From assembly GCA_016124845.1 (NCBI GenBank), contig WGMW01000009.1:1-64000 (forward strand): DNA of 64,000 bases, given 5' to 3'. Shown piece by piece: positions 1 through 64,000 of the stretch (position 1 is the first letter of the stretch; every line of letters begins with the position of its first letter). Source of the stretch: Flavobacteriales bacterium. GTDB taxonomy: Bacteria > Bacteroidota > Bacteroidia > UBA10329. A program made the position numbers and the translations under genes. A model generated the notes under the pieces. That model was not told the DNA's origin and made no database searches. It was given only the letters and a program-made list of their open reading frames with translations.

Positions 1-1
1 A

Positions 2-127
2 CACTATGACACCGTTGAGGAACTGAAGGATGAGCTCCTACAATATCTCTTTTACTACAACGAAATGAGGCATCATCAAGGAATAAATGACATACCTCTT
101 AACTTTAGAAAATCATTACCGAATTAG
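2..127 (+). pseudogene. C-terminal remnant of an IS3-type (rve integrase) transposase
   Basis: The first 126 bases form an open frame without a start in the window that ends at a TAG. It encodes 41 residues with the YYNEMRHHQGIN pattern followed by a P-x-x-F segment. This matches the conserved end of the rve integrase core of IS3-family transposases (YN-x-x-R-x-H). Only the tail is visible, because the 5' part lies off the window, so it could be an intact element cut by the window edge or a relic. It lies about 200 bases from the end of the Hachiman operon and suggests transposition at this edge. Confidence 0.6.
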
Positions 128-326
128 TTGACTTTTACAATTGCGAGTGAGGAACGAACGCGGCAATCTCTCACAAAGAACTCAACCAAGCATCAGTTAC
201 TCTCTTTTAAACAAAAATGGACTGAAACGAAATCCTTAATAAAAGAAATACAGAGGTTTCATGACAGCAAAGCACCCACTAGTAAACGTACATTGGTAGG
301 CAACTTATCTAAACCCATTACTATGA
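128..326. other. Gap between transposase remnant and hamB
   Basis: This AT-rich stretch runs from the transposase stop to the hamB stop. A plus-strand open frame starts here but runs antisense into hamB and shows no recognisable domain. The terminal inverted repeat of the insertion sequence would be expected in this interval, but I could not identify it without its partner. Confidence 0.4.
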
Positions 327-2840
327 TTAGCTTTTCTCAGAAGGGTCAAGCACTCTCCTTATATCAGCAATTAGAATCGGTGAAAAATCAAACACGGATA
401 AATCAGTTCCAGCTAACCAATCAAGACACTGCTGCTTATCCATTTTTGTATCAGTGAGAAACTCAGTAATTGCGATTACAGTGTTTCTACTTAGACCTAA
501 GGACAAAAATGATAGTTGGGTAGTTTGGGAGACCCCAAACTCAAGCCACAAATTGAGGTCAGGAATATCGTCCAGCAATTCAGGTCGATTAATTTCTGAA
601 ATGTAATGCCGTAAAATATCCACATAGCAACTATATTCTTTTGCAAACCTAAACCGGGCAAAATTCTCTACTTGCTCCATAGTGTCTCTACAAACCTTGT
701 CAATTTTCACTTTAGGATCACTCTTTTTATAGCTTCTATATGAGGAGCTAATCAAATAGGAAAGAGGTTTACCACTCATCCAATTGACCAACAATATTGC
801 ACGAGAGTAATTTAGCTTCGGTTGGAAATCTGCAAGTGTTTTGCCTATTCTACCAATCAACTTTGTATACTCATCAACAGCAGCAGCATCTTCAGGATAA
901 ACAGGGATAAGCGATTCTAATTCATTCTGTTTTGATTCAAAATATTCTAAAAGTTGCTGTTGAGCAATTGGCGAAATTCCAGGATTGCGGAAAATGATCT
1001 CACTAGGCACGGCAATCCTGTCTTTCAGAGATTCAAAGATTCCCAAAAGCTTTTTGATAAAATCAGTCTTAGGAACGAGTTTATCCTGTAAGAATCGTGA
1101 GTAATAGTATGAAAAAGCAAACTCCAAGTCCTGACGGTTTTCTGCTACGCTCCTTGGAGTATCTTCAAGAATGAAATCAATGAGCTCCTCTTCCTTTATC
1201 AAATCAAGAGCTTTTTCTATTCGTTGTTTACGCTTAAAAGGAGATGGCTTTATTTCCCATCTATCTGGCTCTATGCAAACAATATTTCCACTGAACTCCT
1301 TACCCCACCTACCAGCACGTCCGGCTAAATTCCAAAAGTCATTTTCATTGAGTGGCTTACCCCTACCCCTTGTTGGTTTTTTAATAAACACAGAGGTCGC
1401 TGGTAGATTTACCCCCTCGAGCAAAGTGGATGTACAAACCAAATACTTGATTTGATTCAATTTGAATAATCGTTCTATTTCCTGCCTAATCAGAAGCGGC
1501 ATATTTCCGTAATGGAAAGCAACTCCTTTACCAAGAACCTTGGCCAACGAATAATCTCTGTGAATTGACGATTTGACCAGTTTAATCAATTCGTTAATCT
1601 CAGAATTCTGAGATTCGTCAGGGCTCAACCCCATCAGTATTTTCGCATTACTTTCGGCTTCAGCAGCACCGTTAGCATAAATCAACCCACCTCCTACATT
1701 TCCAGAAATGGCTTTTGCCAAAAGCGAAATCTTCTTTGCTTCTGACACAGGTCTATCTTCCAGATTAATCGTTCCAATCTGAACACTCCCTGCTTTGGAG
1801 ACCAAACTCACGTTCCATAACATCGGCTTTCTTTTGACTGGAGTTAGATACAGAAGATTCTGATTAACAGCGACAAACTCGGTGTTTACAACTGCGCTTG
1901 AACCTGAATCTCCGATCCAGTTTAATAATGCTTCAGGATTGGATGTAAAAGGACTTGAAAAGAAAATCCTAACCCGTGGGTTAAGTTCTTTAACCTCCTC
2001 AAGCTTTCGTTGCAGTAAAATCCCTCGATTTCCGTTGTCAATTTTATGAGCCTCATCAACAACCAAATAATCAATTGATGAAGTTCCAGGCTGTGTTAAA
2101 AACCAATGAAGCCTCTCTTGGGTGAATACGTACAGATTAATCTGAGAATTTGCCGTCTCGTTTAACGGGACCGTTGTTAGATTAACATTTACCAATTCTC
2201 TTGAAGTAATGAGTTTTCTCAAATCCTCCTCAACCTGACTGATTAGTGCTCGAGTTGGAACTATGTAAACAATATTGCAGCGACCTGAAACCAACCACTC
2301 GCTTAAAAGCTGAGACAGTATAAATGACTTTCCAGCAGAGGTAGGAGCTGAAATACTTACAGCTGCATGCGTTAATGAAGCATCGTAAGCCTCCTTTTGA
2401 AACCTGTTGAGGGAAACAACCTCGTTATCAATTATAGCAGAATTTTCAATCCTAGTTCGATTTGTTTGAAGTCGAAATGGTAATGGAAGCTGCTGGGCTA
2501 AGTCAGGTTCAATTAGCTGCCTCTTCTTAGCTAATTCTAATGCTGGTTGATTAGTCAGACTCTCAAGGACCACTATTGCACCCGCCTTTTGTTCTGGGCT
2601 GGTACTAGCCCTCAAGCATGACTGTGAGATTCGCAGAGCAGCCTCTAAATGTTCACTTTTTGAAGATAAACTCAGAATACTTGCGATGCCCAACAAATTA
2701 TCCCAATTAATTTTCCCCAACAGGGCTTCCTGACTCTCGCACCAATTTAAATTGGACAAGGTATTACCTACAGAAAATGCTTGAATTGCACCATACTGTC
2801 TAGTGAAACTTGGGAGTTCAAATAACTTCTCTGCTATCAT
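327..2840 (-). CDS. hamB: Hachiman anti-phage helicase HamB
   Basis: This 837-residue superfamily 2 DNA helicase is the motor subunit of the Hachiman defence complex. Visible motifs are Walker A APTSAGKS (about 165-172), DEAH (262-265), motif III as FSSPF instead of the common SAT (294-298), motif V TLLEGVNLP (about 472-480) and motif VI LAGRAGRWG (about 505-513). Residues 1-140 are an N-terminal region without motifs I recognise, and the last 300 residues are largely helical. The start overlaps the stop of the upstream DUF1837 gene by four bases (ATGA), so the two are translationally coupled. In characterised Hachiman systems HamB senses damaged or altered DNA and releases the HamA nuclease. 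That role is carried over from the family. The assignment rests mainly on the pairing, since the helicase alone would be ambiguous. Confidence 0.85.
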   Translation of the reverse strand: MIAEKLFELPSFTRQYGAIQAFSVGNTLSNLNWCESQEALLGKINWDNLLGIASILSLSSKSEHLEAALRISQSCLRASTSPEQKAGAIVVLESLTNQPALELAKKRQLIEPDLAQQLPLPFRLQTNRTRIENSAIIDNEVVSLNRFQKEAYDASLTHAAVSISAPTSAGKSFILSQLLSEWLVSGRCNIVYIVPTRALISQVEEDLRKLITSRELVNVNLTTVPLNETANSQINLYVFTQERLHWFLTQPGTSSIDYLVVDEAHKIDNGNRGILLQRKLEEVKELNPRVRIFFSSPFTSNPEALLNWIGDSGSSAVVNTEFVAVNQNLLYLTPVKRKPMLWNVSLVSKAGSVQIGTINLEDRPVSEAKKISLLAKAISGNVGGGLIYANGAAEAESNAKILMGLSPDESQNSEINELIKLVKSSIHRDYSLAKVLGKGVAFHYGNMPLLIRQEIERLFKLNQIKYLVCTSTLLEGVNLPATSVFIKKPTRGRGKPLNENDFWNLAGRAGRWGKEFSGNIVCIEPDRWEIKPSPFKRKQRIEKALDLIKEEELIDFILEDTPRSVAENRQDLEFAFSYYYSRFLQDKLVPKTDFIKKLLGIFESLKDRIAVPSEIIFRNPGISPIAQQQLLEYFESKQNELESLIPVYPEDAAAVDEYTKLIGRIGKTLADFQPKLNYSRAILLVNWMSGKPLSYLISSSYRSYKKSDPKVKIDKVCRDTMEQVENFARFRFAKEYSCYVDILRHYISEINRPELLDDIPDLNLWLEFGVSQTTQLSFLSLGLSRNTVIAITEFLTDTKMDKQQCLDWLAGTDLSVFDFSPILIADIRRVLDPSEKS

Positions 2841-3787
2841 CGCGACACGATTTTCAAAAACTGATTTCTTAGGTCTTCAACTGAGGGAAAGGGGATTAGG
2901 AAGACGTGTATTTCAAACTTTTCGAGATTGACATGATTTTTAATTTTCGACCCGCTGGTTTTCAACCACGATTCAATTTCAGCTTCAAATAGTTTCTTTA
3001 TATCAGCAAGAGTCTTTTCATGAGGATTACTCGGATAGTGTTTACTGTCAAAACCAACGAAACAAACACCCTTATACTTTAACTTATTCGAAGCATCATC
3101 ATCCAAATCGAAATACTTTACAATGGCATCTTCCAATTTAGGGTTGTTAGTATTGTCGAATATGTTTTGAGTAATCAACATTAAATCTCTTTCCTGCACC
3201 GAACCTGAGCCATAGGTATCCAACAGAAATCCTTTTAGACTATTAAAACAATTGGTTAAACCAGAATTTAGGGTTTTCTCCATCTTGGACTCTCCCCAAT
3301 AAAGAGATAAGGTGTCATCTTTTGAATCAAAATGAACATGTATACCATCTGCTCCTTGGTAATGCAGTTTTCCCGAAGTCTTTAAGCTCATTTTACTAAT
3401 CAGTTGAGGAAATCCGAGGACTTCTTGAACCAGAACATATAGAAGCATTTCTCCCAGTTCACCTGTTTGCTTCAAATCAGTAAACAACATCTTTGCCTTA
3501 GCCTGTAATTCCAGAATCTTATCGGTAGAATTAGTTCGAATGAAACTTTCTTTCGCCTCATCAATCGACTTCTTTGGTATTGAATAGTCAACAATTTTGG
3601 TTGCTATAAAATCTACAAGGTCTTTAGTTCTTGGATTTCCTTGCCCATCCAATTTGACACAATAGCAGTGTGCGATAGCCTCGGTTTCCGGTATCTCAAG
3701 ATCTTTCTCAAGACACGCGATCCTGGAATTGATTTTCCCTTCCTGAGAAATAACCAACTCATTGATTGCATCTTCAATCCAACTCAT
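2837..3787 (-). CDS. hamA: Hachiman nuclease HamA (DUF1837)
   Basis: This is the effector nuclease of the Hachiman system. Counting from the ATG at 3787 it has 316 residues. An upstream in-frame ATG at 3910 would add 41 residues (total 357), but that stretch looks non-coding and HamA proteins are usually near 300 residues, so 3787 is preferred. The DUF1837 core shows a GELGEML helix (E113), then SKMSLKTSG, then GADGIH (D147) and YWGESK (E166, K168). Together these fit a PD-(D/E)xK nuclease site. The gene precedes hamB with a four-base overlap. In studied systems HamA is held inactive by HamB until DNA damage or phage DNA is sensed, and then degrades DNA. The operon is visibly AT-richer than the metabolic genes downstream, consistent with acquisition by transfer. 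Confidence 0.85.
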   Translation of the reverse strand: MSWIEDAINELVISQEGKINSRIACLEKDLEIPETEAIAHCYCVKLDGQGNPRTKDLVDFIATKIVDYSIPKKSIDEAKESFIRTNSTDKILELQAKAKMLFTDLKQTGELGEMLLYVLVQEVLGFPQLISKMSLKTSGKLHYQGADGIHVHFDSKDDTLSLYWGESKMEKTLNSGLTNCFNSLKGFLLDTYGSGSVQERDLMLITQNIFDNTNNPKLEDAIVKYFDLDDDASNKLKYKGVCFVGFDSKHYPSNPHEKTLADIKKLFEAEIESWLKTSGSKIKNHVNLEKFEIHVFLIPFPSVEDLRNQFLKIVSR

Positions 3788-4277
3788 GGCTTTAAAAGTT
3801 TTGGTTTCTGTCCTATCTCGGCTAATGCCTGAAATATCGGGTTGGACAAAACCAAAGAAACGAAACGTTTTCCTTGAAATGGATTCGGACAACAAAATGA
3901 ATGGATACATAATTTGTATTTAAATCACTTAGGGTTTATTCCAAACCACACACTCCAGTACGTAACCTATTTATGTCCAATCTTCTGACGCATGTTTCCA
4001 AACGCGTGCCTTCCAGTTCATCTGCCCTAAACACTTCCCGTTTCCATCCACCCGCACCGGCATAGGAATTCGCAATCGGGGTACCCACACTGCGCAGAGG
4101 CCGTCAGAACGGGGCGCAGAAGTGAACCCTGAGCTTGTCGAAGGGGAACGGCTTGGCCCGTTCAGGCCGCAGAGCAGTGAAGGGTCGAATGAGGATTCCA
4201 AGCCTTGACTTTTTGGTTCCTTTTGGGTCAAGCCAAAAGAACAAAGAAGCACCCCGTTGTAGGGCGTTTACAACTCT
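3788..4277. repeat. Intergenic dispersed-repeat DNA upstream of hamA
   Basis: There is no convincing gene in this 490-bp gap. Around 4118-4146 lies a segment reading AACCCTGAGCTTGTCGAAGG, a very common Bacteroidota intergenic repeat type. Around 4206-4243 an imperfect inverted repeat pairs TTTTTGGTTCCTTTTGGG with CAAGCCAAAAG, another dispersed-repeat style. A 93-codon minus-strand frame (3971-4252) spans these repeats and shows no domain. The promoter of hamAB must lie here or just inside 3788-3910, but I could not fix it. Confidence 0.5.
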
Positions 4278-4549
4278 CCAAAAGTGGTTTTCCTCCCCCA
4301 ACAAGTGGTTTGCAATTACCAACGAGAGGTTTTCAATCCCCAAGTACGCGTTTGCAATCACGTCCAGCGCGTTTGCAATAGCCAACAGCAATCGTTCAAT
4401 CACTAACGGCAATCGTTCAATCGCCAACCAGTTGTTTTCATTCGCCAACATGTGTCGTTGAATCACCAACCAGTGACTTTCAACAACCAATGGGTGACGT
4501 TCAACCGCCAACAAATGGCTTACCTTCCCCAAAAAGTAGTTGCTACCCC
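4278..4549. repeat. Degenerate 21-bp tandem array 1 (about 13 units)
   Basis: Consecutive units begin with CCAAC or a variant at 4278, 4298, 4319, 4340, 4361, 4382, 4403, 4424, 4445, 4466, 4487, 4508 and 4529. After the first 20-bp unit, every unit is exactly 21 bp. The loose consensus is CCAAC, then about seven variable bases, then GTT(T/C)(G/T)CAATC. Neighbouring units differ at many positions, yet the phase is kept without indels. Because 21 is a multiple of three, open frames across it read as heptads in both directions. A related array lies at 41859-42068. It is not a CRISPR, since there is no conserved repeat with unique spacers. Its function is unknown. Confidence 0.85.
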
Positions 4550-4667
4550 AGCAACACCCGTTTTCATGGGCTGCATAGCTCACTTCTATTTCAGCACAGA
4601 AACACGCGCTGGGAACACATTTCACTTTCAGTTGTTCTTCCCCCAGAAAAATCCAAAACCATCCACC

Positions 4668-5066
4668 ATGAAACTGATCCTGAGCTACGTTCTTACCACC
4701 CTTGTCTTCTTCGCCATCGACCTCACGTGGCTTGGCCTCGTGGCCAAAAAGTTCTACTGGCAACAACTGGGCGACCTCCTCAAAGAAAACGTCAACTGGA
4801 CCGCAGCCATCATTTTCTACCTCATTTACATCGTGGGCATTTTCATCTTTTCCATCCTCCCAGCGGTAGAAAATGATTCCGTAAAACACGCCCTCTTTTA
4901 CGGTGCGCTCTTCGGTTTCTTCGCCTACGCCACCTATGACCTCACCAACCTCGCAACGCTCAAAGGCTTCCCGCTTAAAGTGGTTTTCGTGGACATCCTT
5001 TGGGGAATCGTCCTCACGGGAGCCGTCAGCACAGCAGGTTTCTACATCACCCGCTGGGTACACTAA
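4668..5066 (+). CDS. DUF2177 family membrane protein
   Basis: This 132-residue inner-membrane protein has four hydrophobic segments (about 4-25, 45-64, 73-92, 105-126). It matches the DUF2177 family in length and in the patterns DLTWLGLVAKKFY near the N-terminus, ATYDLTNLATLKG in the middle and DILWG near the end. The function of the family is not established. The ATG at 4668 is chosen because translation upstream of it runs through the 21-bp repeat array. Its last ten codons (GFYITRWVH and stop) are copied downstream twice within the 192-bp tandem duplications, so the end of this gene served as the template for a local amplification. It appears to be monocistronic. Confidence 0.8.
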   Translation: MKLILSYVLTTLVFFAIDLTWLGLVAKKFYWQQLGDLLKENVNWTAAIIFYLIYIVGIFIFSILPAVENDSVKHALFYGALFGFFAYATYDLTNLATLKGFPLKVVFVDILWGIVLTGAVSTAGFYITRWVH

Positions 5067-5612
5067 CGCTGCTAAGTATTCAGGCATGTGCAAATCGCCT
5101 TCGGCAATATCTTCAGCCACAGAGGCACAGAACACACAGAAGGATCACAGATAAATTGTCCTTCTGCGAAAACCTCTGTGAAACGCTGTGTTTCTGTGGC
5201 CAAGAAAATTTCCTTTCGATAGTCCTCAGGTTTCTACATCACCCGTTGGGTACACTGACGCTGCTAAGCCGTTCAGGTACGTGCGAATCGCCTTCGGCAA
5301 TATCTTCAGCCGCAGAGGCACTGAACACACAGAAGGATCACAGATAAATTGTCCTTCTGCGAAAACCTCTGTGAAACGCTGTGTTTCTGTGGCTAAGAAA
5401 ATTTCTTTTCGATTGCCCTCAGGTTTCTACCTCACCCGTTGGGTGCAATGACGCTGCTAAGCCGTTCAGGTACGCGCGAATCGCCTTCGGCAATATCCTC
5501 AGCCACAGAGGCACAGAACACACAGAAGGATCACAGATAAATTGTCCTTCTGCGAAAACCTCTGTGAAACTCTGTGTTTCTGTGGCTAAGAAAATTTCTT
5601 TTCGATAGCTCT
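5036..5612. repeat. Three tandem 192-bp repeats with CACAGA palindromes
   Basis: Units start at 5036, 5228 and 5421, with spacing of 192 and 193 bp. Each begins with the last ten codons of the DUF2177 gene (AGGTTTCTACATCACCCG) and continues through a CGCCTTCGGCAATATC segment into a CACAGA...TCTGTG imperfect palindrome (5116-5200, 5309-5393, 5502-5586). Copies are nearly identical, so the duplication is recent compared with the 21-bp array next door. The copied coding ends have no upstream part and cannot make protein. The region fills the whole gap to the SDR gene. Confidence 0.9.
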
Positions 5613-5666
5613 TCGGTAAAAGCAGACCTACCAACTTTCAATCAAGGCAACTATCTTGTTGCCCAA

Positions 5667-6578
5667 ATGCTACAACTCACCAAACGATTTCCGCAAAAAC
5701 GTGCGTTCATCACAGGCGCAGGCTCAGGCCTTGGCCTCTGTCTTTGCCGCGAACTGGCCGCAGATGGCTGGACCATCGGCATGAGCGACATCAACCTCGT
5801 CTCCCTCAAGGAGAAAAGCGAGGAAGTCGCAAAACTGGGCGCCAAAACGTTCACCTACGGATTGGATGTTTCCGACAAGGACGCCTACAAGCAGGTCGTT
5901 GACCAGTTCCTTTCTGATGTGGGCGGCATCGACCTTTTGGTGAACAACGCAGGCGTTGGCGATGGTGGCTACGTGGAAGAATACAGCCTCGAAAACTGGG
6001 ACTGGCTTCTCAGCATCAACCTCCACGGGGTCATTTACGGAAACGTGCTTTTCATTCCGCAGTTCAAGAAGCAGAAAAGCGGAGCCATTATCAATGTAGC
6101 AAGTGCCGCTGCATTCATGAGTTTGCCCCGAATGGCCGCATACAATGTGGGCAAGGCAGGGGTTCGTTCCCTTTCAGAATCGATGGATGCCGAACTCAAC
6201 GCCCACGGAATCCAGGTTTCGTGCGTGATGCCCACCTTCTTCAAAACAGCCGTCATGAAGAACGCCCGCGGAAATGCCGAAGAGATTCACATGAGCAAGA
6301 TGATCTTCGCAACCTCCGAACTGACTCCCGAACGTGTCGCGAAGTACGTTCTGAAGAAAGCTGGCAAAGGACGATTCCACATCATCCTACCGGCAGATGC
6401 CAAGTTCTCGTTCTTCATGAAGCGGTTCTTCCCAAGTCTGTTGCTGCGCATCATCCGTTTGGGCGAGAAGAAAAAAGATGTAGTTCGCCAACGCTTAGAA
6501 TCCCGCTACAACCAAGCCAACAAAAAAGGCAAGGTCGACCACCAGCATTGGGATCAAGTTTTTAAAAACCCCTCCTGA
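5667..6578 (+). CDS. SDR family NAD(P)-dependent oxidoreductase
   Basis: This is a 303-residue classical short-chain dehydrogenase/reductase. The Rossmann glycine motif TGAGSGLG lies near residues 16-23, NNAG about 95, the catalytic serine in INVASAAAF about 147, and YNVGK (catalytic Tyr and Lys) about 160-164. The ATG at 5667 is used because the frame upstream reads into the 192-bp repeats. The C-terminal 60 residues are basic, with a hydrophobic patch (FFMKRFFPSLLLRIIRLG) that may contact the membrane. The substrate cannot be told from sequence. Many homologues of this shape act on lipids or steroids, which is only suggestive. It stands alone between repeat elements. Confidence 0.85.
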   Translation: MLQLTKRFPQKRAFITGAGSGLGLCLCRELAADGWTIGMSDINLVSLKEKSEEVAKLGAKTFTYGLDVSDKDAYKQVVDQFLSDVGGIDLLVNNAGVGDGGYVEEYSLENWDWLLSINLHGVIYGNVLFIPQFKKQKSGAIINVASAAAFMSLPRMAAYNVGKAGVRSLSESMDAELNAHGIQVSCVMPTFFKTAVMKNARGNAEEIHMSKMIFATSELTPERVAKYVLKKAGKGRFHIILPADAKFSFFMKRFFPSLLLRIIRLGEKKKDVVRQRLESRYNQANKKGKVDHQHWDQVFKNPS

Positions 6579-6690
6579 CCTCCCCAAAAGGGGAGGAAAT
6601 TAGAAACCATCTTAGGCGGCTCCTCTCTGAACGGGTTGTGAATCGCAGCAACTCTCCCCTTGGGGGAGATGCCGAAGGCAGAGGGGTCTC
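6564..6690. repeat. CCCCTCC/GGGGAGG intergenic inverted-repeat element
   Basis: Between the convergent SDR and ychF genes lies an element with arms rich in CCCCTCCTGACCTCCCC and AAAAGGGGAGG, then CTCTCCCCTTGGGGGAGAT and GGCAGAGGGGTCTC. It forms nested C/G-rich hairpins typical of Bacteroidota intergenic repeats. A short relative (CCCCCTGACCCCCAAAGGGGG) is found near 19465. It may also stop transcription from both sides. Confidence 0.65.
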
Positions 6691-7787
6691 TACACGTTGA
6701 ACCGAAAGTGCATAACATCTCCATCCTGCACCACATATTCCTTGCCTTCTACACGCATTTTGCCCGCTTCCTTCACCGCAGCTTCCGAGCCCAGCGTCAC
6801 GAAATCGTTGTAAGCAATGGTTTCCGCACGGATGAAGCCCTTCTCAAAGTCTGTGTGAATAACACCTGCGGCTTGCGGAGCGGTCATCCCTTTTCGGATG
6901 GTCCATGCACGAACCTCCTTCACACCAGCCGTGAAATACGTTTGAAGGTTGAGAAGCTTATAGGCCGAACGGATCAGTTTGTTCACACCCGCTTCTTGCA
7001 ATCCCATATCCTGAAGGAATTCTTGACGCTCTTCGTAGGTATCCAAGCTGGCAATGTCTGCTTCCGCAGCAGCTGAGATCAGAATCACTTCCGCGTTCTC
7101 ATCCGCAACAGCAGCTTTCACTTTCTGGGAATATTGATTGCCCGAAACCACCGAAGCTTCATCCACATTACACACATATAATACAGGCTTCAGCGTCAGC
7201 AGATGAAACGTCTTCGCCAACTCCAACTGGTTATCATTCAGGTCGGCCGCGCGCGCAGATTTCCCTTGCTCCAAAGTGGTTTTCAAAATGGTCAGCGTTT
7301 CGTATTCCAATTTCGCCTCCTTCTGCCCGATCTCTGCCTGCTTCTTCACCTTCACCATGCGCTTGTCAACGGTTTCAAGGTCTTTCAACTGAAGCTCGGT
7401 ATCGATCACTTCCTTATCGCGTATCGGGTCAACCGAACCATCCACGTGCACCACGTTTCCATCATCGAAACAACGCAGCACGTGAATGATCGCATCCGTC
7501 TCGCGAATGTTACCCAAGAACTGATTTCCCAATCCTTCGCCTTTACTGGCACCTTTCACCAAACCTGCAATGTCAACAATCTCGATATTGGTCGGCACTA
7601 CGCGTTCTGGCTTCACCAAACCCTCCAATTTCTCCAAACGCTCATCCGGAACGGTGATCACACCCACATTCGGTTCAATCGTACAGAACGGAAAATTAGC
7701 CGCCTGCGCCTTGGCGTTGGAAAGGCAATTGAACAAGGTGGATTTCCCAACATTCGGAAGTCCTACGATACCGCATTGTAAAGCCAT
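6690..7787 (-). CDS. ychF: Redox-regulated ATPase YchF (Obg-like)
   Basis: This 365-residue TRAFAC-class P-loop protein is the usual length for YchF/OLA1. G1 GLPNVGKST (about 8-16), G3 DIAGLVKGAS (about 71-80) and G4 read as NVDE (the YchF type, which favours ATP) are visible. The C-terminal TGS domain includes GFIRAETI and the ending DVMHFRFNV. YchF is a conserved ribosome-associated ATPase linked to stress and translation control. A CAAAGGTA sequence on the plus strand (7808-7815) gives a TACCTTTG box about 20 bases upstream of the start on the minus strand, a good -7 candidate. Confidence 0.95.
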   Translation of the reverse strand: MALQCGIVGLPNVGKSTLFNCLSNAKAQAANFPFCTIEPNVGVITVPDERLEKLEGLVKPERVVPTNIEIVDIAGLVKGASKGEGLGNQFLGNIRETDAIIHVLRCFDDGNVVHVDGSVDPIRDKEVIDTELQLKDLETVDKRMVKVKKQAEIGQKEAKLEYETLTILKTTLEQGKSARAADLNDNQLELAKTFHLLTLKPVLYVCNVDEASVVSGNQYSQKVKAAVADENAEVILISAAAEADIASLDTYEERQEFLQDMGLQEAGVNKLIRSAYKLLNLQTYFTAGVKEVRAWTIRKGMTAPQAAGVIHTDFEKGFIRAETIAYNDFVTLGSEAAVKEAGKMRVEGKEYVVQDGDVMHFRFNV

Positions 7788-7807
7788 AGCTCGATTTTTT
7801 GAGGCGG

Positions 7808-7815
7808 CAAAGGTA
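7808..7815 (-). promoter_or_regulatory. TAnnTTTG -7 box for ychF
   Basis: Read on the minus strand this is TACCTTTG, a full match to the Bacteroidota -7 consensus TAnnTTTG. It lies 20 bases upstream of the ychF ATG. No clear -33 TTG was found at standard spacing. Confidence 0.45.
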
Positions 7816-7869
7816 ATGCAATGGTTATATGATTTCCCGCCTTGATGGACTTGGTTAATTTAGCGGCAA

Positions 7870-8349
7870 ATGCGTACCGAATTCCTGTTGCTTATAGCCT
7901 TTGCTTTAACTCTAACCGGAGGATTTGCTCAATGTCCTTCCGAAGAACAGATTTCTACAATTATTAAGGTCTTTGAAACCGACAGTCTGCTCGGTTCAAA
8001 CGAATTCCATGTCTACGATTCAACGGACCGAATTCAATTGAGCAACATTGAATTATGGTTTTACTTTTTCCAGAAAGGAGATAGCGCCAAAGCTGCTCAG
8101 CTGTTGAGTGAAGAATTTGCGGATTCTCTCGTTAGTCATACCTGCAAAATCAAAGCACCGTTTGACAACAATCGAGAACCTTATTCTGGCAATAAACTAC
8201 TGGTTATTTCCCCCTTTGTCCAAATTGATCAGCTGGAATTTGTTGCAGCAGATCTCAAGCGGTCAAAATATTTCTCCTATCGAGGTCTATTCTGCTTTGA
8301 ACCAGATGGAACTCTTGTAGATTATCGAATTACAGAAACGATTTTCTGA
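7870..8349 (+). CDS. Secreted hypothetical protein
   Basis: I do not recognise this 159-residue protein. It begins with a clear signal peptide (MRTEFLLLIAFALTLTGGFA, cleavage before QCP) and has no further membrane segment, so it is probably periplasmic or exported. The mature part is acidic and of mixed composition, with no T9SS tail. The start is supported by a TAATTTAG box ending six bases before the ATG. The stop overlaps the start of the next gene by one base (TGATG), so it is likely co-transcribed and translationally coupled with the membrane glycosyltransferase-like gene. Confidence 0.7.
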   Translation: MRTEFLLLIAFALTLTGGFAQCPSEEQISTIIKVFETDSLLGSNEFHVYDSTDRIQLSNIELWFYFFQKGDSAKAAQLLSEEFADSLVSHTCKIKAPFDNNREPYSGNKLLVISPFVQIDQLEFVAADLKRSKYFSYRGLFCFEPDGTLVDYRITETIF

Positions 8350-10073
8350 TGAAAATTAGCACTCGCCTACTATCAAATACTGTTTTAGTTTCTGTAGGAA
8401 TCCTTCCGTTACTCCATTGGATGTTCGGACACGTGCATCAGGATGCTTGGTGGGATGAGTTGATCTCGTTGAAGGATTACGCGTTGGTCACGTTTGAAAC
8501 CACGCGAACTTCCTATCCCGAACCTGGCAATCACATCTTCTTCAACCTGTTCGACAACCTGGTGAGCCGTCTCATTGGCGTTCGGGATTTCTACGAAATG
8601 CTCGATAACCTCTGGAAACTCCGACTGGCTCAAGGACTGTTGGCGATTGGAACGTGCGTTTACACTTTCCTAACGGTAAAACGATTCTTCAGCGAGCGCT
8701 ACGCCAGCCTCGCAGCCATCATTCTGGCCAGCACCATTCCATTCCTGAATTTCTCCTTGCAACTGCGAGGCTACAACATGAGCATGCTTTTCGTCAGCAT
8801 GGTCATCTACCACGGGTGGAGCTACTTGGAAAGCCGCAAATTGTCGCATCTCATACTCACAGGATTGACCTCCTTCTTCCTACTCTACACCATTCCGAGC
8901 AACGTTTATTTCCTGTTTGGACTGAGTGCGGTAATTGGGATTGATTGGCTGCTGCAGTTTCGAGAAAAAGGAGGAAACGAGAAAATGAAAAAGGGGGAAA
9001 AGGAAAAGAAACCTTCTCTGTTCTCCTTTCCGCATCTATGGGTTTTGGCCGCCATCGGCATCGGTGCTGGGATCACATTCGTGGCCTATCAACCCGTTAT
9101 GGAACAATTGCTCGACAACCGTTTCGTGTCGAAAGCTCCACCGGAAAGAGCCTTCGTTCTGACAACTGTTTTCCCTTCGGTGATGAAAGCATTCTTCAGC
9201 TTCCGTTGGCTCTTGCTGATTCCAATACTTGGAGGTTTGTTCTTCTGGCTCACCAAGAAAGAACTGGCTTTCGACCGAAGGAAACTGGCTTATGTGCTGG
9301 TGGCATTCCTTCTTCCGTTCGTTTTTCTTTATGTACATGATAAAGTTCCATTTGAACGGACATTCGTGCATCTCGCACCCGTTTTCGCCATTCTGCTGGC
9401 AGGCATTTCTGCTCTTTTCTTAGAAGGATTGAATCTGAATGAGACCGCAAAACAAGGATTTATAGCGGTGCTTGCCATTTACTGCATGGGCAACTATGTG
9501 TGGCAGGAAAGCGAGATCAACATTCATCTCGACAAGAACCTCGAACGCAACAAACGCGAACAGAACATTTACAACGCCTTTTTCCTTGCGAATAATTTTC
9601 AACCGCACCGGGCTGTGAAGGAATTCATAGCCTTGAACGACACGAATGCGGCCGTAATGTTGGTGGATGAGTTGGACCGCGTGAGTTACCTCTACTATTT
9701 GGAGAAGTACGACATCACCAGCTACGCGATGATTAAGATTCAACCGAAAACGGTGGAGGCACAAGGGCACACTTTCAATCATGTTGGCATGTTCCAAAAG
9801 TCGATGGGAAAAGGCAACAAACCCGCGTTCCAACAGATTCCGGCCAACTTGGACGACAAGAACAAACCCTACAACAATTATCTGCTGCTGACCCAAGTGG
9901 TTTCACAGATCGAACGCGGTAAGAGCATCTACCTTTTTACGGGTTTCCCGAACAAAGCAGAAAAGGCCTTCGACATGTTTTTCAAAAACCAGATTTTGCT
10001 GAAGCGAGAGAATGAGTTCGGCTTTGCCAATCTGTTCAAATTGGAGGTGAGATCCGTTTCCGACCAACCTTGA
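8349..10073 (+). CDS. Multi-span GT-C-like membrane glycosyltransferase (family 39-like)
   Basis: This 574-residue integral membrane protein has about ten or more hydrophobic segments in its first 380 residues, followed by a soluble C-terminal domain of some 190 residues. Near the N-terminus HQDAWWDE carries acidic residues in the first periplasmic loop, as in GT-C polyprenyl-phosphate-sugar transferases (PMT/ArnT type). This suggests transfer of a sugar from a lipid carrier at the outer face of the inner membrane. A lysine/glutamate-rich loop (about 206-224) lies in the cytoplasmic side between membrane segments. The assignment to GT-C is by architecture and the DE motif only, and the acceptor is unknown. 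The gene is coupled to the secreted protein gene upstream. Confidence 0.6.
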   Translation: MKISTRLLSNTVLVSVGILPLLHWMFGHVHQDAWWDELISLKDYALVTFETTRTSYPEPGNHIFFNLFDNLVSRLIGVRDFYEMLDNLWKLRLAQGLLAIGTCVYTFLTVKRFFSERYASLAAIILASTIPFLNFSLQLRGYNMSMLFVSMVIYHGWSYLESRKLSHLILTGLTSFFLLYTIPSNVYFLFGLSAVIGIDWLLQFREKGGNEKMKKGEKEKKPSLFSFPHLWVLAAIGIGAGITFVAYQPVMEQLLDNRFVSKAPPERAFVLTTVFPSVMKAFFSFRWLLLIPILGGLFFWLTKKELAFDRRKLAYVLVAFLLPFVFLYVHDKVPFERTFVHLAPVFAILLAGISALFLEGLNLNETAKQGFIAVLAIYCMGNYVWQESEINIHLDKNLERNKREQNIYNAFFLANNFQPHRAVKEFIALNDTNAAVMLVDELDRVSYLYYLEKYDITSYAMIKIQPKTVEAQGHTFNHVGMFQKSMGKGNKPAFQQIPANLDDKNKPYNNYLLLTQVVSQIERGKSIYLFTGFPNKAEKAFDMFFKNQILLKRENEFGFANLFKLEVRSVSDQP

Positions 10074-10088
10074 TCCACGGTCATGCTG

Positions 10089-10153
10089 TCCGCCTTTGGC
10101 GGATTCAGCATCTATTCTAAGACTGATCAAAAGACCCTGAAACAAGTTCAGGG
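10089..10153. repeat. Two small hairpins in the gap before transketolase
   Basis: TCCGCC-TTT-GGCGGA (10089-10103) and CCCTGAA-ACAAG-TTCAGGG (10135-10153) form compact hairpins after the membrane-protein gene. The second belongs to the common CCTGAACTTGTTTCAGG-style intergenic repeats. Neither has a T-run, so intrinsic termination is uncertain. The rest of the 180-bp gap shows nothing I can name. Confidence 0.55.
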
Positions 10154-10254
10154 TGACGGTAAAATCGCACTGATTGGCTTTTCAAAAGTTATTAACGCGG
10201 CTTTGCTCAGCATAGCTGTTACCCTACTTTTGAACCGAACCAATCAGCCATCAA

Positions 10255-11100
10255 ATGCCCTCCAAAGAAGAACTGAAACGCATCTGTTCGCAGACCCGAA
10301 GAGACATTGTACGAATGGTGGCTGCACCCGCTTCGGGACACCCTGGCGGTTCATTGGGTTGTGTGGAGTTCTTCGTTTCGCTCTACCACGAGATCATGAA
10401 GCCTGACGCGTCCAATTTTACGATGGATGGCAAAGACGAAGACGTGTTCTTTCTTTCAAACGGTCACATTTCTCCGGTTTGGTACAGCGTGCTGGCACGT
10501 TACGGTTATTTCCCAGTAAAAGAGCTCGCCACATTCCGTTTTCTGAACTCGCGATTGCAAGGTCATCCAACGACACATGAAGGATTGCCGGGCATCAGAA
10601 TGGCTTCCGGTTCGTTGGGTATGGGGCTTTCGTGTGGCATTGGAGCGGCACTTTCCAAAAAGCTGAACGGAGAAGACAAATTGGTTTACACGCTTCATGG
10701 CGATGGCGAATTGCAGGAAGGTCAAATATGGGAGGCGGCCATGTTCGCATCAGCCAAGAAAGTTGACAATATCATTGCCACGGTTGACGTTAATGGAAGG
10801 CAGATCGATGGCGACACGGATGATGTGATCGCACTTGGCGATCTGAAAGCAAAGTTTGAAGCATTCGGCTGGAAAGTATTCTCATGCGATGGCAACAATT
10901 TGGATGACCTTTTGAAAACCATGGCAGACTGCAAAGCAGCAACCGGTAAAGGCGTTCCGGTGATCAACCTGATGAAAACCGAAATGGGCATGGGAGTTGA
11001 TTATATGATGGGCTCGCACAAATGGCATGGCGTGGCACCGAATGCGCAGCAGTTGGAAGTGGCGCTCGGCCAATTGGAAGAAACTCTGGGGGATTACTGA
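10255..11100 (+). CDS. Transketolase, N-terminal (TPP-binding) subunit
   Basis: This 281-residue protein covers the first half of transketolase. It shows the His of SGHPGGSLG (about 28-36), HGDGELQEGQ of the thiamine-diphosphate motif (about 146-155) and the partner DVNGRQIDG (about 176-184). It needs the second subunit encoded at 13090-14043 to form the active enzyme of the non-oxidative pentose phosphate pathway. In most genomes with split transketolase the two genes adjoin. Here about 2 kb intervene, holding a VWA-domain gene and a repeat-flanked GxxExxY gene. The stop is 16 bases before the next start. Confidence 0.9.
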   Translation: MPSKEELKRICSQTRRDIVRMVAAPASGHPGGSLGCVEFFVSLYHEIMKPDASNFTMDGKDEDVFFLSNGHISPVWYSVLARYGYFPVKELATFRFLNSRLQGHPTTHEGLPGIRMASGSLGMGLSCGIGAALSKKLNGEDKLVYTLHGDGELQEGQIWEAAMFASAKKVDNIIATVDVNGRQIDGDTDDVIALGDLKAKFEAFGWKVFSCDGNNLDDLLKTMADCKAATGKGVPVINLMKTEMGMGVDYMMGSHKWHGVAPNAQQLEVALGQLEETLGDY

Positions 11101-11116
11101 TTCCCTTCCTGATAAA

Positions 11117-12517
11117 ATGTTCCTTTTGAGGAAACATATTTCTTGCCTGATGTTAGCCTTGGGATTGATTCTCTGGTCTAACACAAGCTCAGTAGCGCAG
11201 GAAAACCCGACCAAACCGCAGAACAGAATCCTATTCGTTTTCGATGGCTCGCAAAGTATGTTCGGCCATTGGGAAAGCGGAATGAAGATCGACATCGCCA
11301 AGCAGATGTTGAATGAGCTTTTGGACAGTTTGAAGAATGTAGAAAACCTTGAACTTGCTTTCAGGGCTTACGGGCATCAGAGTCCTTATATATCTGGTTC
11401 GCAGCGCGATTGCAAGGACACACGTTTGGAAGTGCCATTCGGAGGTGGCGGTGCTTGGGCCATTAAGAAAGCGTTGGAAAAGATCCAGCCGAAGGGAACA
11501 ACACCGATTGCTTATAGTTTAGAGCAATCGGCAAAAGATTTCCCGCCATGTTCCAATTGCCGCAACATGATCATCTTGATCACCGATGGAATTGAGGAAT
11601 GCTATGGTGATCCGTGTGCTGTATCAATGGCGCTTCAATCAAAAGGAATTGTTCTCAAACCATTCGTTATCGGCATTGGCCTTGACCTTGAACTGGTTGA
11701 CCGTTTTAAGTGTATTGGAAGCTACTTCAACGCAAACACCGAGAAATCGTTGAAAGACGTATTGAATGTGGTCATTTCGCAGGCGCTGAACCCCACTTCG
11801 GTGCAAGTGAATCTGCTTGACATTAACGGTGAACCGACCGAAACAGATGTAGACATGACGTTCTACGACTTACATTCGGGCAAGATGGTTTACAACCTCA
11901 TTCACACCATGAACCATCGCGGGGTTCCAGACACATTGGTCATTGATCCGTTGGCTTCTTACCGAATGAAAGTTCACACGGTTCCACCCGTGTTTAAGGA
12001 CAGCATCGAACTGACTCCGGGCATTCACAACATCATTGCGGTGGATGCACCTCAGGGCGACCTCATCATGAAAGTGCAAGGCAAGCACGATTACGAAAAC
12101 CTTCAGGCCATTGTGCGAAAAGGAGGCGATATGAACACGCTAACGATGCAAAAGGTCGGTAGGAAGCAACGCTATTTGGTTGGCACCTACGACCTTGAAA
12201 TCCTGACATTACCAAGGATGTATGTTTCGGGAGTGAACGTGGCGCAAAGCCATACCACCACCGTGGAAATTCCGCAACCAGGCATGGTTCACATTATGCG
12301 TAAATCCAAAGGTGTTGGTGATGTTTTCGTGAAGGATGGAAACTCCCTGAACTGGATTTATTCGCTCGACCCCGAACTTACTTCAGAAAGTATTCCGCTT
12401 CAACCTGGAAGCTACAAAGTGGTGTTCCGACCTACGGGTTCGAAGCGCGCTTTCTACACAATTGATCAGGATTTCACAATTTTCTCTGGCAAATCACAAT
12501 TGGTTGAATTGAGATGA
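11117..12517 (+). CDS. Secreted von Willebrand factor type A domain protein
   Basis: This 466-residue protein has a signal peptide (MFLLRKHISCLMLALGLILW...SVAQ) and a VWA domain from about residue 35 to 220. The metal-ion-dependent adhesion site is visible as FDGSQSMFG (DxSxS-like), a TPI segment and ITDGIEECYGD. The remaining half is beta-rich with repeated 80-90 residue modules and no T9SS tail that I can identify. A longer frame upstream overlaps the transketolase gene, and the ATG at 11117 is chosen because it opens the signal peptide. The position between the two transketolase halves suggests one transcript but says nothing about function. The ligand is unknown. Confidence 0.75.
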   Translation: MFLLRKHISCLMLALGLILWSNTSSVAQENPTKPQNRILFVFDGSQSMFGHWESGMKIDIAKQMLNELLDSLKNVENLELAFRAYGHQSPYISGSQRDCKDTRLEVPFGGGGAWAIKKALEKIQPKGTTPIAYSLEQSAKDFPPCSNCRNMIILITDGIEECYGDPCAVSMALQSKGIVLKPFVIGIGLDLELVDRFKCIGSYFNANTEKSLKDVLNVVISQALNPTSVQVNLLDINGEPTETDVDMTFYDLHSGKMVYNLIHTMNHRGVPDTLVIDPLASYRMKVHTVPPVFKDSIELTPGIHNIIAVDAPQGDLIMKVQGKHDYENLQAIVRKGGDMNTLTMQKVGRKQRYLVGTYDLEILTLPRMYVSGVNVAQSHTTTVEIPQPGMVHIMRKSKGVGDVFVKDGNSLNWIYSLDPELTSESIPLQPGSYKVVFRPTGSKRAFYTIDQDFTIFSGKSQLVELR

Positions 12518-12533
12518 TGAACACTTTTGATAA

Positions 12534-12614
12534 GCCACAGAGACACAGAATGCACAGAGGTTTTCACAGAATGGAAAATCTCGATTTTTCTGTGGAAATC
12601 TGTGTTTCTGTGGC
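12534..12614. repeat. CACAGA/TCTGTG palindromic repeat
   Basis: The left arm starts GCCACAGAGACACAGAATGC and the right arm ends TGTGTTTCTGTGGC, with hexamer repeats CACAGA on the left and TCTGTG on the right, giving an 80-bp imperfect hairpin. It is the same family as the palindromes at 5116-5586, 13031-13071 (right arm only) and 14062-14145. It lies directly upstream of the GxxExxY gene. The short open frames that run through it have repeat composition only. Confidence 0.8.
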
Positions 12615-12626
12615 TAAAATCATGTC

Positions 12627-13013
12627 ATGAAATACTCAGAGAAAGACTTTCCCCTTCAAAAGGAGACCGACATCATCATCGGTTCAGGAATAGAAGTTCA
12701 CAAAAGTCTTGGTGCTGGTTTTCTTGAGATTGTTTACAAGGATGCCTTAGAACTGGAATTCAGACAGAGAAACGTGTTCTTCGAAAGAGAAAAAGAATAT
12801 CCTGTTGTGTACAAGAACGAGATTCTACCTCATTGTTTCTATGCGGATTTTGTAGTATTTGAAAATGTGATCCTTGAAATAAAGGCGAAATCAGACATTG
12901 CCAACGAAGACATTTCACAAACCCTCAATTACCTAAAATGCTCCAACTGCAAAGTTGGTCTGATATTGAATTTCGGTAGAACAACACTTGGTATAAAGCG
13001 ACTTACTCTTTAA
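12627..13013 (+). CDS. GxxExxY protein
   Basis: This 128-residue protein belongs to the GxxExxY family. The naming motif is seen as GAGFLEIVY (G-x-x-E-x-x-Y, about 29-37), and further on come FYADFVVFENVILEIKA (D-x15-E-x-K, about 71-90) and YLKCSNCKVGLILNFG. The D...ExK arrangement is like a PD-(D/E)xK nuclease core. That resemblance is known for the family, but its role is not established. The gene is preceded by a full CACAGA palindrome (12534-12614) and followed by a half palindrome (13031-13071), a bracketing that suggests it moves or is maintained with these repeats. It interrupts the transketolase operon. Confidence 0.85.
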   Translation: MKYSEKDFPLQKETDIIIGSGIEVHKSLGAGFLEIVYKDALELEFRQRNVFFEREKEYPVVYKNEILPHCFYADFVVFENVILEIKAKSDIANEDISQTLNYLKCSNCKVGLILNFGRTTLGIKRLTL

Positions 13014-13030
13014 TGAATACATTGCTGCAT

Positions 13031-13071
13031 TTCTCTGTGAAAACCTTCTGTGCATTCTGTGCCTCTGTGGC
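13031..13071. repeat. Right-arm half of a CACAGA/TCTGTG element
   Basis: It reads TTCTCTGTGAAAACCTTCTG followed by TGCATTCTGTGCCTCTGTGG, matching only the TCTGTG arm of the palindrome family. It sits between the GxxExxY stop and the second transketolase gene, mirroring the full element on the other side. Confidence 0.7.
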
Positions 13072-13089
13072 TAAAAAACATAACTCATC

Positions 13090-14043
13090 ATGGTAATAGA
13101 AAAACTGACCGAAGACCGCGACACACGCTCTGGATTTGGAGCTGGACTTCATGAACTGGGAAAGAACAACGACCAAGTGGTAGCCCTCTGCGCTGACCTT
13201 ACCGGCTCGTTGAAAATGGATGCTTTCCAAAAGGATTTCCCAGACCGTTTTTTCCAAGTTGGAATTGCCGAGGCTAACATGATGAGCATTGCGGCAGGAA
13301 TGACCATCGGTGGGAAAATCCCGTTCACGGGAACGTTCGCCAATTTCAGTACAGGTCGCGTTTACGACCAGATCCGTCAGACCATTGCTTACTCTGGTAA
13401 GAATGTGAAGATCTGTGCATCGCACGCAGGTTTAACGTTGGGAGAAGACGGTGCCACACACCAGATTCTTGAGGACCTTGGCCTGATGAAAATGCTTCCA
13501 GGAATGGTGGTCATCAATCCTTGCGATTACAACCAGACGAAAGCCGCTACACTCGCCATTGCTGAACACGAAGGCCCCGTTTATCTGCGTTTCGGTCGGC
13601 CCAAGGTTCCGAACTTCACTCCTGACAATCAGAAATTCGAGATCGGAAAGGCTTGGAAAATCAGCGAAGGAACAGATGTGAGCATTTTTGCAACAGGTCA
13701 TTTAGTATGGAAAGCGGTTGAGGCTCAGGCCATTCTGGCGGATAAAGGCGTGAGCGCAGAAATCATTAACATCCACACGATTAAACCTTTGGACGTGGAC
13801 GCCATCTTAGCTTCCGTTAACAAAACAGGATGTGCGGTGACGGCCGAAGAACACCAACGCAACGGTGGCCTCGGTGACGGTGTGGCGCAAACGTTGGCTT
13901 TGAACGGTCCGGCACCGATGGAAATGGTGGCAGTGAACGACAGCTTCGGGGAAAGTGGAACTCCTGAGCAACTGTTGGAGAAGTACGGACTGAGTACAGA
14001 AAGCATCGTTGAAGCAGCATTGAAGGTCATCGCGAGAAAGTGA
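13090..14043 (+). CDS. Transketolase, C-terminal (pyrimidine-binding) subunit
   Basis: This 317-residue protein is the partner of the subunit at 10255-11100. It contains the transketolase pyrimidine-binding domain with the catalytic glutamate in [15 protein letters not shown] (about 57-71), the [19 protein letters not shown] stretch and [14 protein letters not shown]. The C-terminal domain ends with the ADP-ribosyl-transferase-like fold typical of the family. Together they transfer two-carbon ketol units in the pentose phosphate pathway. The start lies 18 bases after the half CACAGA element. Its own promoter may be needed because repeats separate it from the first subunit gene. Confidence 0.9.
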
Positions 14044-14061
14044 CATGCTTCGCATGATTTA

Positions 14062-14145
14062 GCCACAGAAACACAGATTTACACAGAACAAAAAGAGAGG
14101 AATACTTTTCAGCGAAACCCTCTGTGTTTTCTGTGTTTCTGTGGC
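14062..14145. repeat. CACAGA/TCTGTG palindromic repeat
   Basis: The left arm begins GCCACAGAAACACAGATTTA and the right arm ends TCTGTGTTTCTGTGGC, with about 30 unrelated bases at the centre. It is a full copy of the family seen at 5116-5586 and 12534-12614, here after the second transketolase gene and before the sigma factor gene. It could fold as a long hairpin in RNA. Confidence 0.8.
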
Positions 14146-14181
14146 TACTGAAAGTATTTCGCTTCAACACGAAAATTGCAG

Positions 14182-14733
14182 ATGACCGAAAGTGCGGACA
14201 AACGACTGTTGGAGCAATTCAGAGACCCTTCGTCTCGGAATTTGGCCTTCAGTGAGCTGGTCAACCACTATCAGGAACGGCTTTATTGGCACATCCGCAG
14301 AATCGTCATCGACCATGATGACGCGGATGACGTGCTGCAGAACACCTTCATCAAGGCATTCAAAAATCTGGAACGATTTCGCGAGGACAGTCAACTTTAT
14401 ACTTGGCTGTATCGGATTGCGACCAACGAAAGCATCAGTTTTCTGAAGAGCAAAAGGCGCAACATTTTCGTTTCGTTGGATGATGTCTCGCATGCACTTT
14501 CCAGCAAGTTGGAAGCCGACCCGCAATTGAGTGGAGATGCCATTCAAATGAAGTTGCAGAAAGCAATTCTCACCTTGCCGACCAAGCAACGAATGGTCTT
14601 CAACATGAAGTATTTTGATGAGATGAAGTATGAGGACATGGCGGAGGTCACAGGTACTTCGGTGGGCGCGCTGAAAGCTTCGTACCATCATGCCGTCAAG
14701 AAAATTGAGGCGTACATGAAACAGCAGTTTTAG
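14182..14733 (+). CDS. RNA polymerase sigma factor, ECF (sigma-70) family
   Basis: This 183-residue protein has sigma region 2 (about 25-90, with DADDVLQNTFIKAFKNL and the promoter-melting stretch YTWLYRIATNES) and region 4 (about 125-178, with MKYFDEMKYEDMAEVTGTSV as the helix-turn-helix). The ATG at 14182 is preferred over the TTG six bases earlier. It heads a likely three-gene unit with a membrane-anchored partner and a Spy-like periplasmic protein. That order fits an ECF sigma factor, its anti-sigma factor and a periplasmic sensor. The signal is unknown. A perfect 15-bp inverted repeat follows the stop. Confidence 0.9.
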   Translation: MTESADKRLLEQFRDPSSRNLAFSELVNHYQERLYWHIRRIVIDHDDADDVLQNTFIKAFKNLERFREDSQLYTWLYRIATNESISFLKSKRRNIFVSLDDVSHALSSKLEADPQLSGDAIQMKLQKAILTLPTKQRMVFNMKYFDEMKYEDMAEVTGTSVGALKASYHHAVKKIEAYMKQQF

Positions 14734-14766
14734 AGAGTCGTCAACTTTTGGAAAGTTGACGACTCT
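14734..14766. repeat. Perfect 15-bp inverted repeat between sigma and anti-sigma genes
   Basis: AGAGTCGTCAACTTT (14734-14748), a TGG loop and the exact complement (14752-14766) begin directly after the sigma factor stop. There is no following T-run, so it is more likely an attenuator, RNA-stability hairpin or dispersed repeat than a simple terminator. Confidence 0.7.
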
Positions 14767-14810
14767 GGCAGGATTAAACCTTTTAGAAAGACAATTGTCA
14801 ATGCAACGTG

Positions 14811-15284
14811 ATGAAAACCACAGACAACCATAACGAACCCAAGTTGAACATTGAGGGAATTTCGGAGCAGGAGCTCAAGCGGAATGCTTTCAAAACACCG
14901 GAAGGTTATTTCGAAAACCTCACGCCTCGCGTGATGGAAAGCGTTCGGAATTCGGAACGGCCAGTAAAAGCTGGTTGGTCGGTTTGGATGAAATTTCTGC
15001 CACCTTCCATTGGAGTTGCGGCTGTTGCTTTGGCCGCGTGGTTTTTCATTCCGCCAACGGCTAACGATACGCCTGATTTTGACACCGTTCTGGCTTCACT
15101 GACAGTTGAAGAATTGGCAACTTATGCTGATCTGCAACCTTCGGAATTAGTGAGTTACGAATTGATTGACTACCATCAGGTGGCAATGAACGAAAGCAAA
15201 TTGACCGATGATGACATCATCGAATATTTGGAAACAGAGGAAGACGTGGAATTGAACACGATCATGAACGAAATAGAGATCTGA
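14811..15284 (+). CDS. Probable anti-sigma factor (single-pass membrane protein)
   Basis: I do not match this 157-residue protein to a named family, but it has the usual build of an anti-sigma protein. The N-terminal half (1-60) is cytoplasmic and includes FKTPEGYFENLTPRVMESV, a pattern common in Bacteroidota proteins encoded next to ECF sigma factors. One transmembrane segment follows (about 66-84), and then an acidic periplasmic tail with repeated E/D clusters. The ATG at 14811 is preferred to the GTG just before it. The stop is one base before the next start. The role is inferred from position. Confidence 0.65.
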   Translation: MKTTDNHNEPKLNIEGISEQELKRNAFKTPEGYFENLTPRVMESVRNSERPVKAGWSVWMKFLPPSIGVAAVALAAWFFIPPTANDTPDFDTVLASLTVEELATYADLQPSELVSYELIDYHQVAMNESKLTDDDIIEYLETEEDVELNTIMNEIEI

Positions 15285-15285
15285 G

Positions 15286-15756
15286 ATGAAAAAGCTATTG
15301 ATTTTAAGCGGATTGCTGATACTGAGTTCGATTTGGTTTGCAATGGCGCAGGAAGAACTGGATCCGTCTAAACGAGAGAGATTGGAAGCCTTGAAAGTGG
15401 CTTACCTGACAGAAAAGCTGAGCCTCACGCCAGAGGAAGCGCAGCAGTTCTGGCCAGTATATAATGAATTGGATGACAAGATGCGCGAACTTCGAAAGCA
15501 GCAGCGGGACAACCGCTCCGAGGCGAAGCAGAATTTTGATTCGTTGAGCGATGACGATCTATCAAAGACCATTGATCAGGAACTGGTTTTGGAGCAACAG
15601 GAACTCGACCTGAAAAAGGAATACAACGAGCGTTTCAAGAAGATTCTACCTATTAAAAAGGTGGCGAAACTTTATGCAGCCGAGCATGGCTTCAGGAGAG
15701 AATTGTTGCACCGCGCCAAAGACCGCACTAAAATTCCGGGCGGACCTCCGCATTGA
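15286..15756 (+). CDS. Spy/CpxP-like periplasmic protein (sensor of ECF sigma type)
   Basis: This 156-residue protein has a signal peptide (first 21 residues, cleavage after AMA) and an all-helical, strongly charged mature part. The pattern LSLTPEEAQQFWPVYNELDDKM is characteristic of Bacteroidota proteins annotated as sensors of ECF-type sigma factors and resembles Spy/CpxP LTxxQ-type helices. It probably acts in the periplasm as an envelope-stress chaperone or sensor that reports to the anti-sigma factor. It is the last gene of the unit and is followed by an intrinsic terminator. Confidence 0.7.
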   Translation: MKKLLILSGLLILSSIWFAMAQEELDPSKRERLEALKVAYLTEKLSLTPEEAQQFWPVYNELDDKMRELRKQQRDNRSEAKQNFDSLSDDDLSKTIDQELVLEQQELDLKKEYNERFKKILPIKKVAKLYAAEHGFRRELLHRAKDRTKIPGGPPH

Positions 15757-15774
15757 TCGCATCGAAGTAATCTG

Positions 15775-15804
15775 AAAAGGCGCTGAACGATCAGCGTCTT
15801 TTTT
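15775..15804 (+). terminator. Intrinsic terminator of the ECF sigma operon
   Basis: The stem GGCGCTGA/TCAGCGTC with loop ACGA is followed by six T residues, about 20 bases after the stop of the Spy-like gene. Confidence 0.8.
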
Positions 15805-15964
15805 CGTTGTAACCATTGATGGGAATTATAGTTTAACTGGCCAGCTGAACATTGCGGCAACAGGTACAGAAATCAAGGGCTGCCGTAAGTTTTCAGACAA
15901 ATTGAATGATTGAATTTTTTGTATAATCGCGCAAGCAAAACCAAAACCTTTTTACACAACAAAA

Positions 15965-17251
15965 ATGAGTGAGACAGCCGAGATTCGCGTAGGAGATCAA
16001 GTGATAGAACTTCCCGTTGTCACCGGGACGGAAAACGAAAAAGGAATCGACATCCGTAAACTGCGTGACCAGACCGGGCTGATCACATTCGATAGCGGAT
16101 ACAAGAACACAGGTGCTACAAGTAGTGCCATCACTTTCCTTGATGGTGAAAAGGGGATTTTGCGATACCGTGGCTATCCGATCGAGCAGTTGGCTGAGAA
16201 GTCAACGTTTTTGGAAGTTGCTTACCTGTTGATCTATGGTGAATTGCCAAGCAAGGCCGAGTTCACGGCTTGGAGTGAGAAGATCACGCGCCACACACTC
16301 ATTCATGAAGATATGAAGGAGTTCTTCGAGGCGTTCCCTCGCAAGGCGCATCCAATGGGAGTTCTTGCTTCGAATCTGATCTCACTTTCAACGTTCTATC
16401 CGGAAAGTCTGGATCCAGACCGTGAGGATGAAAAAGTGGATCTCACCATTATCAGATTGATCGCCAAGATCAGCACCATTGCTGCTTGGTCTCACAAAAA
16501 TTCGGTCGGTCATCCGGTTGTTTATCCAAGAAACAAATACAATTACACGGAGAACTTCCTGAACATGATGTTCTCTGTACCAACAGAAGACTACGAACCA
16601 GACCCGGTTGTAGTGAAAGCACTGGATCAACTGTTGATCCTTCATGCCGATCACGAGCAGAACTGTTCTACTTCAACCGTAAGAATCGTTGGTTCTTCAA
16701 GAGCGAACCTTTATGCGTCTATCGCAGCAGGTGTTTCTGCCCTTTGGGGACCGCTTCACGGTGGAGCAAACCAAGCGGTTATCGAAATGTTGGAGAACAT
16801 CCAAGCTGATGGCGGTGGCATGCAAAAGTGGATCGATAAAGCGAAAGACAAGGACGATCCGTTCCGAATCATGGGCTTCGGTCACCGCGTGTACAAGAAC
16901 TTCGACCCACGCGCTACCATCATCAAGAAATCGTGTGATGACGTGTTGGAGAAACTGGGCATCAACGACCCGATTCTTGATCTTGCCAAACAATTGGAGG
17001 AAGTGGCCTTGAACGATGATTACTTCAAGTCAAGAAACCTGTACCCGAACGTTGATTTCTACTCAGGAATCATCTACAAGGCAATCGGAATTCCAACGGA
17101 GATGTTCACGGTGATGTTTGCGATGGGACGTCTACCAGGCTGGATCGCTCAATGGAAGGAAATGATGGCGAACAAAGAGCCGATCGGTCGTCCGCGTCAG
17201 ATCTATACTGGCGAGAATGAGCGTCCTTACCAGCCGCTTTCAAGCAGATAA
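15965..17251 (+). CDS. gltA: Citrate synthase
   Basis: This 428-residue type II citrate synthase condenses oxaloacetate and acetyl-CoA in the TCA cycle. Visible landmarks are LRYRGYPIEQLAEKS (about 60-75), HADHEQNCSTS (about 225-235), GPLHGGANQAVI (about 260-271, catalytic His), MGFGHRVYKNFDPR (about 304-317, catalytic His) and VDFYSGI (about 360-366, catalytic Asp). Full length and start agree with the family. It stands alone, bounded by terminators on both sides. The upstream 200 bp is AT-rich and should hold its promoter, although no full TAnnTTTG match was certain. Confidence 0.97.
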   Translation: MSETAEIRVGDQVIELPVVTGTENEKGIDIRKLRDQTGLITFDSGYKNTGATSSAITFLDGEKGILRYRGYPIEQLAEKSTFLEVAYLLIYGELPSKAEFTAWSEKITRHTLIHEDMKEFFEAFPRKAHPMGVLASNLISLSTFYPESLDPDREDEKVDLTIIRLIAKISTIAAWSHKNSVGHPVVYPRNKYNYTENFLNMMFSVPTEDYEPDPVVVKALDQLLILHADHEQNCSTSTVRIVGSSRANLYASIAAGVSALWGPLHGGANQAVIEMLENIQADGGGMQKWIDKAKDKDDPFRIMGFGHRVYKNFDPRATIIKKSCDDVLEKLGINDPILDLAKQLEEVALNDDYFKSRNLYPNVDFYSGIIYKAIGIPTEMFTVMFAMGRLPGWIAQWKEMMANKEPIGRPRQIYTGENERPYQPLSSR

Positions 17252-17272
17252 TTCAAGCACATACACTTACAG

Positions 17273-17302
17273 AAAGGATGAGGTCGGCCTCATCCTTTTT
17301 TG
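17273..17302 (+). terminator. Intrinsic terminator of gltA
   Basis: The stem AAAGGATGAGG/CCTCATCCTTT with a TCGG loop and T-run lies 22 bases after the citrate synthase stop. Confidence 0.85.
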
Positions 17303-17354
17303 TTTACGCCCCCCGAACCTCACGCAAGGAGGGGAATTTGCGTTCTTTGCATTT

Positions 17355-18335
17355 ATGAGCAAGGGCATTTTCCGCAAGCGCAACATCGGGCTTTTCATCA
17401 AGGTCGTTATTGCGTTTGTTGCGCTGTGGTTCATCTACCGCGAGGTGCAGCTCAAAGATCAGGACGCCAAGCTCAGTTCGGGAATCAGCGTTCTTACCGA
17501 AAACCTGCCCCAGTTGATTCTTCTTATTGCATTGATGATGCTGAACTGGGTTCTGGAAGCCTTCAAGTGGCGGTTGTTGGTAAGTTATTTAGAGAAAATC
17601 TCGCTTTGGAAATCGCTGAAAGCCATCTTCTCAGGAATCACCATTGCCATCTTCACTCCCAACCGTGTTGGAGAATACGGTGGCCGCATCTTTCACCTGC
17701 AGAAAGCCGACCGCATCGATGCCGCGCTGCTCACCATTGTCGGAAGTTATGCGCAACTGGTGGTCACGCTCGTTACAGGAATTCTCGCCACCATCTTCTT
17801 CTTACCAGAGTACGTAGGTCTCGGGCCGATCACACCCATGCAGTACAATCTCATCGCCATCCTCATGTTCGGACTTTGCGTGCTACTGGTTGTTCTTTTC
17901 CTTAACACGCGGCTGCTGACCACCATCATCAACTGGCTACCGATTCCCCAAAAATATCGCCACTACGCGGGCGTTTTTGAGCATCACAGTTCCTCCACAC
18001 TTTGGAAGGTTTTCCTCGCCAGCTTGGGGCGTTACCTCATCTTCACGTTTCAGTTCTTTCTGCTTTTGAAGTTGTTCGATGTGGAAATCAGCTACGCCAA
18101 TGCGATGATGATGATCTCGATGACCTACTTCGTGATGACAGCGGTGCCGACCATCGCCATTACCGAATTGGGTGTGCGCGGCTCCATTTCGGTTTACTTT
18201 TTGGGGATGCTTTCCACGAATGTGAAGAGCATTTTCTTGGCAAGCTCCATGCTTTGGCTCATCAATCTGGCGGTGCCCGCATTGATCGGTGTGGTGTTCA
18301 TTTTCCAACTGCGTTTCTTCCGAAAAGCTGACTGA
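17355..18335 (+). CDS. Lysylphosphatidylglycerol synthase TM region / UPF0104-like membrane protein
   Basis: This 326-residue integral membrane protein has about eight hydrophobic segments, and the LPG_synthase_TM (UPF0104, AglD-like) pattern is recognisable in LNWVLEAFKWRLLV (about 62-75), ITIAIFTPNRVGEYGGRIF (about 96-114) and AVPTIAITELGVRGSIS (about 258-274). Family members are flippase-like or lack the synthase domain, as here. The ATG at 17355 removes a leader that would read through the gltA terminator. It overlaps the next gene, a glycosyltransferase, by one base (TGATGG), so the two probably act together in making or flipping a glycolipid. Confidence 0.8.
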   Translation: MSKGIFRKRNIGLFIKVVIAFVALWFIYREVQLKDQDAKLSSGISVLTENLPQLILLIALMMLNWVLEAFKWRLLVSYLEKISLWKSLKAIFSGITIAIFTPNRVGEYGGRIFHLQKADRIDAALLTIVGSYAQLVVTLVTGILATIFFLPEYVGLGPITPMQYNLIAILMFGLCVLLVVLFLNTRLLTTIINWLPIPQKYRHYAGVFEHHSSSTLWKVFLASLGRYLIFTFQFFLLLKLFDVEISYANAMMMISMTYFVMTAVPTIAITELGVRGSISVYFLGMLSTNVKSIFLASSMLWLINLAVPALIGVVFIFQLRFFRKAD

Positions 18336-19471
18336 TGGCGTGGCTCTGGTATCTTCTTTTCGGATTCGCAGTAACGGTGATGGTGCTGTACTCGGCCATG
18401 ATCATCTACGCCATTTCGGGCTGGAAGAAGATGAAAGTGGAAGATGAAAAACCAGCTTGGCTTGGCGTGAGCATTCTTGTTGCGGCACGCAATGAAGCCG
18501 AAAACATAGAAACCGTTATCCGCGACATTTTCAACCAGAGTTATCCGAACGAACTGTTCGAACTCATTGTAATTGACGACCATTCGGAAGATGACACGCT
18601 TTCCATTGCGGAATCACTGAAAGCCGAGTTCCCGAATCTGAAAGTGCTTTCAAACCAAGATGGCGAAGGCAAAAAATCTGCATTGCAGAAAGGCATTCGC
18701 GAAGCCAAATTCGAAACCATTGCTACAGTAGATGCCGATTGCCGCGTTCCCTCCGAATGGCTCATTACCATGACATCGCATTGGGAGAAAGACCAGACCA
18801 AAATGCTTTTGGGACCCATTGTTTTTCAATCCGACAGAACCGTTCTGCAACAATCGCAGGCCATGGAAATGTTGGCCATTATGGGACTGACAGGTGGTTT
18901 CGCTTCGCATCAAAAACCGATCATGGCCAATGGCGCCAACCTGTTCTTCGACAAAAGTTCCTTTGAAGAAATCGGTGGTTACGTGAGTTCAGAAAACCCT
19001 TCGGGCGATGATGTGTTCACCATGCTTCAGTTCAGCGAAAAGTGGCCCGATTCGGTTCGGTTTGTGAAGCATTACGAATCGGCTGTTCTGACCAAAGCAC
19101 AACCCACATTTTCAAGTTTTTGGCAACAGCGTAAGCGGTGGCTTTCCAAGCGAAGCGGCTATACGAATCTGTTGGTGAAAGGAACCGCTATCATCACCTA
19201 CTTCGCCAATCTGGTCGCCTTCATTTCATTCATTTCCATCATTGCCGCGTTCGGTTCTTATTGGGCAGACAGACTCATGTGGGTTCTGTTCGCCAAAACC
19301 ATCCTTGACCTCGTACTTACGAGAACTGTGAGCCGCGACCTGCAACCGCATTGCGGCATCGCCAATATTCTGGTCACGGAAATATTCGTTGCCGTGTACG
19401 TCACATTTCTTGGCATTTTTGGAAATGTGCGCAGCTATGTTTGGAAAGGACGAACGATAAAAACCCCCTGA
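18335..19471 (+). CDS. Family 2 glycosyltransferase with C-terminal membrane segments
   Basis: This 378-residue protein has an N-terminal membrane anchor (about 1-30), a GT-A catalytic domain and two or three C-terminal membrane helices (from about 285). Visible motifs are ILVAARNEAENIE (about 48-60), VIDDHSEDDT (about 82-91), the DXD-type VDADCR (about 131-136), SGDDVF (about 224-229) and QQRKRWLSK (about 263-271, the QxxRW motif of processive-type enzymes). It probably transfers a nucleotide-sugar unit to a lipid acceptor at the membrane, and the neighbouring LPG_synthase_TM gene points to a glycolipid. The exact product is unknown. Confidence 0.85.
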   Translation: MAWLWYLLFGFAVTVMVLYSAMIIYAISGWKKMKVEDEKPAWLGVSILVAARNEAENIETVIRDIFNQSYPNELFELIVIDDHSEDDTLSIAESLKAEFPNLKVLSNQDGEGKKSALQKGIREAKFETIATVDADCRVPSEWLITMTSHWEKDQTKMLLGPIVFQSDRTVLQQSQAMEMLAIMGLTGGFASHQKPIMANGANLFFDKSSFEEIGGYVSSENPSGDDVFTMLQFSEKWPDSVRFVKHYESAVLTKAQPTFSSFWQQRKRWLSKRSGYTNLLVKGTAIITYFANLVAFISFISIIAAFGSYWADRLMWVLFAKTILDLVLTRTVSRDLQPHCGIANILVTEIFVAVYVTFLGIFGNVRSYVWKGRTIKTP

Positions 19472-19655
19472 CCCCCAAAGGGGGAAGCTGAAGCACGGGT
19501 GAATAGAGAAGGCGACAATCTGTGAACTCTGGGATTCAAAACATTCGCATATTCGTACTCATTTGTAATAAATGGGAAAGATGAAAGCATGAAATTCGAA
19601 ATGGAGAAATTCGAAAACTCTGTGCATCTCTGTTTCTCAAAAGTTCTCTGTGCAA
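19461..19655. repeat. CCCCC/GGGGG element and degenerate CTCTGTG repeat
   Basis: This gap holds CCCCCTGACCCCCAAAGGGGG, which overlaps the end of the glycosyltransferase gene and is a shorter relative of the element at 6564. Near 19617-19655 come several CTCTGTG/TCTCTG motifs resembling a decayed right arm of the CACAGA family. No gene is seen in the remainder. Confidence 0.5.
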
Positions 19656-19661
19656 TAAACA

Positions 19662-20780
19662 ATGAATAAAGGAACGTCACTCGGGCAATTGGCTTGGCGC
19701 AGATTCAAGAAGGATGCTGCGGCCATTTTCGGTTCGGTGGTGATTCTTGTGGCCGTGATGCTTGCAACGCTTGGCCCGCTGATCACACCAGATGGAAGCC
19801 CGCACGCCAACCGACAGATCATTGAGTTGGCCGCCAAAAAGCCTGGTTCAACTTTCACTTTTTTGAAAGTTCCGAGAACCGTTGTTTCCGAAGATGGATT
19901 CAGCGAAAAACTGCTGGTAGGCAAACAGGAAAACTATTCTTGGGTCCCCATTTTCAGTCATTCTTTTTCTGCGGATACGCTGGTCATTGAACGCTACACA
20001 GGCGATACATCGAATGATGGTGAAATGGTGAAGTATTCCTTCGCATCGCTTTCATCAGAAGGAAAATCACCTGAAGAAGTGGAGAAAGAACTCATCGAAA
20101 CCAAAACATTCTGGCTGGGCACCGACCGGTTTGGTCGCGACCTGCTTAGCCGCATGATCCTCGGAACACGCATCTCGCTCAGCATCGGATTTGTGGCCGT
20201 GGCCATCTCCTTGCTCATCGGAATTCTGATGGGTTCATTGGCAGGATTTTTCCGTGGCTGGATTGATAATGTGGTAATGTGGTTCGTAACGGTGGTCTGG
20301 AGTATTCCGCTATTGCTTCTGGTCATCGCTATCACGCTGGCAATGGGAAAAGGATTCTGGCAGGTCTTCGTGGCGGTTGGAATGGCCATGTGGGTAGAGG
20401 TGGCGCGTATCGTCCGTGGACAGATACTCAGCATCCGCGAGAAGGAATTTGTGGAAGCCTGCCGTGCGCTCGGTTTCTCTGGTTTCAGAACAATTGTGCG
20501 GCATATTCTGCCGAATATTCTCGGACCTGTCATTGTCATTTCGGCTGCGAATTTTGCTTCGGCCATTCTGATCGAGGCAGGTCTGAGCTTCCTCGGCATC
20601 GGTGCGCAGCCACCTATTCCGAGTTGGGGAGCCATGATCAAAGACCATTACGGCTACATCATTATGGACAAGGCGTATCTGGCGCTCATTCCCGGAACGG
20701 CCATTCTATTGATGGTACTTGCGTTTACCTTAGTGGGAAATGGCGTGCGCGATGCGTTGGATGTGAAAAGCACCCGATAG
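19662..20780 (+). CDS. ABC transporter permease, OppC/DppC type
   Basis: This 372-residue inner-membrane permease belongs to the oligopeptide/dipeptide importer type. The N-terminal OppC motif region LAWRRFKKDAAAIFG precedes membrane helix 1 (about 22-44). A periplasmic insert of about 110 residues follows. The core begins at GTDRFGRDLLSRMILGTR (about 150-167), and the coupling-helix EAA loop is ACRALGFSGFRTIVRHILPN (about 267-286). GLSFLGIGAQPPIPSWG is the usual C-terminal signature. The other subunits (binding protein, OppB, ATPases) are not in the window, so it is an orphan here. The periplasmic insert is longer than in E. coli OppC. Confidence 0.9.
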   Translation: MNKGTSLGQLAWRRFKKDAAAIFGSVVILVAVMLATLGPLITPDGSPHANRQIIELAAKKPGSTFTFLKVPRTVVSEDGFSEKLLVGKQENYSWVPIFSHSFSADTLVIERYTGDTSNDGEMVKYSFASLSSEGKSPEEVEKELIETKTFWLGTDRFGRDLLSRMILGTRISLSIGFVAVAISLLIGILMGSLAGFFRGWIDNVVMWFVTVVWSIPLLLLVIAITLAMGKGFWQVFVAVGMAMWVEVARIVRGQILSIREKEFVEACRALGFSGFRTIVRHILPNILGPVIVISAANFASAILIEAGLSFLGIGAQPPIPSWGAMIKDHYGYIIMDKAYLALIPGTAILLMVLAFTLVGNGVRDALDVKSTR

Positions 20781-20823
20781 CTTCAAGATCTCCACGGTTT
20801 TGAAAACCTTGATGGTCTTTCGC

Positions 20824-20831
20824 TAAATTTG
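20824..20831 (+). promoter_or_regulatory. TAnnTTTG -7 box abutting the antitoxin start
   Basis: TAAATTTG is a full match to the -7 consensus and ends only four bases before the ATG at 20836, so transcription should begin at or next to the start codon. This implies a leaderless message. Confidence 0.5.
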
Positions 20832-20835
20832 AATC

Positions 20836-21072
20836 ATGGACGTTGCACAATTGAAATACAGCATCATTGAAAAACTCATCCGAACGGAGGATGAACAACT
20901 GCTGCAAAAAGTAGCCGAACTGATGAGTTCAACACGTGCGCGCTACCCAGAAAGCGACCTTAAACCAATGACGGTTGAGGAACTGAATGAACGTCTCCGA
21001 AAAGCTGAGGATGACATTGCGAATGGAAGAGTCTACTCCACCGATGAAGCAAAGAAAAAACTTGGCCTTTAA
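20836..21072 (+). CDS. Antitoxin of a ParE/RelE-type toxin-antitoxin pair
   Basis: This 78-residue protein is of a kind common in Bacteroidota. The N-terminal helical part (1-35) probably dimerises, and the tail carries MTVEELNERLRKAEDDIANG and a VYSTDEAKKKLGL ending, typical of small antitoxins encoded ahead of RelE/ParE toxins. It should bind and neutralise the toxin encoded directly downstream and repress the pair's promoter. Its stop overlaps the toxin start by one base (TAATG). The start sits just behind a TAAATTTG box. Confidence 0.8.
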   Translation: MDVAQLKYSIIEKLIRTEDEQLLQKVAELMSSTRARYPESDLKPMTVEELNERLRKAEDDIANGRVYSTDEAKKKLGL

Positions 21073-21374
21073 TGGCATCTCGCAGAATCATTTGGACCGA
21101 ACGCGCCATTGATGACCTGCAAGACATCAAGGAGTTCATTTCATTGGACTCCGAAATTCAGGCTACCAAACAACTGCTCAGGATATTTGACCGCGAAATG
21201 CAATTGATAACCCGACCCGGAAGTGGCGGAATACAAACTGAGACACGTTCTAATTTCGAAATACGATACTTGGTTCAGGACAATTACAAGATCCTATATC
21301 GATTTACAGAGACCGAAGTGTTTGTTCTCACCGTTTTCGAAACACGTCAGCATCCTGAAAAGATGAAACTCTGA
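21072..21374 (+). CDS. ParE/RelE superfamily toxin
   Basis: This 100-residue protein has the plasmid-stabilisation fold: an N-terminal IIWTERAIDDLQDIKEFIS segment (about 6-24), an arginine in NFEIRYLVQDNYKILYRF (about 56-73) and a VFVLTVFETRQHP end (about 79-91). ParE members poison gyrase and RelE members cleave mRNA, and sequence alone does not decide which. It is coupled to the antitoxin upstream. The stop is immediately followed by the ATG of the hydrolase gene, so the pair may be co-transcribed with that gene. Confidence 0.85.
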   Translation: MASRRIIWTERAIDDLQDIKEFISLDSEIQATKQLLRIFDREMQLITRPGSGGIQTETRSNFEIRYLVQDNYKILYRFTETEVFVLTVFETRQHPEKMKL

Positions 21375-22370
21375 ATGAAAAAAGCTGCATACACGGCACT
21401 GGTCCTGGTCATTGCAATTTCCGTGGCCTTCATGCTCGGCCCCAAGCCGCCCGAATCTCACCTCAACCCTACTCCAACCTCCATTTCCATTCCGTTGGAT
21501 TCGTTGGATGGCTGGCTGGCGTATCGTGAAAGTGGTTTCCAAACTCTGAAACCCAGCAATGAAGCCAAGATCGAATGGTACAATGATTCGGTTTCGGTGA
21601 CCGACTATGCTGTGGTTTATCTGCATGGTTTTACCGCTTCGGGCGAAGAAGGAAATCCCGTTCATCGGGCATTTGCCCAACGATACGGCTGCAACCTGTA
21701 TCTGCCTCGGTTGTACGGCCACGGATTGGACACTACCGAACCGTTGATCGACCTGACACCCGAAAACTATCTGCAATCGGCCAAAGAAGCCATTGCCGTT
21801 GGCAAGAAGATCGGACAGAAAGTGATCGTGATGAGCTGTTCGACAGGTGGAACGCTTGCAATTTACCTTGCCGCACACGACCCCGAAATTGACGCGCTGA
21901 TCTGCTACTCGCCCAACATCGACATCTTCGATCAGACCTCGCAGGTGCTGACCCAACCGTGGGGACTTCAACTGGCGCGTTTGATCAATGGAAGCGATTT
22001 CCGGCAGTATGAAGCTCCCGAAGAATTCAAAAAGTATTGGCAGACCAAGTATCGTTTGGAAGGATTGGTGGCGCTGCGTTCGCTGATCGACCACACAATG
22101 ACCGAAGAAACATTTTCGCACGTAAAGCAGCCCATTTTTGTGGGTGCGTATTTCAAAGACGCATCCGCGCAGGACAGCGTGGTTTCGGTAGAGGCCATGC
22201 GCCTGATGATGCCTGAACTGGGAACACCCGAAAGCCAAAAACGCATGGTGGAATTTCCCGTTGGTGCGCACGTACTCACCAATCCACTTCGCAACCCTGA
22301 CGTGAAACTCGTGGAAGATGCAACTTTCCGATTTGCGGAAGATGTCATTGGTCTAAAACCTGTGAAATAG
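21375..22370 (+). CDS. Alpha/beta hydrolase (carboxylesterase-like), membrane-anchored
   Basis: This 331-residue protein has an N-terminal signal anchor (about 4-24) followed by an alpha/beta hydrolase domain. HGFTASGEEGNPVH (about 84-97) forms the oxyanion region, SCSTGG (about 155-160) is the nucleophile elbow (G-x-S-x-G variant with C at position 2 and S at position 3), and a late AHVL (about 298-301) supplies the probable catalytic His. The substrate is unknown, and homologues act on monoglycerides or short esters. It directly follows the toxin stop without a gap. The signal anchor suggests action in the periplasm. Confidence 0.75.
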   Translation: MKKAAYTALVLVIAISVAFMLGPKPPESHLNPTPTSISIPLDSLDGWLAYRESGFQTLKPSNEAKIEWYNDSVSVTDYAVVYLHGFTASGEEGNPVHRAFAQRYGCNLYLPRLYGHGLDTTEPLIDLTPENYLQSAKEAIAVGKKIGQKVIVMSCSTGGTLAIYLAAHDPEIDALICYSPNIDIFDQTSQVLTQPWGLQLARLINGSDFRQYEAPEEFKKYWQTKYRLEGLVALRSLIDHTMTEETFSHVKQPIFVGAYFKDASAQDSVVSVEAMRLMMPELGTPESQKRMVEFPVGAHVLTNPLRNPDVKLVEDATFRFAEDVIGLKPVK

Positions 22371-22420
22371 CACAATTTCACAATAAGATAGCGTTCTGTT
22401 ATTTTCTTACTTTTAGACCT

Positions 22421-23395
22421 ATGCGGTGGAACGTCTTGGTTTGGCTATTGCTGAGTGCCTCTTGTTTTGGGCAGGAGGTGACAGATTCCATTCCCATTCT
22501 AAAAAGTTATGATGACCCACTACCTCAAACGCCCTGGAACGGACGTGTGATCTCTGCCATGCAAAACCCTGCGTTTGCAGGTTTTGATAGACGATTGCAA
22601 TTCGGTTATTACTATGAAGGTCAGAACTTGAAAGTACCGGAGGGCTATGACACAAAAAAGGCAGGCTTCTGGAATCAGACCGCAATCATTGATTTCGCAT
22701 TTGGAGGGAAACGAAAAAACATCGGGGTCAATATCAGTTACAATGGAGGGCAGCGACTTATTTCTGACTACCATCGAGTTCAAATTGCACATTCATACCG
22801 TTTTCATCTGCGCAACCACAAATTCATATTGGGCGCGGGAATACGCTATCTAATGCTGAAAGGAGGCTCGGATGCTGCAGCATATGGTGATATGCTCGAT
22901 CCGAGATACGGTTTCGTTTATCCTACGCAGGAATTTTTGAAACAAGACTCTCTTCAGTTGGCTGAATACTCCGCTGGTCTTATTTACAATTGGAAAAGAC
23001 TATTTCTCGGATATGCTTTCAGGTACGAGGACAGGTCTTTATTGACCGCTGCAGGGAAAGACCTTCATCCTGTTCATCACCTCAATGCCATGTATACTTT
23101 GAATTATGGCGCCACGGGTCAATTTGCCGCAGCGTTCACCGCAGAATATGACGGGTTCAGGTGGTATCTGGAACCCGCGTTGGTCGTTATGCTGAAAAAC
23201 ATATTCTTCCTGAAGTTTTCTTCACCCAATGTCAGCCAATTCAAGACAGAACTGGGATTGCAGCTATGGAATTTCCGTGCGGTGTACTCCTGTTCCTTCT
23301 ATTTCAACCAATACGCCATCAACACGTATGGCGTAGCCTCCATGTCAGGGGGACTTCGGTATCATTTTCAAAATCTTAAATCCAGAAAGAAATGA
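22421..23395 (+). CDS. PorP/SprF family T9SS outer-membrane protein (copy 1)
   Basis: This 324-residue protein has a signal peptide ending at FGQ and the PorP/SprF signature near the N-terminus (SAMQNPAFAGFDRRL, about 44-58). It is followed by many amphipathic beta strands as expected of an outer-membrane barrel. PorP/SprF proteins work with the type IX secretion system or help retain specific exported adhesins. A TACTTTTA box ends six bases before the ATG. The gene overlaps the next (lipoprotein with type B tail) by four bases. A paralogous pair follows at 24027-25717, so the two-gene module is duplicated. Confidence 0.85.
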   Translation: MRWNVLVWLLLSASCFGQEVTDSIPILKSYDDPLPQTPWNGRVISAMQNPAFAGFDRRLQFGYYYEGQNLKVPEGYDTKKAGFWNQTAIIDFAFGGKRKNIGVNISYNGGQRLISDYHRVQIAHSYRFHLRNHKFILGAGIRYLMLKGGSDAAAYGDMLDPRYGFVYPTQEFLKQDSLQLAEYSAGLIYNWKRLFLGYAFRYEDRSLLTAAGKDLHPVHHLNAMYTLNYGATGQFAAAFTAEYDGFRWYLEPALVVMLKNIFFLKFSSPNVSQFKTELGLQLWNFRAVYSCSFYFNQYAINTYGVASMSGGLRYHFQNLKSRKK

Positions 23396-24027
23396 AACAA
23401 CTAATCCCTTTCTTTCTTTCAGCACTTTTACTACCAGGATGCGTCAAGGAAATACCAAGTCCCTCCTATAAACACCAACCTCCAAACACAGTTGGAGTTA
23501 TACACGGAGATACAAGCATTTGCTTCTATTGGCTGGAATTTTCACTGATCAATGGTTTAAGAGAAGAAGTGGACTCTTTCAGGTGGATTCCGATTGACAC
23601 AAATGGTTATTACTTCCATGTTCACAGTCTTCACGATACTTTGGCCATCGACAATATTGAATGGCCCGATACGGGAAATATTATACTGATGAATTATGTC
23701 CATGGTGACAGTTCTTCCTTTAATATCACCGTCCTTTCATGCTTTCAGAGCTTGTACATACCAACGGGTTTTAAACCTGACGGGGATGGTATGAATGATC
23801 GATGGTCGCCTGTCTATTATGGCATCTCCGAGATGGATTGGATGATTCGTTCAGAAAATGGGAAAGTTCTGTTTGACAACAAAGGTGACATCAATGCCTC
23901 ATGGGATGGAACTTATGAGGGCAAACCACAACCGGAAGGACTTTATCGGTATTGGGTGAGATACACCACCATTGAAACACATGAGTCGAAAGTAATGGAA
24001 GGCTGGCTTCAACTTTATCGTAATTGA
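23392..24027 (+). CDS. Lipoprotein with gliding-motility / T9SS type B C-terminal domain (copy 1)
   Basis: This 211-residue protein begins with a lipoprotein signal (FLSALLLPGC, lipobox LPGC). After a short beta region (about 20-115) comes the type B (CHU_C) tail with FKPDGDGMNDRWSP (about 128-141), a WDGTYEGKPQPEGLYRYWV stretch (about 173-191) and a final beta strand. The type B tail normally directs secretion and surface attachment by T9SS. Having it on a lipoprotein with so short a passenger is unusual. It overlaps the upstream PorP-like gene by four bases and the next PorP-like gene by one, so all four genes are coupled. Confidence 0.75.
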   Translation: MKQLIPFFLSALLLPGCVKEIPSPSYKHQPPNTVGVIHGDTSICFYWLEFSLINGLREEVDSFRWIPIDTNGYYFHVHSLHDTLAIDNIEWPDTGNIILMNYVHGDSSSFNITVLSCFQSLYIPTGFKPDGDGMNDRWSPVYYGISEMDWMIRSENGKVLFDNKGDINASWDGTYEGKPQPEGLYRYWVRYTTIETHESKVMEGWLQLYRN

Positions 24028-25088
24028 TGATGCGTTGGGCAACCTTCATACTGCTCTTTTATTTTGGATCGGTCTGTGCACAAAACGCAACAGATTCCAC
24101 CACCGTTCCTGAACCCGAATGGGAAACCAAGAACTACACACAGGAGGATAAGATCTACAACCGCTCGGTATGGACGTTTGTGGACAATCCTGCGTTGGCT
24201 GGATTTGATAGAAAACTGGCCGTGGCCTATCGCTATCGGATGAAGAACCTGGCGATGGGCGTTCCGAACAAGGATGGAAATCTGACACTGGCCTTTCAGC
24301 GGCATGAGGCATTTGTGGATCTTCCATTCGGTGGACCGAAACAGAACTGGGGCATGGGGCTGTACTATTCTTATGAGAAGGAATTGCAGCACACCTACCA
24401 TCGCATTCAGATGGCACGTTCCTTCCGCATACAGTTTCCCAAAGGCCATAATCTCATCTTGGGTTTTTCGGTTGGTGTGCAGCTTGCAAAACTGAACAAC
24501 CAAGACCGACTCACTTTTCCAGATATGATCGATCCAAGATCAGGATTCATCTATTCAACGTGGGAACCAAGGCGCTGGGATCACATGGCCATTCCCTACT
24601 TAAATGGTGGCATTCGATACTATTGGAAACGATTTGTCTTTGACTATGCTGTTCAGTTAGGCCCTAGTGGTGTGTGGGCATTGGCTGGTGCTCCACGAAC
24701 CAGCGATGTCAGAAATAAATTCAAAGCCGCATACCATTTCAATGTAGGAGATGATGTAACCATTTCTCCAGAACTGGTCGGAGAAATAATTACATATTAC
24801 GGTGTCTTTTACCCGAATGGCCCAGACAAACCTCACATCAATAAGGCAACAAACAACTTCGGACTATTCTCAGGTTATGTCACCATCACATACAAAGACA
24901 TGGTCTACGGGCAAATTGGCGTGGCCGACCTGAACCGATGGAGTTTCCGTGCCGGATATCAGTTGAAAGACTATCTGGTGATACAGCTTGGTGTTTCATC
25001 TTATTTGAACCCGACCATGGAAAAGATCGGAGGATTGGCAAGTGTAGATGGTGGCATCCGCTACCAGATAAAAGCATGGAACAGATGA
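24027..25088 (+). CDS. PorP/SprF family T9SS outer-membrane protein (copy 2)
   Basis: This 353-residue paralogue of the 22421 product has a signal peptide (ILLFYFGSVCAQ), the VDNPALAGFDRKLAVAYRYR signature (about 50-69) and a long run of beta strands. The start may be the ATG at 24027 (TGATG overlap with the previous stop) or the one three bases later. Sequence similarity to copy 1 is clear in order and motif (NPAxAGFDR, MIDPRSGFIY versus MLDPRYGFVY) but the two have diverged, so the duplication is old. It overlaps the following lipoprotein gene by four bases. Confidence 0.85.
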   Translation: MMRWATFILLFYFGSVCAQNATDSTTVPEPEWETKNYTQEDKIYNRSVWTFVDNPALAGFDRKLAVAYRYRMKNLAMGVPNKDGNLTLAFQRHEAFVDLPFGGPKQNWGMGLYYSYEKELQHTYHRIQMARSFRIQFPKGHNLILGFSVGVQLAKLNNQDRLTFPDMIDPRSGFIYSTWEPRRWDHMAIPYLNGGIRYYWKRFVFDYAVQLGPSGVWALAGAPRTSDVRNKFKAAYHFNVGDDVTISPELVGEIITYYGVFYPNGPDKPHINKATNNFGLFSGYVTITYKDMVYGQIGVADLNRWSFRAGYQLKDYLVIQLGVSSYLNPTMEKIGGLASVDGGIRYQIKAWNR

Positions 25089-25717
25089 AAAAGTACCTCT
25101 TACTTGCAATCCCATTTTTAGCTGGATGTTTCAAAGACGAACCAAAACTCCCTCAGTATTACGCCAAGCAGGAAATTGATGCGGCAACCGATTCCATCAT
25201 TTGTTTTTCCGGACAGGAGGATTTTGATCATTTCAATCTGATCTGTTCACAACCATTTGACTCTTTGCATTGGTTTGCCAACTACTCCTATGCGTTATTC
25301 TTAGGAAGCGGACAACCATTGGAACTCCCTAATGCCCCGTATGGTTATGAAGCAATTAAGTGCTTAGGGTTTATCAATGGCGACACTACCGAACTTTATG
25401 TCAGGCTGGCCTATTGCGCCAGATACATGTATATCCCTGTGGCGTTTTCTCCAGATTACAATGGAATTAACGATAGTTGGTTTCCCGTTTATTACACCAC
25501 AAACGATGGAATCAACTTTCAACCCTACACCATTCACTGGGAAATCAGAACCCTTGACGGAATCAAAATCTTTGAAACCGATGATCGCGAAGGAAAATGG
25601 GACGGCACCTACAACGACTATCCAATGCCAACGGGTTCTTACCTCTACTACATTGAACTGAAAATAGAAGGCGAAGATCCCGTGGAATATACAGGTTGGA
25701 TTGAACTACTTGGATAA
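25085..25717 (+). CDS. Lipoprotein with gliding-motility / T9SS type B C-terminal domain (copy 2)
   Basis: This 210-residue protein has lipobox LAGC (signal IPFLAGC). The type B tail shows AFSPDYNGINDSWFPVYY (about 120-137) and WDGTYNDYPMPTGSYLYYI (about 172-190), ending in GWIELLG. It is the counterpart of the 23392 product, with the same length, the same build and the same position after a PorP-like gene. The ATG at 25085 is chosen because it overlaps the upstream TGA (ATGA) and opens the lipoprotein signal. The likely role is a small surface partner handled by its cognate PorP protein, inferred from gene order. Confidence 0.75.
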   Translation: MKKYLLLAIPFLAGCFKDEPKLPQYYAKQEIDAATDSIICFSGQEDFDHFNLICSQPFDSLHWFANYSYALFLGSGQPLELPNAPYGYEAIKCLGFINGDTTELYVRLAYCARYMYIPVAFSPDYNGINDSWFPVYYTTNDGINFQPYTIHWEIRTLDGIKIFETDDREGKWDGTYNDYPMPTGSYLYYIELKIEGEDPVEYTGWIELLG

Positions 25718-25721
25718 GAAA

Positions 25722-25742
25722 AAGCCCCGCTTTTGGCGGGGC
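25722..25742 (-). terminator. Intrinsic terminator of sucC (minus strand)
   Basis: GCCCCGC-TTTT-GGCGGGGC is followed on the minus strand by TTTTTC. It is downstream of sucC in its reading direction and just after the lipoprotein stop on the plus strand. Confidence 0.7.
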
Positions 25743-25770
25743 CGACAAACAAAAGACCTTCAAGGTTTTG

Positions 25771-25805
25771 AGACCTCGTAGGTTTTTTGAAAACCTACGA
25801 GGTCT
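25771..25805. repeat. AGACCTCGTAGG inverted repeat
   Basis: The arms AGACCTCGTAGGTTT and AAACCTACGAGGTCT are perfect complements around a five-base centre. This is a common Bacteroidota intergenic repeat sequence. It lies between the convergent lipoprotein gene and sucC, next to the C/G hairpin. Confidence 0.75.
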
Positions 25806-25816
25806 GAGGTCTGCAT

Positions 25817-27028
25817 TTAAGAAAGCGCTTCCTGCACTTTCTCAGCAGCTTCTTTCAGTGCGATGGCCGACATTACTTTCAGGCCGCTGTTGTCGATGAT
25901 CTGCTTGGCCTCTTCGGCATTGGTTCCTTGCAGTCGCACAATGATCGGAACATGAATTTCGCCCATGTTCTTGTAAGCATCTACAACTCCCTGCGCCACA
26001 CGGTCGCAACGGACAATACCACCGAAGATGTTCACCAAGATGGCTTTCACGTTCGGGTCTTGAAGAATGATACGGAATGCTTGTTCCACTCGGGCAGCAT
26101 CGGCTGTTCCGCCCACATCCAAGAAATTGGCAGGCTCAAAACCGAGTAGCTTGATCATATCCATGGTGGCCATTGCAAGACCGGCACCGTTTACCATGCA
26201 ACCAACGTTTCCGTCCAGTTTCACGTAGTTCAACCCCACTTTACCAGCCTCAACTTCCGTTGGATCTTCTTCGGTCTCATCACGCATTTCTGCGTAATCC
26301 TTGTGGCGGTACAATGCGTTTCCGTCCAAGGTCACTTTCGCATCCACAGCCAAGATCTTATCGTCTGATGTTTTCAGAACCGGATTGATCTCAAACATGC
26401 TGCTGTCGCTTGAAACGTAAGCCTGATACAGCGCTCCAACGAACTTCACCATCTCTTTAAATGCCTGTCCTGAAAGCCCCAAGTTGAACGCGATCTTTCG
26501 TGCCTGAAAAGGCTGCAATCCCAAACCCGGATCGATCTCTTCCTTGAAGATCAAGTGCGGGGTTTCCTCGGCAACGGTCTCAATGTCCATTCCACCTTCG
26601 GTAGAATACATCACCATGTTCTTGCCCGTGGCGCGGTTCATCAACACGCTCATGTAGAATTCCTCCGGCTCGCTATCGCCCGGATAGTAAACATCCTCCG
26701 CAATAAGAACCTTGTTCACCTTCTTGCCTTTCTCGCCTGTCTGCTTGGTAACAAGCGTTCCGCCAAGGATTCCTTTCACGGTCTCTTCTACTTTATCAAT
26801 TCCTTTTGCAAGAACAACCCCGCGATAATCGGTCTCTTTCACGGTTCCCTTACCGCGACCACCAGCATGGATCTGCGCCTTTACCACATACCAGCCTGTG
26901 CCGGTCTCATCGGTAAGTTCCTGCGCAGCCTTTACTGCATCTTCCACCTTGTCAACCACTTTACCGCGTTGCACGGTAACTCCGAAGCCGCTAAGAATGC
27001 CCTTAGCCTGATATTCATGAATGTTCAT
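25817..27028 (-). CDS. sucC: Succinyl-CoA synthetase (ADP-forming) beta subunit
   Basis: This 403-residue protein is the nucleotide-binding subunit of succinate-CoA ligase in the TCA cycle. It starts MNIHEYQAKGIL as usual, has the ATP-grasp domain with VVKAQIHAGGRGKG (about 48-61) and SVLMNRATGKNMVMYS (about 126-141), the metal-site EINPV (about 214-218), and the C-terminal CoA-ligase domain with FLDVGG (about 309-314) and NIFGGIVRCD (about 338-347). Its length is slightly above the E. coli enzyme because of an insert around 62-110. sucD is not adjacent, which is common in this phylum. Confidence 0.97.
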   Translation of the reverse strand: MNIHEYQAKGILSGFGVTVQRGKVVDKVEDAVKAAQELTDETGTGWYVVKAQIHAGGRGKGTVKETDYRGVVLAKGIDKVEETVKGILGGTLVTKQTGEKGKKVNKVLIAEDVYYPGDSEPEEFYMSVLMNRATGKNMVMYSTEGGMDIETVAEETPHLIFKEEIDPGLGLQPFQARKIAFNLGLSGQAFKEMVKFVGALYQAYVSSDSSMFEINPVLKTSDDKILAVDAKVTLDGNALYRHKDYAEMRDETEEDPTEVEAGKVGLNYVKLDGNVGCMVNGAGLAMATMDMIKLLGFEPANFLDVGGTADAARVEQAFRIILQDPNVKAILVNIFGGIVRCDRVAQGVVDAYKNMGEIHVPIIVRLQGTNAEEAKQIIDNSGLKVMSAIALKEAAEKVQEALS

Positions 27029-27114
27029 CTGCTATTACTTTTTGGAATGCCGAAAGTAGGCCTTTTAGGCAAACAGAACTGTTGATAAACAGGACAATTG
27101 TCCTCTGTTTTCCA

Positions 27115-29592
27115 CTATTTGGCAACTGTCACATAGCCAGCGCGCGAATAGGAGTTCACCTCGGCAACAAAATAGAACGTTCCGTTGGACACAGGATGTC
27201 CCTTTTGATCGGTTCCCGGCCAGCAGTAACCGTTCTCAACATCGTTGGAATCGTAAATGAACATGCCCCAACGGTCCCAGATGCGGAGTCGGTAGCATTC
27301 TGCGTAGGCTTCGTGCCAGAAAGGCGCCAAGCAATCATTGAAGCCATCACCGTTAGGTGTGATGATATTTCCTGCGTTGATGGTGTCGAAATCGATTCCG
27401 AGCCACATTTCAGAAACATCAAGCCATGCAGTGTCCGAACATTCCCCTTCATTTGGATATGCATATGCAACCATCATTACATTGGGTCCGAATCCATTGG
27501 GCGTCTCATAAACTGGATTTTCGGATGTATCGGTTGCCACTTCGAAATCCCATAGATAAGCCACGGCATTTTCAGACTCGTTGGTGAATTTGAGTATGAA
27601 ATTCTCGTTGTCGCATTGTGGTTCAGAAATATAACTGAATGCGGCACTTGCCGTTTCAACAACCGCTGCGGTAAATGTCGTATCAGATTCGCAGCCCTTG
27701 TCAGTTGTAGCGCTAAGTGTCACCTCATACTCCCCTACAGAAGGATACTGGTATGAAGGAGATTGCTGATCGGAAGTAGCACCAGCATCGCCAAAATCCC
27801 ACGACCAACTGACAATATTACCCGATTGTATGGTTGAATTATTGGCAAAATCCGTCTGCAAACCGATACAGGTTATAGAAGGTGTAGCATCAAATTCAGG
27901 CAAGGGATGAACAGTGACAGTCGCCTCCGCTGTGTCCAAGCACCCATTTTCGTTTTCCAAGATGAGTGTAACGGTATAATCTCCAGGGGCAGCATACATA
28001 TACTGTGGTAACGTATCGGTCGATGTACCCTGACCATCGCCAAAATCCCAATTCCAATTGGTAAGCTGCAAAGGCGTAATTCCCTGCTCTGCGAAGTTGA
28101 ATGACATATCCACCGGCTCCATGCTTTCATTTTGGCAAACATCCGGTACATCGATACTCGCAATCGGATAATTGTTCACGTAAACCACATAAAAGTCATT
28201 TCCGTAACATCCTAAACTATCCATGGCGAATACTGAAAAGTTGCCCGACTGAGCCCAATAACTCGCGGTTTGAGTTCCATCTTGCCATTCATAAGTAACA
28301 GGACCCGTTGCCCCATCCAACGCCACTGTAAGTAATGTGCTGTCATTGCATGCAATTCCCTTGTACTCCGGAGTAACATCAGCAATAATGTTGTTGAAGT
28401 AGAAGGTGAATGTGAAGTTTGAATACCCCACTACAGGACAGTTATCATCGTAAGCCTGAAACACTAAGGCCTGAGTGTTGATATTGCTCAGATTCGGAGC
28501 CCATGTAAAATGACCTATCACCGAACCTGGATTGGCCGTATCAGGTTCCACCTCAAATGTTGCACCTTGAAAATCGGAAAGGTTTCCAACGTTCAAATAA
28601 TAATTGGGTCCTTGCTGCGTGTTGCCCAAATAAATATCAAAGGAGATGGTATCCTCGGTACAAACGACAATTGAGTCAGCGTCAAAACCAGGAAGGTAAT
28701 TTGTTTCAAACAATCCATCCGGATTCTGTGGGCAAGAAGTGACCACCGTGACCTGAAAATCGCGCATCACTCTTCCGATGAGCACTCCATTTCGGTATTC
28801 CTCCACCATAACACCCATTACGGCCACAGCTTGTTCTGTAGGTGTGATGTTCAAAATGCCGTTGGTGAATGTGAGGTTGGAATTGTTTATCGGGTTGGAA
28901 GAGGAATAACCGGAAACGTACGATACGGTAGAATTAGAACCCGTCAAAGGCGTGTAAAGGCTGTACACCAGCATGTCTCCATCATAGTCCGTAGCGGTAT
29001 GAATCATGGTGTTGGGCTGATTGAGGCAAATGATGCCACGTGCAGGAAGATCGAACTGGGGCGAACTGTTGTTCGGTGCATCAACGCTGTTCAAAAAGGC
29101 CTCTACGTAAATATCTTCCGAACCAGGGCTTTGAATTGTTTGGATACTTGCACTACGTGCATTCTCCGAATACGAGAAAACGTAATCGCTGCATGGCTGC
29201 AAGGTCACGGTACCCTCATAAACGATCTCCTGAATGCCAGGTAAACTACCATTACCACAGTTTGATGCCTGACAATAGATTGGGATCTCATAATCCTGCA
29301 AATACTGATCGAACGGAGGTCCATAGACCGGTGGATCCTGTAGCTGAAGGGTTATGGAACTATTGTAGCAACTTGAGTTGATGTCAATCGTATGACCGAC
29401 ACTTGCGATGGACACCGTTCCTCCGCAATCGCGGTAAAAGGTAAGCCTCAGCAGGTATTGGTTATTTCCCAAAGACTGATAAGTAAGTTCTGCTCCCAAA
29501 GCATGCGAAGCATGTGCCTCGCTCAACGAAAAGAGCGTTAAGGCTGCAATGGAAATAACCGATGCAAGCAGGGAAGTAGTATGTTTGAACAT
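27115..29592 (-). CDS. Large secreted PKD-domain protein with T9SS type B tail
   Basis: This 825-residue protein has a signal peptide ending at EAHA, then an N-terminal module SHALGAELTYQSLG ... FYRDCGG (about 29-60) shared with the protein at 33781. A central beta-rich region follows. At least two PKD domains come next, with WNWDFGDG (about 515) and WSWDFGDAG (about 598), then a degenerate third with YLWDFE (about 680). The C-terminal tail ITPNGDGFNDCLAPF (about 738-752) and WDRWGMFIYDS (about 768-778) is a type B sorting domain. It is expected on the cell surface as an adhesin or matrix protein. The ligand is unknown. It stands alone. Confidence 0.85.
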   Translation of the reverse strand: MFKHTTSLLASVISIAALTLFSLSEAHASHALGAELTYQSLGNNQYLLRLTFYRDCGGTVSIASVGHTIDINSSCYNSSITLQLQDPPVYGPPFDQYLQDYEIPIYCQASNCGNGSLPGIQEIVYEGTVTLQPCSDYVFSYSENARSASIQTIQSPGSEDIYVEAFLNSVDAPNNSSPQFDLPARGIICLNQPNTMIHTATDYDGDMLVYSLYTPLTGSNSTVSYVSGYSSSNPINNSNLTFTNGILNITPTEQAVAVMGVMVEEYRNGVLIGRVMRDFQVTVVTSCPQNPDGLFETNYLPGFDADSIVVCTEDTISFDIYLGNTQQGPNYYLNVGNLSDFQGATFEVEPDTANPGSVIGHFTWAPNLSNINTQALVFQAYDDNCPVVGYSNFTFTFYFNNIIADVTPEYKGIACNDSTLLTVALDGATGPVTYEWQDGTQTASYWAQSGNFSVFAMDSLGCYGNDFYVVYVNNYPIASIDVPDVCQNESMEPVDMSFNFAEQGITPLQLTNWNWDFGDGQGTSTDTLPQYMYAAPGDYTVTLILENENGCLDTAEATVTVHPLPEFDATPSITCIGLQTDFANNSTIQSGNIVSWSWDFGDAGATSDQQSPSYQYPSVGEYEVTLSATTDKGCESDTTFTAAVVETASAAFSYISEPQCDNENFILKFTNESENAVAYLWDFEVATDTSENPVYETPNGFGPNVMMVAYAYPNEGECSDTAWLDVSEMWLGIDFDTINAGNIITPNGDGFNDCLAPFWHEAYAECYRLRIWDRWGMFIYDSNDVENGYCWPGTDQKGHPVSNGTFYFVAEVNSYSRAGYVTVAK

Positions 29593-29670
29593 AGGGGTTG
29601 ATTGAATAATTGGTGAACAAAGTAAAATAATCCGATCAAACTGCCGAATAAATTATCTTCTAAACGAAAA

Positions 29671-29690
29671 CGGGAGGCCGAAGCCTCCCG
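29671..29690 (-). terminator. Intrinsic terminator of creD
   Basis: CGGGAGGC and GCCTCCCG pair around four bases that read TTCG on the minus strand, followed there by TTTTCGTTT, just past the creD stop. Confidence 0.75.
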
Positions 29691-29713
29691 TCTCCGTTCT
29701 AAAAAACAGATCG

Positions 29714-31063
29714 CTAACCGTTTATGCCACGGTACCAATCCACTTTTCTGCTCCAAAGCATGATGGTGGCCAGGATGAGGAAAAGTCCGATACTTCCGAC
29801 CAAAAGGGCGGTGTCTTCCAATTGCAGAATGATGTAAATGAAACCGTACATCACCGTAAGCAGCCCGCCCAGAAATGCGGTGAGCTTGAAACTCGTAAGC
29901 ATGTTCGAGCTGTAGATGGTGATCAGCAAGGTTGTTCCGATGGCACCAATTAAATAGGCCCCGCTAAAGCCGATGAACTCGGAGAGCGAAAGAATCAGGA
30001 CAAAGAAGAGCGAAAGTGCCAAGCCCACCAGAATGTACTGGATCGGATGTATCCGTTTCTTATTGATGGTTTCCATGAAAAAGAAGACCATGAACGTGAG
30101 CGAGATGAACAGAATGGCATACTTGGCGGAGCGCATGCTCTGCTGGTAATGGTCGTTGGGCATAAAGAGTTCAAACCCGAATGCCGCATCGTAAATACCC
30201 GTACGCTGCCCTTTCCACTGTTGTGGAAAATTCCTGTTCAGGTCGAGCACCTTCCAAGTGGCGGAGAAACCTTGATCGGTCACTTCATGATCTGGGAGAA
30301 ATGCCCCGTTGAAACTTGGATGCGGCCAATCCGACCTCAGATCGACCCGCGTAGCGCGGCCAATGGGAACGAAACTCAATGAGCGGCTTCCACGCAGCTC
30401 AAGACCGATCTTGAACGGAAACTCCTCTCCATCGCCAATCGGCATTCGGGCAGAAATGCCCTGCGCAAAAACCTCACTGGTGGGGATTCCCGGACCGAAC
30501 TCGGCAAGCGTATCACCGAAGGTCAAATTCACCTTCTCGCCAATGCCGCGCATATCTGGAATTCCCATACTGATGATGGCCTCGTTTAGCAGGAACATGT
30601 TCTTAGGAATGTTCAACAGTTCCGGATCGGGACGCTTGAACTTGCCGGAAACCGTCATATCGGAAGTGTAAACCACCACTTCGTAAATGCTTCGCTTACG
30701 CTTATTGCTGGCCACTTCTGCATTCACGCTCAGGTCATCCGGCAAAAAATGACTCCAATATTTGGTGTAGGTCCGATTGCCTTCCTTGTCTTCGGTATAA
30801 GTGAGATAGGGAACCGAAAGCACAGGGCCGACCACCGTCTGTGCGTAACCCCATTTAGAGCTGACCTCCGAGACGGCATCTTCGCTGGTCAGTTTCCGCT
30901 CGCGGATAATATCGCGGATCATTGAGTTGGGGATCATCAGCAAAAGCACAAGGATGGCTACGCTGAAAATGCGCACGGTGACCGATCCGCTCAACCAGCG
31001 GTTGAACCGATCGAATGCGCTCATGTTCTGATTTGATTCTGAATTGGTGACGGGTGTTTCCAT
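29714..31063 (-). CDS. creD: Cell envelope integrity protein CreD
   Basis: This 449-residue inner-membrane protein is of usual family length. After a cytoplasmic start comes one membrane helix (about 32-48), a large periplasmic domain (about 50-315) and five C-terminal membrane helices. Family patterns include SVTVRIFSVAILVLLLMIP (about 27-45), VVGPVLSVPY (about 77-86), the FGFELFMPNDHYQQSMRSAKY block before helix 2 and LVGLALSLFFVLILSLSEFIGF. Its role in envelope integrity or colicin/beta-lactam response is known in enterobacteria but unclear here. It is a single gene without the CreBC regulators nearby. Confidence 0.93.
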   Translation of the reverse strand: METPVTNSESNQNMSAFDRFNRWLSGSVTVRIFSVAILVLLLMIPNSMIRDIIRERKLTSEDAVSEVSSKWGYAQTVVGPVLSVPYLTYTEDKEGNRTYTKYWSHFLPDDLSVNAEVASNKRKRSIYEVVVYTSDMTVSGKFKRPDPELLNIPKNMFLLNEAIISMGIPDMRGIGEKVNLTFGDTLAEFGPGIPTSEVFAQGISARMPIGDGEEFPFKIGLELRGSRSLSFVPIGRATRVDLRSDWPHPSFNGAFLPDHEVTDQGFSATWKVLDLNRNFPQQWKGQRTGIYDAAFGFELFMPNDHYQQSMRSAKYAILFISLTFMVFFFMETINKKRIHPIQYILVGLALSLFFVLILSLSEFIGFSGAYLIGAIGTTLLITIYSSNMLTSFKLTAFLGGLLTVMYGFIYIILQLEDTALLVGSIGLFLILATIMLWSRKVDWYRGING

Positions 31064-31151
31064 GATGTAAGTTTTATTTAGAGTTTGGCTGGAAACGCAC
31101 CGTAGTTCCTGAATATTAGACCATTAACAGTCTTTATGATTTGGTGCCGCA

Positions 31152-32423
31152 ATGCGTATCATTGCATCCCACATGGGAAGAATCGATTTCGACAGATTTG
31201 TGCTTGATAACGGACTCACGGTTATCGTTCATCAGGACACCACCACACCGTTGGCGTGTTTGAACATCATGTATGATGTGGGCTCGCGCGATGAGAACCC
31301 GGACAGAACGGGATTTGCGCACCTTTTCGAACATCTGATGTTCGGTGGCTCGGTCAATATTCCATCGTACGACTCTCCGTTGCAGGTGGCGGGCGGATCC
31401 AATAACGCCTTCACCTCCACCGACATCACCAATTATTACATCACGCTTCCAGTTCAGAACCTCGAAACGGCCTTTTGGCTGGAAAGTGACCGCATGCTCA
31501 ATCTCGCATTCACGGAAAAAAGCTTGGAGGTGCAGCGTAACGTGGTGGTGGAAGAATTCCGACAACGGTATCTCAATCAGCCTTATGGCGATGTTTGGCT
31601 ACTGATGCGGCCGTTGGCATTCAAAAAGCATCCGTATCAATGGGCCACCATCGGCAAAGAGGAAAAGCACATTGAGGAAGCCACCATGGCTGATGTGAAA
31701 GCCTTCTATCAACAGCATTATCTACCCAAGAATGCGGTGATGGTGGTGGCAGGAAACGTGGAGACCGACCAAGTAAAGGTGTTGGCAGAAAAGTGGTTCT
31801 CTCCCATTGCAAAAGGTGAAAAACCGATTCGGAAACTTCCGAAGGAGCCTGTTCAGAAAGCTGCCAACCGACTGGAAGTGGAGCGACCAGTACCGCTGGA
31901 TGCGATCTACATTTCGTTTCACATGTGCGGGAAATCGGATGATGATTACTGCAAGTGGGATCTTCTATCGGATGTGCTTTCTGCTGGAAAATCGAGCAGG
32001 CTGCAGCAACGATTGATCAAGGAGAAACGGATCTTCACTTCTGTAAACGCCTTTGTAATGGGCGAACGCGATCCGAGCCTGTTCACCATTGCAGGACACA
32101 TCTCGCAGCAGCACAGTATTGAAGAGGCCGAGGCTGCCATTTGGGAAGAGATCGAGCTCCTGCGAAAACAGAAAGTGGACAAGAAGGAATTGGAAAAGGT
32201 GAAAAATCAGGTGGAGGCCAATCACGAATTCTCGCAGATGAACCTATTGAACCGCGCCATTGGACTTGCTTACCATGAATTGCTTGGCGATGCCGATGGT
32301 GTAAACTCGGAAATGGAGAAGTATATGAAGGTGAGCACGAATGACCTCCAAGAAATCGCGCAACAGTATCTGACAAAGGAGAATTCCTCTACCCTCATTT
32401 ACAAACGGAAGAACGATGCTTGA
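31152..32423 (+). CDS. M16 family zinc peptidase, catalytic subunit
   Basis: This 423-residue protein of the pitrilysin/processing-peptidase family has the inverted zinc motif HLFEH (about 57-61, HxxEH) with the third ligand in EVQRNVVVEEFRQR (about 129-142). The second homologous half runs to the C-terminus. No clear signal peptide is seen, so location is uncertain. A second ATG eight codons in (31173) is an alternative start. It overlaps the following M16 gene by eight bases, and such pairs form a heterodimer in which one subunit carries zinc and the other shapes the substrate chamber. Confidence 0.92.
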   Translation: MRIIASHMGRIDFDRFVLDNGLTVIVHQDTTTPLACLNIMYDVGSRDENPDRTGFAHLFEHLMFGGSVNIPSYDSPLQVAGGSNNAFTSTDITNYYITLPVQNLETAFWLESDRMLNLAFTEKSLEVQRNVVVEEFRQRYLNQPYGDVWLLMRPLAFKKHPYQWATIGKEEKHIEEATMADVKAFYQQHYLPKNAVMVVAGNVETDQVKVLAEKWFSPIAKGEKPIRKLPKEPVQKAANRLEVERPVPLDAIYISFHMCGKSDDDYCKWDLLSDVLSAGKSSRLQQRLIKEKRIFTSVNAFVMGERDPSLFTIAGHISQQHSIEEAEAAIWEEIELLRKQKVDKKELEKVKNQVEANHEFSQMNLLNRAIGLAYHELLGDADGVNSEMEKYMKVSTNDLQEIAQQYLTKENSSTLIYKRKNDA

Positions 32424-33696
32424 CAGAACACTACAACCGAATTTCGGCAAGATCGAGAGCATCGACCTGATGGAGCCGAAGGTGCGCCACCTCGATAATG
32501 GAATCCCTGTTTTCAGCATTGATGCGGGCGAACAGGAAGTGCTGAAAGTAGAACTGGTATTTGATGCTGGAACCGCTTCGAGCGATAAGCTCTTGGTGGC
32601 TTCTTCCACAGTAAAGTTGCTGACCGAGGGAACTGAGAAGCGCTCGGCACAGGAAATTGCCGAAGACATGGATTTTTATGGTGCGCACCTCCAAACAGAG
32701 ATCGGGCACGATGACGGTTCATTGGTGCTATACACGTTGAGCAAGCATCTGAAAAACACCATTGGAACGCTTGCAGAAACATACGCTGAGGCCAATTTCC
32801 CAGAAAGAGACCTGGAGACTTTCCTTCTTAAACACAAACAGGAACTGTTGGTGAATGAGGAGAAGGTGGGTTATCTCTCAGCTCGCGTGTTCGGCACAGC
32901 ACTTTTCGGAGAAGGGCATCCGTACGGACGCTCGGCATATTCCAAAGATTATGAAGCGGTTACCCGCAACGACCTTGTGGATTTTCATGCAGCCAATCTT
33001 CAAGGCCGCATCAAGTACATTTTCCTTGCGGGAAAGCTTGACGGAGACACCATCCAGCTGTTGAACACCTATTTCGGACAGACATCAAGACAACCGATTC
33101 CGAGTACTGAGGTGACGGTTTCTCCTCAGGATGAACGCACATTTCATGTAGAAAAGGCAGGCGCGGTTCAGAACGCCATCAAGATCGGACGCGTGCTGTT
33201 CAACCGTACGCATCCCGACTACATAGGTATGCAGATCCTATCAACGGTGCTTGGGGGCTATTTCGGCTCAAGACTGATGGACAATATTCGTGAAGACAAA
33301 GGCTACACGTACGGAATCCGTGCGGGAATGGTGAGTTTGAAACACAGCGGGTACTTCACCATTTCCACAGAAGTGGGCTCCGATGTCTGCGCTCCGGCAC
33401 TTACCGAGATCTACCGCGAAATCGAGCGACTGCGGAAGGAACTGATTCCATTGCATGAACTGGAACTGGTTCGAAACTACATGCTCGGTTCTGTGCTGAA
33501 GAGCATTGACGGACCGTTCCACATTTCGGAGAAGTGGAAAGGCTACATCCAGTACGGCCTTGGCATGGATGCCCATCACGACCTTGTAAAGCAGATCCGG
33601 ACCATTACATCCGAACGGCTACGCGAACTTGCCAACCAATACCTTCAACCGAACGACCTTGTACAGGTGACCGCAGGCAGCAAATTCCAAGATTGA
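32416..33696 (+). CDS. M16 family peptidase homologue, non-catalytic subunit
   Basis: This 426-residue protein has the M16 fold but lacks the HxxEH motif. The corresponding helix reads SSTVKLLTEGTEKRSAQEI (about 56-74). The C-terminal half keeps the family's R/Y pair in DNIREDKGYTYGIRAG (about 290-305), which binds substrate. This is the classic arrangement for the partner of a catalytic M16 subunit, and the eight-base overlap with the catalytic gene supports a fixed complex. Substrates are unknown, and peptide degradation or processing is assumed from the family. Confidence 0.9.
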   Translation: MLDRTLQPNFGKIESIDLMEPKVRHLDNGIPVFSIDAGEQEVLKVELVFDAGTASSDKLLVASSTVKLLTEGTEKRSAQEIAEDMDFYGAHLQTEIGHDDGSLVLYTLSKHLKNTIGTLAETYAEANFPERDLETFLLKHKQELLVNEEKVGYLSARVFGTALFGEGHPYGRSAYSKDYEAVTRNDLVDFHAANLQGRIKYIFLAGKLDGDTIQLLNTYFGQTSRQPIPSTEVTVSPQDERTFHVEKAGAVQNAIKIGRVLFNRTHPDYIGMQILSTVLGGYFGSRLMDNIREDKGYTYGIRAGMVSLKHSGYFTISTEVGSDVCAPALTEIYREIERLRKELIPLHELELVRNYMLGSVLKSIDGPFHISEKWKGYIQYGLGMDAHHDLVKQIRTITSERLRELANQYLQPNDLVQVTAGSKFQD

Positions 33697-33780
33697 AGCA
33701 ACTTTTGGATGACCGAAGCGTTCTGTTACCGTGCTAAAAGTCCCAAATGCAGCGGACAATAAATGGTAATTTAGCGCATT

Positions 33781-36700
33781 ATGTCTGTGGCGGTTCAGAT
33801 GAGAGGTTTCAAGAAAGTTTTCAGCGCATTCTGGGTGATGGCGATTCTGGTCATCACGGCCTACACGAACACTTCCGCATCTCATATAAAAAGTGGCGAC
33901 ATTACATGGGAATGTCTCGGTAACGGATCGTTCATTTTCCGTGTAAGGCTTTTTCGCGATTGCACGCAGCAACCGGTCAATACCGCGAATCAAAATTTGA
34001 ATGTTTCCAATTATCCGGGCGGTCTTACCATTCCGTTACACTTGGCTTCAGGATACCCGATCGACCGTACCGACCCAAGTTGTGGTGTCAGTTGCTCATC
34101 ACCGGGAACCGGTGAACTGACCGCTGAAGAATGGTTATTTGAATCGGACCCCGTTACATTGACGGGAACACCACCGGCCAATGGTTATCAGTTCAGCTAC
34201 AATCTCTGCTGCAGGGGAACGGTTGACAACATCGTCAACTCAAGTAATGTGAATCAGTATTACGTTGCCACCATGTACCCATACAATGGCAACGATCTTA
34301 GCAACTGCTATGATTCAAGCCCTCAGTTTGCCGAACTGCCCACTACAGCCCTGTGTTCCGGCTATGAGATGCGGTACAACAATAACGCGGTGGACCCCGA
34401 CCTTGATTCTCTTTCCTATCAGTTAGTTCAAGCACTTGGCGACCAAGGTGTTCCTGTAACATACGAATCGGGCTATAGCGCAACATCGCCTTTGCCGGGT
34501 CCCAACCCGATAACCATCGACCCGACCACAGGTCAGATAGAATATGCTTCATCTGCAAGTGTTACAGGAAAATGGACCGTTGTCATTGCCGTTGACGGCT
34601 GGCGATGCGGGCAGCGCATATCACGCATTATCAGAGAGATGAACGTGACCATCGTTCCCTGTAGTGGCAACAATCCGGTGCAGGTGGCTGCTCCGGTATG
34701 GTCTGCTCCCGCAGGAGCCTCTGGATTCTCGGTTTCTGTGCAAGCGGGCGACCCCGTGAGTTTTACTTTGACGGCAACGGACAATGACCTCATCAATGGT
34801 GTTCCTCAGACCATCGACTTTACGGCAGCTGGTTCGCAGTTCGATGCCAGCGTTACCGGACAACCGAACAGTTGCGTGGCTCCGTGCGCCACACTTTCCA
34901 ATGTAAGCCCACCATATTCAGGAACCGGAAGCGTCTCCACAACCTTCGATTGGCAGACCACCTGCGACCATGTTGGAATTTTTGATGATTGCGGAAAGTT
35001 GACCAACACCTACAATTTCCTGTTCACATACAAAGACAATTTCTGCCCTGCAAGGGCCATTACCACGGTTAACGTTGCGGTAACGGTTATCGGAGAACCT
35101 ATTATTGAAAGCCCTACGCTCCATTGTGCAAGCACGGATGCAAATGGCAATATCACCCTGAGTTGGGAACCCGTAGTGGACAATAACGTTCCGCAATCGT
35201 TTGTGGAGTATGTGATCTATCACAGCACCTCGCCCAACGGGCCTTTTCAGGAAATAGGTACGGTGAGCAACATCAGTTCGGGAACGTATGTGCATGATGG
35301 CACCAACGCCACTCCGCCTACCACGTCAGGTCCCAACTACTATTACATCAGAACACGTTCCGGCTGCAACGATTCTGTTTTGGAAGCTCCGGTAGACACC
35401 ATCTCTTCCATTTATCTCACCCTGAACAACACGGGAACCACGGCCGAGTTGAGTTGGACACCTGTTGCTACCCCTCCGCTGGCATCCTCCAATGGAAATG
35501 GGCAAGGACTTTACAAACTGTATCGGGAATACCCTACAAACACATGGTCTGAGGTCACCACTACGTTTAATCTGAGTTATACCGACCCGGTTATCTGGTG
35601 CAACGAACAGGTCAATTACCGCGTGGAGTTGACAGATAATCTTCCCTGCACATCGGTTTCCAATGTGGTAGGTGATGTTCTGAATAATCCGGCAACGCCA
35701 GACCCTCAACCGATAGATTCTGTAACCGTTGACCCAGTTACTGGTTTGGTAACCATATGCTGGCCTCCGAACACCAGTCTGAATGTGGTAGAGTACAACG
35801 TCTATTGGAACCCAAACCATTTTACTTGGAATCCGCTTACAACCGTACAGGGATATAATACAACATGTTGGACTGACCCGAACCCCGCTGCCCAAAATGG
35901 CCCGGTCTGGTATCAGGTTACAGCTACAAACAATTGCAATGAAGAGGGCTTACCTTATGGTTCTGGTGTGGATCAGACAGATTACCATGAGACAATGTGG
36001 CTTCAGGGGAACTATGTCCATTGCGAAAAGACGGTAGAACTCCAATGGAACCCTTATCGATATTGGCCAGAAGGCGTAAAACAATATGAGATATATGCGT
36101 CTTTGGACGGTCAGCCTGAAGTAAAGGTGGGTATCGTTCCAGACACGGTAAGAACCTTCACACATACGAATCTTCAGGAAAGTTCGAAATACTGCTACTA
36201 CGTCCGAGCTGTGAAAAACGCACCAACCCGTATTACGAGTACTTCGAGTGATACGTGTTTCGTCATCTACGTCCCCAAACGCCCAGACTACCAGTACAAT
36301 TACAACACCACCGTACAGGCGGGAAATACGGGAGTGGAAGACTACATCTTCATTGACAGCACTTCTGGCTACAAGGGGTTGGAGATTCAGCGTGGACTCG
36401 ACCCTGAATCCATGAAATATCTTTGGTTCATTCCTTTCGACCCGGCAACCCGTTATTATCAGTATACCGATGTAGGCGCGCGGCCAGAATACCACAGCTA
36501 TTATTACCAGATCATAGGAGTGGACAGTTGCCAACTATATGCTGATACCATGAACATGTCGCGCACAATTTATGTGGAGGCCGTGGCCAATGCGGACCGC
36601 ACGAACGACCTGCAATGGAACGAATACGAAGGTTGGATCGGAGGTGTGACCTCATACAATATCTACCGACAGATAGGAGGCCTGGGTGGACCTTTCGACT

Positions 36701-37158
36701 ACCTGACCACGGTTCCGTCCAGCCAACTGACCTATAAGGATTCTGTTGTAGAGATCATTACCGGAGATGGGAATTTCTGCTACTACATTGAGGCTGTTCA
36801 AGGCGTAGGAGCATCGGTGGGTCCCGTGGTGGCTCCGCCAGACCCTGTGGTCTTTATGGAAACCAGCCGCTCCAACGAAGCCTGTGCCCACCAGACACCG
36901 AATGTGTTCATTCCCAACGCGTTCATGCCCGAAGGGGTGAACAACATCTTCAAACCTGTAACGGTGTATGTGGATTATGAGAGTTATCTCTTCCAAGTAT
37001 ATAACCGCTGGGGAGGAAAGATATTTGAGACCACCGACCCCGAGCAGGGTTGGAACGGAGACAAGGCCGATCAGGGAGCCTACGCGTACTACATTCGATT
37101 CGTATCCGCAAGCGGAGAGTCTTACAGCAAACGGGGTACGGTAACGTTGATCCGTTAG
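33781..37158 (+). CDS. Giant surface protein with fibronectin-type repeats and T9SS type B tail
   Basis: This 1125-residue protein has a signal peptide (ending near TSASH), then an N-terminal SHIKSGDITWECLGNG ... LFRDC module (about 35-65) related to that of the protein at 27115. A beta-rich region with paired cysteines comes next, then from about residue 445 a series of fibronectin type III-like domains with repeated LSWEPVVDN, ELSWTPV, TICWPPNTS, VELQWNPY and DLQWNEYEGW strands. The type B sorting tail begins NVFIPNAFMPEGVNNIFKPV (about 1041-1060), with VYNRWGGKIFET. It should be a long surface adhesin or motility-associated protein. A TAATTTAG box ends six bases before the ATG. Confidence 0.85.
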   Translation: MSVAVQMRGFKKVFSAFWVMAILVITAYTNTSASHIKSGDITWECLGNGSFIFRVRLFRDCTQQPVNTANQNLNVSNYPGGLTIPLHLASGYPIDRTDPSCGVSCSSPGTGELTAEEWLFESDPVTLTGTPPANGYQFSYNLCCRGTVDNIVNSSNVNQYYVATMYPYNGNDLSNCYDSSPQFAELPTTALCSGYEMRYNNNAVDPDLDSLSYQLVQALGDQGVPVTYESGYSATSPLPGPNPITIDPTTGQIEYASSASVTGKWTVVIAVDGWRCGQRISRIIREMNVTIVPCSGNNPVQVAAPVWSAPAGASGFSVSVQAGDPVSFTLTATDNDLINGVPQTIDFTAAGSQFDASVTGQPNSCVAPCATLSNVSPPYSGTGSVSTTFDWQTTCDHVGIFDDCGKLTNTYNFLFTYKDNFCPARAITTVNVAVTVIGEPIIESPTLHCASTDANGNITLSWEPVVDNNVPQSFVEYVIYHSTSPNGPFQEIGTVSNISSGTYVHDGTNATPPTTSGPNYYYIRTRSGCNDSVLEAPVDTISSIYLTLNNTGTTAELSWTPVATPPLASSNGNGQGLYKLYREYPTNTWSEVTTTFNLSYTDPVIWCNEQVNYRVELTDNLPCTSVSNVVGDVLNNPATPDPQPIDSVTVDPVTGLVTICWPPNTSLNVVEYNVYWNPNHFTWNPLTTVQGYNTTCWTDPNPAAQNGPVWYQVTATNNCNEEGLPYGSGVDQTDYHETMWLQGNYVHCEKTVELQWNPYRYWPEGVKQYEIYASLDGQPEVKVGIVPDTVRTFTHTNLQESSKYCYYVRAVKNAPTRITSTSSDTCFVIYVPKRPDYQYNYNTTVQAGNTGVEDYIFIDSTSGYKGLEIQRGLDPESMKYLWFIPFDPATRYYQYTDVGARPEYHSYYYQIIGVDSCQLYADTMNMSRTIYVEAVANADRTNDLQWNEYEGWIGGVTSYNIYRQIGGLGGPFDYLTTVPSSQLTYKDSVVEIITGDGNFCYYIEAVQGVGASVGPVVAPPDPVVFMETSRSNEACAHQTPNVFIPNAFMPEGVNNIFKPVTVYVDYESYLFQVYNRWGGKIFETTDPEQGWNGDKADQGAYAYYIRFVSASGESYSKRGTVTLIR

Positions 37159-37175
37159 TTCACTACGCTATCGTT

Positions 37176-37183
37176 TACCTTTG
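37176..37183 (+). promoter_or_regulatory. TAnnTTTG -7 box upstream of the M43 protease
   Basis: TACCTTTG lies 16 bases before the ATG at 37200. A TTG at 37147-37149 is a possible -33 element, although the spacer of 26 is long. Confidence 0.45.
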
Positions 37184-37199
37184 CAGGCAACATTTTCGG

Positions 37200-38456
37200 A
37201 TGAAAGAAACAGCTTTTACGATTGCCTTCATGCTATTCATCGCACTTGGTGCGGTTGCTCAGAATGCCCATTGCGGTACATCGGAAAAGATGCAGGAGCT
37301 ATTTGGTGCCGACCCATCCTTGGCAGAAAAACGTAAAGGAATTGAGGAATTTACTGCCCGATGGACAGCTGAGAACCAGATGAATGTGAACCGCGATGTG
37401 GTGACCATTCCCGTAGTAGTGCATGTGGTTTACAACACTCCGTTACAGAACATCTCCGACACGCAGATCCAATCGCAGATTCAGGTGCTCAATGAAGACT
37501 ACAGAGGCCAGAATGCCGACATTTCGGGTGTTCCGAGTGTGTGGACAAACTTGGTGGCCGACTGCGAGATACAGTTTGCCTTGGCCACCTGCGACCCGAA
37601 CGGCTATGCAACAAACGGAATTACCCGAACCCAAACAGATGTTAGCAGTTGGAACGGTTCGGATGACGTGAAAAAGACCGCCCTCGGTGGCCACGACCCT
37701 TGGCCAACATCAGACTACATGAACATCTGGGTCTGCAATGTAGGCTCCGGTATTCTGGGCTATGCCTACCAGCCAGGGGTAAGTGCCTCGCTTGACGGAG
37801 TGGTTATCGGGTACAAGTATTTCGGTCGTCCAAGTCAATCATCCACTTACAACAAAGGCAGAACAAGTACGCACGAGATCGGTCATTACTTCAATTTGGA
37901 TCACCCTTGGGGAACAGGAACAGACAATATCAATTGCACGGCCGATGACAACGTGGCCGATACACCTATAACCGAAGGGCCCAATTACGATTGCGATGTC
38001 TCTTTCCCACACATTACATGCAGCAACGGCCCCAATGGCGATATGGTGAACAACTACATGGACTACGGAGACGACCCGTGCATCTTCTTTTTCACCAACG
38101 GACAGAAGGCACGGATGCTTGCGGCCATCAATGGTCCGCGGCAATCGCTTTTGAATTCAAATGGGCTCAACCAATGCCCGCTGGGCTTGGAGGAACACGT
38201 ATTGGAAAGTTCCATCAACGTCTACCCCAACCCGGTAAGCGATGCGCTTTTCGTGCAATCCGACCAGCGGGAGAACCTGCTTGCCGACATCCGCATCATC
38301 GATCTTTCGGGAAGGGAAATACTGAATCGCGCCAATGTGCGCCTCGGCCATGCGGCCACTTCTTTGGATGTATCGCAACTTTCTGCCGGAACGTATGTTC
38401 TCGAAATACGCTCGCAGCGCGAACTGCTCACCCACAAATTCAACATTATCCGATAA
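37200..38456 (+). CDS. Secreted M43 (pappalysin-type) zinc metalloprotease with T9SS type A tail
   Basis: This 418-residue protein has a signal peptide (MKETAFTIAFMLFIALGAVA) and an M43 peptidase domain with zinc motif HEIGHYFNLDH (about 224-234, HExxHxxxxxH) and a downstream Met-turn in NNYMDYGDDPC (about 284-294). The C-terminal 80 residues form a type A sorting domain (INVYPNPVSDALFV, about 342-355; ending LTHKFNIIR). It should be exported by T9SS and act on proteins outside the cell. The ATG at 37200 opens the signal peptide. A longer frame upstream overlaps the preceding gene in another frame. The stop directly abuts the mqnE start. Confidence 0.9.
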   Translation: MKETAFTIAFMLFIALGAVAQNAHCGTSEKMQELFGADPSLAEKRKGIEEFTARWTAENQMNVNRDVVTIPVVVHVVYNTPLQNISDTQIQSQIQVLNEDYRGQNADISGVPSVWTNLVADCEIQFALATCDPNGYATNGITRTQTDVSSWNGSDDVKKTALGGHDPWPTSDYMNIWVCNVGSGILGYAYQPGVSASLDGVVIGYKYFGRPSQSSTYNKGRTSTHEIGHYFNLDHPWGTGTDNINCTADDNVADTPITEGPNYDCDVSFPHITCSNGPNGDMVNNYMDYGDDPCIFFFTNGQKARMLAAINGPRQSLLNSNGLNQCPLGLEEHVLESSINVYPNPVSDALFVQSDQRENLLADIRIIDLSGREILNRANVRLGHAATSLDVSQLSAGTYVLEIRSQRELLTHKFNIIR

Positions 38457-39620
38457 ATGAACACCAACGGACTCGACCACATTCTCAACAGCACCCTCGA
38501 CAAACCCTTTAAGACCATTGCCGAAAAGGTGATGAACAAGGAGCGCATCTCGTTCGATGAGGGCGTTTTTCTGTACGAGAAGGGCGAACTGGGCTACCTC
38601 GGTTCGCTGGCCAACCACATCAAGGAGCGCATGCATGGAGACAAGGTGTTCTTCAACCGCAACTTCCATGTGGAACCGACCAACATCTGCGTGTTCGACT
38701 GCAAGTTCTGCTCCTACTCTCGCCTGCTGAAACAGAAGAATGAGGGCTGGGAACTTTCGGAGGATGAGATCCTGCAAATTGTGAAGAACTACGAGGGCAA
38801 GCCCATTACCGAAGTGCACATCGTGGGTGGCGTGCATCCTAAAATGGGGCTTCATTATTTCGCTTCGCTGATAAAAAAGGTGAAGGAGATACGGCCCGAC
38901 ATCCACGTAAAGGCATTTACGGCCGTGGAGTTGGAATACATGTGCCGCAAGGCCAAGGTGAGCTACCGCGAAGGGCTTCAAATCCTGAAAGACCACGGGC
39001 AGGATTCGCTGCCAGGCGGTGGTGCCGAGATCTTTGATGAGGCCATCCGTGCCGAAATATGCAACGACAAATGCACCAGCGAGCAATGGCTGGAAATGCA
39101 CCGCACCGCCCACCAATTGGGCATGCCGAGCAACGCCACCATGCTTTATGGACACATCGAGAAATTCGAGCACCGCGTGGATCACATGGACCGCCTGCGA
39201 AACCTACAGGACGAAACTGGAGGATTCAACACCTTCATTCCGCTCAAGTTCCGCAATGGTGACAACCAGATGAGCCACATCCCGGAGGTGAGCACCGTTG
39301 AAGACCTGCGCAATTATGCCATCGGTCGTATCTATATGGACAACTTCGGCCACGTAAAGGCCTACTGGCCCATGATCGGGCAGCAGACCGCGCAAATGAG
39401 CCTTGCCTTTGGCGTGGACGACATTGACGGCACCATTGACGACAGCACCAAGATCTACAGCATGGCCGGGGCCGAAGACCAGAACCCCGCACTGACCACC
39501 GAACAACTGGTGGCCATGATAAAAGAGGTGGGCCGCCACCCCATTGAGCGCGACACGGTTTACAATACCGTGACCGACTACATGAACTATGACTTCGCTG
39601 CAGAGGCAGCTAAAGCATAG
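38457..39620 (+). CDS. mqnE: Aminofutalosine synthase MqnE (radical SAM)
   Basis: This 387-residue radical SAM enzyme is of the futalosine menaquinone pathway, joining the SAM-derived adenosyl radical to 3-(1-carboxyvinyloxy)benzoate. The iron-sulfur motif CVFDCKFCSY (about 76-85, CxxxCxxC) follows VEPTNI. HIVGGVHPKMGLHYF (about 121-135), SLPGGGAEIFDEA (about 181-193) and FIPLKFRNGDNQMSH (about 258-272) are family features that favour MqnE over MqnC or CofH. It implies the cell makes menaquinone by this route. The other mqn genes are not in the window. Its ATG follows the protease stop without a gap, so it may share that transcript. Confidence 0.93.
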   Translation: MNTNGLDHILNSTLDKPFKTIAEKVMNKERISFDEGVFLYEKGELGYLGSLANHIKERMHGDKVFFNRNFHVEPTNICVFDCKFCSYSRLLKQKNEGWELSEDEILQIVKNYEGKPITEVHIVGGVHPKMGLHYFASLIKKVKEIRPDIHVKAFTAVELEYMCRKAKVSYREGLQILKDHGQDSLPGGGAEIFDEAIRAEICNDKCTSEQWLEMHRTAHQLGMPSNATMLYGHIEKFEHRVDHMDRLRNLQDETGGFNTFIPLKFRNGDNQMSHIPEVSTVEDLRNYAIGRIYMDNFGHVKAYWPMIGQQTAQMSLAFGVDDIDGTIDDSTKIYSMAGAEDQNPALTTEQLVAMIKEVGRHPIERDTVYNTVTDYMNYDFAAEAAKA

Positions 39621-39632
39621 ACATGTTACGCA

Positions 39633-40733
39633 TCAATTGATGTTGATGGGTCCCTTCGGTGGTCGGTTTATTCTCATGTCGATGACCTTTACAGGACACG
39701 GCAGTTCCTTCGATAAAAGCACATTGGCCATATCCTCTGCCTCTGCCAGCGAAAAGTTTCCTGTAATGGAAGAATGTCCACCTGCTATTTCTCCCTGAAC
39801 GGTGGGAAATGAATACACCTTACCATCTTCGATGATCGCAATGGAACGGTGAATATTGTTCCGCGTCAGGATCATCCATTCCCGTGCTCCTTCATCATTC
39901 ATCCTCATGCTTATGCCGGGCATTTTCCCAAACGCATCGAACTCAACTTCGGCTTCAGCCACACAGGAACCGTCCAAAGCCGGGCCATTGGTTCCGGCCG
40001 TTGTTTTGATGGCAACGAGTTGATATACCGGATCGGGTTCCTCAGGATCAAAGGGTTTTGCGGTCTACCGAAATCGGAGGTCGGATGGAAACAATGCCAC
40101 GATCTCCTTCTTTCGAAGGTACCCGCTTACCTTGGCCGTGTCTGATTGCTTGGTATAACCTACCACCGGTCCGGAAAAAAGTCCGCTATCGTTTGCTGCT
40201 GGCGAGAGACTTACAAACAGCGGATTGTTCTTCTCTATCAACGACATGGAACGGGAATCTGCACCGGCCGTGGTATCGGTACCGAACTTCTCCAGAAGTG
40301 ACCCTTCAGGCGTGTCATTGCCATCAGAAGTTTCTTTCTTCGGAATCAACCGAAGCAATTGCCTGTTCGCCTCCTCCAAATAACTGAACACCTCCTGGTT
40401 CTCATAGGTTTCCCAAAAACCAATGTTCCCTTGTCGGCCAACCAGTTTGGCGGTCCTGTCCGCATCGGTCAAATGAATGAGGTTCAAGCGGACCCGTGAG
40501 CCCTCCACTCTTATCTGAACATCATTGCTTTCTACTCCGAGCTGTTTCAGTCGGGCAGAAATGACCTCGGCCACAGCATCGGCACAATTGCCACTTCCGC
40601 CCGACCGCGAGCTTACGCCAAGGGTCATTTCCAGCCGCTCTTCTCCCTTCTTTGGAAGCAGGTCGCAACTGCCTATCATACAAGCCAAGATGACAAGCAG
40701 CAATAGCATACAACTGAATCTTGGCCTTTGCAT
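39633..40733 (-). pseudogene. SecD P1-like lipoprotein interrupted by an in-frame TAG
   Basis: From the ATG at 40733 the frame encodes a lipoprotein (signal LLLLVILACMIGSC) that resembles the first periplasmic domain of SecD. The part before the stop has GNIGFWETYENQEVFSYLEE, the typical Bacteroidota SecDF start. A TAG at 40065-40067 ends the open frame, but the same frame continues to 39633 with KPFDPEEPDPVYQLVAIK, then MPGISMRMNDEGAREWMILT and GEIAGGHSSITGNFSLAEAE, the P1 head subdomain. There is no shift in frame, so a single base change (for instance TGG to TAG) explains the break. No SecD membrane part exists, so it would be a free periplasmic lipoprotein. Readthrough or sequencing error are alternatives. 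The start is two bases after the DUF2167 stop. Confidence 0.75.
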
Positions 40734-40734
40734 A

Positions 40735-41619
40735 TCAGTCGTTAGACCCAAAGATCTTCTTCTTCAATGTGGCGAAAGCACCTACTACGGCCACGGCAAT
40801 GATCTTCCAGAACTTGAGCAGAAGTGCGAAGAAACCGGCCTTGGCCAGCACCTTCCCGGCTATCAGACCACCAATGCCGTAGGCAGCCACCTCATCCATA
40901 TCGGGGTTGAAGTTGCTGTATCTGTGCCCTTCGTTAAAGCTCACGCTGCCCAGAATGTCGTCAATGTCGTTCTGCACCATCGGCAGAATGCTGATGTCAC
41001 CTATAGCGTTCATATTGAGGTAACCATAGCGGCCAAGGATGCGGATGTTGTAATTGAGCGTGTTGGTCTCCTCATCCTCAAACTTCAGTTCCTTGGCCCA
41101 ATGCAGTTTCTTGTTCTCCTTGTCGTAGAACGGAGGTGAGGCCCATCCCACCAGTTCAATGGTCGGGTATCCGGCCTCAACGCGTTGCGGGTTGATCTCC
41201 TTCATGTCGCTCTGCATCTCTTCCAGCAGGTCGTCATAGTCGATGTCCTCTGCATCATCGTCATCAATGTAACCGTCCTTGGAATAAGACACCTCCACCG
41301 CATAGGTGAAATTCTCGCTCATGGGCGATACTTCTTCTGGAAAGAGGAGTCCGAGGCATTCCGATGGCGGGTTGCCCCAGAGGTCGGTAAGCACGTGTTG
41401 GCTCTGCGCTGCATCCAAAAACTTGTAGCCCTCGGGCACGGTGATGGTGGCCGTACCATCGAGCAGATCAACGGTGCCGTAATTGTAGGTGAAACTGCCG
41501 TTGATGCTGTCAAGAACGGATTGTACGTCCACCACTTCTTCGAGCAAGGTGGTGTCTTCCTGTGCAAAAGAGACGGAGGCGGTTGCCAGTAGAGCAACCA
41601 AGCAAGTAAGCTTTTTCAT
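40735..41619 (-). CDS. DUF2167 family membrane-anchored protein
   Basis: This 294-residue protein has a signal peptide (MKKLTCLVALLATASVSFA) and a DUF2167 domain. Landmarks are TITVPEGYKFLDAAQSQHVL (about 55-74), a WGNPP segment, ELVGWASPPFYDKENKKLHWAKEL (split by short loops, about 152-175) and NIRILGRYGYLNMNAI. A glycine-rich hydrophobic segment near the C-terminus (about 240-283) anchors it in the membrane, and it ends with basic residues. The ATG at 41619 is used since the 32 residues upstream are not signal-like. The family function is not known. It is coupled to the SecD-like lipoprotein gene downstream. Confidence 0.85.
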   Translation of the reverse strand: MKKLTCLVALLATASVSFAQEDTTLLEEVVDVQSVLDSINGSFTYNYGTVDLLDGTATITVPEGYKFLDAAQSQHVLTDLWGNPPSECLGLLFPEEVSPMSENFTYAVEVSYSKDGYIDDDDAEDIDYDDLLEEMQSDMKEINPQRVEAGYPTIELVGWASPPFYDKENKKLHWAKELKFEDEETNTLNYNIRILGRYGYLNMNAIGDISILPMVQNDIDDILGSVSFNEGHRYSNFNPDMDEVAAYGIGGLIAGKVLAKAGFFALLLKFWKIIAVAVVGAFATLKKKIFGSND

Positions 41620-41858
41620 GAGGTTGTTGGTTGATTGAAAGAGAATGTTTATCTGGTCGACAAGATAGAACAAAGTGACAAAAGGTGGAACCCGAACCAT
41701 CTTCAAAAACACCAATCATAAGGAGTACACCACCTACTTAGCGAAGGCCAACAGCGGTTGGCTGGTCGAGAATCGAAATAGACAGAAATCCCGATCATGA
41801 AACATAGGAGGTGTCCATAACCTCATTGATCTTTCGGAGCTTACCTCCTATCAGCAGC
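41620..41858. other. Gap upstream of the DUF2167 gene
   Basis: No gene or convincing RNA is visible in these 240 bases. The DUF2167 promoter should be here. The segment leads directly into the second 21-bp array. Confidence 0.4.
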
Positions 41859-42068
41859 AATCTTGTCAGTGAATAGCGCGGGCTTGTGCGGGACTTTCGT
41901 GGGCTTGTCCAGGAATTGAACCGTCTTGTCCGTGAATCGAACCGTCTTGTCCGTGAATCGAACGGGCTTGTCCATGAGTCCCTTCTTTGTCTCCTCCGTT
42001 GGCTTCTGTCTCATGTCGGTACACTTCTTTGTAGTAGTGGAACACTTCTATGTAGACTTAGAAGTAAA
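41859..42068. repeat. Degenerate 21-bp tandem array 2 (ten units)
   Basis: Units start at 41859, 41880, 41901, 41922, 41943, 41964, 41985, 42006, 42027 and 42048, exactly 21 bp apart. The units at 41922 and 41943 are identical (CGTCTTGTCCGTGAATCGAA plus C), and flanking ones diverge. Units from 41985 on drift to a CT-TGT ... ACACTT type but keep the phase. On the plus strand the best units read as the heptad RLVRESN. Array 1 (4278-4549) has the same period and, on its minus strand, similar LV-x-E heptads (such as WLVIQRH and PLVIERL), so the two look like relatives. Confidence 0.85.
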
Positions 42069-42315
42069 CCTCTTACACAAAGAACCCAACGGGGGCGATG
42101 ATGAAAAGAACGAGGTGTAAAGTTGCCGGGCAGTCCGGTTCCTGTCAATCGGGTATTCTATTGAAAGACAATAGGCCAAATGGATTCATTTCAATCCATT
42201 CATTTCAATGGAAAACGTTGGATTGAATAAGCCAAGAAATACATTGATACGATGTTGTTTTTTTAGATAACTTCATGTTCATGATTTTCAACATTATCAA
42301 CCAACATTCTTCAAT
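42069..42315. other. AT-rich gap before the LuxR-type gene
   Basis: An AT-rich leader of about 250 bases with no gene seen. A direct repeat of TCATTTCAATCCATTCATTT type lies near 42185-42212. The promoter for the HTH gene is expected here. Confidence 0.4.
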
Positions 42316-42597
42316 ATGGAAAAAGAACTGCAACCATCGTTGAATTTGACAACCTACATGGTGGACGGAAAAAAGCTTACCGAGTGTCAGATGCGGATCA
42401 TTGGCCTATCGGTAAAGGGGCTGATGCGCAAGGAAATGGCCGAAGAGCTGGGCAAGAGCAGGCATACCATTGATACGCACCTCGACCGCATTTACAAATT
42501 ACTGGACCTGCACAGCGACAAGCAACTTACAGCCTGGGCATGCGCAATGGATTTGATGAGAACGGCCGCTTTCTTGGGAATGAAATACTGGTTTTAA
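42316..42597 (+). CDS. Short LuxR-type helix-turn-helix protein
   Basis: This 93-residue protein consists almost wholly of a LuxR C-terminal DNA-binding domain: LTECQMRIIGLSVKGLMRKE (about 22-41), the recognition part GKSRHTIDTHLDRIYKLLDLH (split at about 47-67) and a C-terminal helix. There is no receiver or sensor domain. It is probably a small DNA-binding regulator whose activity is set by expression or a partner. It lies downstream of the second 21-bp array. Targets are unknown. Confidence 0.8.
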   Translation: MEKELQPSLNLTTYMVDGKKLTECQMRIIGLSVKGLMRKEMAEELGKSRHTIDTHLDRIYKLLDLHSDKQLTAWACAMDLMRTAAFLGMKYWF

Positions 42598-42773
42598 AAT
42601 GATCGGCAAATGATCAAAATGATCATTCGCAAAGTTACCCTGAGCGGGAATTCCTCTTACCAACTCACCTCTGTCCCCGCAGGCCGGAGAAGAGGAAAGC
42701 TCCGCGCAGAGCAGGGGTGGGTTGAATATGGTCCATGGTCGGATGGAGGATGATCGATTGATCGCCAACAAAA
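42598..42773. other. Short gap after the LuxR-type gene
   Basis: About 175 bases without a gene. A C/G-rich stretch (CCCCGCAGGCCGGAGAAGAG) may be a worn intergenic repeat. Confidence 0.35.
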
Positions 42774-42797
42774 AAGGAGCAAGACACCTTGCTCCTT
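42774..42797 (-). terminator. Intrinsic terminator of the thioredoxin gene
   Basis: AAGGAGCAAG-ACAC-CTTGCTCCTT is followed on the minus strand by a T-run of six, past the thioredoxin stop. Confidence 0.8.
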
Positions 42798-42825
42798 TTC
42801 ACATACGCCTTATGTATTTCGGCTT

Positions 42826-43179
42826 TTACAGCAGTTCCTTTTCGATCACCTCCTTAAAGGCAGGTTTGGGCAGCGCACCGGGCTGCATCATGGGCATGCC
42901 TTCCGTTGGTATGAAGAGGATGCTGGGTATGCTGCGGATTCCGAACACGGCCGATAGCTCCTGCTCTACTTCGGTATCTACCTTGTAGATGTCCACCTTA
43001 CCTGCATACTCGGTGCTCAGTTCCTCCATAATGGGCGCCACCATTTTACACGGGCCGCACCAGTCGGCATAGAAGTCGATAATGGCGGGACGTTCCCCTT
43101 TGTATTTCCATTCCTTGGAAGCGGTATAATCGAAAATATCGCTCTTGAATTTATCTGCTGTCAGTTTAATAGATGTCAT
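42826..43179 (-). CDS. trxA: Thioredoxin
   Basis: This 117-residue protein has the full thioredoxin fold with active site WCGPCKM (about 40-46), the cis-proline stretch IRSIPSILFI (about 82-91) and a usual C-terminal helix. It reduces protein disulfides in the cytoplasm. The ATG at 43179 is chosen over an upstream one because the added residues are not part of the fold. A TACCTTTG box reads on the minus strand at 43204-43211. The family is broad, so trxA as a symbol is by motif rather than by neighbourhood. Confidence 0.9.
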   Translation of the reverse strand: MTSIKLTADKFKSDIFDYTASKEWKYKGERPAIIDFYADWCGPCKMVAPIMEELSTEYAGKVDIYKVDTEVEQELSAVFGIRSIPSILFIPTEGMPMMQPGALPKPAFKEVIEKELL

Positions 43180-43203
43180 AATGATAATGGTTTGGTTACA
43201 CCA

Positions 43204-43211
43204 CAAAGGTA
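43204..43211 (-). promoter_or_regulatory. TAnnTTTG -7 box for thioredoxin
   Basis: TACCTTTG reads on the minus strand 24 bases before the thioredoxin ATG and fully matches the consensus. No clear -33 element was seen. Confidence 0.5.
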
Positions 43212-43308
43212 ACGTGCGCCTCTCCCCGCCCCTGTGATACGGGTCACAGCCAGAGATGAGGAGGGGTTTGGCAACAGGTTGAAGTACTGGCAGGTTCTTC
43301 TTATGTCA

Positions 43309-43316
43309 TAGCTTTG
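43309..43316 (+). promoter_or_regulatory. TAnnTTTG -7 box abutting the CxxCH lipoprotein start
   Basis: TAGCTTTG ends four bases before the ATG at 43321, so the message would be leaderless or nearly so. Confidence 0.5.
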
Positions 43317-43320
43317 CGGC

Positions 43321-43740
43321 ATGCCACGTGCAGCCCTTCTGTTCATCGTACTGTCTGCTATGGCTGCCTGCCAGCAACGGCAGGAATGCAGCAGTTCCAA
43401 ACCTCTGAATCCCAACGGAGATTCGGAATTGGCCCTGCTGATGCGTGATATGTTCACAGAATCCGACAGCTTAAAGCAATTGGTAGTGGACGGCAAACAG
43501 CTCTCTGGGTTACGTAAGTATCAGGAGATTCACTCCGCCATACCAACAGACGCAACGGTTCGTGGCCCCGTGTTCGATGCCTTTGCGCAGAACTACATCG
43601 CATCCATCAAGGCTCTGGAAGCATCCGATTCGGCCAGCGTGTTCAACTTCAACCACATGGTAGACCAATGCATGAACTGCCATACCGAGTTCTGCCCCGG
43701 CCCCAAGAAGCGGATCAGGAAGCTGTATATTGAGGAGTGA
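43321..43740 (+). CDS. Small lipoprotein with a CxxCH motif
   Basis: This 139-residue protein has a lipoprotein signal (FIVLSAMAAC, lipobox MAAC). The mature part is helical and near its end contains QCMNCHTEFCPGPKKR (about 117-132), with CMNCH as a possible c-type heme site and a third cysteine just after. This resembles the small four-helix cytochromes of class II (c-prime type), in which the CxxCH lies near the C-terminus. Heme binding is inferred. It is not in an obvious operon. The start follows a TAGCTTTG box by four bases. Confidence 0.65.
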   Translation: MPRAALLFIVLSAMAACQQRQECSSSKPLNPNGDSELALLMRDMFTESDSLKQLVVDGKQLSGLRKYQEIHSAIPTDATVRGPVFDAFAQNYIASIKALEASDSASVFNFNHMVDQCMNCHTEFCPGPKKRIRKLYIEE

Positions 43741-43802
43741 GCAATTGGCCACAAGCCTCAAGAATTCCTCATTGCCAGTAGCTAAAGGCTAATAGCTAAC
43801 CG

Positions 43803-45158
43803 CTAAATAATAGGCTGATCCAAAAACAGCATCGGGTGGCCGTTCACCTCCGAGCGCTTTTTGAACTGCTGTAACTTCTGCTCATCGTTGCAGATGATGA
43901 AGTAGGCATACTGGTCATCCAACAGGCTCTTGTTGATGTCGTAGTACTCGTCTCCCTCCGAAGTGGAAATAACAGTGACCCCTACCCCCGACTCTTTCCA
44001 GTATTTGTAGCAGAGCCCTTTGAGCAGTTTCTTATAGTGTTCCGGTTTCCCGATGCCCATCATGGGTTTGAAGAAATGCTTCATGATGCCCGATTTCTGC
44101 GCCAGAATGAACACGCCTTTCGGATTCACGATCTGGAATGTGAGGAACTCGCCCCAGTTCATGGCCGTGCTGGCGCTGAGAATGTTCCCGCTGGCATCCA
44201 AATGCGCATACACCCCGCTTGTGGGCGAGTAGGCCTTCATGCTCAGCATCAGCTTCTGAAATGCTTCGAACGTAAGGTGGTTGTAGAACAGATACTTCTT
44301 CATTTTGGCATGCATCTGTTCGTAATACTTACGCAATCGTGGCTCATCGTTGGTTATGTCCACCAACTTCTGGTATTCCTTTTTGCTGCCATACAGGCGG
44401 TTTATTTTGGAATACATGGTAAACGGCAAACGCTCGTAGTATTCGCCATGCAGATGCGTGTTGCGGTGCAGCGCATCCTTAATGCTCTTGTTCTCCTTGC
44501 CCATGCAGGCAAAGCAGAAATTGACCCCGTTCTGGTACACCAGATGGTGCAGAATGGAGAACATCAACGAGAATATCTTCTTTCTTCGGTAGATCTTCAC
44601 TCCGTTCTCGGCATGTTCGGTAACGCGAAGCATGTTGTAGTAATACCCCTTCTCGATCTTTGTCTCATCCTCGTAAGGGGCAAAATCGAACTCATTGGCG
44701 TGGATGTAACCCACAATGCGGTAATCCTTGGCCTCTTGCTGCTTGCCGTACACATGGATGGAAAGCACAATGATGGCATCGTAATTCACCGACAGAATGG
44801 ACTCCGGAATGTTGTAGAACAGGCTCTGGAAACTCATCTTCCCCCCACCCGACTCGTTCTGGTGGTTCTCTGCCACCGCAATTACCTCTCGGCATTGCTC
44901 CAAGAAGTTCTCTTTATCGGGGTTGAGATTGAAATGGTCCAGTACCGGACCGATGTTCTCCATGTAGGCAATTGGGAATGAGATGAGCAGCAGGTCTTCC
45001 TCAAAAGTGTCTTCCGATGCAACGAGCGATTCGTTCACATCGAACTTGAAAAGACCGCCCTCCGTTCGGCCGTTCTTGATGTGAAAATAGGGTCTACGCT
45101 TGTCAAAAACGTCTTTCAGTTCCTCCAGCGTTGGAATGTCTGTGGATGTGATTGTCAT
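43803..45158 (-). CDS. Uncharacterised 451-452 residue protein
   Basis: I do not recognise this protein. Counting from the ATG at 45158 it has about 451 residues (a further 18 are possible upstream). It is soluble, with no signal peptide or membrane segment. An N-terminal alpha/beta half includes YRIVGYIHANEFDFAPY and YYYNMLRVTEHAENGVKIYRRKKIFSLMF (split about 178-206), which recalls the central strand and helix of acyl-CoA N-acyltransferases, but the acetyl-CoA loop is not clear. The later half has VYAHLDASGNILSASTAMNW and FFKPMMGIGKPEHY, again with an acetyltransferase-like feel. It has no partners nearby. The start is preceded by a strong hairpin that belongs to the next gene. Confidence 0.65.
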   Translation of the reverse strand: MTITSTDIPTLEELKDVFDKRRPYFHIKNGRTEGGLFKFDVNESLVASEDTFEEDLLLISFPIAYMENIGPVLDHFNLNPDKENFLEQCREVIAVAENHQNESGGGKMSFQSLFYNIPESILSVNYDAIIVLSIHVYGKQQEAKDYRIVGYIHANEFDFAPYEDETKIEKGYYYNMLRVTEHAENGVKIYRRKKIFSLMFSILHHLVYQNGVNFCFACMGKENKSIKDALHRNTHLHGEYYERLPFTMYSKINRLYGSKKEYQKLVDITNDEPRLRKYYEQMHAKMKKYLFYNHLTFEAFQKLMLSMKAYSPTSGVYAHLDASGNILSASTAMNWGEFLTFQIVNPKGVFILAQKSGIMKHFFKPMMGIGKPEHYKKLLKGLCYKYWKESGVGVTVISTSEGDEYYDINKSLLDDQYAYFIICNDEQKLQQFKKRSEVNGHPMLFLDQPII

Positions 45159-45213
45159 TCCACGAAGAAAGCAATTTGCTACGACCCACCTCTTGACGTA
45201 TTCGTATATCACC

Positions 45214-45262
45214 TAAAAAGCAGCCCGTTGCAAGCGCAGGAGCATCTTGCAACGGACTGCTT
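45214..45262 (-). terminator. Long-stem terminator of the type A secreted protein gene
   Basis: Arms of 17 bases (AAGCAGCCCGTTGCAAG and CTTGCAACGGACTGCTT) pair with one mismatch, and the minus strand continues TTTTT. It lies just past the stop at 45278. Confidence 0.75.
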
Positions 45263-45277
45263 CTCTAAACGCCCGGT

Positions 45278-46969
45278 CTATCTTACTTCGACCTTGCGCG
45301 TGCTTATTTGTCCATCAACATTCATCTTAAGAATGTAAAGCCCACGGGCCAACTGCCCCACAGGGATGGTGAGGTTTGTGAATGCACCGTTCGGGGCATG
45401 CTGGAAGACCACTTTCCCACTTGCATCCATCAGCAGGATGTTCTGCATGTTCACCGGGGTTTCGGCACGTAGGTTTACAAACTCGTTGGCCGGATTCGGA
45501 TATACATTCACCGTTGCTGCATGCTCATGCTCTATGCCCAATGCCATGGTTACGCTCACATCTCCAGTAGCTTCGCAAGACCCATCATCCACCGTAACGG
45601 TGTAAGTGGCATCTGCATTCGGAGTGACCACAATGGAACCGGAAACCTCTCCACCGGGAGACCATGCATAATTGAGGCCAGCGGGGTTCTCTACCTCGTA
45701 ATGCACAATGGTGTTGAGCATACGTGCAGGATAAACACCATCGAACGGATAGATCATTCCAGTACCCGACCTGACCGTAAGGTTGGCATCGGAATTCACA
45801 ACATCCCCAACCGCTGTAGTATTGGTGTAGTTAAGGTAACCGCCATCAGTTCGGGTAATGTAAAACGCCATGGTCTGTCCGGGGGCCAATGCAAGTGGAG
45901 ATGTAAGCGGTACGTAACTGTCCTGCTCTTCTACCAAACCCGATGCAGAACCAACGTTGGTCCAAGCACCCGAATTTGTCTCAGAGCCAACGAACGTGCC
46001 GGTCTTGTAGAATATTTGTACATCGGCTGTAGAACTGAGCGCCATCGGGTAGACTGAGAAACCGTTGATGACCAGCGCGTTTGTTGCGGCCACATCGAAC
46101 ATGGCCCCGTTCTGATTGTTTCCGCCAGTGAACATGGTTCCCAGCCCTGTGGTCTTGGTCACGGTGGTAGTAATGGTGCTGGCCTCATCCCAACCGAGCA
46201 CGGTTGGTGTTGCAGTTGCTTCCACCCTATAATCATTGACCGTTAGAATTGTACTTCCCTTGTGTGTTGCACTGCCGTAATCTGCGGCAGCAATGATGCC
46301 CATGCTTCGGCTAATGGTATAATCTGCGGTAACATCGGTACTCACATTGTCCGACCAGGTAATGTTGGTCAATACAGGCTCATAAATGACCTGTCCGATA
46401 AAATCGCGCGGGGTGAATGTATCTGCAAACGGGTATGCCTTTCCAACACCTGAGTTGATGGTGAGATACACATTCGCTGCCAGTTGCGTACCCTCTACCG
46501 TACCATTGGCATACTGAATAAATTGATTGACCGCATCTGTACATGTAATATAGAATCCCAAGGTCTGCCCAGGAAGGATGGTTAGGTCGAGGTCTATTCC
46601 CGTGTTGACATCGGTTCCCGTGGCAATACCTGTAGAACTTCCAAGTAGCGTCCAGCCTACACTGCTGTTCTCAAAACCAGCATAACTACCTGTGCGGTAG
46701 TAAATTTCGAAGTCCGTGTCGGCCTGATTCACGTTTACAAGGAAACCTTTGATGACGGCTCCTTCAACGCCAACTACATCGAACATGACACCGTTGTGCT
46801 GATTGGTGCCCGTGGCAGAACTTGCCAAATTCAATTCAGGGCTGACAAGTGTAGCCGTTACGGTCTCACCTACGCACGCAGTACTCGTACTGAGCGTTAC
46901 AGTGGGGTTCTGTGCGTTGGTCCAAAGCATCGCCATGGATGCAGCTAATAGGGTAAAGATCTTTTTCAT
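45278..46969 (-). CDS. Secreted protein with duplicated beta domain and T9SS type A tail
   Basis: This 563-residue protein has a signal peptide (MKKIFTLLAASMAMLWTNA). Two homologous regions of about 150 residues follow, the first around NQHNGVMFDVVGVEGAVIKG to KAYPFADTF (about 62-195) and the second around NQNGAMFDVAATNALVINGF to MIYPFDGVYP (about 285-425). Both share an LGFYIT/MAFYIT strand and a P-G-Q-T turn. A short Ig-like segment (LNYAWSPGGEV ... YTVTVDDGSC) precedes the type A tail (VNVYPNPANEFVNL, about 481-494; ending ISTRKVEVR). It is expected on the surface or released. No catalytic motif is seen. Confidence 0.8.
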   Translation of the reverse strand: MKKIFTLLAASMAMLWTNAQNPTVTLSTSTACVGETVTATLVSPELNLASSATGTNQHNGVMFDVVGVEGAVIKGFLVNVNQADTDFEIYYRTGSYAGFENSSVGWTLLGSSTGIATGTDVNTGIDLDLTILPGQTLGFYITCTDAVNQFIQYANGTVEGTQLAANVYLTINSGVGKAYPFADTFTPRDFIGQVIYEPVLTNITWSDNVSTDVTADYTISRSMGIIAAADYGSATHKGSTILTVNDYRVEATATPTVLGWDEASTITTTVTKTTGLGTMFTGGNNQNGAMFDVAATNALVINGFSVYPMALSSTADVQIFYKTGTFVGSETNSGAWTNVGSASGLVEEQDSYVPLTSPLALAPGQTMAFYITRTDGGYLNYTNTTAVGDVVNSDANLTVRSGTGMIYPFDGVYPARMLNTIVHYEVENPAGLNYAWSPGGEVSGSIVVTPNADATYTVTVDDGSCEATGDVSVTMALGIEHEHAATVNVYPNPANEFVNLRAETPVNMQNILLMDASGKVVFQHAPNGAFTNLTIPVGQLARGLYILKMNVDGQISTRKVEVR

Positions 46970-47229
46970 TGTCGAAGTGTTTAGGGTTGTTTATTGATAT
47001 TAATTTGCGCGCAACATGAGGTTTTTGGCATGTACTCTTGTTCACTTTTTCAATAGCGAAATTGGATGGCGGCATAGCAGAAACCGATGATTTCGGTCAC
47101 TCCAAAAAGTGATTGAATGTCAATTGACCGATGTTGAGCCTATGAAGATTTTCAGCACGTTACGCTCGCCAGTCTCTTTACAATGCACGCATTGCTTTTT
47201 TAATAATTTTGCGGGAAATACATTCAGCC
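46970..47229. promoter_or_regulatory. Divergent promoter region
   Basis: This 260-bp AT-rich gap lies between the divergent type A secreted protein gene and the acyl-CoA dehydrogenase gene. On the plus strand TAATTTTG (47204-47211) matches the TAnnTTTG consensus and lies 18 bases before the ATG at 47230. No -33 TTG at normal spacing was found. The minus-strand promoter was not fixed. Confidence 0.45.
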
Positions 47230-49017
47230 ATGACATTAAAAGGAGGCTCATTTCTAATTGAGCAGGGTAACCCGAAAGACATCTTCATCCGAGAGGAATT
47301 TACCGAGGAGCAGGTGATGATCGGAGATATGGTAAAGGATTTCTGTATTCAGGAGATCCAGAACCCGATAAAGGAACGCGGCCGCGAATTTGAAGCGGAG
47401 AAAGACCGCGAAGAAATTGTGAAACAACTGGAGAAGGCTGCAGAACTCGGTCTCTGCGGTGTGGCCATCTCAGAAGAGCATGGCGGCATGGGGCTCGATT
47501 TCAACACAGGACTGATCTTCTCAGAGGCCATTGCCTTGGGGCTTTCCTTTGCCACCACCATCGGTGCGCAGACATCCATCGGCTCTTTGCCCATTGTCTA
47601 CTACGGCACCAAGGAGCAGCAGGACAAATACCTTCCTGGGGTTGCATCGGCACAACTAAAAGCAAGCTATTGCCTTACCGAGCCTACCGCAGGATCGGAT
47701 GCCAACAGCGGGAAGTCGCAGGCCATCCTCAATAAGGAAGGCACGCACTACATCCTGAATGGACAGAAGATGTGGATCACCAACGGTGGTTTTGCAGACA
47801 TCTTCATCGTGTTTGCCAAAATTGATGACGATAAGAATCTTTCGGCCTTTATTGTAGAGAAAGCATTCGGAGGCATCACCATTGGTGCAGAGGAAAAGAA
47901 ACTCGGTATCAAAGGTTCCTCCACCGTGCAGGTATTCTTTGAGGATTGTCCTGTTCCTGTAGAGAACCTGCTGGGCAAGCGTCAGGAAGGTTTTTCCATC
48001 GCGTTGAACATCCTTAACACAGGCCGCATCAAATTGGCCGCAGGAACAAACGGAGGCGCCAAGTTCGCATTGGAGCAGGCATTGACCTACGCCAAGGAGC
48101 GCAAGCAGTTTGAAACACCCATTGTGGAGTTCGGTGCCATGCAGCATAAACTGGGCGAAATGGCCTCCCGCATTTTCTGTGTGGATGCTGGAGTTTTCCG
48201 CGTGGGCCGCAACATTGACCTGAAGCGCGAGGAACTGAAAGCCGCTGGAAAGACCATTCAGGAATGTAAACTGGAATCCATTCGCGAATACGCCATCGAA
48301 TGTGCCATCCTGAAAGTGAAAGGTTCTGAGAATGCCGCATTTGTGATCGATGAGGCGTTGCAGATCTATGGCGGCATGGGCTATTCTGCCGAGGCAGGTA
48401 TTGAAATGGGCTATCGCGATGCTCGTATCACGCGTATCTACGAAGGCACCAACGAGATCAACCGCATGCTATCGGTTGCCGAGTTGACCAAGCGCGCGCT
48501 CAAAACAAAGGAGATAGACCTTATCGGTGCTGGAAAGAAGGTACAGAGCCGCGTCATTTCCTCCGTCTTCTCTGGAACAAAGTCTGGAGCAGAGGAAGAA
48601 GCTCGTATTGTTCAGGCCATGAAGGATACCTTCCTTTTCCTTTCTGGTACGGCTGGAAAAAAGCTTGGCAAAGCGATGGTGGATGAGCAAGAGATCGTGA
48701 TGAATCTGGCAGACATTCTTGCCGATGCGTTCGTTTGCGATTCAGCGCTATTGAAAGTTCGCAAACTCGAATCAATGGGTGGTGATAAGGCGAAATTGGC
48801 CATCCAGCGCAAGATGATGCAAGTGTATCTGTATGAAGCGTTGGGACGTGTACGCAAGGCAGCTCACGATGCCGTTGCCAGCTACGCCACGGGTGGCGAA
48901 AAGAAACGTGCCAATTACCTCATCAAGAAATTGCTGAAGCACTACGATATCAACCCGAAAGCACTTCGAAGAGACATCGTGACCTACTTGGTACAGGAAG
49001 GGAAATACCCTTTCTAA
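47230..49017 (+). CDS. Acyl-CoA dehydrogenase family protein
   Basis: This 595-residue protein is longer than short-chain acyl-CoA dehydrogenases (about 380) and fits the very-long-chain type with an extra C-terminal helical domain. The core shows YCLTEPTAGSDANSGKSQA (about 148-166), KMWITNGGFADIF (about 185-197), and the catalytic glutamate region RITRIYEGTNEINRMLSV (about 399-416, base Glu in YEGT). It oxidises acyl-CoA with FAD in beta-oxidation, passing electrons to ETF. The ATG at 47230 is preferred to a start 21 bases upstream that lies inside the promoter box. It is monocistronic and ends at a shared hairpin. Confidence 0.93.
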   Translation: MTLKGGSFLIEQGNPKDIFIREEFTEEQVMIGDMVKDFCIQEIQNPIKERGREFEAEKDREEIVKQLEKAAELGLCGVAISEEHGGMGLDFNTGLIFSEAIALGLSFATTIGAQTSIGSLPIVYYGTKEQQDKYLPGVASAQLKASYCLTEPTAGSDANSGKSQAILNKEGTHYILNGQKMWITNGGFADIFIVFAKIDDDKNLSAFIVEKAFGGITIGAEEKKLGIKGSSTVQVFFEDCPVPVENLLGKRQEGFSIALNILNTGRIKLAAGTNGGAKFALEQALTYAKERKQFETPIVEFGAMQHKLGEMASRIFCVDAGVFRVGRNIDLKREELKAAGKTIQECKLESIREYAIECAILKVKGSENAAFVIDEALQIYGGMGYSAEAGIEMGYRDARITRIYEGTNEINRMLSVAELTKRALKTKEIDLIGAGKKVQSRVISSVFSGTKSGAEEEARIVQAMKDTFLFLSGTAGKKLGKAMVDEQEIVMNLADILADAFVCDSALLKVRKLESMGGDKAKLAIQRKMMQVYLYEALGRVRKAAHDAVASYATGGEKKRANYLIKKLLKHYDINPKALRRDIVTYLVQEGKYPF

Positions 49018-49040
49018 AACTTACTGCATGAAAATGAAAA

Positions 49041-49065
49041 GGGCGGAGTTCAGTGAACTCCGCCC
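49041..49065. terminator. Bidirectional terminator
   Basis: The arms GGGCGGAGTTCA and TGAACTCCGCCC have a T-run on the plus strand (TTTCTTTTT) and TTTTC on the minus strand. It is shared by the convergent acyl-CoA dehydrogenase and type A secreted protein genes. Confidence 0.85.
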
Positions 49066-49090
49066 TTTCTTTTTCGCATACAATTGGTAG

Positions 49091-49981
49091 TTATTCCTTC
49101 ACGAATTTCTGGATCATCTGTTGTCCATCCATGGTTTCCAATCGAAGTAGATAGGTACCGGTTGTAAGACCTGAAACATCAATAGTGGCAGCACGGTTTG
49201 CCAAGGACTCGTTCATGACCATTTTGCCGTCAATCGAAAAGATATGCGCCTGACTGAACCGAAGGCCATTCTCGTTTCCAATTCTTATCGTGTTCAACGC
49301 TGGGTTTGGGAAAACCGATACACCAAACTCAGTTGCGTCCTCAATACCTTGGGGATACGTATAGTAAAGGTCGTCTACAAACAAAGCGGAACCTTCCTGC
49401 GGAGCGGTATTTGTTCCTGAACCAAAAAGAAGAAGTACCGTATCAGGAGTTTCGGTACTGTAATACTCGAAAGGAAGTTCGAAGTTTACAAAAGCTCCGG
49501 ATGTGCCAGTAATCACCGTGTCGATAGTAGCAATATTGTCTCTACTATTCATAACGGTGTTCCATTTGGTGAGACGTACATTAAAGAATGCCGTATCGGT
49601 GCTTATGGGGTCGAATCGGAACCAACCTCCAAAACTCATGGGGCGCGAGTTCATGGCAGAACCTCCTTCGATGCTCTGGGTCTGAACATTGATCATTCCA
49701 TTGGTAAGAATGGCTGGAGTGATGCCGATACCCGTGACGCTGGTTGTTACCAATTTAATGGCGGCAGTACCTGAATGGTATTCTCCAGAGGCATCAGCTT
49801 TGTAGGCTAATTGGGCACCCAGTGCCGAAGCAAGGGGATTCAACGTTGTCCAGTTGACAGGGTCGTCATATTGCGGATTGAAATTCCACTGTTCAAACCC
49901 CGCATTGGCAATGGTGTCCTGCTGGGCAAAGCAGTATACGCTTAGAAGAGAAACAATGATGGTAAGTAGATTTTTTTTCAT
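49091..49981 (-). CDS. Secreted PCMD-like protein with T9SS type A tail
   Basis: This 296-residue protein has a signal peptide (MKKNLLTIIVSLLSVYCFAQ), then a beta-sandwich beginning NAGFEQWNFNPQYDDPVNW (about 25-43). That start and the later LFVDDLYYTYP (about 201-211) are typical of jelly-roll carbohydrate-binding modules such as the PCMD family. The type A tail follows (FGVSVFPNPALNTIRIGN, about 220-237; ending QMIQKFVKE). The ATG at 49981 opens the signal peptide. It probably binds surface or environmental polysaccharide, which is an inference from fold-like pattern only. It is divergent from the monooxygenase-like gene at 50126. Confidence 0.75.
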   Translation of the reverse strand: MKKNLLTIIVSLLSVYCFAQQDTIANAGFEQWNFNPQYDDPVNWTTLNPLASALGAQLAYKADASGEYHSGTAAIKLVTTSVTGIGITPAILTNGMINVQTQSIEGGSAMNSRPMSFGGWFRFDPISTDTAFFNVRLTKWNTVMNSRDNIATIDTVITGTSGAFVNFELPFEYYSTETPDTVLLLFGSGTNTAPQEGSALFVDDLYYTYPQGIEDATEFGVSVFPNPALNTIRIGNENGLRFSQAHIFSIDGKMVMNESLANRAATIDVSGLTTGTYLLRLETMDGQQMIQKFVKE

Positions 49982-50125
49982 CTGTGAAATGGTTTTTAGT
50001 AAGGCACGAAAAAAGCCAGTATTGATTGATCTTGAAGTAAGTACAATGACAAAGGAATAAAAAAATTGATTTTCAAATGCACGCATTGTATTTTCGTGTC
50101 CCCCAAATCTTACTGTCCAAATAAA

Positions 50126-51790
50126 ATGAAGAACAAGTACTATTTATTATTCGCACTCTTGTTAACTGGCTCATTCAAAAGTGTTTCTGCACAGGAGACC
50201 TTCGCCATGATCCACCAGATGCTTCAAACCCGATGTAGCGGCAATGGCTGCCATAATGGAACCTCGTCCACGTTCAATGTGGATCAGAGTGCATCTGACC
50301 TGTATGCCGATCTGGTAAATGCCGACCCTCTCAATCCTACGGCAGCGGCCAAGAACAATAAACTCATCAAACCCGGTTACCCTACGCGCAGCTTTCTTCT
50401 AAGAAAGGTAGCCCACGGGTTGAGTGATGTGCTGGCGTTGGAAACGCCTGCCGAAGGCGCTCCGATGCCCGATGGTGGTGGTCAGTTGGCAGATAATGAG
50501 GTGGAACTCATCAGACAATGGATCATCTTCGGTGCCCCCGAAACAGGTGCTGTTGTAGATACGGCATTGATCAATACCTATTACCGCGAAGGTGGTATCA
50601 ACGATACGTATGCAGACCATGCCGCTCCTGCCGAAGGCGAAGGATTCCAAATGTATATGGGACGCCTGTTCGTTCCACCTTTGAGCGAACACGAATATTA
50701 CATGAAGTTCGATCCGCAGATAGCAACCGGAATTGAGGTGACCAAGGTTGAAACCTTCATGCCGCAACAGACCCACCATTTCGTGATCTACTCTTTCAAT
50801 CCGGGGGCAGATGCCGCTTATGTGGACGGACTTCGGGATGCTTACGACCCTGGCGCACAGAACTCGCATGCGGACATCAAGAATCCGATTGCCACGGGTC
50901 CTGGCGCATGGAACTATGACCTCCCTCCCGGCACCGCCTACTTCTGGCCTGCTCATACAGTTTTTGATATGAACATTCACATCAAAAACTCAAGTACAGA
51001 CAGCATTCTTGCTACCGATATGTACATGAATGTATACACCCAAACTGCGGGAACCACACAGCATTACATGCAGATCAAACTGTTCCCAGATCTGGATATT
51101 TCTATTCCACAGGACAATCAGGAACACATTTTCACACAGGTTGCGGATGACCAGAATGCCACTCACATGTGGAAGGTATGGAACCTGTATACGCATACGC
51201 ACAAGTACGGAACCATGTACAATGCTTATGTTCGAAATCCTGACGGCAGTAAGGGTGAGCAACTTTACAATGGCAATTACAGCTATGAATTAGGTTTTGA
51301 CGCTGGCTATTACAGAACGGGGCCGGAGGTGACCTTCCGTTACTTCCCAGACAATGACCTATATGAGATCGACCCGCGTCTTGGCATTATCCACGAAGCA
51401 GGGTTTGTGAACACAGCAGGACCGGATCCTGTAAACTGGGGACTCACATCGGACGATGAAATGATGGTATTGGGAGTCCAGTTCATTGAAGGTGAGACAT
51501 TGACCGGAATTGAAGAGGCCGCACCGATCGAGGGACTTCGTATTTACCCGAACCCGACCAACGGCAACTTTACCGTCAACTTCAATCTATTGGAAAGTGC
51601 TGATGTGAACATTGAACTGATGGACATGCTTGGAAAGCGGATTGCCACGCTGCCCGGTCAGAAGAACGTAAATGGCATGTACTCACAAACGTTCGATGCA
51701 AAAAGCCTGAACCTGAAACATGGCATGTACATGGTGAAGATCACCGTGAATGGCGCTTCCGTTACTCAGAAATTGATGCTTACGGAATAG
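50126..51790 (+). CDS. Secreted PHM-like copper monooxygenase with cytochrome-like N-terminus and T9SS type A tail
   Basis: This 554-residue protein has a signal peptide (MKNKYYLLFALLLTGSFKSVSA). Residues 30-140 resemble the cytochrome-like domain with QMLQTRCSGNGCHNG (a C-x4-CH site). The main domain has a THHFVIY pair (about 213-219), MNIHIKN (about 273-279), THTHKYG (about 350-356) and a late DDEMMVLGVQF (about 443-453). This order of HH, H, HxH and Met matches the two copper sites of type II ascorbate-dependent monooxygenases. The type A tail starts LRIYPNPTNGNFTVNF (about 471-486). The likely role is copper-dependent oxidation outside the cell. The substrate is unknown. Confidence 0.8.
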   Translation: MKNKYYLLFALLLTGSFKSVSAQETFAMIHQMLQTRCSGNGCHNGTSSTFNVDQSASDLYADLVNADPLNPTAAAKNNKLIKPGYPTRSFLLRKVAHGLSDVLALETPAEGAPMPDGGGQLADNEVELIRQWIIFGAPETGAVVDTALINTYYREGGINDTYADHAAPAEGEGFQMYMGRLFVPPLSEHEYYMKFDPQIATGIEVTKVETFMPQQTHHFVIYSFNPGADAAYVDGLRDAYDPGAQNSHADIKNPIATGPGAWNYDLPPGTAYFWPAHTVFDMNIHIKNSSTDSILATDMYMNVYTQTAGTTQHYMQIKLFPDLDISIPQDNQEHIFTQVADDQNATHMWKVWNLYTHTHKYGTMYNAYVRNPDGSKGEQLYNGNYSYELGFDAGYYRTGPEVTFRYFPDNDLYEIDPRLGIIHEAGFVNTAGPDPVNWGLTSDDEMMVLGVQFIEGETLTGIEEAAPIEGLRIYPNPTNGNFTVNFNLLESADVNIELMDMLGKRIATLPGQKNVNGMYSQTFDAKSLNLKHGMYMVKITVNGASVTQKLMLTE

Positions 51791-51812
51791 CGACCCTTAC
51801 TTTAGAATCCAC

Positions 51813-51855
51813 AAAGCCGCCAAGGAAATGAATCAATTCATAACTTGGCGGCTTT
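51813..51855 (+). terminator. Probable terminator of the monooxygenase-like gene
   Basis: The 12-base arms AAAGCCGCCAAG and CTTGGCGGCTTT are perfect complements with a 19-base loop, 23 bases past the stop. The following sequence is only mildly T-rich. Confidence 0.6.
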
Positions 51856-51881
51856 GATGTTTATCCATTCGAAACCTTAGC

Positions 51882-52865
51882 ATGTTTGACCAACTTTTGG
51901 CAGAGGCCCAACGCGTCACTACCGAGTACCACATTACCGAACTGATGATCTATGGAGGTCCGGCCTTCATTGCACTCATCATTCTGGAGATCATCTTCAG
52001 CCTCAAATACAATCCTGAACTCTATAAGTGGAAAGATCTGGCAACCAGCGGAACCATGGGAATTGGAGCGGCTGTTTTGGCTGCGGCTGCTAAGGCGTTC
52101 TCTCTCCTACTCTTTTCGATTGTTTACGTCATATTCAACCCGATCGGTGAAAGCGGTGTTCGGGAGAATGTCATGTTCGGGTGGCAGGCATTCGGACTGA
52201 CCACATGGTACATCTGGCTCATCTGCCAGGTGCTGGACGACTTCAGTTATTACATGGTGCATCGCGCCAATCATGAGGTACGTGTGCTCTGGGCCGCGCA
52301 TATCGTACATCATTCTTCCGATCATTTCAACTTGGGAACGGCTGTAAGAAATGGTTGGGTAACGTTGTTTTACAAACCGTTCTTCTATATGTGGATCCCT
52401 GCGTTGGGTTTTCACCCTATCATGCTCATGACCTGTTTGGCCATCGAAGCGTTCTGGCAATATCAGTTGCATGTGCAATGGATGCCGCGGTTGGGTTTCT
52501 TGGAAAAGATCTTCAACCTGCACAAGCATCACGAAGTGCATCATTCTTCAGATGTTGAATATCTTGACAAGAACCATGGGGGGTACCTCATCATCTTCGA
52601 TAAATTGTTCGGTACGTTTAAAGATAAGGACGATGAAAAGCCTGTGAACTACGGTGTACTTCATCCACCTAATTCCTACAACCCTGTTACGGTGCTTACG
52701 CACGAATACGTGAACATCTGGAACGATGTGAAAGAGGCCAAAACCTGGAAAGGTCGTTTCATGTACGTTTTCGGTCCTCCGGGATGGCGCGAAGACGGAA
52801 CGGGTAAGACCGTAAAGGAGATGCAGCAGGAACTACAGGAGCAACGTCAGAAAACCGCTGCCTGA
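51882..52865 (+). CDS. Sterol desaturase / fatty acid hydroxylase family protein
   Basis: This 327-residue integral membrane di-iron enzyme has about four or five hydrophobic segments in residues 25-210. The histidine clusters are HRANH (about 127-131), HIVHHSSDH (about 140-148) and HKHHEVHHSS (about 215-224), together the eight-His pattern of the family. It hydroxylates or desaturates a lipid substrate, perhaps a sphingolipid, carotenoid or hopanoid, which cannot be told from sequence. The C-terminal 40 residues are charged and helical. It precedes a PorP-like gene by 36 bases but is not clearly linked to it in function. Confidence 0.9.
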   Translation: MFDQLLAEAQRVTTEYHITELMIYGGPAFIALIILEIIFSLKYNPELYKWKDLATSGTMGIGAAVLAAAAKAFSLLLFSIVYVIFNPIGESGVRENVMFGWQAFGLTTWYIWLICQVLDDFSYYMVHRANHEVRVLWAAHIVHHSSDHFNLGTAVRNGWVTLFYKPFFYMWIPALGFHPIMLMTCLAIEAFWQYQLHVQWMPRLGFLEKIFNLHKHHEVHHSSDVEYLDKNHGGYLIIFDKLFGTFKDKDDEKPVNYGVLHPPNSYNPVTVLTHEYVNIWNDVKEAKTWKGRFMYVFGPPGWREDGTGKTVKEMQQELQEQRQKTAA

Positions 52866-52901
52866 TAATTTTCTGTAAATTGCTCGTTGTGATTACGGGC
52901 A

Positions 52902-53837
52902 ATGAGATTCTTTGTAATTCTATTTCTGGTTCTTAGCTGTTCTCGGACAAATGCCCAAGACGCGACTTTCTCCCAGTATTTCAGCAATCCCATCTATCTG
53001 AATCCTGCGTTTGCGGGGTACAATGGTTGTCCGACCATCCACACATCCTATCGAAATCAATGGCCGCGTATTGCCGGCAATTACCAAACAGCCAATGTCT
53101 CTTACGATATGTTGCTGGGCAAACGCCACGGAATCGGCATCAACTATCAATACGACAATGCCGCGAAAACGCTTGAGTCACATGGTCTGAGCGTGATCTA
53201 CGCTCCCGTTTTTCGTGTGTTCAATAAGCAACTTGCCATCAGTCCTGCAATTGAATTTGGCTGGGGATACCGAAAGCTGAATACTGGAAATCTGACATTC
53301 GGAGATCTGATCGATCCGAGATATGGTTTCTATCCTGCAGATCAGAACCAGGCAAAGAACCAAAAGAACCTTTTCGATCTTAATACAGGTTTACTGCTAA
53401 CATGGAAAGGGCTGGTAACCGGGTTTTCAGCCCAACATGTTACACAGCCTGATGAAGGTATTGCTGGAACATCAAAACTTCCCGTAAAACTGACAGGACA
53501 CATCAGTTACCAATTCAATATTACCGAACAGATAAAGATATCCCCGGCTTTCATCATCCTGCATCAACAGGATTTCGACCAAATACTGCCGTCCATTTCC
53601 TATGAGGCGTACGGTGCGCGTATTGGCGTGGCCTACAGAACAAGTTTCACCAATCCGGATGCGGTGATCTTCATGATCGGTTACCGAGGTTATGGCGTAA
53701 AAGTGGGTTACTCGTACGACTACACCGTTTCTTCCCTGACAAACAATACAGGAGGAAGTCATGAAGTTTCGCTCGCCTATATTTTCAAATGCAAGAAGTC
53801 AGAATTCCGAAAAGGTGTACCGCTCATCAATTTCTGA
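52902..53837 (+). CDS. PorP/SprF family T9SS outer-membrane protein (third)
   Basis: This 311-residue protein has a signal peptide (MRFFVILFLVLSCSRTNA) and the clearest PorP/SprF start in the window (ATFSQYFSNPIYLNPAFAGY, about 21-40), followed by YRNQWPRIAGNYQT and alternating beta strands to the end. It is shorter and closer to typical PorP/SprF than the two at 22421 and 24027. It is not next to a type B cargo gene, unlike those pairs. It should be an outer-membrane protein assisting T9SS or surface attachment. Confidence 0.9.
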   Translation: MRFFVILFLVLSCSRTNAQDATFSQYFSNPIYLNPAFAGYNGCPTIHTSYRNQWPRIAGNYQTANVSYDMLLGKRHGIGINYQYDNAAKTLESHGLSVIYAPVFRVFNKQLAISPAIEFGWGYRKLNTGNLTFGDLIDPRYGFYPADQNQAKNQKNLFDLNTGLLLTWKGLVTGFSAQHVTQPDEGIAGTSKLPVKLTGHISYQFNITEQIKISPAFIILHQQDFDQILPSISYEAYGARIGVAYRTSFTNPDAVIFMIGYRGYGVKVGYSYDYTVSSLTNNTGGSHEVSLAYIFKCKKSEFRKGVPLINF

Positions 53838-53873
53838 CAGACAACTCTTCCGATTTCTTGGCTAATTTGCCGC

Positions 53874-55031
53874 ATGGCAAAAAAAATAAACGAGGTGTTC
53901 TCCATTTTGGAGATGAGAGACATGGCAAAAGCCAAACTACCTTCCGTGATGTTCGATTATTTGGAAGGTTCCGCTGAAGATGAACTCACGTTCGATTGGA
54001 ACCGTGAATCGTTTCAGAAATACGAGTTCGTTCCAAGAACCTTAAAAGACGTCAGCAAGATCGATCTTTCCACTTCGATTCAAGGTGTTCCGGTTGAACT
54101 TCCAGTTATCAGCGCACCTACGGGCATGTCGCGCATGTTCCATTGGGAAGGTGAGAAAGCCGTTGTCCGCGCCACACACAAGGCAGGAACGGCCTATTCA
54201 CTCAGCACGGTTTCCACTACTTCCATCGAAGATGTAGCGAAGGAATCAAAAGGTCCGCTGTTCTTTCAGATCTATGCGTGGCACAACCGTGAAATGGTAC
54301 TCGATTTTATTGAGCGTTGCCGCCAAGCAGATTATCAGGGATTGATGCTGGCCGTAGACCTTGCCTCGTTGGGCAAGCGTGAACGCGACCTGCGCAACGG
54401 ACACGGACGGCCAGCGGTACTTAGAAAAAACACGGCACTCGGTGCATTGAGCAAACCCGAATGGCTTTTCAATTTCCTCACCAAGCCCAAGATGCGCATG
54501 GCCAACATGGTCGATCATCTTCCGCATGGTGGCGATGCGTTGAAAGTGGTAGACACGGTCAATGCACAGTTCCGCGCAGATGTTTCTTGGCAAGATCCCG
54601 AGGACATGATGAAACAATGGAACGGCAAGTTCATGCTCAAAGGAATTCAATGCGTGGAAGATGCGGTGAAAGCTGCTGAACTCGGTGTTTCAGGCATTAT
54701 CCTCTCGAACCACGGTGGCCGCCAACTGGACGGAGCGCCTGCCGGAATGGACATTCTCCCCGAAGTGGTGGCAGCAGTTGGCAAAGACGTGGAAGTGTTG
54801 GTGGATGGTGGCATTACCCGTGGTTCGGACATCATCAAAGCGATTGCATTGGGTGCCAAGGGCTGTCTTATCGGTCGCGCCTATCTCTACGGATTGGCTG
54901 CTGGTGGCGAGGCCGGTGTAACCCGCGTTTACGACATTCTACGTGATGAGATGACACGCGTGATGCAATTGATAGGATGCTCATCAATAGCAGAACTGGA
55001 TGCCAGCTACGTTAAACGGCATGTAAAATAG
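53874..55031 (+). CDS. FMN-dependent alpha-hydroxy-acid oxidase/dehydrogenase
   Basis: This 385-residue protein of the lactate dehydrogenase (LldD) / glycolate oxidase family is full length. The start of the barrel is FDYLEGSAEDELTFDWN (about 24-40). PVISAPTGMSRMFHWEGE (about 78-95) and FFQIYAW (about 131-137) line the FMN site. The catalytic stretch is LSNHGGRQLDGAPAG (about 281-295, His and Arg), and VLVDGGITRGSDIIKA (about 310-325) binds phosphate. It oxidises a 2-hydroxyacid, probably L-lactate. Whether electrons go to quinone or oxygen is not decided. A TAATTTG stretch ends four bases before the ATG. Confidence 0.9.
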   Translation: MAKKINEVFSILEMRDMAKAKLPSVMFDYLEGSAEDELTFDWNRESFQKYEFVPRTLKDVSKIDLSTSIQGVPVELPVISAPTGMSRMFHWEGEKAVVRATHKAGTAYSLSTVSTTSIEDVAKESKGPLFFQIYAWHNREMVLDFIERCRQADYQGLMLAVDLASLGKRERDLRNGHGRPAVLRKNTALGALSKPEWLFNFLTKPKMRMANMVDHLPHGGDALKVVDTVNAQFRADVSWQDPEDMMKQWNGKFMLKGIQCVEDAVKAAELGVSGIILSNHGGRQLDGAPAGMDILPEVVAAVGKDVEVLVDGGITRGSDIIKAIALGAKGCLIGRAYLYGLAAGGEAGVTRVYDILRDEMTRVMQLIGCSSIAELDASYVKRHVK

Positions 55032-55116
55032 ATGACAGTCTGTGCCTTGAGGAGTTTCAGTTTCGTTCTACTGTTACATTATCGTTAATTTCATCGCCAT
55101 TCAAATTAAAAACTCC

Positions 55117-56763
55117 ATGAAAAGATCTTTTATGTTGATTGCCCTGCTTGGCTTTATGCATGGCATTTCATTTTCCCAATGTGTTGAGGTTCCTGAGAAC
55201 CGTGTGCTGTTGGTCGGTGACAGTTGGGCCTCTTTTGAGAATGCAGACCAGACCATTACGCATGGTCTTTCACATCTCGGTCATTCAGACAAGAAATTTG
55301 CCTCGAGCGTAGTTATTGCCGAGAACGGTGCAGAAACGAATGATTTTCTGACACAGGAAAAGCAGGATGCGATACAAGCTTTGATCGATGCCAACCCGGA
55401 CATCCAGATTGTCCACCTGAGTATTGGCGGGAATGATGTTCTTGGTGATTGGAACGTGGATTTCACCCAGCACATGACCGACAGCATGGAGCAGTCGGTG
55501 GCCGCCAGACTGGAAGAGGTCATTGCCTTTCTGAAAAATACACGACCTGGAATGCGTGTTTTCTGGGCAGGATATACCTACCCGAACTTTGCCGAGGTCA
55601 TCAATGATGTTCATCCTTTCGAAACCAGTCATCCGTTCTATGGCACTTGGGATGGAATGGGACAGCCTACATTCATTCAGATCAACACACTTTTGAATGA
55701 TTTCTCAGACTCCGTTGCCGCTTACTGTGACAGTGATCCAATGGTGAATTTTGTCCGTGCTCAGGGCATACTCCAGTACTATTACGGTCAGGCCCAACCT
55801 TTGGGAGTGGCTCCTGGTGGCACCTATCCGGCATTTACCTGCCCTGTTCCATTGGGTTATCCAGATTATCCTTCTCCGAAGGACGCCATGCGTCTGTATG
55901 CCGGGGTTTTCACCGACTGTTTCCACCTTTCGCCAGAGGCGTACCAGATCATGTTCGATTATCAGGCACTTCATTTCTACCAGAAGTTCTTTATGGATGA
56001 CCTTTACCTACTCTCTGAAGGAGGAACAATGGACGGTTCTGTTAGCTCTGCCGGAGATGTCTCTCAGGAAGTGAAGATCGGTGAAGATGGCGGGAATGAG
56101 ATCGCTGCCGTACTCACATTCGATACGCAGCAAATGATGGACACGACCCTTTCCAATGCAAGCATCTTTCTGAGAAGAACCGACCTTACAGGAACCGATC
56201 CGTTCACCGGAACTGATGTTCACGTCAAAATGAAGAGCGGCAACTTCGGTACATCTGCCGATGTGGAAGCTGTTGACTTTACTGCGGATGGAGATGCCGA
56301 AGGTGCTCCGTGCCAGTTCGGTTCGCATGATGCCAATGAGCATTGGGTACGATTGGATCTGACGGCAGAAATGATCGCCAACATCAACAATGGAGACAAG
56401 ACGCAGTTTGTGATCTCCATTCCTGGATTTACGGGCGGTGTCATGACATTCAACGATGCCAGCGACCCGGTGACAGCCCCAATTCTGAACTTGAACTATG
56501 GCCCAGAACCATCATCTGTTGCCGACATCAGAAAAGCGAAGGAATTGCCTGTTTATCCTGTACCAACTACCGGTCCGTTGACAATTGATGCGGACATGAA
56601 TGCATTGATGACGGTTGATGTCGTCAACATCATGGGCGAAGTGGTGAAGCAATTGAAACCAAGCAACAACCGGATCGATATTTCGGACCTACAGGCCGGA
56701 CCTTATGTTTTGAGAATTACAACGAAGGACGGAATCAGTACCAAGCGCATCATCAAGCGCTGA
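55117..56763 (+). CDS. Secreted SGNH-type hydrolase with T9SS type A tail
   Basis: This 548-residue protein has a signal peptide (MKRSFMLIALLGFMHGISFS). The SGNH domain shows block I LLVGDSWAS (about 30-38, Ser nucleophile), block III LSIGGNDVLGD (about 106-116) and block V DCFHLSPEAY (about 267-276, Asp and His). A beta-sandwich domain of about 150 residues follows (about 300-460, including ASIFLRRTDLTG and WVRLDLTAEMI). The type A tail begins LPVYPVPTTGPLTIDADM (about 477-494) and ends ISTKRIIKR. It is likely an extracellular esterase. The second domain may bind carbohydrate. The substrate is unknown. Confidence 0.85.
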   Translation: MKRSFMLIALLGFMHGISFSQCVEVPENRVLLVGDSWASFENADQTITHGLSHLGHSDKKFASSVVIAENGAETNDFLTQEKQDAIQALIDANPDIQIVHLSIGGNDVLGDWNVDFTQHMTDSMEQSVAARLEEVIAFLKNTRPGMRVFWAGYTYPNFAEVINDVHPFETSHPFYGTWDGMGQPTFIQINTLLNDFSDSVAAYCDSDPMVNFVRAQGILQYYYGQAQPLGVAPGGTYPAFTCPVPLGYPDYPSPKDAMRLYAGVFTDCFHLSPEAYQIMFDYQALHFYQKFFMDDLYLLSEGGTMDGSVSSAGDVSQEVKIGEDGGNEIAAVLTFDTQQMMDTTLSNASIFLRRTDLTGTDPFTGTDVHVKMKSGNFGTSADVEAVDFTADGDAEGAPCQFGSHDANEHWVRLDLTAEMIANINNGDKTQFVISIPGFTGGVMTFNDASDPVTAPILNLNYGPEPSSVADIRKAKELPVYPVPTTGPLTIDADMNALMTVDVVNIMGEVVKQLKPSNNRIDISDLQAGPYVLRITTKDGISTKRIIKR

Positions 56764-56782
56764 TAGACCAGAATGAACTCTT

Positions 56783-56820
56783 AAAATGGCGTTCTACGTA
56801 TTCTCGTAGGACGCCATTTT
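56783..56820. terminator. Bidirectional terminator overlapping the MarR gene end
   Basis: The 16-base arms AAAATGGCGTTCTACG and CGTAGGACGCCATTTT pair with one G-U, with T-runs on both sides. The hairpin includes the last codons of the minus-strand MarR gene. Confidence 0.8.
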
Positions 56821-57264
56821 TTCTTTGAACTCATCGATAGCCGCAGGAATGTGGTTCACCACATCGAAGAACGCCTCCAGTTTTTTCGGGTCGATCTGAT
56901 TGACAATGGCGCGCTCAAGTCTGTAAACCGCCTTCATGGCCACTTCCCTTTTCTCTTTTCCCACTTTGGTGAGATAAACGTAAGCCATCCGCTTGTCCAC
57001 GTCATCGCGCCTACGCTCAATAAAACCCTTGTCTTCCATCGACTTCAAGATGCGGCTCAGGCTGTTAGGCTCCATTCCCATACGTGGCGCAATGCGCGTA
57101 ACGGGCGTGCCATCGCTCTCATTGATGGCCAGCAACACAAAGGCCATGCTTACGGTTCCATCATGTTCCATCGCCATCTCATTGTACAGCTTAGAAATTT
57201 GAAACCAAGACGTTCGCAACTTGTAGATGATCAACTGATCGGCAAGTCGTAGAAACTCATCCAT
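56794..57264 (-). CDS. MarR family transcriptional regulator
   Basis: This 156-residue protein has the winged helix-turn-helix of the family. The recognition region reads GTPVTRIAPRMGMEPNSLSR (about 55-74), followed by the wing in KGFIERRRDDVDKRMAYVYLT (split at about 84-104). Helices at both ends form the dimer interface. It probably represses a nearby or distant gene in response to a small ligand. The divergent lipoprotein gene at 57360 is a candidate target. Its 3' end is inside a strong bidirectional hairpin. Confidence 0.9.
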   Translation of the reverse strand: MDEFLRLADQLIIYKLRTSWFQISKLYNEMAMEHDGTVSMAFVLLAINESDGTPVTRIAPRMGMEPNSLSRILKSMEDKGFIERRRDDVDKRMAYVYLTKVGKEKREVAMKAVYRLERAIVNQIDPKKLEAFFDVVNHIPAAIDEFKEKMASYENT

Positions 57265-57359
57265 ACCTTAACAACTTTAAAGGCCACAAAATAGGAACAA
57301 ACAAAGATTAAGGCCTACGCTTGGGTCAATCCATATCTTTACTGCCAAAACAGACCGAA

Positions 57360-57863
57360 ATGAAACGAATTGCCGCCTACGCCTCCATCCTACTTGTTGC
57401 CGTTACGCTTTGGGGATGTCCTTACAAATCGAAGGTTGCACTGACCGATGCCGTTGAAAAAGTGGACACGAACCTGCTCGGTAAGTGGATACCTGAAAAC
57501 ATGTTGGAGAAGGAAAGTCCCGAATACTACGTGCTGAACAAACGCGATTCACTGCATTACGATGTGGAGCATTATCAGTATGATGACGAAAACAAGGAAT
57601 ACAATCTGAAACAGTACGTGGGTCACACCACACGGTTGGATGCCATTCTTTTCATGAACCTACAGGAATCAGGTTCAAAGGAATTCCTTCTTTACCGCTT
57701 GGACGTGTTGCCAGGGATGAGCATGACAATGTATGAGGTAACCGACAATATTGATGAACAATTCACCGATCCCAAGCAGATGCGGGAGTTCTTCAAGAAG
57801 TACATGAACCTGAGTTTCTTCTACAATAAGGATAGTGTGAAACTCATCAGAATGAAGGAGTAA
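57360..57863 (+). CDS. Hypothetical lipoprotein
   Basis: I do not recognise this 167-residue protein. It has a lipoprotein signal (ILLVAVTLWGC, lipobox LWGC) and a mature part with an even mix of charged residues, including LLGKWIPENMLEKESPEYYV and a hydrophobic FLLYRLDVLPGMSMTMYEV stretch. The pattern resembles small beta-barrel lipocalin-like proteins but without a clear signature. The ATG at 57360 opens the signal. It is divergent from the MarR gene and its stop overlaps the end of the convergent esterase gene by 17 bases. Confidence 0.7.
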   Translation: MKRIAAYASILLVAVTLWGCPYKSKVALTDAVEKVDTNLLGKWIPENMLEKESPEYYVLNKRDSLHYDVEHYQYDDENKEYNLKQYVGHTTRLDAILFMNLQESGSKEFLLYRLDVLPGMSMTMYEVTDNIDEQFTDPKQMREFFKKYMNLSFFYNKDSVKLIRMKE

Positions 57864-59499
57864 TGTTCCGTTTTTCCTCACGGATCACGTTCATATCCTG
57901 ATCGAAATAACGCAGTAGCAGAAGCTGCTGTCCGTTCCAATATCTGTTGATCAATTCCTTTTCGGAGGCGAATACTCCGAGCAACCTTCCCTGAAGATCG
58001 TAAACGCGTATTTCCTTGACCATCCCTTTTGGTAATGGGAGTTCCTCGATACCGACCATGACCAACGGTTCAGAGAATGAACTGCATCCTTCGGCTGTGA
58101 ATGATTGCACCATGAATGTTCCTGATGAAGTTGGAACATACTGCGATTGATCGGCCCCAACGATCGGATTTCCGTTCAAGTACCATTGATACGAGGCGTA
58201 ACCTGGCGAGGCTTCCAGCACACCGCCATTCTGGGTAATGGAAACCCATGGATTGGCAACTACTTCAACCTGAACCGAAGTTGGAACCGAATACGCGTCC
58301 AAATGATTGATAGCCACAGCCGAGACCTCATAAACGCCTGGGTAATTCCAGACCACGGTCAGTTCGGATGAATCGGCATTGGCATCAATGACCAATCCGC
58401 CTTGCACCGTCCAACAGACACGTCCATTCGCAGGAACATTGGAAGCGATCAACTGCGTTGTATCATCCTGACAGACATTGAATGGCGAGATCACCACGGG
58501 TTCAGGCCGAATGTTCTCGTACAGGAACGAAATGATGCTGTCCGTTATCGGAACCCAATATTCGGTCGGACCACCAACCAATTGGTTGTTCACGTTCACA
58601 CCCCAAATATTGTGTCCAACGCCCTGAAATGTGTTCAGTTCGGCATTGCCGCCCAAATGATTGACCCGTGCCGCCACATTGAACGAACCGTAAACTTCAG
58701 GCATCAGGAACAGCGCAGTGAAAGGAAATCCATGATCATAAGGAACGATCGCATCGTTTGTCCCATGGAAAAGCGTCATCGGCACCAATTCTTCCTGCTG
58801 GATGTAGTTGGTATCGAGCAGCGCGCCCCACAGATTGATGATTCCCCGAACATTGGCCGTGTGGTTATAGCTGTTCCCTGCGCAGGCCAAACATCCCAGA
58901 TCGGGATTGATGCCGCCAAGCCCTGATTGATATGTTTCCGCAGGGCGCTCGCTTTCATCCATAAAAACGGCATGCATGGCCGAAAAGCCACCAGCGCTTA
59001 CTCCACCAACGAAAATGTAATTGGTATCAATTCCGTAGGTGTTCGAGTATTCTTTGATATGTCGGATGGCCGAATGGTAGTCTTGCGCAGCGCGATAGAT
59101 GGCACGCACCGCACTTGCAGGATCGGCCACGTTCATATTCATGCGGTAATTGATGCTGGCCGTTACGTAGCCTTTTTTGGCCAAACTGTCGCACGTGGCC
59201 CACACATCCTCGTCTTCCTTGCTTCCCACCAAGTAGCCGCCACCGTATGCCAAAATAACCGCTGGACGTTTTGCAAGCGCATCTCCCACAGGGAAGAAAA
59301 CATCCATTGTCATCTGTTGGTTGACGGTGACATTCTCCGCCACATAAACAGTGGTCAACGCTGGGGAATTCCCAAACACAACATCCTGTGAAACAGATGA
59401 TTGAAAAATATTACTTAAATATCTTTCTGAAGTACATGTCTGCGAATTTGCGACCAGCGCAAACACGGATGAAAGTAAAAAGAGAAAGCCCCGTTTCAT
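57847..59499 (-). CDS. Secreted alpha/beta-hydrolase esterase with C-terminal beta modules
   Basis: This 550-residue protein has a signal peptide (MKRGFLFLLSSVFALVANSQ). The esterase domain shows AVILAYGGGYLVGSKEDED (about 80-98, oxyanion HGGG-like as YGGG) and GGVSAGGFSAM (about 165-175, Ser). A late GVGHNIWG (about 298-305) holds the probable His. Two Ig-like beta modules follow (about 345-490, including YQWYLNGNPIVGADQSQYV). The end (IRVYDLQGRLLGVFAS onward) is T9SS-like in part but lacks the usual conserved YPNP start and final strand, so the export route is uncertain. It overlaps the peroxiredoxin gene upstream by four bases. Confidence 0.75.
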   Translation of the reverse strand: MKRGFLFLLSSVFALVANSQTCTSERYLSNIFQSSVSQDVVFGNSPALTTVYVAENVTVNQQMTMDVFFPVGDALAKRPAVILAYGGGYLVGSKEDEDVWATCDSLAKKGYVTASINYRMNMNVADPASAVRAIYRAAQDYHSAIRHIKEYSNTYGIDTNYIFVGGVSAGGFSAMHAVFMDESERPAETYQSGLGGINPDLGCLACAGNSYNHTANVRGIINLWGALLDTNYIQQEELVPMTLFHGTNDAIVPYDHGFPFTALFLMPEVYGSFNVAARVNHLGGNAELNTFQGVGHNIWGVNVNNQLVGGPTEYWVPITDSIISFLYENIRPEPVVISPFNVCQDDTTQLIASNVPANGRVCWTVQGGLVIDANADSSELTVVWNYPGVYEVSAVAINHLDAYSVPTSVQVEVVANPWVSITQNGGVLEASPGYASYQWYLNGNPIVGADQSQYVPTSSGTFMVQSFTAEGCSSFSEPLVMVGIEELPLPKGMVKEIRVYDLQGRLLGVFASEKELINRYWNGQQLLLLRYFDQDMNVIREEKRNITPSF

Positions 59500-60353
59500 G
59501 CTTGTAATGCCCTGATAATATCCTCTGGTCGTGGACGAAGTCGGTAGTTCTTGGTCAGATCTGCAAACACCACCTTCCCTTTTTCATCCAGAACAAAGGT
59601 TGTCGGTTTCGGAACATTGGATTCGTAGCCAAGAACCTCATATCCTTTCGGAAGTCCATCGGTGTGAAGAATGCCCAATGTTCTGGCCGCAGCGTTGTCC
59701 ACATCCACCAGAAAATCATAATCCGCACCCACCTTCTGCGCGTGGCGTCTGCTTTTCTCATGCGATTGCGGACTTATGAGCGTAATTTTCAAACCGAGTT
59801 CGTTGAATTGCTTCTCGAAGTTACGGAGTTCATTCACTTGTGCGGTGCAGATCGGACACCAATTTCCACGATAGAAGATAACCAGCCGCTTATCGCCTAC
59901 CCAATCATCTGAACTCAATCTGCGGCCGTCATAATCTTCCAATTCGATCTTGGGCAGCCTCTTACCAACTTTGATCCTGTCTTTGCTCCTATCTCCTAAT
60001 TCTGAAGACCATCCCACATAAGCCAACCAACCAGACAAGGAGATGAACGCCAACAGGGGAGCTGCCGAGGCGATCTGCTGCGCATAACTGGCATAGACCG
60101 AATAGAGCGTGGCTGCAAATATGCCAACGGAGAAACCCATCAGTCCAGGCGAAGTACGCGGAACCTGCGCCACCTCCAACCATAGAAAATACAGCGCAAT
60201 CTGTGCTGATGCCATGGTAACGGCCAGCCAAATGGAGAACGAGCCCAGTTCGCTTATAAGCATGAATCCGCCACCCAGAGTAACTGCCCAACTATAAACG
60301 ACCAAGCCGCTCAGAAACCACGATTTCAACTTGTTCTCCAGTTCGCTGCTCAT
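59496..60353 (-). CDS. Peroxiredoxin-like (AhpC/TSA) domain protein with N-terminal membrane region
   Basis: This 285-residue protein has four hydrophobic segments in residues 12-115, then a thioredoxin-fold AhpC/TSA domain with VIFYRGNWCPICTAQVNEL (about 157-175, CxxC active site) and ALQA at the end. PKPTTFVLDEKGKVVFADLT (about 249-268) completes the fold. The CPIC motif suggests a thiol oxidoreductase or atypical peroxiredoxin. The membrane region resembles DUF-type four-helix proteins and would place the domain on one face of the inner membrane. It is the first gene of a coupled pair with the secreted esterase. Confidence 0.85.
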   Translation of the reverse strand: MSSELENKLKSWFLSGLVVYSWAVTLGGGFMLISELGSFSIWLAVTMASAQIALYFLWLEVAQVPRTSPGLMGFSVGIFAATLYSVYASYAQQIASAAPLLAFISLSGWLAYVGWSSELGDRSKDRIKVGKRLPKIELEDYDGRRLSSDDWVGDKRLVIFYRGNWCPICTAQVNELRNFEKQFNELGLKITLISPQSHEKSRRHAQKVGADYDFLVDVDNAAARTLGILHTDGLPKGYEVLGYESNVPKPTTFVLDEKGKVVFADLTKNYRLRPRPEDIIRALQA

Positions 60354-60368
60354 AATTTCAAATGTAGA

Positions 60369-61166
60369 TCAATTTCTTCCCAACAGTTTTTTCGTCCTGT
60401 CGGGATAGTTGCCAATGATGCCATCCACCCCAAGATCGATCATTGCTTGAATGTCCTCCTCGCTGTTCACCGTCCAAACATGCACCACTTTACCAAGATC
60501 GTGGATCTTCTTCACCAACTTCTCCTTGGCAGCGCTCTTGGCTATGCCAAAACCCTCCACGTAATCATACTTGGACAACTTGACGGAGTGCAGTTTGAAA
60601 TCGAGCATGACTCCTGCTGAATAGGACACAAAGAGTTTCTGCAATCGGATCTCTGGATAATTCCTGTGCAGATACTTAAGCACCTTATCGTTGAAGCTGT
60701 GCACCAACGCCCATTTTTCGGCCTTGTATTTCTTGATGAGTTTGACCACGTTATCCTCAATGCCTGGATAGGTCTTGTTGCCCGCTTTGATTTCAATGAC
60801 GAACTGCGTCTTTCCATCCATCAATTCGAAAACCTGTTCCAAAGTCGGAATCGGCTCATTCGGGAATTCGGATGGGAACTTACCATAGGCCTTCACCTGT
60901 TTCAGCTCCTCCCAGGTTTTCTTGCCCACTTTTCCTTTGGAGTCGGTTGTACGATCAAGTGTTTTATCATGCATCACCACCACAACGCCATCAGAACTCT
61001 GCTGAACATCAACCTCAATGCGGTCTACCCCAATTTCCAAAGCCTTTTTAACGGCAGAGAGCGTGTTCTCAGGCGCATAACCCGAAGCACCCCGATGAGC
61101 CGTTACCAATACATTCTGACCGAAAACCTGTGTGGAAAGCACCATGAGGAGCAGCAATTGTCGCAT
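60369..61166 (-). CDS. Glycerophosphodiester phosphodiesterase
   Basis: This 265-residue protein has a signal peptide (MRQLLLLMVLSTQVFG) and a GDPD TIM-barrel. The start of the domain reads VTAHRGASGYAPENTLSA (about 21-38, catalytic His and Arg), and EVDVQQSSDGVVVVMHDKTLDRTTD (split at about 52-76) supplies the metal ligands and second His. FVIEIKAG (about 118-125) and VWTVNSEEDIQAMIDLGVDGIIGNYP (about 231-256) close the barrel. It hydrolyses glycerophosphodiesters to glycerol 3-phosphate in the periplasm. Its start lies 76 bases from the GH13 gene end. Confidence 0.93.
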   Translation of the reverse strand: MRQLLLLMVLSTQVFGQNVLVTAHRGASGYAPENTLSAVKKALEIGVDRIEVDVQQSSDGVVVVMHDKTLDRTTDSKGKVGKKTWEELKQVKAYGKFPSEFPNEPIPTLEQVFELMDGKTQFVIEIKAGNKTYPGIEDNVVKLIKKYKAEKWALVHSFNDKVLKYLHRNYPEIRLQKLFVSYSAGVMLDFKLHSVKLSKYDYVEGFGIAKSAAKEKLVKKIHDLGKVVHVWTVNSEEDIQAMIDLGVDGIIGNYPDRTKKLLGRN

Positions 61167-61241
61167 GGTGCGAAAGTAGACGGTTATACGATTATTGCAA
61201 CCCTTATCTTGGCATGGTGCTCTCGGTTTCAGAGCTACTTC

Positions 61242-64000
61242 CTACCGCTGCAACACCACCATTTTGGAGATACGGTTGCCGCTGGTGGTCAATGTAAGAA
61301 TGTACTGTCCGTTGGCAACGGACCGTGTACTTTGGTCAGTTCCGTTCCATACGGTACGCATACGGTCGGCATAGCGCATGCCTTTGCCCAATGTTGTCAC
61401 CAAACGACCGGTGAGATCATGCACCTGTAGGCTTACGAACTGCTGGTCGCCCAAGAGGTAGTCGATATAGAACATGTCTGCACTCGGATTGGGAAAGACC
61501 ATCATACCTAACGGATTGTCTGCAAGGTCAGCTATACCATCAGGTCCCGGCTGCGGTGTGAAGGATGTGTCCGGTACATCCAGTTGCTGATCGGTGTAGA
61601 TGTAGTACTGGCCCGGTTCGTAGTGCAGCGTCATGTTGGTCTGATTTACTTCCAAGGGTTCTCCCGTAAGGTAGTTGTACCACGTGCCGGTGTGCTGAAA
61701 GTCCGGTGTCATGTCAAATCCGTTCACATCGAAGTTGGCCGTTACGCTCACATTCATGTCTGGATGCGATAGCCACATGCGCTTGCCCGTTCCACTGAGG
61801 TCCAGACCGTAGGTGGTACACGAATAGACAGGTTGCATGTGCTTGAGCGCATTGATAGCACTCCAAACCTTGTACAGTTTTTGACGAGGTTCCTCCCAGT
61901 AATAGTTCCAGCGGATAGGCTTGGCGGCCACCCTCGAAAGGTCGAGACCGGAAGGCCAGAAAATGGAAATATCGTAACCCAATTCTCCGAACTGCCAGAT
62001 CATCTTAGGCCCTGGAACCAATGAGAACATGGCCGCAGCGGCCTGCATGCGATAAAGGGCCGTGGTGGTATCTGCACAGTTGTATGGCGCATTGGTATCG
62101 TTGCCATAGCTCACATTTTTGAACATGATGCGTTCCTCATCATGGCTTTCCATATAACCTACCGCACGGGGCATGTTCCAGCCTTTGGCCTGATAGCTCA
62201 TTTGCCAGCCCCAGTCGGCATTGGTGCTCCAACCCATGGTGGCCTGATTGTACTGCTCGCTGGCCTTGCTCCAAAGCATCATGTTGCCGTTGGCAAGAAC
62301 GGTCTCTTCGCTATTGTCGGCCAAATGCTCCAAAATGAAATGAAAATCTGCATCGTAGGACCAAATGGTGTTGGCATAGTCGAAAAGAATATTGATGCGG
62401 CTTTGGTCGTACTGACTCCAAGCACCCACGTCATTTCCGCTCCACGTCTGCGTCAGGCCCTTGGAGAGGTCGAGACGGTAACCGTCAATGTGAAACTCTT
62501 CGATCCAATATTTGAAGATGCGATGGAACATCGTCCGGGTGTAAGTGCTCTCGTGATTGAAATCGTAACCCACGCTGTACGGGTGGGTGGCCACAGGATT
62601 GAAGAACGGACTGTTGGCCGCAGGACGCTGCAAGCCCGGATCCCAATACAACTTAACGTACGGACTTCTGCCAAAGGCATGATTCGGCACAATGTCCAAG
62701 ATGACGGCAATGCCCCGCTGGTGCGCTTCATCAATAAGGCGTTTGAGCTCGCTGGCCGGACCATATTTCTTATCTACAGCCGTAAAGAAGATGGGATTGT
62801 AGCCCCATGAGTCATTCCCTTCAAACTCGATCACAGGCATCAGTTGGATGGCATTGATGCCCAGTTTGTGCAAATAATCGAGCGAATCGATAACGGCACC
62901 GAAACTCTTGCGGAAGGCGAAATCACGTATCAGCAGTTCGTAGATGACCAGATCCTCCTTGGCCGGACGCTGAAAGTTCTGTGCCTGCCATTGATATTGC
63001 GGCATGTCGGTCTCGTACACCGAAACGTTGCCGTGGGTCTGATCCGGATAGTCGATCAGGTTCGGGTAGATGTTCGGATTGATGGCCGCATCAGACTGTT
63101 CTTCCAGGATCTTGTACGAATACGGATCGGCCACCTTGAACATGCCATCCACAAAATACTGGAATCGATACTCGGTCTGTGGCGTTACATTATTCAAAGT
63201 GATCCAGTAGCGTTCACCATCTGTAGCGCGCTTCATCTGGTAAGCAGGGTCCACTTCCCAGTTGGTGGCATCGCCAATAAAATAGGCAAACTGCTTATTG
63301 GGCGCCAACAGGCAGAAGGTAACCGTGGTGCTGTTAATGAAATTGATACCGGGAACTACTCCCTGTGGCGGATCCTGCGTCACGGCATTGTCGCGCACAA
63401 TGAAGTACGTGGTATCGGCCACGGTCTGCCCTCCCACTTCCACCGTATAACTGAGGTAATACTTGCCGGGAGTTGATGTATTGACCGATGCACTCGCAGC
63501 ATCTCCCAACGCCTGACCTATCAGGGTTCCATCCTGATACAGATTGATCAAACTGTTGGGGTTGTTGGAACGCACATCAAAGACCAACGGGTCGTTGGGT
63601 TCCACCGTTTTTCCATCCACAACCGGATCCAGCACTACGGCATCCAGATCGGTGGTCGTTTCAAATACCGGTATCAGAATATCGCTGCCATTGGCATTGG
63701 TACCGACCGTATTGCCAGCTTCATCGCGGAAAACCATGGCCAAGGCCAACACACCATCCCATGTCCCAGTGTTGTAAAAGCTTTCGATGTTGATGCCCAA
63801 GGTCTGAATGCCCCCTCCTTGGTTGTTCATCAGCAGTTCGGGGTCTGCTTGCCCCCAAATGCCCCGTTGGTTGCCCCAAGCACCTTCGTAGTCGCTCGAT
63901 TCTTTGACCAATCCGGTGTGGATATACACCTGTCCAGTACCAGAAAGTGCGCCATTGCCCAAGTTGCTATTGAACGTAAGTGTGATGGAATCCTGCACCG
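61242..64000 (-). CDS. Secreted GH13 alpha-amylase family enzyme, T9SS type A tail (5' end off window)
   Basis: At least 918 residues are visible and the N-terminus, including the signal peptide, is beyond the window. The first 200 residues are beta-sandwich modules. An E-set/CBM48-like region follows (FCLLAPNKQFAYFIGDATNW, about 230-249). The GH13 barrel shows DIVPNHAFG (about 433-441), DGYRLDLSKG (about 504-513, nucleophile Asp), HFILEHLAD (about 550-558, acid/base Glu) and MESHDEERI (about 620-628, third Asp). The type A tail begins MMVFPNPSADMFYIDYLL (about 832-849). It should degrade starch or glycogen outside the cell. Whether it is an amylase, a pullulanase or a branching enzyme is not fixed. 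Confidence 0.9.
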   Translation of the reverse strand, partial: VQDSITLTFNSNLGNGALSGTGQVYIHTGLVKESSDYEGAWGNQRGIWGQADPELLMNNQGGGIQTLGINIESFYNTGTWDGVLALAMVFRDEAGNTVGTNANGSDILIPVFETTTDLDAVVLDPVVDGKTVEPNDPLVFDVRSNNPNSLINLYQDGTLIGQALGDAASASVNTSTPGKYYLSYTVEVGGQTVADTTYFIVRDNAVTQDPPQGVVPGINFINSTTVTFCLLAPNKQFAYFIGDATNWEVDPAYQMKRATDGERYWITLNNVTPQTEYRFQYFVDGMFKVADPYSYKILEEQSDAAINPNIYPNLIDYPDQTHGNVSVYETDMPQYQWQAQNFQRPAKEDLVIYELLIRDFAFRKSFGAVIDSLDYLHKLGINAIQLMPVIEFEGNDSWGYNPIFFTAVDKKYGPASELKRLIDEAHQRGIAVILDIVPNHAFGRSPYVKLYWDPGLQRPAANSPFFNPVATHPYSVGYDFNHESTYTRTMFHRIFKYWIEEFHIDGYRLDLSKGLTQTWSGNDVGAWSQYDQSRINILFDYANTIWSYDADFHFILEHLADNSEETVLANGNMMLWSKASEQYNQATMGWSTNADWGWQMSYQAKGWNMPRAVGYMESHDEERIMFKNVSYGNDTNAPYNCADTTTALYRMQAAAAMFSLVPGPKMIWQFGELGYDISIFWPSGLDLSRVAAKPIRWNYYWEEPRQKLYKVWSAINALKHMQPVYSCTTYGLDLSGTGKRMWLSHPDMNVSVTANFDVNGFDMTPDFQHTGTWYNYLTGEPLEVNQTNMTLHYEPGQYYIYTDQQLDVPDTSFTPQPGPDGIADLADNPLGMMVFPNPSADMFYIDYLLGDQQFVSLQVHDLTGRLVTTLGKGMRYADRMRTVWNGTDQSTRSVANGQYILTLTTSGNRISKMVVLQR

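Follow-up and report, generated by a model that had tools for sequence, protein, structure and literature searches.

Relation to described repeats

The known repeats closest to the arrays described here are BrickBuilt, heptamer direct repeats, Borg tandem repeats, and REP/BIMEs, and each of these differs from them in at least one main feature. BrickBuilt, a minisatellite/MITE of Porphyromonas gingivalis, is composed of 23-nt units of a single sequence with a fixed leader and tail and inverted-repeat ends (PMC4596501). Our arrays resemble it in being dispersed in Bacteroidetes as head-to-tail units of near length without spacers; unlike BrickBuilt, they have their own unit at most loci and a unit length of 21 or 42 bp, and a comparison of their flanks revealed neither a leader nor a tail in common, nor terminal inverted repeats shared among them. 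Heptamer direct repeats (TAACTGA and related sequences) occur in Beggiatoaceae, Cyanobacteria, and Bacteroidetes as 7-nt units of one sequence, often directly upstream of start codons (PMC4679880). They share with our arrays an abundance of intergenic direct repeats that change in size by fixed steps, as well as their presence in Bacteroidetes, whereas the units reported here are 21 nt long and of many sequences. Arrays of 14 bp (i.e., 7 based) were present in G004, a genome of the same genus, and in other genomes; none was seen in the sampled intergenic DNA of the genome studied here (G000).

Borg tandem repeats also occupy many scattered and partly intergenic loci, each with its own unit. 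However, Borg units are perfect, and the intergenic ones are of many lengths, only 14 to 38% of which are divisible by three (PMC9879509), whereas the units of our arrays are diverged and nearly constant in length. Our arrays resemble REP/BIMEs and RAYTs (PMC2817692, PMC3733652) in being extragenic and often near 3' ends, in that a subset of the arrays is palindromic, and in that some adjoin insertion sequences. Unlike REP/BIMEs, our arrays have no common REP sequence, many are nonpalindromic, and the head-to-tail spacing is strictly 21 bp. A search of the literature, which was incomplete, yielded no account of intergenic arrays with a strict 21-bp period in Bacteroidetes.

Structure of the two arrays

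The window analyzed here is a 64,000-nucleotide stretch of the 4.36-Mb G000 genome. It contains two 21-bp arrays, each of which lies in a long intergenic gap, as the original prediction had stated, and between divergent genes. Genes were called with a simple hexamer caller. The features are as follows.

2837 to 3910, minus strand: HamA (Hachiman-type) gene (Pfam PF08878, E = 2e-59), with a likely start near 3786, on the opposite side of array 1 from the DUF2177 gene
4281 to 4532, no strand assigned: array 1, twelve 21-bp units with the core TTCAATCNCCAAC and roughly 8 bp of variable sequence
4668 to 5066, plus strand: DUF2177 membrane protein gene (Pfam PF09945, E = 6e-48), 136 bp from array 1
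40735 to 41619, minus strand: DUF2167 protein gene (Pfam PF09935, E = 3e-90), with its likely start codon 240 bp from array 2
41859 to 41984, no strand assigned: type A part of array 2, consisting of six 21-bp units with the consensus CTTGTCCGTGAATCGAACCGT (reverse complement, ACGGTTCGATTCACGGACAAG)
41985 to 42068, no strand assigned: type B part of array 2, consisting of four 21-bp units beginning CTTCTNTGT, unrelated to type A
42316 to 42597, plus strand: gene for a 93-amino-acid protein with a LuxR-type (GerE) helix-turn-helix (Pfam PF00196, E = 1e-8), starting 248 bp past array 2

In the best 84-bp window of array 2 (41859 to 42068), 66 of 84 positions matched at a lag of 21 bp; 1,000 Markov shuffles that preserved the dinucleotide transitions averaged 31.7 matches and never exceeded 42. 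TRF assigned a score of 106 to positions 41904 to 41977. The predicted period of exactly 21 bp held throughout the array, with no indels, and two units (at 41922 and 41943) were indeed identical. The unit types had also been thought to drift gradually into one another. We reject this, as the likeness between type A and type B units did not exceed that of permuted units (p = 0.82) and the register they share ranked only 6th among 21 rotations. Since this likeness is within chance, array 2 is better described as two adjoining 21-bp arrays. In C15, which is homologous to array 2, a second and differing unit type adjoins the type A units.

For array 1, the lag-21 count was 56 of 84, with a shuffle maximum of 40. 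Two further repeats lie near this array. Positions 4055 to 4242 form a dispersed repeat with 74% identity to L025:12519-12692, and each copy adjoins a 21-bp array. At positions 5035 to 5609, a 193-bp tandem repeat in three copies overlaps the DUF2177 gene at its 3' end and continues beyond it.

Dispersal and period of the arrays

A lag scan covered 1.28 Mb of sampled sequence (approximately 30% of the genome). This revealed 19 intergenic arrays with a period of 21 bp and 23 with a period of 42 bp, most of the latter being second harmonics of 21; a few had a period of 42 bp only. All other intergenic periods from 10 to 41 bp were represented by at most three arrays each, and none was seen at 10 to 11, 31 to 32, or 52 to 53 bp, which pure helical phasing would also allow. 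Coding DNA instead contained the usual mix of periods that are multiples of three. When stretches picked for their hits and the window itself were excluded, about 12 arrays remained in 1.10 Mb (including one borderline case and a pair in inverted orientation on a single contig), from which we estimate, by arithmetic, roughly 50 such arrays per genome. Inverted copies of one array (L111:821-1011 and 19535-19726) lie near the two ends of a 20.5-kb contig (C14).

Arrays 1 and 2 are dispersed, noncoding, intergenic minisatellites with a period that is almost exclusively 21 or 42 bp, built, like the others, from head-to-tail units within the range of 10 to 60 bp at many intergenic loci. Their dispersal had been predicted and proved to be wider than proposed. 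Relatives of the type A unit were found at C15:97635-97823 and C40:147-310, with unrelated flanks, and a relative of the array 1 unit was found at C10:55073-55303, where the flanks are likewise unrelated. C8 and C32 also have one unit in common, again with unrelated flanks. At most loci the unit sequence differs, and sharing is confined to groups of two or three arrays.

The 21-bp register was kept despite 2,039 differences in 6,111 comparisons of adjacent units (33%). There was no persistent phase shift in approximately 260 unit junctions, and where another lag scored higher at a junction the 21-bp register resumed beyond it. The period was kept in old arrays (units 50 to 60% identical) and in young ones (>95%). 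It is from these observations that we infer the strength of the length constraint on the arrays.

Arrays in other genomes

In 0.80 Mb of G004, there were 10 intergenic arrays with a period of 21 bp and 11 with a period of 42 bp, beside the 14-bp arrays. Some are near perfect (21 bp, L191:7556-7849; 42 bp, L196, L205, and L206). Arrays of 21 and 42 bp also were present in some further Bacteroidia genomes. Two rumen Bacteroidales genomes carry 41-bp arrays (L098:8021-8326 and L099:8141-8461) with the long palindrome AGCACTATGTCGGCCGACATAGTGCT.

C40 of G000 and C6 of G004 are homologous (73% identity over 348 bp, gene end included), and their arrays differ at approximately 27% of bases without an indel within the array. 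Recently duplicated arrays within each genome also align without gaps, with identities of 92.7% over 478 bp for a pair in G004 and 95% over 272 bp for a pair in G000. One flank of the G004 pair is nearly identical and most differences fall in the array, where they look like in-register exchanges of two unit variants.

Conservation between species was low. Among 13 arrays of G000 searched for in nine genomes, two matched another species, which in both cases was G004; such low conservation fits the turnover of inert DNA as well as it fits function. Type A units were not found elsewhere in 295 genomes of the class by a weak search, in which only two candidates were scored for each genome and even array 2 was missed. 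With regard to the locus of array 2 in relatives, the only gene of the locus found was that for thioredoxin, in four genomes of the genus. The available relatives are 77 to 80% identical in the one gene compared, which is too distant for strain-level evolution.

Coding capacity, symmetry, and RNA structure

Array 2 had been read as encoding the heptad RLVRESN, and arrays 1 and 2 were proposed to share an LV-x-E heptad as one family. Stop-free frames were counted against a null in which one and the same permutation of the 21 columns was applied to all units of an array, so that the divergence between units was kept. The counts fitted this null in 12 of 13 array segments (the exception was L025; p = 0.02), and arrays C2, C14, and C40b had no open frame. 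Column variability was even modulo 3, and third positions were not consistently the most variable. Against column-permuted units, arrays 1 and 2 showed no excess likeness in their DNA profiles (p = 0.13) or in codon-aligned heptad profiles (p = 0.48); for true relatives, this test gave p values of 0.002 with DNA and 0.007 with heptads. Neither the heptad reading nor a kinship of the two arrays, in any frame or phase, survived these comparisons. Of the two conditions originally set for refuting the prediction, the lack of excess codon-aligned likeness was observed and the lack of further copies was not.

Dyad-symmetric units were detected at p < 0.05 in 15 of 38 arrays, where about two would be expected; the combined P value of 7e-14 is too optimistic, because the 38 include a few arrays that are homologous to, or neighbors of, one another. 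Arrays 1 and 2 showed no dyad symmetry (p = 0.88 and 0.58, respectively). In the 42-bp arrays C6 and C11, two palindromes alternate approximately 21 bp apart (spacing read by eye). Conserved columns cluster in C10, array 1, C40a, and C41, and weakly over all arrays (P = 0.037). A general RNA structure was considered and rejected: folding z-scores did not stand out for array 2, were weak for array 1, and were strong mainly in palindromic arrays. No Rfam covariance model matched the 64-kb window at its gathering score.

Surroundings of the arrays

The arrays could not be linked to either the LuxR-type gene or the DUF2177 gene, and the flanking genes vary between arrays. Besides the HamA (Hachiman defense) gene at array 1, DndB-like and phosphorylase-family genes adjoin array C8. 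Arrays at L155:14411-15043, L137, and L199 lie upstream of paralogous genes for proteins of approximately 200 amino acids, one of which weakly matches fibronectin type III. Array starts often lie within approximately 100 bp of gene 3' ends, and 5' ends are more distant.

The array flanks are unrelated, the exceptions being arrays that were duplicated recently, the homologous pair C40/C6, insertion sequence ends, and a small number of local repeats, and a shared flanking element accordingly was rejected. The end of an IS256-type transposon adjoins a 21-bp array in four of seven copies, from two species. The element (mutator family, judged by eye from the L215 open reading frame) carries the palindrome CAACCCTGAAGGTTGGCCGCGGCCAACCTTCAGGGTTG at its end. 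The ends are located as follows.

IS256-type ends: L034:1-140; the end of L160; both ends of L191; L201:1-120; the end of L211; L215:1420-1580

The arrays could serve as landing sites for this element, or both could gather in tolerant DNA.

Interpretation

Twenty-one base pairs correspond to two helical turns of B-DNA, and 42 bp to four. On balance, we favor the view that the arrays belong to a genome-wide class of noncoding minisatellites with a fixed length of 21 bp (in a few cases, 42 bp) and a role at the level of DNA. Units may spread locally through in-register duplication or conversion, and segments of arrays may now and then move between loci. A length of two turns suggests that the units lie on one face of the helix, which is compatible with protein binding; the spacing may have been kept since the units act, or once acted, as DNA sites on that face. 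The symmetric subset may be sites for dimeric DNA-binding proteins. Given that arrays 1 and 2 lack dyad symmetry and that columns cluster weakly, a common binding protein is hypothetical. Any effects on neighboring genes would be exerted through DNA or RNA rather than peptide.

It is highly improbable that the arrays are genes for heptad-repeat peptides in which each unit specifies seven residues such as RLVRESN or LVIERLL. Although 21 is a multiple of 3 and array 1 shares with C10 an open minus-strand frame of VIENxxL-like heptads, the frame counts and codon positions described above argue against coding, and intergenic DNA shows no excess of periods that are other multiples of 3. Palindromic extragenic elements of the REP/BIME kind, spread by a transposase, would account for the symmetric units, for the alternating palindromes of C6 and C11, and for the many arrays that adjoin gene 3' ends or the IS256-type ends, and the genome contains Y1 transposase genes. 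However, only one Y1 reading frame (191 amino acids) exceeds the usual IS200 size, many arrays besides 1 and 2 are nonpalindromic, and units vary by locus, whereas REPs are one sequence per genome; we regard this explanation as quite unlikely.

Inert minisatellites are an appreciable, if minority, possibility. Here, slippage or recombination in intergenic DNA that tolerates insertions would generate the arrays, and their 21-bp length would be a quirk of amplification without selection for function. Consistent with this, the arrays are mostly species specific, have mixed flanking genes, and sit among other repeats and insertion sequence ends, many of them just past gene 3' ends, where insertions are tolerated. 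Slippage would nevertheless be expected to yield a broad spread of unit lengths, and what is observed, in two species and in old as well as young arrays, is nearly a single value; the intact phase of the unit junctions also is hard to square with neutral decay. The absence of half-integral multiples (31 to 32 and 52 to 53 bp) means that a mechanism copying exactly 21 bp is possible as well, and inert repeats produced by it would have the same appearance in these data. We think it unlikely that a cellular process with a two-turn ruler makes or maintains arrays of exactly 21 bp (or 42 bp) from arbitrary intergenic sequence in this lineage, such that length and not sequence is conserved.

Such 21-bp arrays should not be annotated as heptad-repeat peptides. 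As a rule, a bacterial minisatellite either has a single unit sequence that is dispersed or comes in many unit lengths. In the arrays described here, the unit sequence varies by locus and the length remains two helical turns, both in young arrays and in diverged ones and in at least two species. If this holds genome wide, it would suggest one of two things: a function at the level of DNA for which spacing matters and sequence does not, or an enzyme that measures off 21 bp when it amplifies.
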